From positions 1 to 40,654 of the forward strand of contig JADFMT010000003.1 of NCBI GenBank assembly GCA_022563755.1: a DNA stretch of 40,654 nucleotides. Direction: 5' to 3'. Under the pieces are notes generated by a model. That model worked only from the letters and a program-made list of their open reading frames with translations. It did not search any database and was not told where the DNA came from. Source of the DNA: Patescibacteria group bacterium. GTDB taxonomy: Bacteria > Patescibacteriota > Minisyncoccia > HO2-45-28. The stretch's first letter is position 1. Every line of letters starts with the position of its first letter. Made by a program: the position numbers and the translations under genes. Shown here piece by piece: positions 1-40,654 of this stretch.

Positions 1-1
1 C

Positions 2-331
2 GAGATTGAGCTCGCAGATACCTCAGAAAAAAGGGTTCATGGCCTTTCCGGAAGAGATAAACTTTTTGAAAACCAAGGGATGCTCTTTATATTCGATAAA
101 CCGGATTTTCATTCGATTTGGATGAAAAATATGCATTTTGCACTGGACATTATTTGGATCGATGAGGAATGGCGAGTTACAGATATTACGAAAAATGCTC
201 TGCCAGAATCGTTCCCTCAAACATTTCAACCCACCTCCCTTACAAAATACATTCTTGAAGTCAATGCCGGATTTACAGAGAAAAACCGTATCAGGATTGG
301 AGATCGGGTCGAGGGAATAAAAAAAGAATAA
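2..331 (+). CDS. DUF192 family protein, C-terminal part (5' end outside window)
   Basis: The frame is open from base 2 of the window and ends at TAA 329-331, so the ORF-track start at 80 is only an internal Met. The visible part reads ELADT, a short linker, then GLSGRD and GMLFIFD, followed by the WMKNMHFALDIIWID block. These are the hallmark blocks of the DUF192 family, small (about 110-170 residue) beta-rich proteins, often exported or membrane-anchored, whose role is not established. The N-terminus, where a signal peptide or lipobox would lie, is missing. The stop codon lies three bases before tRNA-Ser. Family assignment is secure; function unknown. Confidence 0.85.
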   Translation, partial: EIELADTSEKRVHGLSGRDKLFENQGMLFIFDKPDFHSIWMKNMHFALDIIWIDEEWRVTDITKNALPESFPQTFQPTSLTKYILEVNAGFTEKNRIRIGDRVEGIKKE

Positions 332-333
332 TA

Positions 334-420
334 GGCGGGATGCCGGAGTGGTTTAACGGGGCGGTCTCGAAAACCGTTATATCCGAAAGGGTATCGGGGG
401 TTCGAATCCCTCTCCCGCCG
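334..420 (+). tRNA. tRNA-Ser (CGA anticodon)
   Basis: A 7-bp acceptor stem (GGCGGGA with TCCCGCC), anticodon loop CTCGAAA giving CGA (reads UCG), a long variable arm as expected for class II tRNA-Ser, T-arm GGGTTCGAATCCC and discriminator G420. CCA is not encoded. It starts two bases after the DUF192 stop, so read-through transcription is possible. It is the left border of a run of accessory genes. Confidence 0.95.
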
Positions 421-450
421 CATCTAACAGCTAGCACGAGGTAGTATCAT

Positions 451-1113
451 ATGACGACAAAAAAAGAAAAAGACAGGCAAAGAAAATATGACTGGGTTGT
501 TTTTGCTCAGAGTTATTTCTTGATAGCAAAGTTGGCCTGTCAAGAATTGTTAAATACTGAAGAAAAAAAGCACAGCAAAGTCAAAGGTAAGGATTATTTT
601 TATCAGCCAGCAGATTTGTTCGTGCCAATTTTGTTTAATATAAAACATGGAACCGAAGTCTTTGTTAAGGCCTTAGGTCTTTTTGCGTATGGGGAGTATA
701 GAGAAGGTCATGATATCCATCATCTATTTATAGAAGTTAAACAAAAAATATCAGATCAAAAAATATCTCCTCCTATAGAAAAGAAATACTATGACGCAGT
801 AACAAATGAGGACATTACTAATTCTCAGAAAGATTTGGATGATATTGAACCTCTTATTCTTTATTTTTACAATCTAGAGATATTAAAATCAAAAATCGGA
901 CAATACTACTCAATTAAAGATACCCAAAATGATTTTCTAAGATACCCAGATAATAAAGCAACGGTTCAAATTGATTGGGGCACTGTGCTAAGTAGTCGAA
1001 TTGAAGTAACTGACATAAAAGATATGCTTAGCAAATTGGATGAATTACTTGAATTATTCAACAAAGTTGGATACTTGTACGCGGTTCTAGATCGATCTAA
1101 CAGAATCACTTAA
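451..1113 (+). CDS. Hypothetical protein, possibly HEPN-like
   Basis: A 220-residue soluble, mostly helical protein I do not firmly recognise. It begins MTTKKEKDRQRKYDW, has no signal peptide or membrane segment, and carries a central block FNIKHGTEVFVKALGLFAYG followed by GHDIHHLF. The GHD-x-x-x-LF pattern preceded by helices recalls HEPN domains; an R-x5-H spacing (REGHDIH) is present but weak support. ATG at 451 lies 30 bases after tRNA-Ser with no clear Shine-Dalgarno sequence. The gene is AT-rich compared with purM downstream, consistent with accessory or acquired DNA. It is the first of four unknown genes in a row on this strand. Confidence 0.7.
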   Translation: MTTKKEKDRQRKYDWVVFAQSYFLIAKLACQELLNTEEKKHSKVKGKDYFYQPADLFVPILFNIKHGTEVFVKALGLFAYGEYREGHDIHHLFIEVKQKISDQKISPPIEKKYYDAVTNEDITNSQKDLDDIEPLILYFYNLEILKSKIGQYYSIKDTQNDFLRYPDNKATVQIDWGTVLSSRIEVTDIKDMLSKLDELLELFNKVGYLYAVLDRSNRIT

Positions 1114-1122
1114 GAATCTTAT

Positions 1123-1157
1123 GTGCACGAGAACATTAGTTTTGATAAAATAAAAAT
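1123..1157 (+). repeat. Intergenic repeat, copy A (cassette leader-like)
   Basis: First and most diverged of three copies of a 36-bp segment placed upstream of the unknown genes. It contains GCACGAG, a variable step, then TTTTGATAAAATAAAAATA and abuts the ATG at 1158. It could be a shared promoter/leader or a recombination junction. Confidence 0.6.
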
Positions 1158-1649
1158 ATGAATAACAAAAATATAGTTATCTATTTACTCATATTACTTT
1201 TGGGAATTTCTGTATACTTAAATTTAAAAGACGACAATTCCCAAAGAAAATATATAGAACAAAATATTAAAGCAGAAGAAGCTTTTGGAAACCAAATTGG
1301 TGAGTTACCACTCTTCTCTTCTGCCTGTTTCCCAACTTACAAACAGGTTTGTACTTATGGTGAATGTGAAATAATTACAGACTTAGGAACATCTTTTAGT
1401 CTTTTGGATAATCTTAATACAGACCAGCGTACCATCTCTCGTTGTGATTCTAATGGCTGTGATACTTACGATGCTCAATATTATGCTTCTGGTTTATATG
1501 AAAATTATCAAGCAGAACAGCCGCGTGGATTTTTTCTCAAAAAAGAAAATAAATCCCTTGTTGATACAGAAACTACATCGTATACAGAAGTGGCCACTCA
1601 GGGAGTAACGACTTTTCTATATTCTGGGTATTGCAAGGATGTAAAATAA
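1158..1649 (+). CDS. Hypothetical membrane-anchored extracytoplasmic protein
   Basis: A 163-residue protein with an N-terminal hydrophobic helix at about residues 6-22 (IVIYLLILLLGISVYL) preceded by MNNKNI, so a signal anchor with the rest outside the cell. The outer part has about seven cysteines (for example in FSSACFPTYKQVCTYGECE and SRCDSNGCDTYD), suggesting disulfide bonds. No family is recognised. ATG 1158 follows directly on repeat copy A. AT-rich like its neighbours and on the same strand. No catalytic motif is visible; function unknown. Confidence 0.65.
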   Translation: MNNKNIVIYLLILLLGISVYLNLKDDNSQRKYIEQNIKAEEAFGNQIGELPLFSSACFPTYKQVCTYGECEIITDLGTSFSLLDNLNTDQRTISRCDSNGCDTYDAQYYASGLYENYQAEQPRGFFLKKENKSLVDTETTSYTEVATQGVTTFLYSGYCKDVK

Positions 1650-1653
1650 CAAA

Positions 1654-1689
1654 GCGCACGAGGACCTTAATTTTGATAAACTAAAATAG
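1654..1689 (+). repeat. Intergenic repeat, copy B
   Basis: Reads GCGCACGAGGACCTTAA then TTTTGATAAACTAAAATAG. It matches copy C (2070-2105) in about 31 of 36 positions. It sits 4 bases after one unknown gene and 17 bases before the next. Confidence 0.75.
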
Positions 1690-1706
1690 TCAATAAAATT
1701 ACGAAA

Positions 1707-2027
1707 ATGAAAAAGAATGCTCACATAGAAGAACAAAAAAAGGATTCGAGTGCGCCCAATAGTAGACCTGCGTTCGTTAGAATTGCTCCAGGTGCAAAGG
1801 TAGATGGTCTCACTATGGTAGATAATACAGCAATAGGTGACGCTGATTTTCTAGACAACCAAGGAGAACTTAAAGACGCAACACTTGAAGGCAATAAACA
1901 TATTGTTCCAAATAACACAATCTCAAAAAGAGCCCTATGGAAGAGACCAGAAATAGTAATCCCTACAATAATAGCTATTATTTCAATCCCTTGGTGGCCT
2001 AGCATTTTCCGTTTATTATTTAAATAA
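1707..2027 (+). CDS. Hypothetical protein with C-terminal membrane anchor
   Basis: A 106-residue protein. The N-terminal 75 residues are polar; the stretch VRIAPGAKVDGLTMVDNTAI resembles one or two turns of a repeat such as a left-handed beta helix, but it is too short to call. A single hydrophobic segment near the C-terminus (about residues 83-103, IVIPTIIAIISIPWWP) suggests a tail-anchored protein with its head in the cytoplasm. No family recognised. It lies between repeat copies B and C in the row of unknown genes. An antisense ORF of similar length (1721-2038) is judged a shadow, because the plus frame fits the cluster direction and spacing. Confidence 0.55.
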   Translation: MKKNAHIEEQKKDSSAPNSRPAFVRIAPGAKVDGLTMVDNTAIGDADFLDNQGELKDATLEGNKHIVPNNTISKRALWKRPEIVIPTIIAIISIPWWPSIFRLLFK

Positions 2028-2069
2028 ATGTAAGACATAGTTATTAAATTAGACTACTAATTTTCAAAT

Positions 2070-2105
2070 GCGCTCGAGGATCTTCGTTTTGATAAACTAA
2101 AATAG
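2070..2105 (+). repeat. Intergenic repeat, copy C
   Basis: Reads GCGCTCGAGGATCTTCG then TTTTGATAAACTAAAATAG. Unlike A and B, it is separated from the next start codon (2196) by a GC-rich hairpin segment (2115-2166). Confidence 0.75.
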
Positions 2106-2114
2106 TTAAAATAA

Positions 2115-2166
2115 CCTTACGGGGCTTGATCGGCCACGGTTCCAGCCCGAGGTAGCCCGCCATGAT
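2115..2166 (+). repeat. Structured repeat with conserved ends, copy 1
   Basis: Begins CCTTACGGGGC and ends GCCCGCCATGA, enclosing a variable centre. GGGCT can pair with AGCCC and TCGG with CCGA. The same ends enclose an unrelated centre at 2747-2797, where pairing is kept. It lies just before the gene at 2196. Confidence 0.55.
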
Positions 2167-2195
2167 TATTTATTATCGAAGGTAATCCACAGCCT

Positions 2196-2693
2196 ATGAA
2201 AGAGTTACTAATTCAAATTCAAAAAGGACTTGATACAAACTTATATTTTCTGGCTCTATTTACTGCCTTAGCTATACCTGATATATGTGGTGCTTTGAGT
2301 TCGGAAAATGGAGAAACAGACGGCCAAAAGTATAAAGCTTGGTTCGACCAGTATATTGCGCCTAAATATATAAATTTTACTGATGGTGCAGACTGCTATC
2401 GGTTTCGTTGTTCTCTATTACACCAGGGCAGATCTCAACTCAAAGATAGTAAATTTAGTAGGATTTGGTTTATAGAACCCGGCACGACTAGTGTGGTGAT
2501 GCACGATAATACTTCAAACGATACTCTAAATATTGATGTGGGGGTATTTTGCAAAGATATTATTGCCGGTGCAGAAGAATACCTAAGCAAGAATGAACAA
2601 ACGGATTTATATAAAACAAATTACGATAAATTCGTCCGCAGATACCCAAATGGAATACCCCCTCTTATTACAGGCGTTCCTGTAATTGGCTAG
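2196..2693 (+). CDS. Hypothetical protein with HEPN-type R-x4-H motif
   Basis: A 165-residue soluble, helix-rich protein. It contains LFTALAIPDICGALSSE early on and, at about residue 70, CYRFRCSLLHQG. Within that block RCSLLH gives the R-x4-H pattern that forms the active site of many HEPN-domain ribonucleases; the helical surroundings fit. HEPN proteins commonly act as toxins or anti-phage nucleases, but no paired antitoxin (MNT or similar) is adjacent, so that role is inference. Last of the four unknown genes after tRNA-Ser; flanked by the two copies of the CCTTACGGGGC structured repeat. The function could equally be non-catalytic. Confidence 0.65.
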   Translation: MKELLIQIQKGLDTNLYFLALFTALAIPDICGALSSENGETDGQKYKAWFDQYIAPKYINFTDGADCYRFRCSLLHQGRSQLKDSKFSRIWFIEPGTTSVVMHDNTSNDTLNIDVGVFCKDIIAGAEEYLSKNEQTDLYKTNYDKFVRRYPNGIPPLITGVPVIG

Positions 2694-2746
2694 TATTAAG
2701 CCGACCCACGTGCCTAAATTTTTCTTTGGAAAAATCTTCTAAAAAC

Positions 2747-2797
2747 CCTTACGGGGCCTCACTTGTGGTGGCACTAGACCCAAGTGGCCCGCTATGA
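2747..2797 (+). repeat. Structured repeat with conserved ends, copy 2
   Basis: Begins CCTTACGGGGC and ends GCCCGCTATGA. The inner stem CACTTG (2760-2765) pairs with CAAGTG (2781-2786). It shares only its ends and overall fold with copy 1, so the interior covaries. It lies after the HEPN-like gene and before purM. Confidence 0.6.
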
Positions 2798-2882
2798 CAA
2801 ATTAAAATGCCTTGCTTTTTTGTATTGCTTATATAAAATTAATACGGCAATTAACTTCGCACATTTATAAAGAGGATTTGAA

Positions 2883-3992
2883 ATGGCCAGAGGAGAATAT
2901 GCCCAGGCAGGAGTTGATTATACGAAGATTGAACCCTTTAAACAGGCAATGATGGAAGTGGGCAGAAAAACGTTAGCTTTCCCCAACAAACGAGATGTTT
3001 TTGTGGAAACACACGCTCACGGTGCTGTCCATGAATATCGGGGCTCAAAGCCTCACGGTTGGGCCAATACACAAGAAGGCTTAGGCAATAAAAACTGGAT
3101 TGCAGAGTGGATGTACCAGAATGATGGTACAGGAAACACTTATTACGAAGGAATTGGGATTGATGCGGCTTTAATGGCAGTAAATGATGTTATTGCCCAA
3201 GGGGCAATGCCCGTGGTTTACACTGATGAAGTTGCCGCAGGCGATAGCGAATGGTTTGAAGACGCCAAGAGGGCAGAAGATTTGGCGAGAGGGTATTATC
3301 GTGTTTGCAAAATGGTTGCAATGGCTTTGCCTGCGGGCGAATCATCGTCTCTGCGTTATCTCGTCAACGCAGAACCACCGGTTAAAAGTGCTCCTGTCTT
3401 GAGCGGCTGCGTAACGGGTATTATTGTTCCCCGAAGCCGCCTGATTACAGGAGAAAACCTTCGGGCAGGAGATTGTATTTTAGGTGCGCCCTCTTCAGGA
3501 CTGCACGCCAATGGTATTTCTCTTGTTATTAAACGCGCTCTTCCACTTCCAGACCAGTTTCTTACGAAACTACCGAATGGCAAAACATTAGGAGAGGAAG
3601 CTCTTATTCCTACTCGCTCTTATGTTGCTTTGGTTGAGGCATTATTGAACGAAGAGATAGAAATACATGCCCTCCTTCCAGGAACAGGAGACGGCGTAGG
3701 GAAGGTTGCTTTTGATAAACGACCCTTTACCTATCGGATTTATGACTGGGTTCGCGTGCCGCCCCTTTTTCAATTTATGCGAGAATTGGGAGTTACTCTG
3801 AAAGATTGTCTCAAGACTTTTAACTGGGGGGTTGGCTATTACATCTTTGTGCCACCCTGCGAGGTCACGCGAGCAATTGATATTGGTGACAAAGCGGGTT
3901 ATGAGGTAGTTGAGGTCGGAAGAGTTGAAGAAGGAAAACGGCAGACTATCTTTGAGCCTGAAAACATTATTTTGCCTCCTCCGGGCCAGTAG
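2883..3992 (+). CDS. purM: Phosphoribosylformylglycinamidine cyclo-ligase-like (AIR synthase, PurM family)
   Basis: A 369-residue protein of the PurM/AIR synthase family, which closes the imidazole ring of aminoimidazole ribotide using ATP. The N-terminal YAQAGVDYTKIEPFK matches the start of PurM, GIGIDAALMAVNDVIAQGAMP carries the conserved MxVND-x3-xGA block, and GDCILGAPSSGLHANGISL and LLPGTGDGVGK follow in order. Start ATG 2883 is preceded by AGAGGAT, a usable ribosome binding site. No other purine genes are nearby and a terminator follows directly, so it is a single-gene unit. The C-terminal half diverges from typical bacterial PurM (WGVGYYIFVP in place of the usual NMGxGM block), so it may be a salvage-adapted or functionally shifted member. 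Confidence 0.8.
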   Translation: MARGEYAQAGVDYTKIEPFKQAMMEVGRKTLAFPNKRDVFVETHAHGAVHEYRGSKPHGWANTQEGLGNKNWIAEWMYQNDGTGNTYYEGIGIDAALMAVNDVIAQGAMPVVYTDEVAAGDSEWFEDAKRAEDLARGYYRVCKMVAMALPAGESSSLRYLVNAEPPVKSAPVLSGCVTGIIVPRSRLITGENLRAGDCILGAPSSGLHANGISLVIKRALPLPDQFLTKLPNGKTLGEEALIPTRSYVALVEALLNEEIEIHALLPGTGDGVGKVAFDKRPFTYRIYDWVRVPPLFQFMRELGVTLKDCLKTFNWGVGYYIFVPPCEVTRAIDIGDKAGYEVVEVGRVEEGKRQTIFEPENIILPPPGQ

Positions 3993-4013
3993 CTTTATTC
4001 ACTTTTTAGTACA

Positions 4014-4040
4014 CACCACCTTATACGGGTGGTTTTTATT
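4014..4040 (+). terminator. Rho-independent terminator after purM
   Basis: ACCACC, a short loop TTATAC, then GGGTGGT and a T-rich tail (TTTTTATTT). Confidence 0.8.
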
Positions 4041-4095
4041 TAATTGATTTTGAGAGATTCGGGTGATATGGTTAAAAGCAAAGAAATGATCCGTT

Positions 4096-4875
4096 ATGAA
4101 AGCGCGTATTGACCATTATCTTCGCTTGGCATTCGAGCATACCGAATCACGCGTGTATCACGTCGTGAATGATACCCTTGCTATTATTATCGTGATTGCG
4201 GTAATCTTGGTAATTTTTGAATCCATAGAGGGTGTATATCTTCGTTACGGGAAAATTTTTGATATAAGCGAGATAATCATTGTAGGTGTTTTTACGCTCG
4301 AATATATCACCTATATCTATCTTGCTCCTAAGAAAAAGAAGTATTTATTTAGCGCCTTTGGAATCATTGATCTTCTTGCGATTCTGCCGACCTATCTTGG
4401 ATTTATCTTCCTGCCATTCGCCAACTTCAGGGTTCTGCGTGTCCTGCGGATCGTGAGAGTATTGCGGCTGCTGCGACTTTTACGGCTGCTTAAATTGCTT
4501 TCTTATACAAAACGACGCCACCCGGGAGAACGGATAACGTTCAAGGAGTTCCCGTGGTACACCATGGAGATTTATTTTTTTGCGCTTCTCTCGGTTGTCG
4601 TCATCGCAGGAACTTTCATGTACCTTGCCGAGCAAAACGTTTCAGGATCCCTTTTTACAAACGTCCCGCAAGGTATGTGGTGGGCAATTGTCACTTTGAC
4701 AACGGTGGGATATGGAGACATGGTCCCGCAAACAATATTAGGACGAATCATTGCGGCGCTCACTATGATTTCCGGACTCATGCTTTTTGCGCTCTTAATC
4801 AGTGTCGTGGGGAAAATCATGAAAAAAATTCTCTTCGGATCCCCGGATGAAATCACGGTAAAAGAAAAAGAGTAA
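4096..4875 (+). CDS. Voltage-gated-type potassium channel, six transmembrane segments
   Basis: A 259-residue inner-membrane protein with the Kv-channel layout: S1 (about 25-45), S2 and S3 acidic helices (EIIIVGVFTLEY; FGIIDLLAILPTYLG), an arginine-rich S4 (RVLRIVRVLRLLRLL, about residues 112-134), S5, pore helix, selectivity filter TTVGYGD (about 202-208) and S6. It should form a tetramer conducting K+ and may sense membrane voltage through the S4 arginines. There is no C-terminal RCK or cyclic-nucleotide domain, only a short charged tail. The upstream ATG ten bases earlier is out of frame. It stands alone between the purM terminator and the DUF4446/infB group. Confidence 0.93.
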   Translation: MKARIDHYLRLAFEHTESRVYHVVNDTLAIIIVIAVILVIFESIEGVYLRYGKIFDISEIIIVGVFTLEYITYIYLAPKKKKYLFSAFGIIDLLAILPTYLGFIFLPFANFRVLRVLRIVRVLRLLRLLRLLKLLSYTKRRHPGERITFKEFPWYTMEIYFFALLSVVVIAGTFMYLAEQNVSGSLFTNVPQGMWWAIVTLTTVGYGDMVPQTILGRIIAALTMISGLMLFALLISVVGKIMKKILFGSPDEITVKEKE

Positions 4876-4882
4876 AAACGCC

Positions 4883-4911
4883 TTTGATTTTTTGTGATTT
4901 TGCGCTATAGT
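4883..4911 (+). promoter_or_regulatory. Promoter for DUF4446-infB-rbfA group
   Basis: TTTGAT (4883-4888), 17-base spacer, TATAGT (4906-4911). The predicted transcription start coincides with ATG 4919, implying a leaderless message. Confidence 0.55.
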
Positions 4912-4918
4912 GATGAAC

Positions 4919-5395
4919 ATGGTTCTTGAAACCTATACACCATTTATCCTTATGGGGATTGGGGGCGCGCTTTTCTTGATAGTCGCCGCACTCGTGTGGC
5001 TAATAATGCTTGAGATGCGGCTTCGGAAATTGTTTCGCGGCCGAAGGGGCATAGATTTAGAAACGCTCATGCAAGAGATCCAAAAAGATTTAGATGCCAT
5101 TTTGCAAAAGGGCATTCAAGTGGACGCTGTTCTTGAAAACATGGAAAGCCGCCTGCGCCAAAGCGCGCGCCACATTGGACTTGTGCGGTTTAACTCGTAC
5201 GGCGATACAGGCGGAGATCAAAGTTTTGCACTCGGAGTGCTCGATGAACGACGTAGCGGTTTCGTAATCTCAAGTCTTCATGGACGTGACTCCACCCGGC
5301 TCTACGCAAAACCGATCGTCCGAGGCGAATCTTCATATCAATTATCCCACGAGGAGAAACAAGCAATTCAAAAAGCGCTTTCAAGCGACGCTTAA
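4919..5395 (+). CDS. DUF4446 family membrane protein
   Basis: About 158 residues from ATG 4919. One N-terminal transmembrane helix (FILMGIGGALFLIVAALVWL), a short basic coiled region, then a conserved domain beginning HIGLVRFNSYGDTGGDQSFA and FVISSLHGRDSTRLYAKPI, which is diagnostic of DUF4446. The family is widespread in Firmicutes and CPR; its function is unknown. The ORF track starts at GTG 4910, but the likely -10 box TATAGT overlaps that codon, so ATG 4919 is preferred; ATG 4913 is also possible. The stop is eight bases before infB, so the two are probably co-transcribed. Confidence 0.85.
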   Translation: MVLETYTPFILMGIGGALFLIVAALVWLIMLEMRLRKLFRGRRGIDLETLMQEIQKDLDAILQKGIQVDAVLENMESRLRQSARHIGLVRFNSYGDTGGDQSFALGVLDERRSGFVISSLHGRDSTRLYAKPIVRGESSYQLSHEEKQAIQKALSSDA

Positions 5396-5403
5396 TATGA
5401 TTC

Positions 5404-6951
5404 ATGACTCCAAAAGCCAACCAAGAGAAAAACAAAAATTTGGTAACTCGACCACCAATTGTAGTGGTAATGGGCCATATTGATCATGGAAAAACCACGT
5501 TACTTGATTCGATTCGTAAAACCAATGTAGTTGAAAAGGAATCCGGAGGCATCACTCAGCATATTGGTGCCTATGAAGTGACCACGAGCACTAAGGAAGA
5601 GGAGACCCGTAAAATAACCTTTCTGGACACACCCGGCCATGCAGCATTTTCAAAAATGCGTTCTCGTGGTGCCCGGGTTGCGGACGTTGCGATCTTGGTA
5701 GTTGCAGCAGACGACGGGGTTAAACCTCAAACAAAAGAAGCACTGGATGCGATCAAGGAAGCGGATATCCCATTTGTTGTTGCGCTTAATAAAATCGACA
5801 AACCCGAAGCAGATCCCGAGAAAATCAAAAAAGAACTCTCGGAGGCAGATATTTTAATCGAGGAATGGGGCGGCAAGATACCGTTCGTTCCTCTCTCGGC
5901 AAAAACCGGGCAGGGGGTGGACGAACTTCTTGAGATGATTCTTTTGATAAGTGAGCTTGAGGATTTAAAAGCCGATCCTCGAGCACGGGCATCCGGCGTG
6001 ATTATTGAAGCCCACCGCGATCCAAAACGAGGCAACACCGCAACCCTGATCATTCAAAACGGAACGTTGCGGCAAGGCGAATTTATTGTAAGTAAAAATA
6101 CCTATGCACCCGTAAGAATTTTTGAGGATTTTTTGGGAGATAAAATCGGGGAAGCTACTTTCAGCCAGCCAGTACGCGTCGTGGGATTTTTACAGGTCCC
6201 AGAGATTGGCTCCATGTTTATAACGGTTGACTCTAAAAAGGCGGCTGAGACTGAAATAAAGGGGGCATCGGTGCCAGCCGAAATACCGCCGAAGACAAAG
6301 ACCATATCAGAGGACTCCAAAGAAAAACAAAAGTCCTTTGAAATTCCTATTGTGCTTAAAGCAGACGTTGCTGGATCTCTGGAGGCGCTCGAAGATGAGA
6401 TTAAAAGGCTTGGGGACGGGCGTTTTATGCTCACCATTTTACAAAGTGAGGTAGGCGCGGTAAGTGAAAATGATATGAAAATGGCCTCGGGTTCTCCAAA
6501 TGTTCTTGTTGTTGCATTCCGGGTGAAGATTGAAAAATCCGCCCAGGACATGGCTAAACGGTTTGGAATAACTCTTAAAACATTTGATGTTATTTACGAA
6601 GCTACCGACTGGCTAAAAGAAGAAATCGAGAAACGCCTACCAAAAGAGACTATTGAAAAAATCTTTGGACGCGCTAAACTATTAAGGATTTTTAAAAAAG
6701 AGGGTGAACGACAAGTAGTTGGCGGCAAGGTAAAGGAAGGTGCGATTCTCTTAGGGAAAAAATTTCGCGTTGTACGCAGGGGAAATATGCTAGGCGAGGG
6801 GCGAATTATTGAACTCCAACATCAAAAGGCAAAGACCTCAAGCGTTGAGGAAGGAAAAGAATTTGGCATTTTAACAACCTCTAAAATAACACTTGCCCCG
6901 GGAGACGAGATTGAAATTTTTGAGGAAGAAGAAGTTAAACCCAAGCTTTAA
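5404..6951 (+). CDS. infB: Translation initiation factor IF-2 (short form)
   Basis: A 515-residue GTPase that brings initiator tRNA to the 30S subunit and promotes subunit joining. G1 is GHIDHGKT (residues 24-31, Ile where Val is usual), a [10 protein letters not shown] switch I region, G3 DTPGHAAF, G4 NKID and G5 SAKTG. Domain II, a linker and the C-terminal domains follow ([22 protein letters not shown] end). The long N-terminal extension of most bacterial IF-2 (700-1000 residues) is absent; only about 20 residues precede the G domain, as in other reduced genomes. It lies eight bases after DUF4446 and shares a base with rbfA (TAATG), so the three genes form an operon. Confidence 0.97.
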
Positions 6952-7286
6952 TGACAACGAAACGTCTTGAGAGAACCCGCTCACTTCTAAAACGTTTAGC
7001 TGCCCAGTTTATTGCCCGTAACGTCTCCCTTACAGGGGTCTTGACAACGGTCACAAGGGTTGAGATTGCATTAAGCTTCGATACGGCAACGATTTTTTTA
7101 AGCATTTGGCCGAGAGAAAAAGAGAAAGAAATGATGTCCCTACTTTACGCGGCACGAAAAGACTTCTGGGCATATCTTTCTCGTAACCTTAAAATGAAGC
7201 ATATGCCGTCGTTTCGCTTTGAGATTGACGAAGGCGAGAAAGCTAGAATTCGCATTGAAGAAATTTTACAAAAAGAAAAGAAATAA
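6951..7286 (+). CDS. rbfA: Ribosome-binding factor A
   Basis: A 111-residue KH-like protein that binds the 30S subunit during late 16S rRNA maturation. It begins with the typical helix (RLERTRSLLKRLAAQFI), followed by the beta strands (LTGVLTTVTRVEIALSFDTATIFLSI) and the ending HMPSFRFEIDEGEKARIRIEEIL, equivalent to the classical P-x-L-x-F-x-x-D block. Overlap with the infB stop (TAATG) indicates translational coupling. The infB-rbfA order is conserved across bacteria. The stop falls one base before tRNA-Cys. Confidence 0.92.
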   Translation: MTTKRLERTRSLLKRLAAQFIARNVSLTGVLTTVTRVEIALSFDTATIFLSIWPREKEKEMMSLLYAARKDFWAYLSRNLKMKHMPSFRFEIDEGEKARIRIEEILQKEKK

Positions 7287-7287
7287 T

Positions 7288-7359
7288 GGTCTGGTAGCCA
7301 AGTGGCAAGGCAAGAGTCTGCAAAACTCTTATACGGGGGTTCGATTCCCCCCCAGACCT
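7288..7359 (+). tRNA. tRNA-Cys (GCA)
   Basis: Acceptor GGTCTGG with CCAGACC, anticodon loop CTGCAAA (GCA), T-arm GGGGGTTCGATTCCCCC, discriminator T7359 as expected for tRNA-Cys. CCA not encoded. Begins one base after rbfA. Confidence 0.95.
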
Positions 7360-7363
7360 CCCT

Positions 7364-7418
7364 AGAACAATCTGCAAAGCAGATTGTTCTGGCAATCAAT
7401 TCGCTTAGCGAATTGATT
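7364..7418. other. Two perfect tandem hairpins between tRNA genes
   Basis: AGAACAATCTGC, AAA, GCAGATTGTTCT (7364-7390, 12-bp stem, 3-base loop) is followed three bases later by AATCAATTCGC, TTA, GCGAATTGATT (7394-7418, 11-bp stem, 3-base loop). There is only a short T run after the second. Candidates are terminator, tRNA-processing signal or palindromic repeat. Confidence 0.7.
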
Positions 7419-7427
7419 TAGCCAAAC

Positions 7428-7509
7428 GCCCGGGTGGCGGAATTGGTTTACGCAGCGGACTTAAAATCCGTAGCCGCAAGGCTTGTGGGTTCGAATCCCA
7501 CCCCGGGCA
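7428..7509 (+). tRNA. tRNA-Leu (TAA)
   Basis: Acceptor GCCCGGG with CCCGGGC, anticodon loop CTTAAAA (TAA), long variable arm, discriminator A7509. CCA not encoded. Confidence 0.95.
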
Positions 7510-7519
7510 TATAACATAC

Positions 7520-7601
7520 GCCCCCGTGGTGAAATTGGCAGACACGCATGGTTTAGGACCATGTGCCGAAAGGCTTAGAGGTTCGAGTCCTCTCGGGGGC
7601 A
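7520..7601 (+). tRNA. tRNA-Leu (TAG)
   Basis: Acceptor GCCCCCG with CGGGGGC, anticodon loop TTTAGGA (TAG), class II variable arm, T-arm GAGGTTCGAGTCCTC, discriminator A7601. Confidence 0.95.
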
Positions 7602-7606
7602 CATAT

Positions 7607-7678
7607 GGGCGGCTAGCTCAATGGTAGAGCGCTCGGTTTACACCCGAGAGGTTTCAGGTTCAAATCCTGAGTCGCCCA
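7607..7678 (+). tRNA. tRNA-Val (TAC)
   Basis: Acceptor GGGCGGC with GTCGCCC (one mismatch or wobble), anticodon loop TTTACAC (TAC), T-arm CAGGTTCAAATCCTG, discriminator A7678. A second Val tRNA (GAC) lies at 20354-20427. Confidence 0.95.
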
Positions 7679-7693
7679 CAAAAAGGGATGATA

Positions 7694-7721
7694 TTGATGG
7701 ACCGGGATATCATGGTATAAT
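7694..7721 (+). promoter_or_regulatory. Promoter of the 90-residue ORF
   Basis: TTGATG (7694-7699), 16-base spacer, consensus TATAAT (7716-7721). The ATG lies six bases after the -10 box, so the transcript is predicted to be leaderless. Confidence 0.6.
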
Positions 7722-7727
7722 GAGTAT

Positions 7728-8000
7728 ATGAAATTCGAAAAACCGAAGGAGGGCCAGCATATCGGGGGCGGAACCCCTCTAAAAGAAGCTCTAAAGGAGA
7801 CTAGGCAAGTCGCGCAAGAACGAACAGCGTATGAAGAAGAAATGAGAGAAAAAATAGAGAAAGCAAAAAAAGAAGGGGATTCTAAACTCTATATAGAACT
7901 CAATGAGGAACTTAAGAGGAAAGAGAAAGAATTTATACAGCAGGAAACTAAGATTGCAAAACCCGTTGCCGGAAGCAGAGGGTACAAACTGCCTGAATAG
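7728..8000 (+). CDS. Hypothetical charged helical protein
   Basis: A 90-residue protein with no recognised domain. After a Gly-rich start (QHIGGGTPLKEALKE) it is nearly all charged helix, with an E/K-rich stretch at residues 25-70 likely to form a coiled coil (EEEMREKIEKAKKEGD), ending in a basic tail. No membrane segment or signal peptide. A consensus -10 box six bases before the ATG supports expression, probably as a leaderless message. It lies inside a tRNA cluster, which offers no hint of function. Confidence 0.65.
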   Translation: MKFEKPKEGQHIGGGTPLKEALKETRQVAQERTAYEEEMREKIEKAKKEGDSKLYIELNEELKRKEKEFIQQETKIAKPVAGSRGYKLPE

Positions 8001-8015
8001 TTAGTATATAAAATT

Positions 8016-8087
8016 GCCGCGGTAGCTCAGTGGTGGAGCGCTTGCTTGAAGAGCAAGGCGTCGGGGGTTCGATTCCCTCCCGCGGCA
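8016..8087 (+). tRNA. tRNA-Phe (GAA)
   Basis: Acceptor GCCGCGG with CCGCGGC, anticodon loop TTGAAGA (GAA), T-arm with GGGTTCGATTCCC, discriminator A8087. Immediately followed by structured-repeat copy 1. Confidence 0.95.
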
Positions 8088-8379
8088 CTCAAAACAAAAA
8101 GAATGGCATCGCGTCATTCTTTTTGTTTTGAGTTGATGATAGAAACAGGAATCGAACCCTACGAAAGGGGGTACCAGCCGCGAGGCTCTTTCGCAAAGCG
8201 AAAAGCCCCGTCTCCGGGGAAAACTGTAGTTTTCCCCGTGGCGGAAAACAGCGAGACTGAGCTTGTCGAAGCCGAGCGCTAGAAATCCTTCGACACTGAG
8301 CTCAGGACGAAGTGCCGAAGGATTTCTAGGGAGGACCATAAGCGACGACGGGTTCTAGGAGCGCAGCGACGGATTCCCT
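8088..8379 (+). repeat. tRNA-linked structured repeat, copy 1
   Basis: First of three related ~270-290 bp elements. In tRNA orientation it has: a perfect 18-bp hairpin (8088-8105 with 8115-8132); a T-arm-like stretch GGAATCGAACCC; the conserved GAAAGGGGGT and CGCGAGGCTCTTTCGC; the palindromes around CGGGGAAAACTGTAGTTTTC; a CTAGAAATCC/GGATTTCTAG stem with inserted CTTCGACA-type palindromes; and an end CGACGGATTCCCT. The last eight bases (GATTCCCT) repeat part of the tRNA-Phe T-arm. ORFs read through it (8001-8339 minus, 8046-8282 plus) are judged non-coding because the pattern of conservation is in stems. This element plus the promoter at 8404 fill the gene-free stretch up to 8503. Confidence 0.8.
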
Positions 8380-8403
8380 ATATTGAAAAAACCATTGCTT
8401 TTA

Positions 8404-8432
8404 TTGACATCCGTTTAGAGTTTTGGTAGAAA
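8404..8432 (+). promoter_or_regulatory. Promoter for the gene at 8504
   Basis: TTGACA (8404-8409), 17-base spacer, TAGAAA (8427-8432). Leader of about 65 bases before the ATG. Confidence 0.6.
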
Positions 8433-8503
8433 GACTATGGCGTACCTTTTAAAAACCAACAACCAAGAAGGCCTGACAATATCGAACCTTGAAAGGAGAT
8501 ATT

Positions 8504-8827
8504 ATGTCCAAAGTCAGCGAACAGCAGTTCTGTGAGATCCTTCAGCCCAAGCTCGGCGATTCGTGGGATCGCGCCCTGACCGTCTTCCGTAACTACGGCG
8601 AGATCTTGGCGTATGACGTAACCAACGTCCTACTCCATGCCGCCGACCAGGGAAAGGCGGATGAGGTGCTCGGCATTCTGGAGAAACACTATGAGAGCCA
8701 TCTCCAATTTCAGCACCCGGAGATCCGCGGCACTATCGAGGATCGCCTTCTCGGCGTCAATCCCACCCAGAATATGTTTCTTCGCATCTGCCAACAGACG
8801 TTGAGTCTCCAGCCGTCTCCGGCGTAG
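8504..8827 (+). CDS. Hypothetical GC-rich gene
   Basis: About 107 residues, MSKVSEQQFCEILQPKLGD onward; soluble, helical, with no recognised motif. The ORF track begins at TTG 8489, but a strong Shine-Dalgarno sequence (AAAGGAGAT) lies between that codon and ATG 8504, so 8504 is the start. The coding sequence is clearly richer in G and C than its neighbours and favours C/G at third positions (CTC, GGC, ATC), suggesting recent arrival or high expression. It has its own promoter (8404-8432) and a trailing hairpin pair. Function unknown. Confidence 0.75.
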   Translation: MSKVSEQQFCEILQPKLGDSWDRALTVFRNYGEILAYDVTNVLLHAADQGKADEVLGILEKHYESHLQFQHPEIRGTIEDRLLGVNPTQNMFLRICQQTLSLQPSPA

Positions 8828-8849
8828 TGATGCCAGATGATACACGCGA

Positions 8850-8898
8850 GAACCCGGTCGGGTTCCACAGCACAATCGTGGAACTCGGCCATTTTCTT
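8850..8898 (+). terminator. Hairpin pair and T-rich tail after the GC-rich gene
   Basis: GAACCCG-GT-CGGGTTC (8850-8865) and TTCCAC with GTGGAA (8863-8868, 8878-8883) overlap by three bases, so they are mutually exclusive. A T-rich stretch (ATTTTCTTTTT) follows. Acts as terminator or attenuator. Confidence 0.5.
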
Positions 8899-8926
8899 TT
8901 TGTTTGTATGTTTTGCGGATCGGTGA

Positions 8927-9415
8927 TTATTCGTGTTTGATTTTGAGTTTTTGTACCCGTTTTTTGTCGAGTTTAGGAAGACGGATGGTTAGAAGACCAT
9001 TCTTGATTGAAGCTTCTGCAGTTTCCACATCAATTTCCTGCGGGAGCATAATAGCCCGTGAAAACGACCCCCAATAGAGTTCTTGATGAAAATAGCGATC
9101 ATCCGAGACCTCGCGGTGTTTTTCACGCCTCCCCTTAATAGTTACCATGTCTCGAGTAATCGAAACATCTAACTCCTCCGGTTTTAGACCGGCAACTATG
9201 GATTGCATCACAATCTCGTCAGGCGTCTGATATACATCGGCCATAAGCTGTCCCTCACCCTCAACCGGAGGAAGCGGACTTTTTCGCCCCGGGGTGCCTT
9301 GAGCCACGGCCGCATCTGCCGTTACCTGTTCTTCACCGCGTAAAGTGGGTTCGTCGTTGTCTGCCGGATACGATCCGGTGAGTCGTTCAAAAAATAGTCG
9401 TCGATCTTTAGGCAT
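8927..9415 (-). CDS. Small heat-shock protein (Hsp20/alpha-crystallin)
   Basis: A 162-residue ATP-independent holdase. A variable N-terminal arm of about 60 residues is followed by the alpha-crystallin domain (YQTPDEIVMQSIVAGLKPEE through VTIKGRRE) and the conserved FSRAIMLPQEIDVETAEASI, NGLLTIRLPK block. The C-terminal tail (KRVQKLKIKH) has an I/V-x-I/V-like KLKI in place of a clear IXI motif. Convergent with the GC-rich gene and separated from the PrsW-like gene by about 45 bases; -10-like TATAAT lies about 20 bases upstream of the start. Family call secure; client proteins unknown. Confidence 0.93.
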   Translation of the reverse strand: MPKDRRLFFERLTGSYPADNDEPTLRGEEQVTADAAVAQGTPGRKSPLPPVEGEGQLMADVYQTPDEIVMQSIVAGLKPEELDVSITRDMVTIKGRREKHREVSDDRYFHQELYWGSFSRAIMLPQEIDVETAEASIKNGLLTIRLPKLDKKRVQKLKIKHE

Positions 9416-9459
9416 ATATTATTTAATATATCAAATTATAGCTGAATAAATAAATTTCA

Positions 9460-10173
9460 TCAGTGGATAAGTTTTTTTAGCTTCTCAAATGATAGAATAA
9501 GAATCATCCCTCCCAGCCATACCACAGAAAAAATATAAAGAAGGCTGGATCCACCTCCTATTAGTATAAAAAAATTGAAAAAAGTATGCAAGAGGGTTGC
9601 AAGGGAAATTCCCCAAAACACGTTACGCAGCCGATGCTCGGGATGAAAAAATGAATATGCAACCGAAAACCCTACAATGGCTGAAGTGAGAATATGAAGA
9701 AGCGTAGCCCCCACAAAGCGCAGATGAATGGCTACGAAACCACTGATAAACTCGTGCTGAAAAACATTAAAAAGCATAAAAATGTTCTCTACGGCCGCAA
9801 ATCCAAGTGCGGCCGTAATCAAATAGATAGGTGCATCAATAGGCTCATCAAAAAAGGGTTTTCGCAAAGCGGCCCAATAGGCAGCCCCGTACTTCAAGAC
9901 CTCCTCAGCACCCGCCCAAAGAAAGAGAAGAAAAAACGATGGAAGAGCTCTTGGCCAGAATCCGAGCGCAATGCCCGCGCCGTATATAATCTCCTCTAAA
10001 ATTAAGGCAATGGGCACGGCTAGAGCACCTGCAACAAACGTCAAAAACAAAATCCGCTTGGGCTCAGGATGAGGATCCTCGCGCAGCCAAAACCAGAGCC
10101 AAACGCCAGCGGCCAAAAGTCCGCCCGCAAACGCAAAAAGACCGGCTATGGGGCTGGCAATCACTTGGGCCAC
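9460..10173 (-). CDS. PrsW-family intramembrane metalloprotease-like protein
   Basis: A 237-residue integral membrane protein with about seven hydrophobic helices. The conserved PrsW motifs are present in order: the EE pair in WAGAEEVLKYGA, GFAAVEN, HILTSAIVG and LLHTFFNF, which supply the glutamates and histidines of the active site. PrsW proteases cut membrane proteins; in Bacillus the substrate is an anti-sigma factor, but no sigma/anti-sigma pair is seen here. The start overlaps the end of valS by 13 bases, so it is translated in the same operon. Substrate unknown. Confidence 0.88.
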   Translation of the reverse strand: MAQVIASPIAGLFAFAGGLLAAGVWLWFWLREDPHPEPKRILFLTFVAGALAVPIALILEEIIYGAGIALGFWPRALPSFFLLFLWAGAEEVLKYGAAYWAALRKPFFDEPIDAPIYLITAALGFAAVENIFMLFNVFQHEFISGFVAIHLRFVGATLLHILTSAIVGFSVAYSFFHPEHRLRNVFWGISLATLLHTFFNFFILIGGGSSLLYIFSVVWLGGMILILSFEKLKKLIH

Positions 10174-12386
10174 GACTCAACCATTAAAAGATCCTTGCTG
10201 CTCGCACGAACCGCTTCCCATATATTCTCTGTAATATGGGGTAGAAACGGATGGAGCAATCTCAGGCAGTCCGTCAATACCAAGACTAAAATCTCTTGCG
10301 TGCGTGTTTTAAGCGCGGGGTCGCCCAGCTGCTTTTTTGAGCTCTCTAAATATTGATCACAGAAATCATGCCAGAAAAAATCATACAGTTTGTGAAGTGC
10401 GTGCCCAAATTGATAATGGTCGATGTGACGGGTTACTTCTTTTTTTGTTTTTTTAAGAGACTCCAAAATTTTTCGGTCTTCTTTCGTTTTAGGATGCGGT
10501 TTTTTAAAGTAGTCCCCCCTCGCCCCCGCTTCGCCAAGGCTACGCAGGGCGAGCAAGGCTTCGGGGGGCGACTCATTCCGTTCGAGAACGAATCGAGCCG
10601 CATTCCACATTTTATTTAAAAATTTCTTCCCTGCAACCAGCGCTTCCTCAGACCAATGGATGTCCTGCGTACCCATGGTTTGCCACGTAAGTCCAAAGCG
10701 AAGCGCGTCCGTTCCATACTTCTCGATCATGACTATTGGATCTACAACATTACCAAGACTTTTAGACATCTTCCGGCCTTTTTGATCAAGCACCGTGGCA
10801 TGAGTATAACTTGTTTTAAACGGGCTCTTTTTGGTAAATTCAAGACCCGAGAAAACCATGCGCACGATCCAGAGAAAAAATATTTCGCGCGCCGATGATA
10901 TCATATCCGTAGGATAAAAAGTTTTTAGATCCTTGGTTTTTTGAGGCCACTCAAGGGTTGCAAACGGCCAGAGGGCTGAAGAAAACCACGTATCAAGCAC
11001 ATCCGGAATTTGCTTGTAGCGAGCGTCACAATGCTTGCATGCGGGTTCTGTTTTTGAAACAACCATGTCAATACATTTTTCAATATCTTTTTCTCTCCCG
11101 CGCTTTGGAATACATACGGGATCATGTTTCCAAACCGGCAGACGGTGACCCCACCAGAGTTGACGCGAGATATTCCAGTCCTTCACCTGTCTTAACCATT
11201 CAAGAAAGATCTTCTTTCGCTGCGGCGGAATAAAGGTAATTTTCTCTCCCCGAACCACCTGTCTCGTTTTTTTAGCAAGCTCGCGCATGGAAAGAAACCA
11301 CTGCAACGAAACCAGAGGTTCAATGATGGTTTGACACCGTTCGCATCTGCCAATCCGATGGATATATTCCTCTTCTTTCTCAAGCAGCCCCGCTTCTCTT
11401 AATGCCTCCACCACCTTTTTTCGGCATTCAAGCGTCTTCAATCCCATGCAAATGGAACCGGCCTCTTTTGTCATTCTTCCCTGCTGGTTAATCACCTCAT
11501 ACGATAGAAGTTTATGACGGAGCGCAATCTCAAAATCTAAAGGATCGTGTAGAGGAGTTATCTTTACAGCCCCCGTTCCAAACTTCTGGTCAATCTCTTT
11601 GTCGGCAATAATCGGAATCGTTCTGTCTTTAATCGGAAGTCTTGCCTTTTCGCCAACAAGATTTTTGTAGCGAGGATCGCTCGGGTGAACCGCAACCGCA
11701 GCATCTCCCAGCATGGTCTCGGGCCGCGTTGTGGCAACCGTGATAAAGCCGCCTGCTTCGAGTGGATATTTGATGAACCAAAGACTTCCTTTCTCTTCTA
11801 CGTGTTCCACTTCGAGATCAGAAATAGATGTTTGGCATCGGCTACACCAATTAATGATCCGTTTTCCCTGATAAATCCATCCTTTTTTGTAGTAGTGCTC
11901 GAATGCTGCCTTCACGGCTTCTTGGTACTCATCATCCATGGTGAAGCGGCCTCTAGTCCAATCACACGAAAGACCCAACAATTTTAACTCTTGATCAATG
12001 GCGTCCCCATTTTCTTTCATCCACTGCCACATTTTCTCAAGAAACTTTTCTTTCCCCAAATCAAATCGCGTCTTGTTTTCTTTTCGAAGTTCCCGCTCCA
12101 CAACATATTGCGCAGCAATACCGGCATGATCTTTGCCGGGCAAAAAAAGGGCTTTGTATCCTTGCATGCGTCGCTTACGAATAACGATGTCGGAGAGGAT
12201 ATTTTCCAGTGCATGCCCAACATGAATATGGCCCGTAATATTGGGTGGGGCCATCATAACGGTAAAGGATTTTGGACGCTTGCCGGGTAATTTGTCGGGA
12301 TTAAAATAACCGCTTTTTTCCCATTTTTTATAGATATTCTTCTCTACCTTGTTAGGGTCGTAGGGTTTGGAGAAATCTACTTTCAT
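10161..12386 (-). CDS. valS: Valyl-tRNA synthetase (short form)
   Basis: A 741-residue class I synthetase that attaches valine to tRNA-Val. It starts FSKPYDPNKVEKNIYKKWE, has the HIGH-type signature HVGHA within MAPPNITGHIHVGHALE, the editing domain with TTRPETMLGD, zinc-ligand-like CSRCQ and CERCQ pairs, and KMSKS in KGRKMSKSLGN. It ends soon after the anticodon-binding domain; the C-terminal coiled-coil arm of longer ValRS (about 870-950 residues) is absent. The start is four bases from the tsaD stop and the end overlaps prsW, giving a tsaD-valS-prsW operon. A GC-rich palindrome (10514-10571) inside the gene encodes an Ala/Leu-rich insertion (ALLALRSLGEAGARG). Confidence 0.96.
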   Translation of the reverse strand: MKVDFSKPYDPNKVEKNIYKKWEKSGYFNPDKLPGKRPKSFTVMMAPPNITGHIHVGHALENILSDIVIRKRRMQGYKALFLPGKDHAGIAAQYVVERELRKENKTRFDLGKEKFLEKMWQWMKENGDAIDQELKLLGLSCDWTRGRFTMDDEYQEAVKAAFEHYYKKGWIYQGKRIINWCSRCQTSISDLEVEHVEEKGSLWFIKYPLEAGGFITVATTRPETMLGDAAVAVHPSDPRYKNLVGEKARLPIKDRTIPIIADKEIDQKFGTGAVKITPLHDPLDFEIALRHKLLSYEVINQQGRMTKEAGSICMGLKTLECRKKVVEALREAGLLEKEEEYIHRIGRCERCQTIIEPLVSLQWFLSMRELAKKTRQVVRGEKITFIPPQRKKIFLEWLRQVKDWNISRQLWWGHRLPVWKHDPVCIPKRGREKDIEKCIDMVVSKTEPACKHCDARYKQIPDVLDTWFSSALWPFATLEWPQKTKDLKTFYPTDMISSAREIFFLWIVRMVFSGLEFTKKSPFKTSYTHATVLDQKGRKMSKSLGNVVDPIVMIEKYGTDALRFGLTWQTMGTQDIHWSEEALVAGKKFLNKMWNAARFVLERNESPPEALLALRSLGEAGARGDYFKKPHPKTKEDRKILESLKKTKKEVTRHIDHYQFGHALHKLYDFFWHDFCDQYLESSKKQLGDPALKTRTQEILVLVLTDCLRLLHPFLPHITENIWEAVRASSKDLLMVESWPK
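10514..10571. repeat. GC-rich palindromic repeat inside valS
   Basis: An imperfect nested palindrome: CCCCCCTCGCCCC at one end, GGGGGGCGA at the other, with TCGCCAAGGC and GAGCAAGGC arms in the middle. It is far more GC-rich than valS and adds residues not expected in ValRS, so it looks like an in-frame insertion of a dispersed palindrome. Confidence 0.6.
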
Positions 12387-12390
12387 TTCC

Positions 12391-13533
12391 CTATTTTATC
12401 ACTTTTTTTTGCCCAAAAGAAAGACGGCCATCTGCTCTCAATTTTTTGGGTTTTGTAAAATCTTTTTTAAGCGCATGAAAATAGCTAGCGGCTGCAATCA
12501 TGGCTGCATTGTCACCCGTAAATGCGCCTTCTGGATAAAGAAAAGATATTTTAAGTATTTTTTTAAGTTCTTTTTGAAGATGCTTATTAGCCGCTACCCC
12601 ACCTCCTAAAATAACGGTTTTTGGATTGAATTTTCTAACGGCTTTTAAGGTTTTTGCAACCAAAACCTCCACTGCTGCATCTTCAAATTCTCGAGCAACC
12701 AATGCCTTATTTAACTTCGGATTTTCCCGAAGCGCATACAGTACTGCGGTTTTCAATCCCGAAAAACTAAAATTAAAATCCGGGGATTTTATCATCGGCC
12801 TTGGAAGTTTAATGTTCGACGCTCGGTGTCGAACCGTTGAAGCGAGTTTTGCCACTTTAGGACCGCCGGGAAACGGCAAACCCAAAAGCCGTCCCACTTT
12901 ATCAAATGCCTCACCCACCGCATCATCCAGAGTTTCGCCAATGATTTTATAATCCAGCCACTTTTTCATGAAAACGAGTTCCGTATGCCCGCCGCTAACC
13001 AAGAGCGCAATCGCTGGGAAGTGAATTACCGGAAAAGACGAAGTGTCTTTGGCCGTGGCGACTCCGGCTGGCTGTGCGATCCTTAATTTGGTCGGAACGA
13101 CCTTTAGAGATATAGGGGCGGAGCCACGGGCAGATGACATCTCGTCTTTATGTAACAAAACAGAGGCTATATGTCCCTCCATATGATTCGCTGCAACAAT
13201 CGGCTTTCTATATTCTTCCGCAAGCCCACGCGCAAAATTGATCCCTTCCCAAAGACATGGTTCAAGTCCGGGTCCTACCGTTACCGCAATAACATCGGCG
13301 TTTTGTATCTTATGTTTAGTGTCTTGTATTTTTTTAAAAAGAATTGGCAAATTACGTTGATGCTCTCTTTTTGCAAGACGAGGAACCACGCCGCCAAAAG
13401 GGGCGTGGGTTTTCACTTGGGAAGAAACGAGATTTATTAAAATATCAAAACGCGGCTTTGAAAAACCACCCTCGGCTTCGATTACCACAAGAGCTGTCTC
13501 ATCACATGATGTTTCAACGGCAAAAATTTTCAT
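12391..13533 (-). CDS. tsaD: tRNA N6-adenosine threonylcarbamoyltransferase
   Basis: About 380 residues. TsaD transfers threonylcarbamoyl to A37 of ANN-decoding tRNAs. It has the ASKHA-fold start FAVETSCDETA, the metal-binding NHMEGH, LLVSGGHTEL, DDAVGEAFDKVGRLLGLP, FSFSGLKTA, GGGVAANKHL and the late GDNAAMIA. The track start (13545) lacks a ribosome site, whereas GAGGA lies just upstream of the fifth codon, so ATG 13533 is preferred. There is an unusual insertion of about 35 residues (within SSARGSAPISLKVVPTKLR and onward) between HMEGH and LLVSGGHTEL. First gene of the tsaD-valS-prsW operon. TsaB and TsaE are not in the window. Confidence 0.95.
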   Translation of the reverse strand: MKIFAVETSCDETALVVIEAEGGFSKPRFDILINLVSSQVKTHAPFGGVVPRLAKREHQRNLPILFKKIQDTKHKIQNADVIAVTVGPGLEPCLWEGINFARGLAEEYRKPIVAANHMEGHIASVLLHKDEMSSARGSAPISLKVVPTKLRIAQPAGVATAKDTSSFPVIHFPAIALLVSGGHTELVFMKKWLDYKIIGETLDDAVGEAFDKVGRLLGLPFPGGPKVAKLASTVRHRASNIKLPRPMIKSPDFNFSFSGLKTAVLYALRENPKLNKALVAREFEDAAVEVLVAKTLKAVRKFNPKTVILGGGVAANKHLQKELKKILKISFLYPEGAFTGDNAAMIAAASYFHALKKDFTKPKKLRADGRLSFGQKKVIK

Positions 13534-13565
13534 AAATTTCCTCATATAAAGATTATCATAAAGAA

Positions 13566-13587
13566 AGTCCCAGGAATTCCTAGGACT
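13566..13587. terminator. Near-perfect palindrome between tsaD and the secreted protein gene
   Basis: AGTCCCAGGAATTCCTAGGACT, 22 bases with a single mismatch pair. On the minus strand it follows the stop of the gene at 13594 and is followed by TTTCTTTA, so it may end that transcript. Confidence 0.5.
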
Positions 13588-13593
13588 TAAATA

Positions 13594-14544
13594 CTAAGAA
13601 GATTTCAGGAAAAACCGAATGCCAAAAAGTTTACGATTCATCTCTTGGCCCGCTAAACCCACGCGCATTGTGCTATCCGGGCCATTATAGTCCTCGTAAA
13701 ATAAAGAAAGTCCGCTTAGGCGTTTTTTAGACAAAAACATATCATATGCAACACCAAAAACGTAAGACTTGTTGCCTTTGCGGCTCTCTATATGACCGCT
13801 TGCGGAAAGATCAGATACCGGATTCACGCGATAGACAAACCTTGGTGCGCCAAAAAGGGATCGATAAGATTTTCGCACATCCCGATTAAAGAACGAACTA
13901 AATACATCATCAAATTTCGCTTCCCACAAAATCGCATCGAGCCGATATTCAAACGTGAACTTTGGAGCTATCTGCCACTGATGAGCAAAACGGCAAAATA
14001 CGAAATCCCGCGCGCTTATCTCACTAACGTCGATCTTCCGGTTTTCAACAAATTTTCTTGTCTCGCTACTTTCCAGTCCGCCGAACGAATGATGCTGATA
14101 TCCGCAACCAACAAACAGCTCTGGCCGAAAATACCACCGGATATCAAATCCGAGACTCCAAATAGAGGCCCTAACAGATTCCTCTTCGCCCTCGTTAAAG
14201 AAGACTCGGTTTCCGCCCCGCCAAACCCAGGCGAGTTGCTCCGGCCACCAATCGCATATTCCTAAAGCGCGTGTTGGGAGAAGCGAAAGGAGTGGAAACC
14301 CAAACCATGCGCCCTCAATGCTTCCTTCTCTAGAATACAAACCGTTTAAACGACCCTCTAAATCCGCTTTTGTCAAAAGGGGCTCAAACCGCACCTCATC
14401 AAACGAGAAAGACTTTCGGTATTTTGAATACGAAGAGACATAGCATTCATCGTCGTCCGCTTCCCTCGCAAAAGAGGTTGCGGGAGCGACGATTGAAAAA
14501 ACGAGCAGGGTCACAAGAACCCACCAATATCTTATTTTTCTCAT
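13594..14544 (-). CDS. Secreted beta-rich protein, outer-membrane-barrel-like
   Basis: A 316-residue protein with a clear signal peptide (RKIRYWWVLVTLLVFSIVA, cleavage after ATSFA). The mature part shows alternating polar/aromatic stretches typical of beta strands (FDIRWYFRPELFVGCGYQHH, FTFEYRLDAIL, YVFGVAYDMF, LSLFYEDY) and ends in GIRFFLKSS. This resembles small outer-membrane beta barrels, but no family is recognised and the C-terminus lacks a terminal Phe. It has a strong ribosome site (AGAGGAGGTAGAGAG) and promoter. CPR cells are thought to lack a lipopolysaccharide outer membrane, so the call is structural resemblance only. Confidence 0.7.
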   Translation of the reverse strand: MRKIRYWWVLVTLLVFSIVAPATSFAREADDDECYVSSYSKYRKSFSFDEVRFEPLLTKADLEGRLNGLYSREGSIEGAWFGFPLLSLLPTRALGICDWWPEQLAWVWRGGNRVFFNEGEEESVRASIWSLGFDIRWYFRPELFVGCGYQHHSFGGLESSETRKFVENRKIDVSEISARDFVFCRFAHQWQIAPKFTFEYRLDAILWEAKFDDVFSSFFNRDVRKSYRSLFGAPRFVYRVNPVSDLSASGHIESRKGNKSYVFGVAYDMFLSKKRLSGLSLFYEDYNGPDSTMRVGLAGQEMNRKLFGIRFFLKSS

Positions 14545-14591
14545 CTCTCTACCTCCTCTACAGGTGTAAATGAGCGATTTTTACTACCCCA

Positions 14592-14620
14592 ATGCTATCA
14601 AAATAGGCTTCGGACGTCAA
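14592..14620 (-). promoter_or_regulatory. Promoter for the secreted protein gene
   Basis: On the minus strand TTGACG (14620-14615), 17-base spacer, TAGCAT (14597-14592), followed by a ~47-base leader with a strong Shine-Dalgarno sequence. Confidence 0.55.
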
Positions 14621-14644
14621 CGAGTCTAAAATATTACTTCTTTA

Positions 14645-14705
14645 TGTGCATTTTAGGAGAACAGGTTATTTATGGTGAGTTTGTCGAACTAGAACCTGTT
14701 TTTTT
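14645..14705 (+). repeat. Dispersed motif copy 1 with terminator-like inverted repeat
   Basis: Contains GTGCATTTTAGGAGAACAGG. AACAGGTT (14660-14667) pairs with AACCTGTT (14693-14700) followed by five T. The same leading motif recurs at 15444 and 16641. Confidence 0.55.
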
Positions 14706-14720
14706 ATATAAAATGTGAAG

Positions 14721-15053
14721 TTAAGGAGTTAGTTTCCATTCTCCCTCCACATGCTTAGCAACTGAATGTCCACCGACTGGAATGCCTTCTTGATCAAAAA
14801 AAGTAACGTGAATAGCGGTAATCGAAGCCTGCCCTTCTGAGTATTGTCCCTTTCTCATGTATGAGTACTCTGTATCTCCATCTTCTCCAGAAACTTTGAT
14901 GTCCCACAGGTAAAGACCGCGTTCATCTTCAAGTTTTCGTACGTCTTCATATCCTTCCTTCCCGACTAATTGTTCAAAAACTGATTGTACCTCTTCTGGG
15001 GTGGGAATAGCCCCTGGTCCTTTTTCAAAAGTGTTTGGTGATCCTTCATGCAT
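14721..15053 (-). CDS. Hypothetical small protein
   Basis: A 110-residue acidic soluble protein (MHEGSPNTFEKGPGAIPTPE onward). Residues 15-50 look helical (EEVQSVFEQLVGKEGYEDV) and the rest beta-rich (LYLWDIKVSGEDGDTEYSYM; SITAIHVTFFDQEGIPVGGH), a layout reminiscent of a small alpha+beta fold. No family is recognised and there are no catalytic residues to point to. Flanked by the dispersed motif copy 1 and by structured-repeat copy 2, in a region of accessory genes. Confidence 0.65.
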   Translation of the reverse strand: MHEGSPNTFEKGPGAIPTPEEVQSVFEQLVGKEGYEDVRKLEDERGLYLWDIKVSGEDGDTEYSYMRKGQYSEGQASITAIHVTFFDQEGIPVGGHSVAKHVEGEWKLTP

Positions 15054-15163
15054 ATTTAGATAATACTACAAACCTTATGTTCCGTGTATTTAATAAAGCT
15101 ATGTGAAATGTTAGAACCTCTACCAAATTACTGAAAAACCGTTTAGTTTTCAGAAAAACCAGT

Positions 15164-15443
15164 GGGAGAATCCGCTTCCCTGCCTGCCGGCAGACAGGGC
15201 TAGAACTCGTCGTCCCTCGACTTCGCTCGGGACTCCCTAGAAACCGAGGGGGTTTCTAGCGCTCGTCCGCCAGCTGGCGGACTCACTGTTTTCCGCCACG
15301 GGGAAAACTACAGTTTTCCCCGGAGACGGGGCTTTTCGCTTTACGAAAGAGCCTCGCGTCTGGCACCCCCTTTCGCGAGTTCGATTCTCTAACTCATCAA
15401 ATCAAAACAAAAAGAACGACATAAAGCCGTTCTTTTTGTTTTG
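15164..15443 (-). repeat. tRNA-linked structured repeat, copy 2 (no tRNA attached)
   Basis: On the minus strand it begins with a hairpin (15443-15428 with 15418-15403, sequence type CAAAACAAAAAGAACG) nearly identical to that of copy 1, then AGAGAATCGAACTCGCG, the GAAAGGGGGTGCCAGACG core, the GGGGAAAACTGTAGTTTTC palindrome, a GTCCGCCAGCTGGCGGAC module, the CTAGAAACC stem, a CTGCCTGCCGGCAG module and ends GCGGATTCTCCC. End inverted repeats are GAGAATC/GATTCTC. No intact tRNA adjoins it. With flanking motifs it accounts for most of the gene-free 15054-15619; the remainder holds only an AT-rich stretch with a small hairpin near 15131 and the promoter at 15560. Confidence 0.8.
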
Positions 15444-15476
15444 TGCACTTTAGGGGAATAGGTTAGAACCTCTCTT
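15444..15476 (+). repeat. Dispersed motif copy 2
   Basis: TGCACTTTAGGGGAATAGG followed by TTAGAACCTCTCTT. Shares 20 of about 22 leading bases with copy 3 at 16641. AGGTT-AG-AACCT forms a small stem. Confidence 0.6.
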
Positions 15477-15559
15477 AAGGCATTAACTGATTATTCTACA
15501 TTTGAAATGGTAACATTTTTAGTAGCGTTATTCCCATAGCACCTCGACCCGATATTAAA

Positions 15560-15588
15560 TTGACACTCTCTACCACTTTTTGCATTAT
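15560..15588 (+). promoter_or_regulatory. Possible promoter of the GH130 gene
   Basis: Consensus TTGACA (15560-15565), 17-base spacer, CATTAT (15583-15588). A second TATAAT-like box lies closer to the start, near 15598. Confidence 0.45.
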
Positions 15589-15619
15589 AAACTAAGTATA
15601 TAATTTAACTAATAATGCT

Positions 15620-16597
15620 TTGAAAAAGTATACTTTAAAAAGAGAAATACAAATCCAGAGATTTAAGAATAATCCTTTATTGGAGCCAGATCAATCTCAT
15701 GCCTGGATGAGTAAGAATGTATTTAACTGCGGGGTTATTATTGACGATGACGGCTTCTATAAAATGCTCTTTCGTGGTTCTTGGACTGAAGATCAGTCAA
15801 TGTCTGATTTGGGACTTGCAATCAGCGTTAACGGAAAAAAATGGTATGTTCTGGATAAACCAGTTCTAAAGTGTGGATTTAATAAGTTTTGCACATATGG
15901 CATTGACGACCCAAGAATTGTGAAATGGATTGACGGTTGGAAATATATTTTTGCAGCAATTCGCCCGTATAAGAAGGAATATAGAACAGTAGGTATTTTT
16001 AGAACAAAAAATTTCTTAGAATATGAGTGGGTTGGAATGCCATTCAACTTCGAAGATGTAGATGCTTCTATTTTCCCTGAACCAATTAACGGTTGGGCAT
16101 ATTTACTTCATAGAAAAGCTCCGCATATATGGATTTCTCGAACGAAAGATATGAGTTTAGAAAGTGGCTGGCAGGATATCCAAATTTTGATCAATAAAGA
16201 CCAATTTTATCGGCATCCTGAACATGGTGTTCTGCCTGACAAAATAGGTATTGCCGGACCACCAATAAGAACTCCCAAAGGTTGGCTGTTAATTACACAC
16301 GCGGTTCATCGATGGGACAAGAAGATAACAAGGTACTCTTTTCTTCTCAACCGGTCATACTCACTTAGCTTTGTAGTACTTGATTTAGAGAATCCTACAA
16401 AGGTTCTCTACGTCCACCCAAAACCCATATTATGGCCGGAGGAAAGACATGAAATTGTGGGCCTTATTCCAAATGTGGTCTTTAGCTGCGCCACTGTTGA
16501 TACCGGAGGCGATTCACTCTATATCTACTGGGGTGGAGCCGACACGGTAATTTGTGGTGGTAAACTTATGAAAAAAGATCTACCAATGTGCTATTAA
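15620..16597 (+). CDS. Glycoside hydrolase family 130 (beta-mannoside phosphorylase-like)
   Basis: A 325-residue five-bladed beta-propeller enzyme. GH130 members phosphorolyse beta-mannosides to mannose 1-phosphate. The early FKNNPLLEPDQSHAWMSKNVFNCG block, LAISVNGKKW, and YGIDDPRIVKWIDGWKYIF with the general-acid Asp of the D-D-P-R motif are typical, followed by VDASIFPEPINGWAYLLHRK and GPPIRTPKGWLLITH. No signal peptide, so the enzyme is cytoplasmic. The start is TTG 15620 (the nearby ATG 15615 runs into a stop); the ribosome site is weak. It has its own terminator and lies next to a sugar-dehydrogenase-like gene. The sequence is AT-rich, consistent with acquisition. Confidence 0.88.
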   Translation: MKKYTLKREIQIQRFKNNPLLEPDQSHAWMSKNVFNCGVIIDDDGFYKMLFRGSWTEDQSMSDLGLAISVNGKKWYVLDKPVLKCGFNKFCTYGIDDPRIVKWIDGWKYIFAAIRPYKKEYRTVGIFRTKNFLEYEWVGMPFNFEDVDASIFPEPINGWAYLLHRKAPHIWISRTKDMSLESGWQDIQILINKDQFYRHPEHGVLPDKIGIAGPPIRTPKGWLLITHAVHRWDKKITRYSFLLNRSYSLSFVVLDLENPTKVLYVHPKPILWPEERHEIVGLIPNVVFSCATVDTGGDSLYIYWGGADTVICGGKLMKKDLPMCY

Positions 16598-16606
16598 ACC
16601 CTCTCT

Positions 16607-16640
16607 GCCTACTTCTAAATTTAGAAGTAGGCTCTTTTAG
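16607..16640 (+). terminator. Terminator after GH130 gene
   Basis: Perfect 26-base palindrome (GCCTACTTCTAAA with TTTAGAAGTAGGC, 16607-16632) followed by TCTTTTA. Confidence 0.75.
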
Positions 16641-16674
16641 TACACTTTAGGGGAACAGGTTAAAACCTCTTTTA
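16641..16674 (+). repeat. Dispersed motif copy 3
   Basis: TACACTTTAGGGGAACAGG followed by TTAAAACCTCTTTTA. Third copy of the motif seen at 14645 and 15444; together they bracket the unknown gene, repeat copy 2 and GH130. Confidence 0.6.
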
Positions 16675-16744
16675 GAAGCAGAGTTTAAGCCCCCCCCGTT
16701 TTTTCATACTGCTTATAGTACATCCGTAAAAAATTGGCGTGTTT

Positions 16745-18136
16745 TTATGGTGCGTACACATAATACACCCTCCCCTTATAGTCGTCTGTGAAGAAAAACG
16801 AATTTACATCATTTTGTAAAATATCGACTGGCCGCCCGAAGCGCTCTATGTCTCCGGTTGGCTGATCGGAATGTGCGTAAGCGGTGCTAATAAGCCACCC
16901 AGTTTGCGGTCTCTTTTCGGTTAAAAAACCATCCATGAATACCTCTTGTTCTCCATCCTTTGATACCCTAACTATGTGATACCCTGCACCGATCTTCGGC
17001 TCAAAAGAACCATGTAGAGCAACAAGAAATGTATTTTTTAGAACTGAATGTGCATCCTTAGAAAAATATTCAATACCAAGTGGTGCCGCATGTGGCTCAA
17101 ACGCGGAAAATGAACGCGGCACTTGTGCACATGAAAATGATTGTGTCCATTTTCGGGAAGTATCGGGATAAATTTTTCCATTTAATTCGTAACAGAATGG
17201 CCATCCATAATACTCACCTTCGATGAGCTTATACATACCATCGTCCGGCGCTTGAGGTCCAAGATGATCAGCTCCGTTCGCTGTCGCGTATAATTCTCTG
17301 CCTGCCCATGTAAAACCGACTGTATTCCGCAGCCCATCTGCATAGATCCGCTTATTGCCACCATCGGGATTTATGCTATATATCATAGCGCGCATTTCGT
17401 CCTCAGGTTGCTCACACGCATTACAACCACTGCCAACAGAAACATACAACCGATTATCGTAAAATTTGATCGTACGAGTGATATGCCACACAACACTTGA
17501 TTCTCCAGGCACCTGCTTATTGGGAAATGTCGTTATTATCTCCGGATCACCTGATGGCTCTGTGTCTCCTGCGCTATATGGATACCGAACGATATGCGCG
17601 GTAAGCGCAATATATATCCACTCTTGGCCATTTTTATCAGTATAAAATGCGACGCTATTAGGTCCCCGCAATCCAGAAAGATAGGTGCTTTTTGTTTGGA
17701 ATCGCTTATTTATTTCGTCAAAATTTTCTAAAACATAGATTTTTCCCTCGTGGGAAAGATTCATACTAACGAGATCTGGCACAAACATTCTTCCATCTGG
17801 ACTCATAGCCATAAATCGTGCTTTGCCCAAACCTTCTGCCGCAACAGAGATGTTAAAATCCTCAGCAACCTCGAACATGACTTCAGTTCCGTCTTCAAAT
17901 ATGATGATCCGAGGCACAAGATTGATAGTCGGAAGTACATCACTTTTACCGTCACCGACCTTAATCTGTGTGTTATTGAGAATTGCTTCAAAATCTGCTT
18001 GTTTTTCATCACCAATGTTATCAGAGGTAGAATTATCGGCCTTGTCTGAACGAGTCGTATTGTTAAAAAGAAACACTCCGCCCATAATCAGTACCAAGGC
18101 GATGACGATTCCCATAATCAAATTTTTAACATTCAT
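16745..18136 (-). CDS. PQQ-type soluble sugar dehydrogenase-like (sorbosone dehydrogenase family)
   Basis: About 463 residues. An N-terminal helix (NLIMGIVIALVLIMGGVFLF) anchors or exports the protein, then a ~70-residue linker leads into a six-bladed beta-propeller of the glucose/sorbosone dehydrogenase fold: FMAMSPDGRMFVPDL, GLRGPNSVAFY, WHITRTIKFYDNRLYVSVGSGCN, YADGLRNTVGFTW, YYGWPFCYE, FSAFEPHAAPLGIEY, HGSFE and RPVDILQNDVNSFFFTDD. Members oxidise sugars outside the cytoplasm with PQQ, but PQQ use here is inferred and no pqq genes are seen. The track start is GTG 18142; ATG 18136 two codons in is preferred. Ends about 70 bases from motif copy 3. Confidence 0.85.
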   Translation of the reverse strand: MNVKNLIMGIVIALVLIMGGVFLFNNTTRSDKADNSTSDNIGDEKQADFEAILNNTQIKVGDGKSDVLPTINLVPRIIIFEDGTEVMFEVAEDFNISVAAEGLGKARFMAMSPDGRMFVPDLVSMNLSHEGKIYVLENFDEINKRFQTKSTYLSGLRGPNSVAFYTDKNGQEWIYIALTAHIVRYPYSAGDTEPSGDPEIITTFPNKQVPGESSVVWHITRTIKFYDNRLYVSVGSGCNACEQPEDEMRAMIYSINPDGGNKRIYADGLRNTVGFTWAGRELYATANGADHLGPQAPDDGMYKLIEGEYYGWPFCYELNGKIYPDTSRKWTQSFSCAQVPRSFSAFEPHAAPLGIEYFSKDAHSVLKNTFLVALHGSFEPKIGAGYHIVRVSKDGEQEVFMDGFLTEKRPQTGWLISTAYAHSDQPTGDIERFGRPVDILQNDVNSFFFTDDYKGRVYYVYAP

Positions 18137-18295
18137 AGACACTTATTTTTACTATACATTAACAGAACATAATAAAAGGTGTACTCACAGCCGTGTTAGA
18201 ACCCGCAAAAGTTGTGATTTAAGAACGGTCTAAGCGCTACTCAAGCGCCAAAACTTGTATTCTGTGCGGAGCCCCTCACTTCGTTTCGGGACGCT

Positions 18296-18334
18296 ACATT
18301 TTTCAGCCAATCGCTTCGCTCTTGGGAAAAATGT
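18296..18334 (-). terminator. Hairpin at the 3' end of tRNA-Gly
   Basis: ACATTTTTC pairs with GAAAAATGT, with inner CCAA/TTGG, touching the last base of tRNA-Gly. No T run follows on the minus strand, so it may guide 3' processing. The rest of 18143-18295 is gene-free, with only short GC-rich stems. Confidence 0.5.
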
Positions 18335-18404
18335 GCGGGTAGGGAGAATCGAACTCCCGTCATCTGATTGGCAACCAGATGTTTTGCCACTAAACTATAC
18401 CCGC
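18334..18404 (-). tRNA. tRNA-Gly (GCC)
   Basis: On the minus strand: acceptor GCGGGTA with TACCCGC, anticodon loop TTGCCAA (GCC), T-arm GGGAGTTCGATTCTCCC, discriminator A. CCA not encoded. Confidence 0.95.
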
Positions 18405-18443
18405 AAATTTTATTGATTTTATAGTTACAAATTAGCAAATTTC

Positions 18444-19169
18444 TTATCTCGCAGCAACCGAGTCACGACGAAGAAATTCAAGGACGCGTTCTAAATCTTC
18501 TGGCGGATCGGCTTCCAGTCCAAGTTTTGCGCCCGAAAGCGTAATAAACTCCAGCTTCCAGGCATGAAGAAATTGCCTGGCAAGTTCTGCAGGACAATCC
18601 GCCGGCTGGCGGAAGCGCTTACCACTATAAATCCGATCACATACGACAGGATGACCAATGGCAGCAAAGTGCGAGCGAATTTGGTGGGTGCGGCCGGTAA
18701 CCGGTACTGCTTCTACTAATGTATAGTCTTTAAAGCGCTCCAGTACGTGATACTCTGTCACTGCCTCTCGTGTTTTACCTCTAAGTCCTTTCCCAGAAAC
18801 GCGCCGCAGAGGGCTTTTCCGGCTGCGGCCAATCGGAAAATCTATCTTTCCCTTGTCATTTTTCACCCTCCCAATCACAAGCACTAAATAGTTTTTCTTA
18901 ATACGCCTTTTTTGAAACACTTCTTTGAAATAACGAAACGAGTTTTGGTTTCTGGTAATCAGTAAAAGGCCTGAGGTGTCTTTATCCAGCCGATGAACGA
19001 TTCCTGGACGAACTGGATCCTCGCCAACATTTTTTAGTTCGGGATATTTTTCAATCAATTCTTGAATCAAGGATCCGGATTTGTGGTGAGCATCCGGGTG
19101 CACCACAACTCCGGGCGGCTTATTTACCACCACGATATCCTCGTCCTCGTAAATAATGCGCAAGATCAC
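18444..19169 (-). CDS. rluD: 23S rRNA pseudouridine synthase, RluD-like, lacking S4 domain
   Basis: A 241-residue RluA/RluD-family enzyme that converts uridine to pseudouridine, probably in helix 69 of 23S rRNA. It starts directly with the catalytic domain (IIYEDEDIVVVNKPPGVVVH), has the catalytic Asp in PGIVHRLDKDTSGLLL near residue 60, then KNYLVLV, VTGRTHQIRSH and HPVVCDRIY. The N-terminal S4 RNA-binding domain of typical RluD is missing. A palindrome (18598-18613) near the 3' end encodes an unusual insertion (RQPADCPAELARQFLHAWK). It begins one base after the stop of the Pro-rich protein gene, so the two are co-transcribed. RluD versus RluC target is not certain. Confidence 0.9.
   Translation of the reverse strand: MILRIIYEDEDIVVVNKPPGVVVHPDAHHKSGSLIQELIEKYPELKNVGEDPVRPGIVHRLDKDTSGLLLITRNQNSFRYFKEVFQKRRIKKNYLVLVIGRVKNDKGKIDFPIGRSRKSPLRRVSGKGLRGKTREAVTEYHVLERFKDYTLVEAVPVTGRTHQIRSHFAAIGHPVVCDRIYSGKRFRQPADCPAELARQFLHAWKLEFITLSGAKLGLEADPPEDLERVLEFLRRDSVAAR
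18598..18613. repeat. Short palindrome inside rluD
   Basis: TCCGCCGGCTGGCGGA. One base different from the palindrome TCCGCCAGCTGGCGGA found at 19384 (in the next gene) and inside structured-repeat copy 2 (15266-15281). Confidence 0.7.
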
Positions 19170-19170
19170 G

Positions 19171-19830
19171 CTATTTAATATACCTTGATTGATCCTGAGA
19201 TTGAGACGGCATACCCCGAAATCCCGGCAGGGTTGAAGATGGCCCTGATGGTTGTGGTTTTTGAGGCGGAGAGGATGAGAGCGGTTTTGGTTGAGGTGGC
19301 TGTGATGGCTGGGGTGATCGAGGAGGTGGAGTCGGTTGGGATGACTGAGGGCCTTGAGGTAGAGATGGTAAAGACGGCTTTAGTCCGCCAGCTGGCGGAG
19401 TAGGCTGAACCGGCGGGGTAGGTGATTTAGGAGGCTGAAATGGAGATTTCTGAGGTGGAGTCGGTTGTGGAGATGGGGACGGTCGAAACGTTGGTTGGGT
19501 GGATGGAGACGGTCTTGGTTCTGCCGGTTTAGATGGATAGACGGGTCCGATTGTGGGTGCTCGCTCATTAAACTTAACGGTTGGCTCTTTTTCTGTAACT
19601 ATTACCACCTTCTGCTTCTTTCGTTCTTGCAAAAAAACATATACGAAAGTGCCCAATGCCAGTAGTAAAACAACGTATCGCAATATACTAACGAGCGCGC
19701 CAGAGACCACAACCGTGGAATCCTGTGTAACAATCCCGCTATAGACTCCGGTTCCAAAGAAAATCAGAATATTCAACATAATCCATGCCGCCACCCCCAA
19801 AAATAGTGCTTTAATTGTTACTTTGATCAT
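19171..19830 (-). CDS. Proline-rich membrane protein
   Basis: A 219-residue protein. Two transmembrane helices lie near residues 7-28 (ALFLGVAAWIMLNILIFFG) and 40-66 (VVSGALVSILRYVVLLLALG); after VYVFLQERKKQK the rest, about 130 residues, is a low-complexity tail rich in Pro, Ser and Gln (repeats of type PSPSPQPTPP and QPSQPPQP). By charge the tail is cytoplasmic. CPR genomes often encode such small proteins with unknown roles. The ATG follows ACGGGGT and lies at the edge of a long inverted repeat (19831-19972). A TCCGCCAGCTGGCGGA palindrome lies within the tail and encodes TPPAGG. Co-transcribed with rluD. Confidence 0.75.
   Translation of the reverse strand: MIKVTIKALFLGVAAWIMLNILIFFGTGVYSGIVTQDSTVVVSGALVSILRYVVLLLALGTFVYVFLQERKKQKVVIVTEKEPTVKFNERAPTIGPVYPSKPAEPRPSPSTQPTFRPSPSPQPTPPQKSPFQPPKSPTPPVQPTPPAGGLKPSLPSLPQGPQSSQPTPPPRSPQPSQPPQPKPLSSSPPQKPQPSGPSSTLPGFRGMPSQSQDQSRYIK
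19384..19399. repeat. Short palindrome inside the Pro-rich gene
   Basis: TCCGCCAGCTGGCGGA, a perfect 16-bp palindrome identical to one inside structured-repeat copy 2. Confidence 0.75.
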
Positions 19831-19972
19831 ACCCCGTAAAGCAAAATCGAATGTTTCTTGCTAAATTCCAAAATAACCATTCGAATCTGCTGTTATTAAT
19901 ATAAACTTGTAATAATACATAATTATACCTCGCAAGAAACTAAATTTAGCTTTCAATTTTGCCTTACGGGGC
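19831..19972. mobile_element. MITE-like inverted repeat next to a start codon
   Basis: A 142-bp segment with imperfect inverted ends: CCCCGTAAAGCAAAATCGAA (19832 on) and the reverse complement of its right end, CCCCGTAAGGCAAAATTGAA. Inner arms GTTTCTTGC (19853-19861) and GCAAGAAAC (19932-19940) also pair. CATA lies directly outside both ends, like a 4-bp target duplication. The left edge touches the ATG of the Pro-rich gene, so in RNA the hairpin could hide its ribosome site. The rest of the gene-free stretch to 20353 holds short GC-rich palindromes (20036-20053) and structured-repeat copy 3. Confidence 0.55.
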
Positions 19973-20073
19973 ATATATTATAGTATACCACAATGAATGC
20001 GAGTGCGCGCTGCAGGATTTGCCAGCCCAAGGCTGGTCCGCCTCGGGCGGAACACCTAATAATCTTTAAATAG

Positions 20074-20091
20074 GTGGGCGTTGGAGGACTC
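20074..20091 (-). repeat. Exact copy of the tRNA-Val 3' end (attachment-site-like)
   Basis: GTGGGCGTTGGAGGACTC is identical to 20353-20370, the last part of tRNA-Val(GAC). The two copies bound structured-repeat copy 3 as 18-bp direct repeats. Confidence 0.8.
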
Positions 20092-20352
20092 CGTCGCTTC
20101 CTGCCGGCAGGCAGGCGCTTCTAGAACCCGTCGTCCCTCGATTTTACTCGGGACTCCCTAGAAACCCCTCGGTTTCTAGCGCTCGCTTCGCTCGCTGTTT
20201 TCCGCCACGGGGAAAACTACAGTTTTCCCCGAAGACGGGGCTTTTCGCTTTGCGAAAGAGCCTCGCGTCTGGCACCCCCTTTCGTGGGTTCGAGTCCCAA
20301 CAAACACAATACACAAAATAACAAACACCATTAAAAAGATGTTTATTATTTT
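20084..20352 (-). repeat. tRNA-linked structured repeat, copy 3
   Basis: On the minus strand, directly after tRNA-Val: an AT-rich hairpin (CACAAAATAA with TTATTTTGTG), TGGGACTCGAACCCACG, the GAAAGGGGGTGCCAGACG core, the GGGGAAAACTGTAGTTTTC palindrome, a short GCGAGCGAAGCGAGCGC module, the CTAGAAACC/GGTTTCTAG stem, GGGAC/GTCCC stem, a CCTGCCTGCCGGCAGG module and the end GCGACGGAGTCCTCC. The core is nearly identical to copies 1 and 2. The ORF at 20144-20395 that spans it is not considered a gene. Confidence 0.82.
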
Positions 20353-20353
20353 G

Positions 20354-20427
20354 TGGGCGTTGGAGGACTCGAACCTCCGGCCTTCTCGATGTCACCGAGA
20401 CGCTCTAACCGGCTGAGCTAAACGCCC
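20354..20427 (-). tRNA. tRNA-Val (GAC)
   Basis: Minus strand: acceptor GGGCGTT with AACGCCC, anticodon loop GTGACAT (GAC) on stem TCTCG/CGAGA, T-arm GGAGGTTCGAGTCCTCC, discriminator A. Its 3' 18 bases are duplicated at 20074-20091. Confidence 0.92.
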
Positions 20428-20445
20428 ATTTTTATTTTGTTTTTG

Positions 20446-20517
20446 TCTCCCCGGGAGGAATCGAACCCCCATCTAGGGCTTAGAAGGCCCCCATTCTGTC
20501 CGTTGAACTACGGGGAG
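20446..20517 (-). tRNA. tRNA-Arg (TCT)
   Basis: Minus strand: acceptor CTCCCCG with CGGGGAG (C1-G72), anticodon loop CTTCTAA (TCT) on stem GGGGC/GCCCT, T-arm GGGGGTTCGATTCCTCC, discriminator A. Confidence 0.92.
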
Positions 20518-20552
20518 AAAACAATCTCTATAGTACTAAGAAAAATAATGAC

Positions 20553-20882
20553 TTACAACGCTGGATCGAGAGGTACAGTAGAGCGAAGGACTCTATCAAA
20601 TTCTAAGGCGCGTTTATCAATGACATCGATTACCTCGCCTAAAGCCGATTTATTAATAGAGATGCCTTCAGCCCCTAAATCCCCCGGCAAGGCTGGAATG
20701 GTTGTAGCATTAAAAATTATAAAAAGGTAGCCATTTAAAACAATCGTCCCCACGATAAAAGCAGAAGCGAGCATCAAAAACCAGCCCCAATACTTTCTTG
20801 GGTGCGCAGCCACAATTTCGATAATCTCTTTTTGAAACTCATGTGCAAGTTCACGTATCGAAAGTTTTTTTAGGTCAACCAT
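20553..20882 (-). CDS. Small membrane protein of the pilus cluster
   Basis: A 109-residue protein with one transmembrane helix (about residues 33-58, GWFLMLASAFIVGTIVLNGY) after a basic/acidic cytoplasmic helix, and a C-terminal part of about 45 residues outside (INKSALGEVIDVIDKRALEF). No family is recognised with certainty. It follows pilO by 13 bases on the same strand, where classical clusters carry pilP, but there is no lipobox and no resemblance to PilP, so it is called only as a pilus-cluster protein. It is the last gene of the cluster; tRNA-Arg lies 35 bases beyond. Confidence 0.7.
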   Translation of the reverse strand: MVDLKKLSIRELAHEFQKEIIEIVAAHPRKYWGWFLMLASAFIVGTIVLNGYLFIIFNATTIPALPGDLGAEGISINKSALGEVIDVIDKRALEFDRVLRSTVPLDPAL

Positions 20883-20895
20883 AGATATAAGATAC

Positions 20896-21411
20896 TTACA
20901 TATTAAACATAAAACTTAAAAGTCGTACGCGAAACGTGCCTGTCCACCGATTCTGGCTTCGCAAAAACCGCGTCTCCTCAAATGCAATCTGATAATTTAT
21001 GTTCTCCAGTAAATGCAGAAAGGTAAATAAAGAACCAAATCTACCGGTCGCGGTAAATCGAAAAATGGGCCCGCCTTCACGGGGTCCAGAAAGAAGAGAA
21101 ACGGATTCAATCGTAAGTCGGGCCCCACTTAAATCCCCCACGCGTTCCACCTCCTTAATAAATTCAACAACCGAGCGCTCATCTACAAAAGCATTCTCAA
21201 TTTTTTTGCGGTCTTGCTCAATGTCCTGCAGGAGCCGGGTGAGTGCTCGGATATTTTTTTGTTTTAATTCTGCAGCAGCGATGTCCGCGGTTAATAAAAA
21301 GAGCGCTCGCCGGGTTTTTTGTATTTGGGAATAAAAAAACCACCATCCGCCGGCAAGTATCAGGTTGAAAATCAGTATCATTAAGATGACCTTTACAATA
21401 TTACGACGCAT
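20896..21411 (-). CDS. pilO: Type IV pilus alignment protein PilO-like
   Basis: A 171-residue bitopic protein. One N-terminal transmembrane helix (VILMILIFNLILAGGWWFF), a coiled-coil stretch (about residues 30-75, rich in Ala, Glu, Lys and Leu) and a C-terminal ferredoxin-like domain (LTIESVSLLSG, FRFTATGRFGSLFTFLHLLEN, FRVRLLSF). PilO pairs with PilN in the periplasm-side alignment complex that links PilM to the pilus machine. It overlaps pilN by 11 bases, so it is translationally coupled. PilO identity rests on layout and neighbours more than on sequence. Confidence 0.82.
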   Translation of the reverse strand: MRRNIVKVILMILIFNLILAGGWWFFYSQIQKTRRALFLLTADIAAAELKQKNIRALTRLLQDIEQDRKKIENAFVDERSVVEFIKEVERVGDLSGARLTIESVSLLSGPREGGPIFRFTATGRFGSLFTFLHLLENINYQIAFEETRFLRSQNRWTGTFRVRLLSFMFNM

Positions 21412-21961
21412 TGGCTTTTTTATCTAATTCTAAAATGAACGAATACTGGATATCGACTTCTTTGAGTAAATTAGAAATCGGTGACTGGATACGGCTGAAA
21501 AGCGGATTTTTCTCAAGGGTCTCTCTAAAGCGAATCAAGGTGCTTCGGCGCAGAGCATTCCCGGAAATAGAGATACGCGCAGGCCTGGTTTTCTGGGCAC
21601 GCTCGAAAATAAAGCTGTCGATGGTAATGCCCGCGGGTCGGCTATCAATTACGGCTCTAAACTCGGGGGTAATATCAAAACGCTCCTTTTCTTTTGTGCG
21701 AAAAAGGCGAATTTCAGTATTTAACGTTTTAATCGCGGCTTCAATATCTGTAACTTGGGCAAAAATAGAACTTTTACGAATTGAATCCAGCTCACGCGTA
21801 AGTTCGTTCCTTTGAAGAGCGAGTGACAACCAAAGCGGTGCAAGAAGCAAAATATTTGCGAAAATGGTAAATGCAAACAGCGTCCCGAATGTAATGACGA
21901 AACGCTTTATGCGCCCGGCGCGAATGCTTGATTGATGTTCTGGCGGCAGAAGATTGATCAT
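21401..21961 (-). CDS. pilN: Type IV pilus assembly protein PilN
   Basis: A 186-residue bitopic protein beginning with INLLPPE, the conserved cytoplasmic N-terminal motif by which PilN binds the groove of PilM. One transmembrane helix follows (FVITFGTLFAFTIFANILLL), then a coiled coil (about residues 50-95) and a ferredoxin-like domain (ITIDSFIFERAQ, ARISISGNALRRSTLIRFRE). Lies two bases after pilM and overlaps pilO. Complete relative to the family (about 180-220 residues). Confidence 0.9.
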   Translation of the reverse strand: MINLLPPEHQSSIRAGRIKRFVITFGTLFAFTIFANILLLAPLWLSLALQRNELTRELDSIRKSSIFAQVTDIEAAIKTLNTEIRLFRTKEKERFDITPEFRAVIDSRPAGITIDSFIFERAQKTRPARISISGNALRRSTLIRFRETLEKNPLFSRIQSPISNLLKEVDIQYSFILELDKKANAS

Positions 21962-21963
21962 GA

Positions 21964-23082
21964 TTATTCGCCCTCAAGTGCCCGCAAGCCCAACCCAATG
22001 GCTGTACTAAACTCGAGCGATTCGTTTGAGGTAATTTCCGGAATATAGTCTTCAAATGATGCAACGTTCACCCAAGGATTTCCATGCGTCACAGGCAGCT
22101 TTAGTTGTTGAGATAGATACTCTTTAAACCCGATCAGGTTTGCATCTCCGCCCGAAAGGATGATGCCCGATATCTCGGGCGAAGATTTATGAATATGTTC
22201 GGCATGGGTGTTCCAAAAAAGCCGATGGCGTTCAATTTCACTTGCTACTGCCGAGACGATCGGCAGGATTGCATTAAAGACCGCCTCATCTTCCTTGGTT
22301 TTTATCATTCCTTTTTCCTTTTTAATGCGCTCGGCCTCCTTTGGCGTAACCTTGAGTGTTCCCGCAATGGCTTGATCCAAAGATTCCCCTGCAATAGTTA
22401 CGGTTGAGCTGAACCGAACCACCTCCCCCGAGACAATCACAAAACTGGTTCGCGTCTTTCCAAAATCCACGATCATGACCGGGGTATCGGTGCCGCCGGC
22501 CGGAATCAAGGCGCGATTCAAGGATTGCGTCTCCATCGTAAAGGCAATCGGCACTAACCCCGCATCGGTATAAGCCCCTAGGTAACTTTCGACAAGAACC
22601 TTCGGGAACGCGTACACTAAGATATCTACGTGGTCCGGGTTTTGCTCCGTTATTATGGTTTGCCGAGATCGGATTCCTGCAGCAGGCAACATTTCAAAAT
22701 CAAAAATGACCTCTTCCGCAGGCAACGGAATATATTCTTCGAGCACAAGCTCAATTGCTTCTCGAATATTTTGAGACTCCATTTTTGGAAGCTGAATAGC
22801 GCTTACAAACGCCCGTTCCTCTGGTAATGCCGCAACGATGTTACGAATGCCCAACGGTTTAAAGAAAGAGGCCAGAAAAGTTGCCAATTCATCTTGCTCT
22901 TTAATCTGACCGCTTGTGATCAAACCTGGATCTAATTTTTTTTTTCCAAAACGCTTCAAACGAAACCCTTTGCGAGTATTTTTAAATTCAACAAATTTAA
23001 TGGAGCGATCTGAAATGTCAACGCCGATCACTGGAAAATCAATGTAGCGAGGCGGAGGAAACAAATGATAGAAAAAAGACAT
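21964..23082 (-). CDS. pilM: Type IV pilus assembly protein PilM
   Basis: About 372 residues, actin-like ATPase fold (FtsA/PilM superfamily) that sits at the inner face of the membrane and recruits PilN. Phosphate-1 motif VIGVDISDRSIKFVEF, the VAALPEERAFV and MESQNIREAIELVLEEYIPLP blocks typical of PilM, phosphate-2 VMIVDFGKTRTSFV, adenosine motif IILSGGDANLIGFKEYL. The track begins at TTG 23085; ATG 23082 is preferred because a consensus TATAAT sits seven bases before it. First gene of the MNO subcluster. Confidence 0.94.
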   Translation of the reverse strand: MSFFYHLFPPPRYIDFPVIGVDISDRSIKFVEFKNTRKGFRLKRFGKKKLDPGLITSGQIKEQDELATFLASFFKPLGIRNIVAALPEERAFVSAIQLPKMESQNIREAIELVLEEYIPLPAEEVIFDFEMLPAAGIRSRQTIITEQNPDHVDILVYAFPKVLVESYLGAYTDAGLVPIAFTMETQSLNRALIPAGGTDTPVMIVDFGKTRTSFVIVSGEVVRFSSTVTIAGESLDQAIAGTLKVTPKEAERIKKEKGMIKTKEDEAVFNAILPIVSAVASEIERHRLFWNTHAEHIHKSSPEISGIILSGGDANLIGFKEYLSQQLKLPVTHGNPWVNVASFEDYIPEITSNESLEFSTAIGLGLRALEGE

Positions 23083-23089
23083 CAATTTT

Positions 23090-23095
23090 ATTATA
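23090..23095 (-). promoter_or_regulatory. Minus-10 box before pilM
   Basis: TATAAT on the minus strand, seven bases before ATG 23082; no good -35 box is seen. It suggests an internal promoter giving a leaderless pilMNO message. Confidence 0.45.
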
Positions 23096-23121
23096 GCAAA
23101 TACTCAGTTTTAAACTTGTTT

Positions 23122-25014
23122 CTAAGGAATTTCTTGCCATTCCTGGATCTTCCATCCTCCAGAAGGACCAGAAGAAAAGCGGGAATTAATTAATCCTTCC
23201 TCATAGGTAACAGTGGCAGTATTATCAAGACGAAGCGCATAAGCAGTCACCTCGGTAACATTAACTCCGTTATGAATATAAATCAGGGAGTCGCCCGCAT
23301 AAAATATTGCCCCTGTTGCATTGTTATGAAGATCTATAGCGCTATTATGATGAGTACATTCTGAACGCTGAGTTCCTCCAAGACATGTATCAAGTGTGCT
23401 CAACATCATAAGATAACTTCCTTCCTCACCAGAACCATGAAACATTGTGTTATTTTGAAGATGTACCCAGCTATCTGTTAGAATAATGCAGCTCTTGTCT
23501 TCAAAAGAAGCATCGCACTTAACCGTGACACCACCCGCACTATCCATATCAATGTACCCGGTAAAATAGAGCACGCCCGTAACAATTAATGTCTGCTTTT
23601 TTGTCAAAACTAAGTTGCCGTTTATTCTTTTCGGACCTAGAGAAAGCGTTCCATCATCATCAATGACACATTCAGGAACGCCATCATCGCCGCAATTACC
23701 ATTTATGATTCCGCCTAGCTCGGCATCATTTTTCCAATCCTGTATATTACCTTCGGAGATCGGCATATTTTGAATCGACGAATCGGATTGATCAGGGAAA
23801 GCGGTGCCCGGCGTCAAAGGAGAAGAACACGTGGGGCTCGAAGGACTATTTACGAAACTTAAAGAGCTCGCATCAATGGTTTGATAATATGCATCACCAC
23901 ATATTTCACTATTCGTGATCGTGTTTGCGCGTGCATCTCCATGGATGACAACGCCATCCATCAAACTAACGCCGGTGCCTAAGAACGTCTTAAAGGTTAA
24001 ATCTCCCACGATTTGAGTCCAAGGATCATCGTCCCAATCTTCACTGTACTTACCAACGCCATTACCATATCCTTGATTACTGTCTTTGCACCATATCCAA
24101 TACTTATTAGCATTTTGTTTTCCGTCCACAACAATCCAATACGTTACACCGCTGGTAACCGTAGTTGGATCAGAAAACACTACATCAATCCAAGCATAAT
24201 CAGAACCCACTGAACTTTCTGCTAAAATCGCATTTGCAAGATCACTCCCTGCAGGCGAGCCACCACTATCAGCCGTTATTCGCACTCGGGCATTCGATGG
24301 ATTACCTACTTTCTTAATATAAAGGCTCACTTTGGCAAGAGGTTGTGTATCCGATGGTTGAAAACTCTGGGCAAAATCAATCTCTGGATTGACCTGTCCT
24401 ACAATTTGAGCCTGATTACAAACAGTTGAGCGGGCTTGATTATCTTCGGCAATCCCCGTAGCTACCGTGGCATCACCCGTAATCGTAGCGCCAGATCCGC
24501 CTGTAATAGGACCATTGGAATAAATATTGCCAGCTGTACCTCCTGCGCCTTCAATCCTGCTATTATTTCCCATAGCAACGCCTCCTTCGCCAACTTGAGC
24601 TCCGTAAAAGAAAGAAATGCCGGTCCATTCTACAAGCAAAGTTCTTACATTGCGCCTTGCATCAACCTGGAGGCCCTCAACTTCAATATCCCGTGTGTCT
24701 GTTGTCTCGCTTACCGTCGTGGTTGCTACTAACGTTCCTTCTTGGTAGACAACTTCTGACGGCATATTTTTGCCGGATTTTATGCGGTAAATTGCGTCCT
24801 CAAGAGCTCCTTCTGCAAAAATATAGCTTTGTTTGGACTTCTCTAATATCTTTGCGCTTCGTAACTCTATTGCGGCAAAGCCGCTAAACCCTCCTACCAG
24901 GGCCAGAGAAATAAACAAAAAGAAAAGAACCGTAATTAATGCCGCCTGCCCTTTCTGAGCTTGTAGCTTGTAGCTTGTAGCTTGTAGCAACTTTTTATTT
25001 TTAAATATGTTCAT
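23122..25014 (-). CDS. Large PilX-like pilus-cluster surface protein
   Basis: A 630-residue protein. The start KLQAQKGQAALITVLFFLFI is a PilX-type N-terminus: a type III/IV-like hydrophobic helix (about residues 25-50) without the classic G-FTLIE methylation site, then AIELRSAKILEKSKQSYIFAEGALEDAIYRI. The exterior part has a jelly-roll-like domain around residues 200-345 (AKVSLYIKKVGNPSNARVRI; WIDVVFSDPTTVTSGVTYWI) and a second beta-rich region with Cys pairs and many Asn/Gly. It is probably a tip or adhesion component of the pilus. Near its 5' end lies a run of 7-base repeats (CTACAAG) that could shift the frame. No catalytic motif. Confidence 0.8.
   Translation of the reverse strand: MNIFKNKKLLQATSYKLQAQKGQAALITVLFFLFISLALVGGFSGFAAIELRSAKILEKSKQSYIFAEGALEDAIYRIKSGKNMPSEVVYQEGTLVATTTVSETTDTRDIEVEGLQVDARRNVRTLLVEWTGISFFYGAQVGEGGVAMGNNSRIEGAGGTAGNIYSNGPITGGSGATITGDATVATGIAEDNQARSTVCNQAQIVGQVNPEIDFAQSFQPSDTQPLAKVSLYIKKVGNPSNARVRITADSGGSPAGSDLANAILAESSVGSDYAWIDVVFSDPTTVTSGVTYWIVVDGKQNANKYWIWCKDSNQGYGNGVGKYSEDWDDDPWTQIVGDLTFKTFLGTGVSLMDGVVIHGDARANTITNSEICGDAYYQTIDASSLSFVNSPSSPTCSSPLTPGTAFPDQSDSSIQNMPISEGNIQDWKNDAELGGIINGNCGDDGVPECVIDDDGTLSLGPKRINGNLVLTKKQTLIVTGVLYFTGYIDMDSAGGVTVKCDASFEDKSCIILTDSWVHLQNNTMFHGSGEEGSYLMMLSTLDTCLGGTQRSECTHHNSAIDLHNNATGAIFYAGDSLIYIHNGVNVTEVTAYALRLDNTATVTYEEGLINSRFSSGPSGGWKIQEWQEIP
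24957..24991. repeat. Heptamer tandem repeat in the PilX-like gene
   Basis: Four copies of AGCTTGT/TAGCTTG (plus strand) in a row, read on the coding strand as CTACAAG repeats encoding LQATSYKLQA. Because the unit is 7 bases, gain or loss of one unit shifts the frame. Confidence 0.75.
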
Positions 25015-25041
25015 TATTTTCTAATAAGCTAAAAAGCTAGA

Positions 25042-25566
25042 TCAATAGCTTCCCCGTAAAATTACTGTATTAAAAAATGATCGGCTGACTTGGTTTGAAC
25101 CCTTGCCCACCTCAAGGGTTAAACTTATTTTTGCGACCTGGGAATGCGTGGTGATAATTTTAGAGACAATAAACGAAGTCGTTGTTGCCCGAGGTGAAAT
25201 TAAATACTCGATTGGATTCGAGTCTTCTTGTAACACCAGACGACCGCTAGAGACATAGAATTGTTTTATCACGGAAGTTGAATCAGTAGCACTTCTTACC
25301 GTATTTAAGACAAGGCGAGAAGGATTTACATTTAAAATACTAGAGCCATCATTGATGCTTGAGGCAAGACGTATTTCACGCGTGATGCGTTCAAATGCGG
25401 TCTCGCCATCAAGCGTAACCCTTCGCAGAATACTTGCTTTTGTAAAGGCCGAGAACATGATTAGAATCGTATTGATCACTAATACGGAAAGCACTGCAAG
25501 GATCGCAACATAAATGACCGTCTCAATTAAACTGAATCCTTTATGAAAACGAATTCTATCTTTCAT
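25042..25566 (-). CDS. Type IV prepilin-like protein (PilW-like position)
   Basis: A 174-residue prepilin. A short basic leader (MKDRIRFHKG) ends at a class III cleavage site, FSLIETVIYVAILAVLSV, with the +5 Glu that is needed for assembly. The mature part has the N-terminal alpha helix and a beta-rich globular head (SRLVLNTVRSATDSTS; AKISLTLEVGKG). Position after a PilV-like gene suggests PilW (minor pilin that primes the fibre). It shares one base with the preceding stop. The class and processing are clear; the specific name is inference. Confidence 0.88.
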   Translation of the reverse strand: MKDRIRFHKGFSLIETVIYVAILAVLSVLVINTILIMFSAFTKASILRRVTLDGETAFERITREIRLASSINDGSSILNVNPSRLVLNTVRSATDSTSVIKQFYVSSGRLVLQEDSNPIEYLISPRATTTSFIVSKIITTHSQVAKISLTLEVGKGSNQVSRSFFNTVILRGSY

Positions 25567-26045
25567 TATTCAAGAAAAATATTTGTTATATAACTTACCG
25601 CGCTCATGGTACGTTCGTCTCCTCGCTCTTCCCACGTAACTTCTATCTCCATTCTTCTGGTATCAGGGTCACTCGTACCGCTAGATGCGATATTATCAGA
25701 AGTATCACGAAATACTTCGCGTAGGATAAACGTACGGGTAAAGATGCCATCGATCAGTTGCGACGAAATCGTTGCGCTCCACGTTCCCTCTGAAAAAATA
25801 AGGTGATAAGACATGTCTAGGGTTAAAGAAGAAATATTTGCCCATCCATCATCCCGCATCGTCTTTATGGACTCAAATCCTTCTTCAAGTAAAAATCCTC
25901 CGCGCTGACGATCCGATGACTCCAAAACGGCGCGAAAGGCAATGCGGCTGACGGTTGCGAATGCAAAAAGAGAGACTGAGATCAATGTAATAGAAATGAT
26001 GATCTCTATTAACCCGAAACCTCTGGTATGCCCTCTATTGTACAT
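25566..26045 (-). CDS. Type IV prepilin-like protein (PilV-like position)
   Basis: A 159-residue prepilin with leader MYNRGHTRG and cleavage at G followed by FGLIEIIISITLISVSLFAF, with Glu+5 present. The head domain carries EEGFESIKTMRDDGW, a block commonly seen in PilV-type minor pilins, and EVTWEERGDERTMSAVSYI near the end. It overlaps the upstream GspH-like gene by 11 bases and touches the next prepilin, so the three minor prepilins are translationally coupled. Confidence 0.88.
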   Translation of the reverse strand: MYNRGHTRGFGLIEIIISITLISVSLFAFATVSRIAFRAVLESSDRQRGGFLLEEGFESIKTMRDDGWANISSLTLDMSYHLIFSEGTWSATISSQLIDGIFTRTFILREVFRDTSDNIASSGTSDPDTRRMEIEVTWEERGDERTMSAVSYITNIFLE

Positions 26046-26481
26046 AAATCAAACCGCTGGAGTTAATAATGATGGTTTTGGACTCTGAAGGATCGGCTTT
26101 AAGCCGCACGGATACGTCCCCGGACGGATTTGCGTCCCCCGTTAAGCGCTCAAAGACAACATCACTGCCAAGAATATTGATTGCAAATATCTCTACCCTA
26201 TTGGAAAGTATCAGCGTTTTATTATTTGGGGCACCCATCGTAAACGTCGCTCCTTTAAATAATACGCTGTTGGATGTTTCAAAATGAACTCCGAATTGCG
26301 AATCGCCCTCAGAAGAAAGTGTGCGCGACCGTGCTTCACGAACGAGTGTAAAAATTTCATCTACTGCACGATCAAGCTCGCGCGCATCGCGAAACGTTGC
26401 AAAGGCTCCAATAACGATGGCTGAAAGAATAATTAAAACCGCAATGGAGAGAAGTACTTCGAGCGTCGTAAATCCTCTCAT
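26035..26481 (-). CDS. Type IV prepilin, GspH/FimT-like
   Basis: A 148-residue prepilin with a very short leader (MRG) followed by FTTLEVLLSIAVLIILSAIV, with Glu+5. The head contains AVDEIFTLVREARSRTLSSEGDSQFGVHF, the typical GspH/FimT block, and ends in beta strands (VSVRLKADPSESKTIIINSSGLIYVQ). Probably a minor pilin at the tip of the fibre. Lies six bases after a response-regulator gene. Confidence 0.88.
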   Translation of the reverse strand: MRGFTTLEVLLSIAVLIILSAIVIGAFATFRDARELDRAVDEIFTLVREARSRTLSSEGDSQFGVHFETSNSVLFKGATFTMGAPNNKTLILSNRVEIFAINILGSDVVFERLTGDANPSGDVSVRLKADPSESKTIIINSSGLIYVQ

Positions 26482-26487
26482 GTCTCT

Positions 26488-26862
26488 CTAAATAATCTCT
26501 CCTAAAACTTTTTTTATCTTTTTAGTAATATCCTTCAAGTCAAATTGAGCTTTTATCAAAAAATCTTTTGCGCCGAGCGCCTTGGCTCGTTCCACCTCAT
26601 CACGCAGTCCCAGGTTTGAGAGTACGACGACCGGTATGGACGCGAGCGCTTTATCGTCTTTTATTTTTTTTAGAAATTCATACCCATCCATGCCGGGTAA
26701 AATAAGATCAAGAATAATCAGTTCGGGTTTTGATTTCTGAATTTCTTTGAATGCTTTCTCCGCGTCTGGCGCAAAGGAAACTTCGAGTCCTTCTTTTTTT
26801 AGATGATTGACCAGAAGGTCGGCCAAAAATGTATCATCTTCAATAATAAGAATTTTTGCCAT
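26488..26862 (-). CDS. Single-domain response regulator
   Basis: A 124-residue CheY-like receiver with no output domain. Phosphorylation site Asp in LIILDLILPGMDGY, acidic pocket IIEDDTFLADLL, Thr/Ser site VVVLSNLG and Lys in FLIKAQ. It is inserted between pilC and the minor prepilin genes in the pilus cluster and is probably the target of the kinase at 30298-31287, by protein-protein interaction. Confidence 0.93.
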   Translation of the reverse strand: MAKILIIEDDTFLADLLVNHLKKEGLEVSFAPDAEKAFKEIQKSKPELIILDLILPGMDGYEFLKKIKDDKALASIPVVVLSNLGLRDEVERAKALGAKDFLIKAQFDLKDITKKIKKVLGEII

Positions 26863-26902
26863 ATGGGTCTATTCTACAATTATAAAATAAATCTTACCAT
26901 CT

Positions 26903-28117
26903 CTATAATCCCCCGACAACGGAATAGAGAGGCTGGATCATGGAGATTGCAAAAAACCCAACCGCGATTCCAATTACAATCATGAGCACCGGCTCAATAA
27001 TGGTAGAAAGCGCTTTGGTTTCATCCGCGACCTCACTCTCATAAAACGTTGCAAGCCGCAAAAGCATCTCGGACAATTTACCGGTCTCCTCACCCACTGC
27101 AATCATCTCTCCCACCAGAAGCGGATAGAGATTGCTATGACGAATAAATACCGCGGAGATGGGATTCCCTTTCTGAATCTCTTTTTTTGCCTCCTCAAGC
27201 ACTTTCTTAAAGCGGTAATTTTGGATAACGTCTCGGGTGACATCCAGTGCTTCAATAATATCAACCCCAGAGCTGATGAGCGAGGAGAGCGTGCGGCTGG
27301 TACGCGCGGAATTCATTTTTTTTATAATACCGGAGATGACCGGAAAACGCAGAAATAAATTGCCGATCATTTTTTTCCCGCTTTCTCGAGAACCTAAATA
27401 CCACAGCGCTCCAATAAAAAAGATCGCTAAAAAGAAAGCCAAAATCCCGTGATTTAAAAAGAAACTGCTGACGAAAACAATAAAGGCCGTGGTAGGAGGA
27501 AGATCAACCTCCAATTCTTCAAAAGTAACCAAAAGCGTGGGCACCACGTAAATCAGCATAATGATACCGATCATGACCATAGCGACCAGGATGACGGCAG
27601 GATAGATAAAAGCCCCTCGAACTTTGCGGCGAAGATCGTAATCTCTTTCCAATTGTTGACCAACCAGGGTAAGAGCTTCTTCTAATTTACCCGAGGCTTC
27701 TCCTGACTTTACCATCGAGCGAAACAAGGGAGAAAATACTTTTGGATGACTCTCCATTGCTTGAGTGAGCGTGCGTCCTTTGCGGATCTCTGCCCCAAGA
27801 AAAACAAGAACAGAGCTGAATTTTTTGTTCTCGGTTTGTCGCGAAAGAATATCTAAGGCTCGGATTAAAGAGACTCCTGCACCTGCCATCACGGCCAAAT
27901 TCCGCGCAAATACCATTTTCTCCTGCAAGGGAACGCGTTCAAACAAAGAAAGCAATCTCAACCCCGCGCCTTTGACTCTTTCTTTCTTATACGAAACTAA
28001 AAAATACCCTTCTTTTCGCAGCTGCCTGGCTAAATCAAACCGATCTACAGCTTCCCTGCGACTCTCAACTTCCTCTCCGCTTATCTTTTTGGCTTTATAA
28101 ATAAAGGTTGACATCAA
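26903..28117 (-). CDS. pilC: Type IV pilus platform protein PilC
   Basis: A 404-residue inner-membrane protein with two GspF/T2SF domains, each with cytoplasmic helix bundles; transmembrane segments around 170-195, 220-240 and 375-400. Conserved blocks: FARNLAVMAGAGVSLIRAL (domain 1), MVKSGEASGKLEEAL, then RTSRTLSSLISSGVDIIEAL and MIAVGEETGKLSEML (domain 2). It is the platform turned by PilB. Overlaps pilB by four bases (ATGA), and full-length for the family. Confidence 0.96.
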   Translation of the reverse strand: MMSTFIYKAKKISGEEVESRREAVDRFDLARQLRKEGYFLVSYKKERVKGAGLRLLSLFERVPLQEKMVFARNLAVMAGAGVSLIRALDILSRQTENKKFSSVLVFLGAEIRKGRTLTQAMESHPKVFSPLFRSMVKSGEASGKLEEALTLVGQQLERDYDLRRKVRGAFIYPAVILVAMVMIGIIMLIYVVPTLLVTFEELEVDLPPTTAFIVFVSSFFLNHGILAFFLAIFFIGALWYLGSRESGKKMIGNLFLRFPVISGIIKKMNSARTSRTLSSLISSGVDIIEALDVTRDVIQNYRFKKVLEEAKKEIQKGNPISAVFIRHSNLYPLLVGEMIAVGEETGKLSEMLLRLATFYESEVADETKALSTIIEPVLMIVIGIAVGFFAISMIQPLYSVVGGL

Positions 28118-29865
28118 TCCCCAGTCACCCTTAAAATCTCCTCCATTGAAGTAATCCCTCGGGCCGCTTTTACCATTCCGTCTTCAAACATCGTAATCAT
28201 GCCCTCTTTACGACCCTGCTCCTGAATTTCGTCCGAGGTACTGTGTTTCACGGTCATGGATTTGATCGTCTCAGACATCTCTAGTACTTCATGGATGCCA
28301 ATCCGATCGCGGTATCCATCCGGACAGTCAGATGAACTGGAAGGTTGATAAAATTTTACGTTTTTCCAGCTTTCGCCCGCCTTAATAACCTTCTCTTTTC
28401 GCAAAACTTCAAGCAGCCGATCTGCATTTACACCTTTGCCGAGAGAGGCAAGCTCATCCGGGCCCAGGGTGTGAGATTTTTCTTTTGCGCAAAGCCGCCG
28501 GACCAAACGCTGTGCGATAATCAGATTGATGGTGGACGCAATCAGAAACGGCTCCACTTTCATCTCTAAAAGACGCGGCAGGGCACCACCGGCTGAGTTC
28601 GTATGAAGCGTGGATAAGACCAGGTGGCCGGTAAGAGCAGCATTCACCGCTAAAGAAGCGGTCTCATTGTCACGAATCTCACCAACCATAATAATGTCCG
28701 GGTCTTGACGCAGGAGTGAACGAAGACCATTGGCAAAGTTAAAGCCGATATCCGGTTTTACTTGCGACTGATTAATGCGCGCGATTCGATACTCAATCGG
28801 GTCTTCAATGGTTAAAATATTGACTCCCGTAGTATTTAACATCTCCAGAAGAGTATAAAGGGTCGTGGTTTTTCCGCAGCCGGTAGGACCCGTAGCTAAA
28901 ATCATGCCTGTCGGCCTTCGGATGGCGTGCTCAATTCGTTCCAGGCTTTCGCCGTAAAATCCGAGCTCCTCTAGAGTAAATCCTTTGACCGTTTCTGGAA
29001 GAAGACGCAGGACAGCTTTCTCTCCGTCATAGACAGGCAGAATCGAGACCCGAAACGAAATTTTCTCGCCTTCTAAATCGATCCGGAATCGGCCATCTTG
29101 AGGCAGACGGTGTTCATCAAGTTTTAGGCGTGAGAGTACTTTGATGCGCGCAATAATCCCAGGCGCAACCTGACGAGGAAGCACCATGGCATCACGAAGA
29201 ATGCCGTCAATCCGATAGCGAATCACGACTTCTTTTTCAATCGGCTCCACATGAATATCAGAGGCATGCTGAACAATGGCATGACGCAGGAGGGTCTCGA
29301 CAATCCGGATAATGGGCAGTTCCTCTGCAATTTTTTTCAAATCCTCCTCTGGAAGCGCCTCACCAGCTTCTACCGGCGAAGGCTTTATGGCGCCGGTTTC
29401 TTTTTTAATGATCTCGCCAAATTCAGCTTCTAAACTTTTTTGATACTGTCTCAGAACGCTTAAAATCGAATCTCGACTAGTCAAACGCGGCTTAATTTTC
29501 AAATTGGTTTTTTTCTTTATGAATTCAATGGCTTCTAAATCCTCGGGGTCGAGCATGGCCACCTCAAGCGAATTCCCCTCTTTGCGGTAAGCAATGATGT
29601 TGTGGTTGCGGGCGATCGGCTCAGGAATGATACTTAAAATCTCGGGGTCGATTTTCTCTGTCTCTAAATCAACAAACGGAATGCCCAAAATATACCCTTG
29701 CATGCGCCGGAAATCGTCTTCTGAAATCTTTCCTTCTTCAACTAGAACATCGCCGACGTATTTGTTGGCTGTTTGAGCTTTTTTCTCGACCGCCTCCCAA
29801 TCTTTCTCGGTGATCAAATTTGCATCCAGCAAAAAAAGCTTGAGACGCTCTGAATCTATTCTCAT
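28114..29865 (-). CDS. pilB: Type IV pilus extension ATPase PilB
   Basis: A 583-residue hexameric ATPase driving pilus extension. N-terminal MshEN/GspE-N domain (ILGIPFVDLETEKIDPEIL), then the core: Walker A GPTGCGKTTT, Asp box (TIEDPIEYRI), Walker B in DPDIIMVGEIRDNETA, His box (GHLVLSTLHTN). The zinc-binding tetracysteine region is degenerate: only a single Cys before and CPDGYRDRIGIHEVLE after are left. It starts right after the response-regulator stop and overlaps pilC, consistent with one operon. No PilT paralogue occurs in the window. Confidence 0.97.
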   Translation of the reverse strand: MRIDSERLKLFLLDANLITEKDWEAVEKKAQTANKYVGDVLVEEGKISEDDFRRMQGYILGIPFVDLETEKIDPEILSIIPEPIARNHNIIAYRKEGNSLEVAMLDPEDLEAIEFIKKKTNLKIKPRLTSRDSILSVLRQYQKSLEAEFGEIIKKETGAIKPSPVEAGEALPEEDLKKIAEELPIIRIVETLLRHAIVQHASDIHVEPIEKEVVIRYRIDGILRDAMVLPRQVAPGIIARIKVLSRLKLDEHRLPQDGRFRIDLEGEKISFRVSILPVYDGEKAVLRLLPETVKGFTLEELGFYGESLERIEHAIRRPTGMILATGPTGCGKTTTLYTLLEMLNTTGVNILTIEDPIEYRIARINQSQVKPDIGFNFANGLRSLLRQDPDIIMVGEIRDNETASLAVNAALTGHLVLSTLHTNSAGGALPRLLEMKVEPFLIASTINLIIAQRLVRRLCAKEKSHTLGPDELASLGKGVNADRLLEVLRKEKVIKAGESWKNVKFYQPSSSSDCPDGYRDRIGIHEVLEMSETIKSMTVKHSTSDEIQEQGRKEGMITMFEDGMVKAARGITSMEEILRVTGD

Positions 29866-30246
29866 TTATGGGGAGATTAAACTTTCCTTAACTTTCTCTA
29901 CCACCTCCTCCAACGAGTGATCGCTTTTTATCAGATAACACTTGGCGCCCAGCCTCATCATTTTATCAACATCCTGGCTCGACTCCAGATTCGTAAGCAC
30001 CACCACCGGAATCTGTTTTAACTCTTCCCGCTTGGATATCTCCTGCATTACTTCATGTCCGCTTTTTCGCGGAAGGATGATATCCAAAATGATCAGATCT
30101 GGTTTTTCTTCCTCGATCAGTTTAAAGCCCGCATCCCCATCAAGCGCAGATAACACCGCGTATCCCTCTTTTTCAAGTGCCTGGGAAAGCGCTTTTACGA
30201 GTGCCGCGTCGTCCTCTAAAATCAATATTTTTTTGTTATTAGGCAT
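29866..30246 (-). CDS. Single-domain response regulator
   Basis: A 126-residue CheY-like receiver: acidic pair LEDDAALV, phospho-acceptor Asp in LIILDIILPRKSGH, VVVLTNLES with Thr, and YLIKSDHS with the conserved Lys. About half identical by eye to the receiver at 26488-26862. It sits between the sensor kinase (52 bases upstream) and pilB (directly abutting), so it is co-expressed with the pilus motor and is the likely first partner of the kinase. Confidence 0.93.
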   Translation of the reverse strand: MPNNKKILILEDDAALVKALSQALEKEGYAVLSALDGDAGFKLIEEEKPDLIILDIILPRKSGHEVMQEISKREELKQIPVVVLTNLESSQDVDKMMRLGAKCYLIKSDHSLEEVVEKVKESLISP

Positions 30247-30297
30247 GGTTGTGATTTAAATAATTTAACATCGGTGACCTTTTTAATTTTTAATGTA

Positions 30298-31287
30298 TCA
30301 CGAGGCAAGTGGAAGAGTGAACCAAAAGGTACTTCCCTCGCCTTCTTTTGAAAGAAAATTGATTTTGCCCTCAGACGCTTCAATAAACGCTCGGGCCAAA
30401 AAAAGCCCGACCCCCAATCCCCCTCCCCGATATCGAAAAACATTGTGTGCCTTATAAAACGTACGGAAAAGTTTTTTTGCGTCTTCCTTGGGAATCCCGG
30501 AACCCTGATCCTTTATGGTCCACAAAAGATGGTTGCCTTTCTTCTGAATCGTAATTACGACCTCTCCTTTGCCAACACTGTACCTGATGGCATTATCCAT
30601 AAGATTTTCAACTACCAAGGTAATTTTTTTGGGGTCGGCAAATCCGTCCGGAAGTCCTTCGGGTGAAACCACGCGAACACCTACCTTCGAGGCCTCGGCC
30701 AGAGAGCGAAATTCCGCAACCACCTTTTCGGTTACGGCTCTTAAAGAAAAACGGCTCGGCTGGAAATCCAATTTTTGATCTTCAATTTTGCGTACTTCAA
30801 GCAGGGTATTAATTAGACGAGTCATTTTTTTGTTTTGCTCCTCAATTGCATCCAGTCCAGAGATCGTGTCTTTTGATAACGGACGCTGACCTTCCATCGC
30901 CTTCAGTAAGCCGAGATTCCACCGGATGGCGGTCAAGGGCGAGCGCAATTCGTGAGAAACAATACTTACAAATTCTGATTTTAGCTGGGATGCCTCTACA
31001 ATATTTTCAAATGAACGCACAATCGTATGGCCCACAATAAAAAGAAAGGCGGTTACCACAAGCACAATGAGTGCCGAAATTTCCGGGTCGGTAAAGCGCT
31101 GCGCAACCACATTAGTTGCAATAATTGCAACAATAATAACGAACCCCATCACCGGAAAAAGAAACTGCGGACATTGCCATAACTCTACACCAGAAGCCGC
31201 ACAGCGTTTTTTAACGTTCAAGGACTCTAAAAATCTGTCTCCTGTCATACCTTTTTTATAGCGTACCATAAATTTATTACTTGACAT
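30298..31287 (-). CDS. Membrane sensor histidine kinase
   Basis: A 329-residue kinase. Two transmembrane helices near residues 43-63 and 72-92 with only a short loop between, so sensing is probably within the membrane or cytoplasm. The HisKA domain has the phosphorylated His in SIVSHELRSPLTAIRWNL; HATPase motifs are N-box NLMDNAIRYS, G1 DQGSGIP, F/G2 GGGLGVGLFLA. Divergent from nusA with about 80 bases between. MSSNKFM is the start used; an internal ATG (MVRYKKGM) is possible. Its place before a receiver and pilB suggests control of pilus function. Confidence 0.92.
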   Translation of the reverse strand: MSSNKFMVRYKKGMTGDRFLESLNVKKRCAASGVELWQCPQFLFPVMGFVIIVAIIATNVVAQRFTDPEISALIVLVVTAFLFIVGHTIVRSFENIVEASQLKSEFVSIVSHELRSPLTAIRWNLGLLKAMEGQRPLSKDTISGLDAIEEQNKKMTRLINTLLEVRKIEDQKLDFQPSRFSLRAVTEKVVAEFRSLAEASKVGVRVVSPEGLPDGFADPKKITLVVENLMDNAIRYSVGKGEVVITIQKKGNHLLWTIKDQGSGIPKEDAKKLFRTFYKAHNVFRYRGGGLGVGLFLARAFIEASEGKINFLSKEGEGSTFWFTLPLAS

Positions 31288-31324
31288 ATAATAGATATGA
31301 AGATAAGCTGTTTATATTCTGATC

Positions 31325-31354
31325 TTGTCCGCCGCGCGCGGGCATTATTTATAA
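31325..31354 (+). promoter_or_regulatory. Possible promoter of nusA
   Basis: TTGTCC (31325-31330), 18-base spacer, TTATAA (31349-31354), with ATG 31368 thirteen bases on: a very short leader without a ribosome site. Confidence 0.4.
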
Positions 31355-31367
31355 AAATAAGTACATT

Positions 31368-32597
31368 ATGCTATCTGACCTCAAAACCGTTCAAGCAGCA
31401 CTCGAGCAGCTCGAAGTTGAGCGCGGAATCTCAAAAGAAAAAATATTAGAGACCATTGAGATGGCACTCGCTGCTGCCTATAAAAAAGATTACGGCAAAC
31501 GCGGACAGATTGTTCGGGCTAAATTTGACTTGTCTTCCGGTAAAACTACCTTTTCTCAGATTAAAATCGTCGTGGATGACAGTATGCTCAAACCAGACGA
31601 GGAGACCCCGGATGAGGCCGAATTAGAACAAGAACAGAAGGAAACCATCCGTGAAACACAAGAAGAAAAAGAAGAAAATGAGGAAGTCCTCCAACACAAA
31701 GTCCGATTTAATTCCGAACGGCACATTATGATCGAGGAGGCTAAGAAAATAAAAAAAGGCGTGAAACCCGGAGAGGAACTTATCTTTCCGCTTGAAGCCA
31801 AGGACGACTACGGCCGCATTGCAGCACAAACGGCAAAACAAGTCATCATCCAGCGCATCCGGGAAGCTGAGCGGGAATCGGTTCATGGCGAGTTTAAAGA
31901 GAAAGAAGGGGAAGTCATATCCGGAATTGTACAGCGAATTGAGAATCGCAATGTGTTTTTAGATCTGGGCCGCACCACAGCCATTCTTCCAACTGAGGAA
32001 CAAATCCGAGGAGAACGCTACCGCATCGGCGAACGTATAAAGGCGCTTCTCTATTTAGTGGAACGCTCACAACGCGGAATCAATCTGTATTTGTCTCGCA
32101 CGCACCCGCAGTTTCTTGCCAAACTCTTTGAGCTCGAGGTTCCGGAAATCGCGGCCGCTACCGTTGAGATTAAACAGATTGCGCGCGAACCCGGAGCGCG
32201 TTCCAAAATTTCGGTTTTCTCAAACACTCCGGGCATTGATCCGGTCGGATCGTGCGTCGGGCAAAAGGGAGTTCGTGTCAGTACAATCATCTCTGAGCTG
32301 GGAAATGAAAAAATTGACATTGTAGAGTGGGATGAAAATCCTGAAGTCTTTATCATCAATGCGCTCTCACCGGCAAAGATTTTAGACGTTGAGATCAATG
32401 AAAAAAATAAAACCGCGCGAGTTATAGCCTCAGAAGACCAACTTTCCCTGGCGATCGGCCGGGGAGGACAGAATGTACGCCTCGCTGCCAAGCTCACCGG
32501 CTGGAAAATCGATATTCAATCGCGCGAAGGCGAATCGGTAGCCCGAGCTACCGAGAAAGGAAAGGTAACCGGAGAAAACATTGAGAGTAAAGAATAA
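31368..32597 (+). CDS. nusA: Transcription factor NusA
   Basis: A 409-residue RNA polymerase-associated elongation and termination factor. The N-terminal domain (LEVERGISKEKILETIEMAL) is split by a highly acidic insertion (about residues 75-110, Glu-rich). The S1 domain (GEVISGIVQRIENRNVFLDL), KH1 (LSRTHPQFLAKLFELEVPEI; PGARSKISV) and KH2 (GSCVGQKGVRVSTIISEL, then AIGRGGQNVRLAAKLTGW) follow in order. The C-terminal acidic repeats of E. coli NusA are absent. Not in the usual nusA-infB operon; infB lies 26 kb away. Confidence 0.97.
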   Translation: MLSDLKTVQAALEQLEVERGISKEKILETIEMALAAAYKKDYGKRGQIVRAKFDLSSGKTTFSQIKIVVDDSMLKPDEETPDEAELEQEQKETIRETQEEKEENEEVLQHKVRFNSERHIMIEEAKKIKKGVKPGEELIFPLEAKDDYGRIAAQTAKQVIIQRIREAERESVHGEFKEKEGEVISGIVQRIENRNVFLDLGRTTAILPTEEQIRGERYRIGERIKALLYLVERSQRGINLYLSRTHPQFLAKLFELEVPEIAAATVEIKQIAREPGARSKISVFSNTPGIDPVGSCVGQKGVRVSTIISELGNEKIDIVEWDENPEVFIINALSPAKILDVEINEKNKTARVIASEDQLSLAIGRGGQNVRLAAKLTGWKIDIQSREGESVARATEKGKVTGENIESKE

Positions 32598-32635
32598 AAT
32601 TTTACTTTTTTCCGGTTGTCCTCTAGAGTAAAATT

Positions 32636-33160
32636 ATGAATCTATGGCATGATATTTCTTCGGGGGACGGGCAATCATTAAATGTGATTATTGAGATTCC
32701 GAAATTATCGCGCGTAAAATACGAACTCGATAAAGAAACCGGACTTATAAAATTTGACCGCGTGCTTTATTCTCCAATGCATTATCCCACCAACTACGGG
32801 TTTGTGCCGCAAACTCTCTGGGAAGACGGGGATCCTTTAGATGTTCTGGTCCTTGGCTATGAACCACTTGTCCCTCAATTGTTAATTACCGTGCGGCCAA
32901 TCGGAATGCTTGAGATGATAGATAGCGGAGAGAATGACGCAAAAATCCTTGCGGTTCCGGTCAAAGATCCGCGGTTTAAAAATACCAAGGACATCAAAGA
33001 TCTTGAGCCGCATTTGTTGGATGAGATCAAACACTTCTTCTCGGTCTATAAGGAACTCGAGGGGAAAAAAGTAGAGGTAGGAGACTGGAAAGGAAAAAAA
33101 GAAGCACTTGAGGCCGTAGACAAAGCAATTAAGCTATATAAAGAAAAATTTGCTCGGTAA
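32636..33160 (+). CDS. ppa: Inorganic pyrophosphatase
   Basis: A 174-residue family I soluble pyrophosphatase, which hydrolyses pyrophosphate and so drives biosynthetic reactions. It contains IIEIPKLSRVKYELDKETG, YPTNYGFVPQTL, the metal-binding DGDPLDVLVLG and AVPVKDPRF, with the catalytic Asp and Tyr residues in place. Length is normal. It lies 38 bases after nusA and is followed by a strong terminator, so the pair may form a unit. Confidence 0.97.
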   Translation: MNLWHDISSGDGQSLNVIIEIPKLSRVKYELDKETGLIKFDRVLYSPMHYPTNYGFVPQTLWEDGDPLDVLVLGYEPLVPQLLITVRPIGMLEMIDSGENDAKILAVPVKDPRFKNTKDIKDLEPHLLDEIKHFFSVYKELEGKKVEVGDWKGKKEALEAVDKAIKLYKEKFAR

Positions 33161-33161
33161 A

Positions 33162-33205
33162 AAAAACGGCGATACCCCAAAGGAATCGCCGTTTTCGGGT
33201 TTTTG
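33162..33205 (+). terminator. Terminator after ppa
   Basis: AACGGCGAT (33165-33173) pairs with ATCGCCGTT (33185-33193), followed by T-rich TTTTCGGGTTTTT. Confidence 0.85.
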
Positions 33206-33210
33206 GCTTT

Positions 33211-33462
33211 TTAAATTTGTTCGCGATCTCCCTCAACCGTGCCCCCGCCAAGAACTGAATTATACCAAGTCAAAAGCTCATCAAATTTCTGCTGAGCTTT
33301 TGGCCCAAGCTCTGTTTCTCTGGAGAAATTATGCATTTCTTTTTTGCCAGGACCCGCTTCTTCTAAAAATGCCTCGGATAGAGCTCGCATTTTCCCTTGA
33401 TACATTGAAATGGCTTCATCGGTTACCCCAAACAATTCAGTTACAGCATTCCATTCCTGCAT
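33211..33462 (-). CDS. Hypothetical small helical protein (start uncertain)
   Basis: An 83-residue ORF (MQEWNAVTELFGVTDEAISM onward) with helical, soluble character and no recognised family. The frame remains open about 90 bases upstream and the extra residues (KLFKGDNISTLADVYKLMQE) look protein-like, but no ATG, GTG or TTG exists there before the in-frame stop. So the annotated Met may be internal and the true 5' end lost, shifted or using a rare start. The overlapping plus-strand ORF 33150-33488 contains the ppa terminator and is judged false. Confidence 0.45.
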   Translation of the reverse strand: MQEWNAVTELFGVTDEAISMYQGKMRALSEAFLEEAGPGKKEMHNFSRETELGPKAQQKFDELLTWYNSVLGGGTVEGDREQI

Positions 33463-33561
33463 TAATTTATATACATCGGCAAGTGTAGATATATTGTCTC
33501 CCTTGAAAAGTTTTGAACATTCTTGATTTCTGTGAAAAATTCTAACATGTGTACCAAAAAC

Positions 33562-33590
33562 TTGTCAATATGCAAAAAATATGGTAGAAT
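33562..33590 (+). promoter_or_regulatory. Promoter of tig
   Basis: TTGTCA (33562-33567), 17-base spacer, TAGAAT (33585-33590). The expected start of transcription falls on the ATGs at 33594/33597: predicted leaderless. Confidence 0.7.
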
Positions 33591-33593
33591 TAA

Positions 33594-34616
33594 ATGATGG
33601 AAATCGTAATAAAAAACCTGCCTAAATCAGAAGTTGAGATTACCGGGGAAATCACAGCTGACGATTTTGAGCGTTCGTTCCAAAAAACGCTCCTAGAATT
33701 AAATGCAAAAGCAAATATTCCGGGCTTTCGGGCTGGCAAGATTCCTGAGAATATCCTGCTGGATAAAATTGGAATGGGTAACGCGCTTGAGCGAGCGGCG
33801 GAAATTTCACTTCAAGAAAATTACCCGAAAATTCTTCAAAAGCATAACATTGATGCCATTGATCAGCCCCGAATTACAATAACAAAATTAGCTAGAAACA
33901 ATCCGCTGGGCTTTAAAGCAATAATCGCAATTCTTCCTTCCATTTCCTTGCCGACTGATTACAAAATGCTGGCCCAAGGCATAATGAAACAAAAAGAAAA
34001 TATTACGATAGAAGAAAAAGAAATCGCAGACGCGCTGGAATACCTTAGAAAATCAAGAACCAAAAACCAAGCACCAGGTACCCAGAACCCGGAACCCGAA
34101 TTAAATGACGAGTTTGCAAAAAAAATAGGGCAACCGGATCTTCAAAGCTTAAAAAATTTACTTCGCACAAATATTCGCGAAGATAAAGAGAGAGAAGCAC
34201 GCGAAAAAAAGAGAATGGAGACCATGGATAAAATTGCAGGATCTACGCCTATCGATATTCCGGACGTTCTTATGCATGCAGAAAAAAGCAAGATGTTGGG
34301 GGAGTTAAAAGCATCCATTGAAAACATGGGGCTTAACTGGAAAAAATATCTGGATCACATAAAAAAAAGCGAGGAAAATCTGCAAAAAGAATGGCAGGAA
34401 GAAGCAGGAAAACGCGTACGGTATGCATTGGTGCTTCGCGAAATCGCGCGTATTGAAAACATTAATCCCTCGGAAGAAGAAATTGAATCCCATATAACGC
34501 GCATGATCTCGGCATATCCAGAATCTGAACGCAAAAAAATTGACAAAGCGCGGCTGAAAGATTATGCTTACGGTGTTATACGTAATGAAAAAGTTTTTCA
34601 ACTCTTAGAAAGTTAA
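33594..34616 (+). CDS. tig: Trigger factor lacking the PPIase domain
   Basis: A 340-residue ribosome-bound chaperone. The N-terminal ribosome-binding domain has [20 protein letters not shown] and the signature [12 protein letters not shown]. After about residue 150 the FKBP-like PPIase domain of normal trigger factor (about 430 residues) is missing; instead a short linker ([15 protein letters not shown]) leads straight into [10 protein letters not shown] and the C-terminal chaperone arms. Two adjacent ATGs (33594, 33597) fit leaderless initiation. It lies two bases before clpP, a conserved tig-clpP pairing, and the clpX partner is not in the window. Confidence 0.94.
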
Positions 34617-34617
34617 C

Positions 34618-35235
34618 ATGGGTAACGCACTTTACAATTATCTAATTCCTACAGTTATTGAAAAATCCCAATTTGGAGAACGAGCCTATGATATTTACTC
34701 GCGTCTCTTAAAAGATCGTATCATTTTTGTTACGGGCCCGATCATTGACCCTGTAGCAAACACGGTCATCGCACAGCTGTTGTATCTAGAATCCCAAGAT
34801 CCAAAAAAGGATATTGAACTTTATATCAACTCCCCGGGTGGTTCGGTATCGGCTACCCTTGCCGTCTATGATACGATGCAGCATATAAAACCCGACGTCT
34901 CAACGATTTGCGTCGGCTTTGCAGCCTCTGGGGCTGCCATTTTGCTTGCGGCTGGAACCAAAGGCAAGCGTTTTAGCCTGCCGAATGCTGAGATCATGAT
35001 TCATCAAGTGATTGGATCAGCTGAAGGACAAGCAACCGACATTGAAATCTCAGCTCGGCAAATAATTCGCGTTAAGGATAAATTGAATAAAATCTTAGCT
35101 GCCCATACCGCTCAACCTTTGGAGAAGATTGAAAAAGATACGGATCGCGACTTTTTCATGGATGCGGAAGAAGCCAAAAAATACGGCCTCATCGATAAAA
35201 TCGTAAAATCAAAAGACAATATCCGCACCAAATAA
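34618..35235 (+). CDS. clpP: ATP-dependent Clp protease proteolytic subunit
   Basis: A 205-residue serine protease subunit forming the tetradecameric ClpP barrel. Catalytic Ser in GFAASGAA (about residue 104), His in EIMIHQV (about 129), and Asp in the [10 protein letters not shown] region. [19 protein letters not shown] and [19 protein letters not shown] are typical ClpP blocks. It starts one base after the tig stop, so the two are co-translated, and ends at a bidirectional terminator. An ATPase partner (ClpX/ClpC) is needed but not encoded here. Confidence 0.97.
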
Positions 35236-35251
35236 ACGATTTTGCAAGAAA

Positions 35252-35275
35252 AATAGTCCGGCATGCCGGACTATT
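35252..35275. terminator. Bidirectional terminator between clpP and a convergent gene
   Basis: Perfect palindrome AATAGTCCGGC/GCCGGACTATT with centre AT, T-rich on one side and A-rich on the other. Confidence 0.85.
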
Positions 35276-35615
35276 TTATTATTTTTATATGCCGCGGCCG
35301 TACAATGTGGCACGCCAACTGCCTTAGCTTGGCGATGTGTTCCATGGTTACCTCTTTCATCGGAATCTCCGAAAGAATATCGATTGTCATTTTCTCATGG
35401 CAATAGCACAATACTACTCCTTTGCTAAAAATCTCAAGCAATCTTGTCTCAAGGACCTTGTTAGAAATATCAGATTTATAGATATGGAGCTTGGTTACGC
35501 AACCCTTCCAGCAGCATTGCCGATTCTTGGGTTGTTCGTCTTTCCGCGGAGGAGATAAATCAACAAGAGAATCAATAATCTGGAAACCATTCGAATCTTC
35601 GTTATAAACACTCAT
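35271..35615 (-). CDS. Hypothetical Cys-rich protein
   Basis: A 114-residue soluble protein; no family recognised. It has several Cys/His residues, in RQCCWKGCVT and VVLCYCHEK, suggesting a possible metal site. A good ribosome site (GAGAGGAGAATGGGAA) precedes ATG 35615, which supports a real gene; the plus-strand ORF 35337-35558 is taken as its shadow. It is convergent with clpP and its stop overlaps the shared terminator. Upstream lies the MFS gene, read in the same direction. Confidence 0.65.
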   Translation of the reverse strand: MSVYNEDSNGFQIIDSLVDLSPPRKDEQPKNRQCCWKGCVTKLHIYKSDISNKVLETRLLEIFSKGVVLCYCHEKMTIDILSEIPMKEVTMEHIAKLRQLACHIVRPRHIKIIK

Positions 35616-35669
35616 TTCCCATTCTCCTCTCTGATTTACGAGTTTAAAGAGCTTTGCAGTATTTTAATA

Positions 35670-36899
35670 CTAAATTTCAGATTCTTCAATCTTCTCCCAC
35701 CACAAAAAACTTACGAGAGTAAAAAACGCCATAATGAAAGCGGAAAACAAAAACGGAACACCGATGCCGAATGCGTCAGCCAAAGGACCCATCCCCAAAA
35801 TACCCAAGCCAGAGCCCAACATAACTAAGGCACGATATACTCCATTCAGCTCGCCAAGGTTGGATTTTGGCATTAACCCCGTTGCCACGCCATCGAGTGT
35901 AGGAATTATAAACGCAAAAGAAAGTCCAACCAAAAAAGAAAGCGCAAAAACCCAGAGAATACTTTCGGTAAAGAAAAGCAATACCAATACCACGGTCGAA
36001 AATAAACCGGATGCCAGTAAAATCTTCCGATTACTCAAGTGGTCCGAAAGTACCGAGAGGGGCGCTTCAAAGAAAAACGGAAGCACCGCCAAGGCAAACA
36101 CAATCCCGATCTGAATCGGGTTGGCGCCCAGAGCCTTAGAAAAAAGCGGCAAAAGGACATCCTGGACCGTAAATAAAGGTAATGCCACGAGCAATGACAA
36201 AAAACCTACTAAACACAATGGGCGATTCTCTAAAAAATCACGCACGGAATCTATAAACAAACGGAGCCGTAATACGGTTAGTCCCGTCCGCAGGTTACGC
36301 GAGCCATGATGATCGGGCAAAAACAATAGAGTCACAATTAATGCGGAGAAGATAAAGAAAGGCATGATATAAAACAAAACCGGTATGTTAAAAAAGTACA
36401 CGATGACCCCGCCTGCAAGCGCGCCCACTACCAGAAAAAGATTATGAACGCCGTCAAAAAGACCGATCGATTCTGCCCGCTGATGTTTAGGTGAGTGCGC
36501 GCGAACATAAACCTCGCTGGTTCCCCAGAGGCCGGTAGCAGTAAACGAATGATAGAGACGAAGAATAGTGAATTGAAAAACGCCCTTAAAAATCGCCAGA
36601 AGCGGACCCAGCGGTAGATACAGAAACAAGAAGATGATAATAAGTTTTTTTTTGGAAAGGACGTCAGCTAAACGCCCCATGAAAACGGACAGGAAGGCTG
36701 AGAACAGGAAAAAAACAGCAATAATAAACGTGGTTTTAGTATAAGTGCCCACAATCTGGTTAAAATAAATCGCCAAAAAAGGACTTACGAGTCCCCAGGC
36801 CAGAGAATAGACTCCAAAGACCACTGAAATCCATTTTATGGAACGGGGTAGCTTTTTAAAATCTCGGGGAATGGTGGCAAGTACTCGACGAAGACGCAT
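35670..36899 (-). CDS. Major facilitator superfamily transporter
   Basis: A 409-residue inner-membrane protein with 12 predicted helices in two six-helix halves. The loop 2-3 motif FMGRLADVLSKKKLIII (G-x-L-x-D type, MFS motif A) and its echo APLSVLSDHLSNRKILLAS in the second half fix the family. It starts after a basic N-terminus (RLRRVLATIPRDFKKLPRS). No signature gives the substrate; MFS drug or sugar exporters in CPR are often of this kind. The gene begins 18 bases after the gpmI stop, probably as an operon. Confidence 0.9.
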   Translation of the reverse strand: MRLRRVLATIPRDFKKLPRSIKWISVVFGVYSLAWGLVSPFLAIYFNQIVGTYTKTTFIIAVFFLFSAFLSVFMGRLADVLSKKKLIIIFLFLYLPLGPLLAIFKGVFQFTILRLYHSFTATGLWGTSEVYVRAHSPKHQRAESIGLFDGVHNLFLVVGALAGGVIVYFFNIPVLFYIMPFFIFSALIVTLLFLPDHHGSRNLRTGLTVLRLRLFIDSVRDFLENRPLCLVGFLSLLVALPLFTVQDVLLPLFSKALGANPIQIGIVFALAVLPFFFEAPLSVLSDHLSNRKILLASGLFSTVVLVLLFFTESILWVFALSFLVGLSFAFIIPTLDGVATGLMPKSNLGELNGVYRALVMLGSGLGILGMGPLADAFGIGVPFLFSAFIMAFFTLVSFLWWEKIEESEI

Positions 36900-36917
36900 G
36901 ATTTAGCTTGTAGTTGA

Positions 36918-38510
36918 TTAGCTTATTAACTTCTTTAATAACGATATCCCTTCCATCTCAGAAGGGAAAGGTAGTCCCAAAAGCTCCAAAATCGTTGGCG
37001 CGACATCGCTAAGCACTCCTTTTGCTTCCTGGTAATTCTTTATAATCTCGCTTTCGGTCTGTTCTTTTCTTAACTTAATATCGGAGGCAATAATAAAAAA
37101 CGGAACCGGGTTCGCGGTATGCTTGGTGCGAATCTCGCCGGTTTGCTTGTAGAGTTTTTCCTCGGCATTACCATGATCAGCCGTGACCACCGCCGCTCCC
37201 CCAACCTCCAGGATTTTGGGAATCATCTTTCCAATTGAGAAATCCAAAACCTCAAGAGCTTTGACCGTAGCTTCAAAATTTCCGGTGTGCCCGACCATAT
37301 CGGCATTGGCAAAATTTACTAAAATAAAATCGTAACTATCCAGCGCTTCAACGACCGCATCCGTAACCTTCTCGGCCGACATCTCCGGCACCTCATCAAA
37401 ATGGGGTGCTGCGGGCGAAGGAATTAAAATCCGCTCCTCGCCCGGAAAGGGTTTTTCTTGCCCCCCATTAAAAAAATACGTGACGTGCGCATATTTTTCG
37501 GTCTCAGCAATATGAACTTGCCTAAGACCGGCCTCGGAGATCACTCGGGCCAAAGGTTGTACAATGCCCGTAAGCGGAAACGCAACCTCCACTTGGGGCA
37601 TTTTTTCATATTCTGTCATGGTAGCAAAAAAGAGATTTTGTACCTTTTTGCGTGGAAATTTATCAAAACTAGGCAGGACAAAGGCGCGAGTCAACTCCCG
37701 TGCGCTATCCTCACGGTAGTTGAAAAAAATCACCGCGTCTCCTTTTTGCATTCGGCCCACGGCCTTATCGTTTTCTTCCCCGCCCGAGACGGATAAAAAT
37801 CCGGGCTCAATAAATTCATCATGCCGATTGTTTTTGTAATTTTCCTCGACGTGAAGAGAAGCTCTCTCGTACGGCTTCCCGCTTCCTTCGGTCAGCAACC
37901 GATAAGTTTTTTCAATAAAATCCCAGTGTTCGTCGCGGTCCATGGCAAAATGCCGACCGATAACCGAGACGATACGAGCAAAAGGATAAAGCTGCTCTAG
38001 ACGCAGCTCTAAATTTGAAAAAAATTTTGCTGCCTCTTGAGGGGACGCGTCACGACCGTCTGTAAACAAATGCAAATAGACCTCTTTCAGTCCTTTTTTC
38101 TTGGCAAAATCCAGAAGCGCGTACAAGTGATCCACATAGGCATGAACCGAACCCGAAGAAAAAAGGCCCATAATATGCAGACGCGACTTTTCTTTTTTCT
38201 TATGGGCGAAAGCGTTTTTAAACGCAGGATTTTCAAAGAACGTGCCGTCCTGAATCGCCATGATAATACGCGGAAGGTGCGAGTAGATCACGCGCCCGGC
38301 CCCCATGGTTAAATGACCCACCTCAGAATTCCCCTCTTCCCCCCACGGAAGACCAACTGCAGTTCCTGAAGCCTGCAGGGTTGTAAAAGGATAGTGTTTT
38401 TCAAGCGCCTCAAAGGTAGGGCGTTTTGCATAGCGCCAGGTTGACTGCGGCGCTTTGGTGTTTACTCCGTATCCGTCAAGCACAATCAACACCACGGGTT
38501 TATAGGGCAT
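36918..38510 (-). CDS. gpmI: 2,3-bisphosphoglycerate-independent phosphoglycerate mutase
   Basis: A 530-residue manganese enzyme interconverting 3- and 2-phosphoglycerate in lower glycolysis. It starts VVLIVLDGYG with the first metal Asp, has the phospho-Ser region GNSEVGHLTMGAGR, FTDGRD, the FFNYREDSARELT, NFANADMVGHTG, VVTADHGNAE and TKHTANPVPF blocks, and ends in the alkaline-phosphatase-like domain (LLGLPFPSEMEG). Length is normal (about 510-550). A TTGTCA-17-TAGAAT promoter lies just upstream, with six bases between -10 and ATG; it shares its -35 with the divergent rny promoter. Confidence 0.97.
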   Translation of the reverse strand: MPYKPVVLIVLDGYGVNTKAPQSTWRYAKRPTFEALEKHYPFTTLQASGTAVGLPWGEEGNSEVGHLTMGAGRVIYSHLPRIIMAIQDGTFFENPAFKNAFAHKKKEKSRLHIMGLFSSGSVHAYVDHLYALLDFAKKKGLKEVYLHLFTDGRDASPQEAAKFFSNLELRLEQLYPFARIVSVIGRHFAMDRDEHWDFIEKTYRLLTEGSGKPYERASLHVEENYKNNRHDEFIEPGFLSVSGGEENDKAVGRMQKGDAVIFFNYREDSARELTRAFVLPSFDKFPRKKVQNLFFATMTEYEKMPQVEVAFPLTGIVQPLARVISEAGLRQVHIAETEKYAHVTYFFNGGQEKPFPGEERILIPSPAAPHFDEVPEMSAEKVTDAVVEALDSYDFILVNFANADMVGHTGNFEATVKALEVLDFSIGKMIPKILEVGGAAVVTADHGNAEEKLYKQTGEIRTKHTANPVPFFIIASDIKLRKEQTESEIIKNYQEAKGVLSDVAPTILELLGLPFPSEMEGISLLKKLIS

Positions 38511-38516
38511 AGCTCC

Positions 38517-38545
38517 ATTCTACTGGCAAGGCCGGATTTTGACAA
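38517..38545 (-). promoter_or_regulatory. gpmI promoter (minus strand)
   Basis: Minus strand TTGTCA (38545-38540), 17-base spacer, TAGAAT (38522-38517). The ATG at 38510 is six bases on: predicted leaderless. Confidence 0.7.
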
Positions 38546-38567
38546 AAAATAAAAGACCCGCTATACT
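38539..38567 (+). promoter_or_regulatory. rny promoter (plus strand), sharing its -35 with gpmI
   Basis: TTGACA (38539-38544), 17-base spacer, TATACT (38562-38567). The -35 overlaps that of gpmI on the other strand by five bases. Leader of about 44 bases. Confidence 0.8.
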
Positions 38568-38617
38568 AAAAAGAGTCTTTTATTTATCCATGTTTAGAAA
38601 CAACGTCTTACAATTCT

Positions 38618-40147
38618 ATGTCGTTTATGCAACCAACTCTTGTGGCGCTGGCCATCGGACTTTTCGGTGTCGCGGTCGGCTACGTTCTGCGCCACATCAT
38701 TGCCCAGCAGCAACGAAACTCCATCGAGCTCAAAGTCAAACAATTACTGCTGGATGCAAAAACCGATGCCCATAAAACGCTTGAGGGCGCAAAGCAAAAA
38801 GCAGATTCCGTACTCGAGCAAGCAAAGCGAGAAGAAAGGCAGCGTGAAACTTTGCTTCGCAAGCTAGAGGAGCGTGTAGGTCAAAAAGAGGAACTCATTG
38901 AAAAAAGGCGAGCAGCTTTTGAGGGAGAAGTGCGCACGCTTGAAAGGCAAAAACACGGTCTTGAATCGCGGATGAAAGCAATTGAATCCATTGAGGAACA
39001 AAAGAAAAAAGAACTTGAAAGGCTCGCAGGCCTATCCGAGGAAGAAGCCAAGGGAGAACTTTTAAAAAGCGTTGAGAAAAAGCATGAAACAGATATTTTG
39101 GCGCGCATGCAGAAAATCGAAACGTTTGGCCAAAAACGCCTGGAACAGCGAGCGCATGAAATTTTGGCTGCAATTATCCAACGCCTCGCATCCTCAACCG
39201 CTTCAGAAATAACCACTACAACCGTATCCATTCCCTCTGAGGACATTAAGGGAAAAATTATTGGGAAAGAGGGGCGTAATATTCGGGCGCTTGAACGCGC
39301 AGCCGGAGTTGAGGTTATTGTGGACGACACGCCGGGCTCGATTGTAATTTCAAGTTTTGATCCGATTCGCCGACATATTACAAAAATTGCGCTTGAAAAT
39401 CTTATCTTAGACGGCCGGATCCAACCGGCGCGCATTGAGGAAACAGTTGAGAAAGCAAAAGCCGAGATAGAAAAAATGATCAAGGAAGCTGGGGAAGCGG
39501 CAATTTATGAAGTCGGTGTTTTTGATATTGATCCTCGACTGACTTCGCTTTTGGGACGCCTGAAGTTCCGAACCAGTTTTGGGCAAAATGTGCTCCAGCA
39601 CTCGATTGAGATGACTCACTTGGCCGGCATGCTCGCTTCCGAACTCGGAGCAGACGTACAGATTGCAAAAAAAGGAGCGCTTTTGCATGATATTGGAAAA
39701 GCTGTAGATCACGAAGTCCAGGGTACGCATGTAGAAATTGGTCGTAGAATTCTTCAGAAATTCAACGTGGACCAACAAATAATCCAGGCGATGCAGTCGC
39801 ATCATGAAGAATACCCTTACGAGACGCTGGAATCCATTATTGTCCAGACAGTCGACGCACTCTCAGCTGGACGTCCGGGTGCGCGCAGAGACACGGTTGA
39901 CAATTACCTCAAGCGCCTGGAAGACTTAGAGCGGATTGCTGCTGATTTCGACGGCGTTGAAAAATCCTATGCGATTCAAGCGGGTCGTGAGATTCGCATC
40001 TTCGTGACCCCTGAAAAAATCTCAGATCTTGAGATGAAAAAACTGGCGCGCAGTGTTGCAGATCGGGTGGAAGAAGAGCTAAAATATCCAGGAGAGATCA
40101 AGGTCCATGTAATCCGTGAAACCCGAGCCGTAGAGCATGCCCGGTAG
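38618..40147 (+). CDS. rny: Ribonuclease Y
   Basis: A 509-residue membrane-bound endoribonuclease that starts mRNA decay. An N-terminal helix (LVALAIGLFGVAVGYVLRHI) anchors it, then a long coiled coil (about residues 35-185), a KH domain (DIKGKIIGKEGRNIRALERA) and an HD metal domain with catalytic GALLHDIGKA and MQSHHEEYPYETLESI, ending in HVIRETRAVEHA. The start ATG 38618 lacks a clear ribosome site. It has a good promoter 50 bases upstream and no close partner downstream. Confidence 0.97.
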   Translation: MSFMQPTLVALAIGLFGVAVGYVLRHIIAQQQRNSIELKVKQLLLDAKTDAHKTLEGAKQKADSVLEQAKREERQRETLLRKLEERVGQKEELIEKRRAAFEGEVRTLERQKHGLESRMKAIESIEEQKKKELERLAGLSEEEAKGELLKSVEKKHETDILARMQKIETFGQKRLEQRAHEILAAIIQRLASSTASEITTTTVSIPSEDIKGKIIGKEGRNIRALERAAGVEVIVDDTPGSIVISSFDPIRRHITKIALENLILDGRIQPARIEETVEKAKAEIEKMIKEAGEAAIYEVGVFDIDPRLTSLLGRLKFRTSFGQNVLQHSIEMTHLAGMLASELGADVQIAKKGALLHDIGKAVDHEVQGTHVEIGRRILQKFNVDQQIIQAMQSHHEEYPYETLESIIVQTVDALSAGRPGARRDTVDNYLKRLEDLERIAADFDGVEKSYAIQAGREIRIFVTPEKISDLEMKKLARSVADRVEEELKYPGEIKVHVIRETRAVEHAR

Positions 40148-40246
40148 AAAAAGGCTAAAAACCCTATATTTAATGAAATGTCCATGCTATCCTGAAGAGG
40201 ACCTAAAAGGTCGAGACACAAATTGATAATTGGCAGCGAGGAAAAA

Positions 40247-40300
40247 ATGAAGAGCTTGCTTATTCATTTCGAACGAGCGAACCAATTATATGTAATATAA
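40247..40300 (+). CDS. Possible 17-residue leader peptide before the HU gene
   Basis: ATG 40247 follows GCGAGGAAAAA, a good ribosome site. It encodes MKSLLIHFERANQLYVI and ends TAA. Too short for the ORF track. It overlaps the candidate -10 of the HU gene. No family; speculative. Confidence 0.3.
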   Translation: MKSLLIHFERANQLYVI

Positions 40301-40301
40301 T
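40296..40301 (+). promoter_or_regulatory. Minus-10 box before the HU gene
   Basis: TATAAT, 24 bases before ATG 40326; no clear -35 box. Confidence 0.45.
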
Positions 40302-40325
40302 TCACTAACGTTCATAATATTTGGC

Positions 40326-40601
40326 ATGAATAAATCAATGTTCATTGACGCCATTCACGAGAAGATCGGCGGGACTAAAAAAACAGTCGAGGAGGTCGTG
40401 GACGCCGTATTTGATACGATTACGAACGCCTTAAAAGAAGGCAACGAGGTATCCATTACCGGTTTTGGCACCTTTTCAGCAATAGAACGAAAGGCGCGTC
40501 AAGCTCGTAATCCCCGGACCGGCGAGCCGGTATCTGTCCCGGCCATGAAAGCTCCCAAATTCAAGGCCGCTAAAGGCCTCAAAGACGCGGTTCGGCAATA
40601 A
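40326..40601 (+). CDS. hup: DNA-binding protein HU
   Basis: A 91-residue HU/IHF family protein that binds and bends DNA without sequence specificity and compacts the nucleoid. It starts MNKSMFIDAIHEKIG, has helix 2 (VEEVVDAVFDTITNAL), EVSITGFGTFSAIERKAR, the DNA-binding arm RNPRTGEPVSVPAMKAPKFKA, and FKAAKGLKDAV. Length is normal. It is a single-gene unit with a TATAAT box 24 bases upstream and a strong terminator downstream. HU rather than IHF is inferred, since it is the only copy seen. Confidence 0.96.
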   Translation: MNKSMFIDAIHEKIGGTKKTVEEVVDAVFDTITNALKEGNEVSITGFGTFSAIERKARQARNPRTGEPVSVPAMKAPKFKAAKGLKDAVRQ

Positions 40602-40618
40602 AATAAGCGATCATTCTT

Positions 40619-40648
40619 AAACGCCTCAATCTACATTGAGGCGTTTGT
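40619..40648 (+). terminator. Terminator after the HU gene
   Basis: AAACGCCTCAAT, CTAC, ATTGAGGCGTTT: a perfect 12-bp stem followed by GTGG rather than a long T run. Confidence 0.75.
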
Positions 40649-40654
40649 GGTATA

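Follow-up and report, generated by a model that had tools for sequence, protein, structure and literature searches.

Short hairpin elements at duplicated gene ends in Patescibacteria, and a possible snap-back route of insertion

The third repeat copy in the DNA studied here (the window, a stretch of 40,654 nucleotides that forms contig 8 of a 781-kb, 47-contig Patescibacteria genome) appears to belong to a Patescibacteria-wide family of nonautonomous mobile DNA elements that may be inserted by copying, with a snap-back on the target, a reading to which we give a probability of about 0.5. By sequence comparison, the copies were shown to consist of a body inserted near the end of a gene, with that gene end duplicated and a short inverted copy of the break abutting the body. 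The typical layout is P|Q-Y-q'-body|Q-Y, where the upstream Q-Y is the intact gene end, the downstream Q-Y is the displaced copy, and q' is the inverted copy of the junction (i.e., the guide). Because the gene end is present upstream of the body and the old end is left downstream, the target gene stays whole.

At copy 3, an exact 18-bp direct duplication of the tRNA-Val 3' end had been reported in the preliminary description, and we found it as described, with GTGGGCGTTGGAGGACTC at positions 20074 to 20091 and again as the tRNA 3' end at positions 20353 to 20370 (Table 1). Given the ARAGORN placement of tRNA-Val(GAC), the 18 bp span the T-loop to the final base of the tRNA, and the number of matches expected by chance is 0.01 even with 3 mismatches allowed (dinucleotide-preserving shuffles). 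The G+C content is 60% in the copy 3 body versus 44% in the window. An inverted T-arm at the tRNA-proximal end of the copy had been overlooked, and within it GGTTCGAGTCC provides an 11-nt match to the host T-arm. In a sister genus (genome G001), tRNA-Arg(tct) and tRNA-Val(gac) are followed after ~26 bp by a homologue of the window open reading frame (ORF) at 19171 to 19830. This comparison with a sister genome had been named beforehand, and G001 carries neither the element nor a second tRNA end; the outcome expected of a local duplication was not seen. Since this element-free locus has the same neighborhood, copy 3 is taken to be an insertion. The window also holds a second inverted repeat (~19832 to 19977; TACCCCGTAAAGCAAAATCGAATGTTTCTTGC ... 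GCAAGAAAC...TTTTGCCTTACGGGGCATA) in the interval from the displaced tRNA end to the gene that follows; by eye, it has no relation to the element.

Table 1. Positions of the element copies, their parts, and their host genes in the window
Feature	Position	Strand	Basis
tRNA-Phe, host of copy 1	8016-8088	+	ARAGORN
q' of copy 1, inverted tRNA-Phe T-arm (GGAATCGAACCC)	8148-8159	+	Sequence, coordinate check
Copy 1 body	8160-8371	+	Repeat comparison, model match
Short tRNA-Phe end remnant, copy 1 (GATTCCCT)	8372-8379	+	Sequence, coordinate check
Remnant-like right flank of copy 2 (GGATTCTCCC on - strand)	15164-15173	-	Sequence, coordinate check
Copy 2 body, no adjoining tRNA	15174-15375	-	Repeat comparison, model match
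q' of copy 2, inverted, T-arm-like (GAGTTCGATTCTC)	15377-15389	-	Sequence, coordinate check
Displaced tRNA-Val 3' end (remnant)	20074-20091	-	Exact 18-bp repeat; missing at G001 empty site
Copy 3 body	20092-20284	-	Own-genome repeat and model R1 match at 20129-20232
Body hairpin H3	20158-20179	-	Compensatory changes in 7/9 pairs
Body hairpin H1	20208-20231	-	Compensatory changes in 7/8 pairs
Extra hairpin, in several copies of the source genome, missing from most relatives	20233-20270	-	Alignment A1
q' of copy 3, inverted tRNA-Val T-arm (GGGTTCGAGTCCC)	20286-20298	-	Sequence reading, coordinate check
Terminator-type hairpin, between tRNA-Val end and inverted T-arm	20315-20352	-	Sequence reading
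Q-Y, intact tRNA-Val 3' end, upstream copy of the duplication	20353-20370	-	Exact 18-bp repeat
tRNA-Val(GAC), host of copy 3, intact	20353-20427	-	ARAGORN and Rfam RF00005

The repeat copies reported earlier for the window were recovered as well: the stretches at ~8148 to 8379, 15164 to 15389, and 20074 to 20298 share 80 to 96% identity over 94 to 161 nt, and the shorter match to tRNA-Phe claimed for the far end of copy 1 (positions 8372 to 8379) is real. Copy 2 is bracketed by a 12-bp direct repeat (GTTAGAACCTCT, at 15110 to 15121 and 15462 to 15473) and has a hairpin 83 to 86% like the hairpin after tRNA-Phe at copy 1; from these two features, a hairpin-plus-element unit may have moved there. 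A model search of the contigs of the source genome gave ten copies, mostly directly 3' of tRNAs (Val, Phe, Met, Tyr, Lys-CTT, Lys-TTT, and Gln), and the further copies beside other tRNAs had escaped the earlier reading. At nearly all of the tRNA-adjacent copies, the host 3' end is repeated beyond the element from the T-loop onward (as a short stretch only for tRNA-Phe and with mismatches for Lys-TTT), and an inverted T-arm lies at the near end, in degenerate form at Lys-CTT. The bodies show 72 to 95% aligned identity to copy 3, and the ends instead follow each host tRNA. One copy in this genome (L079, contig 31, ~11874 to 11982) has ends specific to tRNA-Gln with no tRNA gene nearby, which suggests that the element unit can also land off target. 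In the source genome and some others (the window copies, L124, and L027), a short TAG...GCGACG piece separates GGTTC from GATTCC in the displaced T-loop, a pattern that would suit a further small insertion into the remnant.

Of 384 genomes sampled from the class (ultra-small bacteria), 130 gave matches to a covariance model built on the body, many with at least 7 copies; in a phylum-wide sample of 380 genomes, the model matched 28, 15 of them outside the class. Bins named Candidatus Niyogibacteria and Parcubacteria are among the carriers. The body is conserved and rich in hairpins, mostly ~85 to 150 nt long and about 190 to 210 nt in the window copies, with no recognizable gene and no room for an ORF. 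Bases pair in 97.7% of the alignment cells, with 271 compensatory cells versus 72 in shuffles; the alignment was fitted to the model and hence favors structure, and slid controls were nevertheless far lower. Wobble G-T pairs and A-C mismatches are about equally rare (14 versus 9 of 1808 cells), and this near-absence of wobble pairs suggests, without proving, that the constraint acts on the DNA rather than on an RNA. An Rfam search gave no match to the body. A group I intron was considered, as q' resembles an internal guide sequence across the break, and was ruled out because bodies can be shorter than 100 nt and have no Rfam match. Phage matches by blastn were confined to the tRNA end of the query, a strict-pattern search of viral contigs, including IMG/VR, found none, and a plasmid search gave no match to the element.

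The two target-derived parts of the layout were scored in 108 copies against controls with swapped gene ends. A 40-nt zone at the left body end was complementary to the upstream gene end (q'; score of at least 11) in 56% of copies (2.3% in the controls), and the right flank repeated the upstream gene end in 64% (again 2.3% in the controls), although one or the other part is undetectable in a third or more of the copies. In 55 copies q' and the duplication locate the same site, and in 52 of these q' ends 0 to 3 nt from the body, a spacing that is nearly constant in tRNA and protein targets alike. At tRNA targets, q' often extends 4 to 7 nt further upstream than the detectable duplication, so the exact break differs between places. 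Of the 85 copies in which q' or the duplication was detectable, tRNAs account for 42, all in the same orientation and nearly all 15 to 27 nt from the 3' end, and tmRNA accounts for 2. Copies inside the protein gene ends of relatives, likewise overlooked before, were found at 5' ends (fusA, dnaX, and rplP) and at 3' ends (fusA, rpmG, rpsI, rplL, a pilC-like gene, a glycosyltransferase gene, and others), the names being read from the translated sequence. Several recent copies have 100% identical duplications of 50 to 112 nt, which extend as far as or beyond the stop codon, the start codon, or the tRNA end. At L058, a microhomology of 5 nt marks the rejoining point. At L093 and L077, q' is part of the displaced copy, and three loci (L083, L084, and L098) are tandem or compound.

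Some loci carry further peculiarities. In genome G005, head-to-tail repeats of the entire 163-bp unit occupy a tRNA-Arg and a tRNA-Glu gene (L083 and L084). In L036 (genome G003, contig 32), tRNA-Trp and the element form a 336-bp tandem array with no fewer than two tRNA genes and three bodies; its unit carries a remnant of an rpmG end, and here the repeats have amplified a tRNA gene. GTGA, CTGA, or a similar sequence replaces GTTC before the displaced T-loop remnant in L069, L077, L100, L129, and L137, a change that spans several families and is rather consistent for random decay. Beside the tRNA-Val(CAC) gene at L048 (G001), the displaced end differs in acceptor sequence from the intact tRNA, and the whole tRNA may thus have been replaced.

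Near-identical bodies occur in different genes of the same genome. In G242, bodies 98% identical lie in different genes with different flanks, and the similarity ends where the bodies end; in G307, a genome with seven copies, two bodies in different genes with different flanks are 100% identical, with sharing that extends about ten T-arm bases past the body ends. Each of these bodies is flanked by the sequence of its own host gene. Alternatively, the identical bodies could have arisen by gene conversion between old copies. In the assemblies, the sole source of sequence here, neither an excised nor a single-stranded form of the element appeared.

The footprint, an inverted copy anchored at the break and a direct duplication whose length varies, is the one expected of primed synthesis, snap-back, and rejoining. 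Under this scheme, a nick at P|Q would free a 3' end (Q') as primer, and synthesis would run from it across the structured body and thereby copy the body into the target; the polymerase would then snap back at the break and copy ~8 to 27 nt of Q' to make q', and rejoining further along the gene would create the Q-Y duplication. The template would more likely be single-stranded DNA than RNA. Insertions into essential genes would survive only when the duplication covers the gene end, and an established locus may then pass between strains by homologous recombination, carrying the gene end of the donor with it. L093, L077, L083, L084, and L098 need an extra step beyond snap-back. That hairpin DNA copied into a gene, with the polymerase snapping back to install both an inverted target copy and a repaired gene end, constitutes a new mode of insertion is a tentative proposal, which we put at somewhat below even odds.

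The preliminary description had read copy 3 as the footprint of site-specific integration into a tRNA gene, and insertion at the tRNA 3' end is upheld by the empty site in G001. The rival reading as a mere local duplication has the 18-bp repeat itself as its sole support; it is refuted by that empty site and by the same arrangement at other tRNAs and genes, where swapped controls are near 2%, and we consider it practically excluded. A direct repeat of the tRNA 3' end around an insert, with an empty site in a relative, is a feature of integrase elements that copy 3 shows, and the earlier reading is unsupported in its other part, integration by a site-specific tRNA integrase, because each body has many targets, q' abuts the body, and G307 has seven copies with no tyrosine recombinase found. 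The occurrence of one body in many tRNAs, tmRNA, and protein genes implies that there is no fixed attachment sequence, and a single attachment core for the element family was not found. The same facts weigh on the possibility that the element is a satellite of a tyrosine recombinase, a small circle inserted at the T-loop with the 18 bp as attR. The 3' ends of tRNA and tmRNA are classical targets of such enzymes, and a tyrosine recombinase (PF00589) is present in 57 of 60 genomes; however, there is usually one gene in each genome with or without the element, and unrelated targets for one body and an inverted target copy also speak against a satellite, which we find quite improbable. As a mover, this enzyme is argued against by co-occurrence less strongly than the Y1 transposase, reverse transcriptase, TnpB, and IS110 transposase, all of which co-occurrence argues against.

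Another possibility is that the element replaces gene ends and spreads only by homologous recombination or natural transformation, with old target lineages and bodies homogenized by gene conversion (compare the mORFs of fungal mitochondria). In fusA of G003, the intact and displaced starts differ at 11 of 62 nt with 0 amino acid changes, whereas random changes would be silent in 22%; since all differences are silent, the displaced end is undecayed and the intact end is probably foreign, and recombination rather than a fresh duplication seems to be involved there. The same sites in dnaX and in the glycosyltransferase gene are occupied across several families, and searches for Y1_Tnp, RVT_1, PF00589, TnpB, and IS110 gave no mobilizer, both of which also fit, and homologous recombination alone may perhaps be enough for spread between species. 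It leaves unexplained, however, how a q' complementary to each new target originates, why there are target-specific copies in dozens of different genes, and why recent duplications are identical to the resident gene, and we regard recombination as the only route as unlikely. An IS200/IS605- or RAYT-type element moved as single-stranded DNA (REPIN-like), with a Y1 transposase acting in trans and q' as an extended guide, would suit hairpins under strict Watson-Crick constraint and an opposite strand that starts with CGTC, like the CGTC-tagged REPs. But of 30 genomes chosen mostly for high copy number, Y1_Tnp was missing from 18, the source genome among them, and it was no rarer in the element-free genomes used for comparison; moreover, to our knowledge, IS200-type insertion leaves no duplication of 18 to 112 nt, and we doubt this explanation strongly. 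A SINE-like or ribozyme-like RNA element would account for target duplications of variable length and a structured body through target-primed reverse transcription; RVT_1, however, was found in only 15 of 60 genomes, without association with the element and not in the source genome, and the lack of an Rfam match and of almost all wobble pairs makes such an RNA element very improbable. TnpB was found in 2 of 30 carriers at an E value of ≤0.001 (one above the curated cutoff) and IS110 transposase in 4 of 30. The recurrent ORFs near copies are mostly the target genes and their usual neighbors, and the GIY-YIG and HTH-type ORFs beside a few of the copies seem to be there by chance. No homing endonuclease is encoded in the body, which is too short for one, and nuclease ORFs lie near only a few copies.

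Compared with known systems, the element is closest in its working to the mORFs of Glomus mitochondria, which encode a LAGLIDADG or GIY-YIG endonuclease, insert at the C-terminal end of a gene, supply a new end in place of the native one, which they push downstream, and show horizontal transfer of the gene end (PMC3630166). Like them, it replaces a gene end and displaces the native one; unlike them, it has a body of ~85 to 210 nt in which no gene was found, has an inverted target copy beside the body, and also enters tRNAs, tmRNA, and the 5' ends of genes. With the tRNA elements of tyrosine integrases it shares tRNA and tmRNA 3' ends as targets, a restored tRNA, and a direct repeat resembling attL and attR, whereas those elements are many kilobases long and this one has hundreds of base pairs, no integrase gene, many unrelated targets per body, and q'. 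We know of no integrase footprint with an inverted target copy abutting the insert. Guide-like complementarity to the target recalls IS200/IS605 and IS110, and single-stranded DNA hairpins recall the former, but most carriers lack a matching transposase, the guide of the element is copied from the target (8 to 27 nt), and the direct duplication is long. Casposons are DNA transposons that have been reported to lie at tRNA genes and to be flanked by target site duplications, as seen here; compared by description only, they differ from the element, which has no casposase gene and no fixed terminal repeats, its terminal arms following each target. REPINs and the CGTC-tagged REPs, for which no transposase is known (PMC3733652), are likewise short, palindromic, noncoding mobile repeats. 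Unlike these repeats, the element has a longer, multihairpin body, few copies per genome, no RAYT association, and insertions inside gene ends with a long duplication.

Overall, no family tested shares all of its defining features with the element, with casposons compared by description only, and the element's footprint matches none of the insertion enzymes tested. The open-access literature that we searched holds no account of such an element, and we know of no mobile element with the same footprint, i.e., a working gene end and an inverted target copy beside the body. It is on this footprint that we call the element categorically new, a label that would fall if the mover proved to be a known enzyme class. 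In Patescibacteria, whose genomes are very small, the family is a widespread and apparently undescribed class of mobile DNA, and it explains the orphan fragments of tRNAs and gene ends found there. Through its insertions, essential genes acquire rewritten ends, in at least one case, seemingly, a foreign one. If snap-back copying is true, a gene-less sequence of ~100 nt can live inside essential genes across a bacterial phylum.
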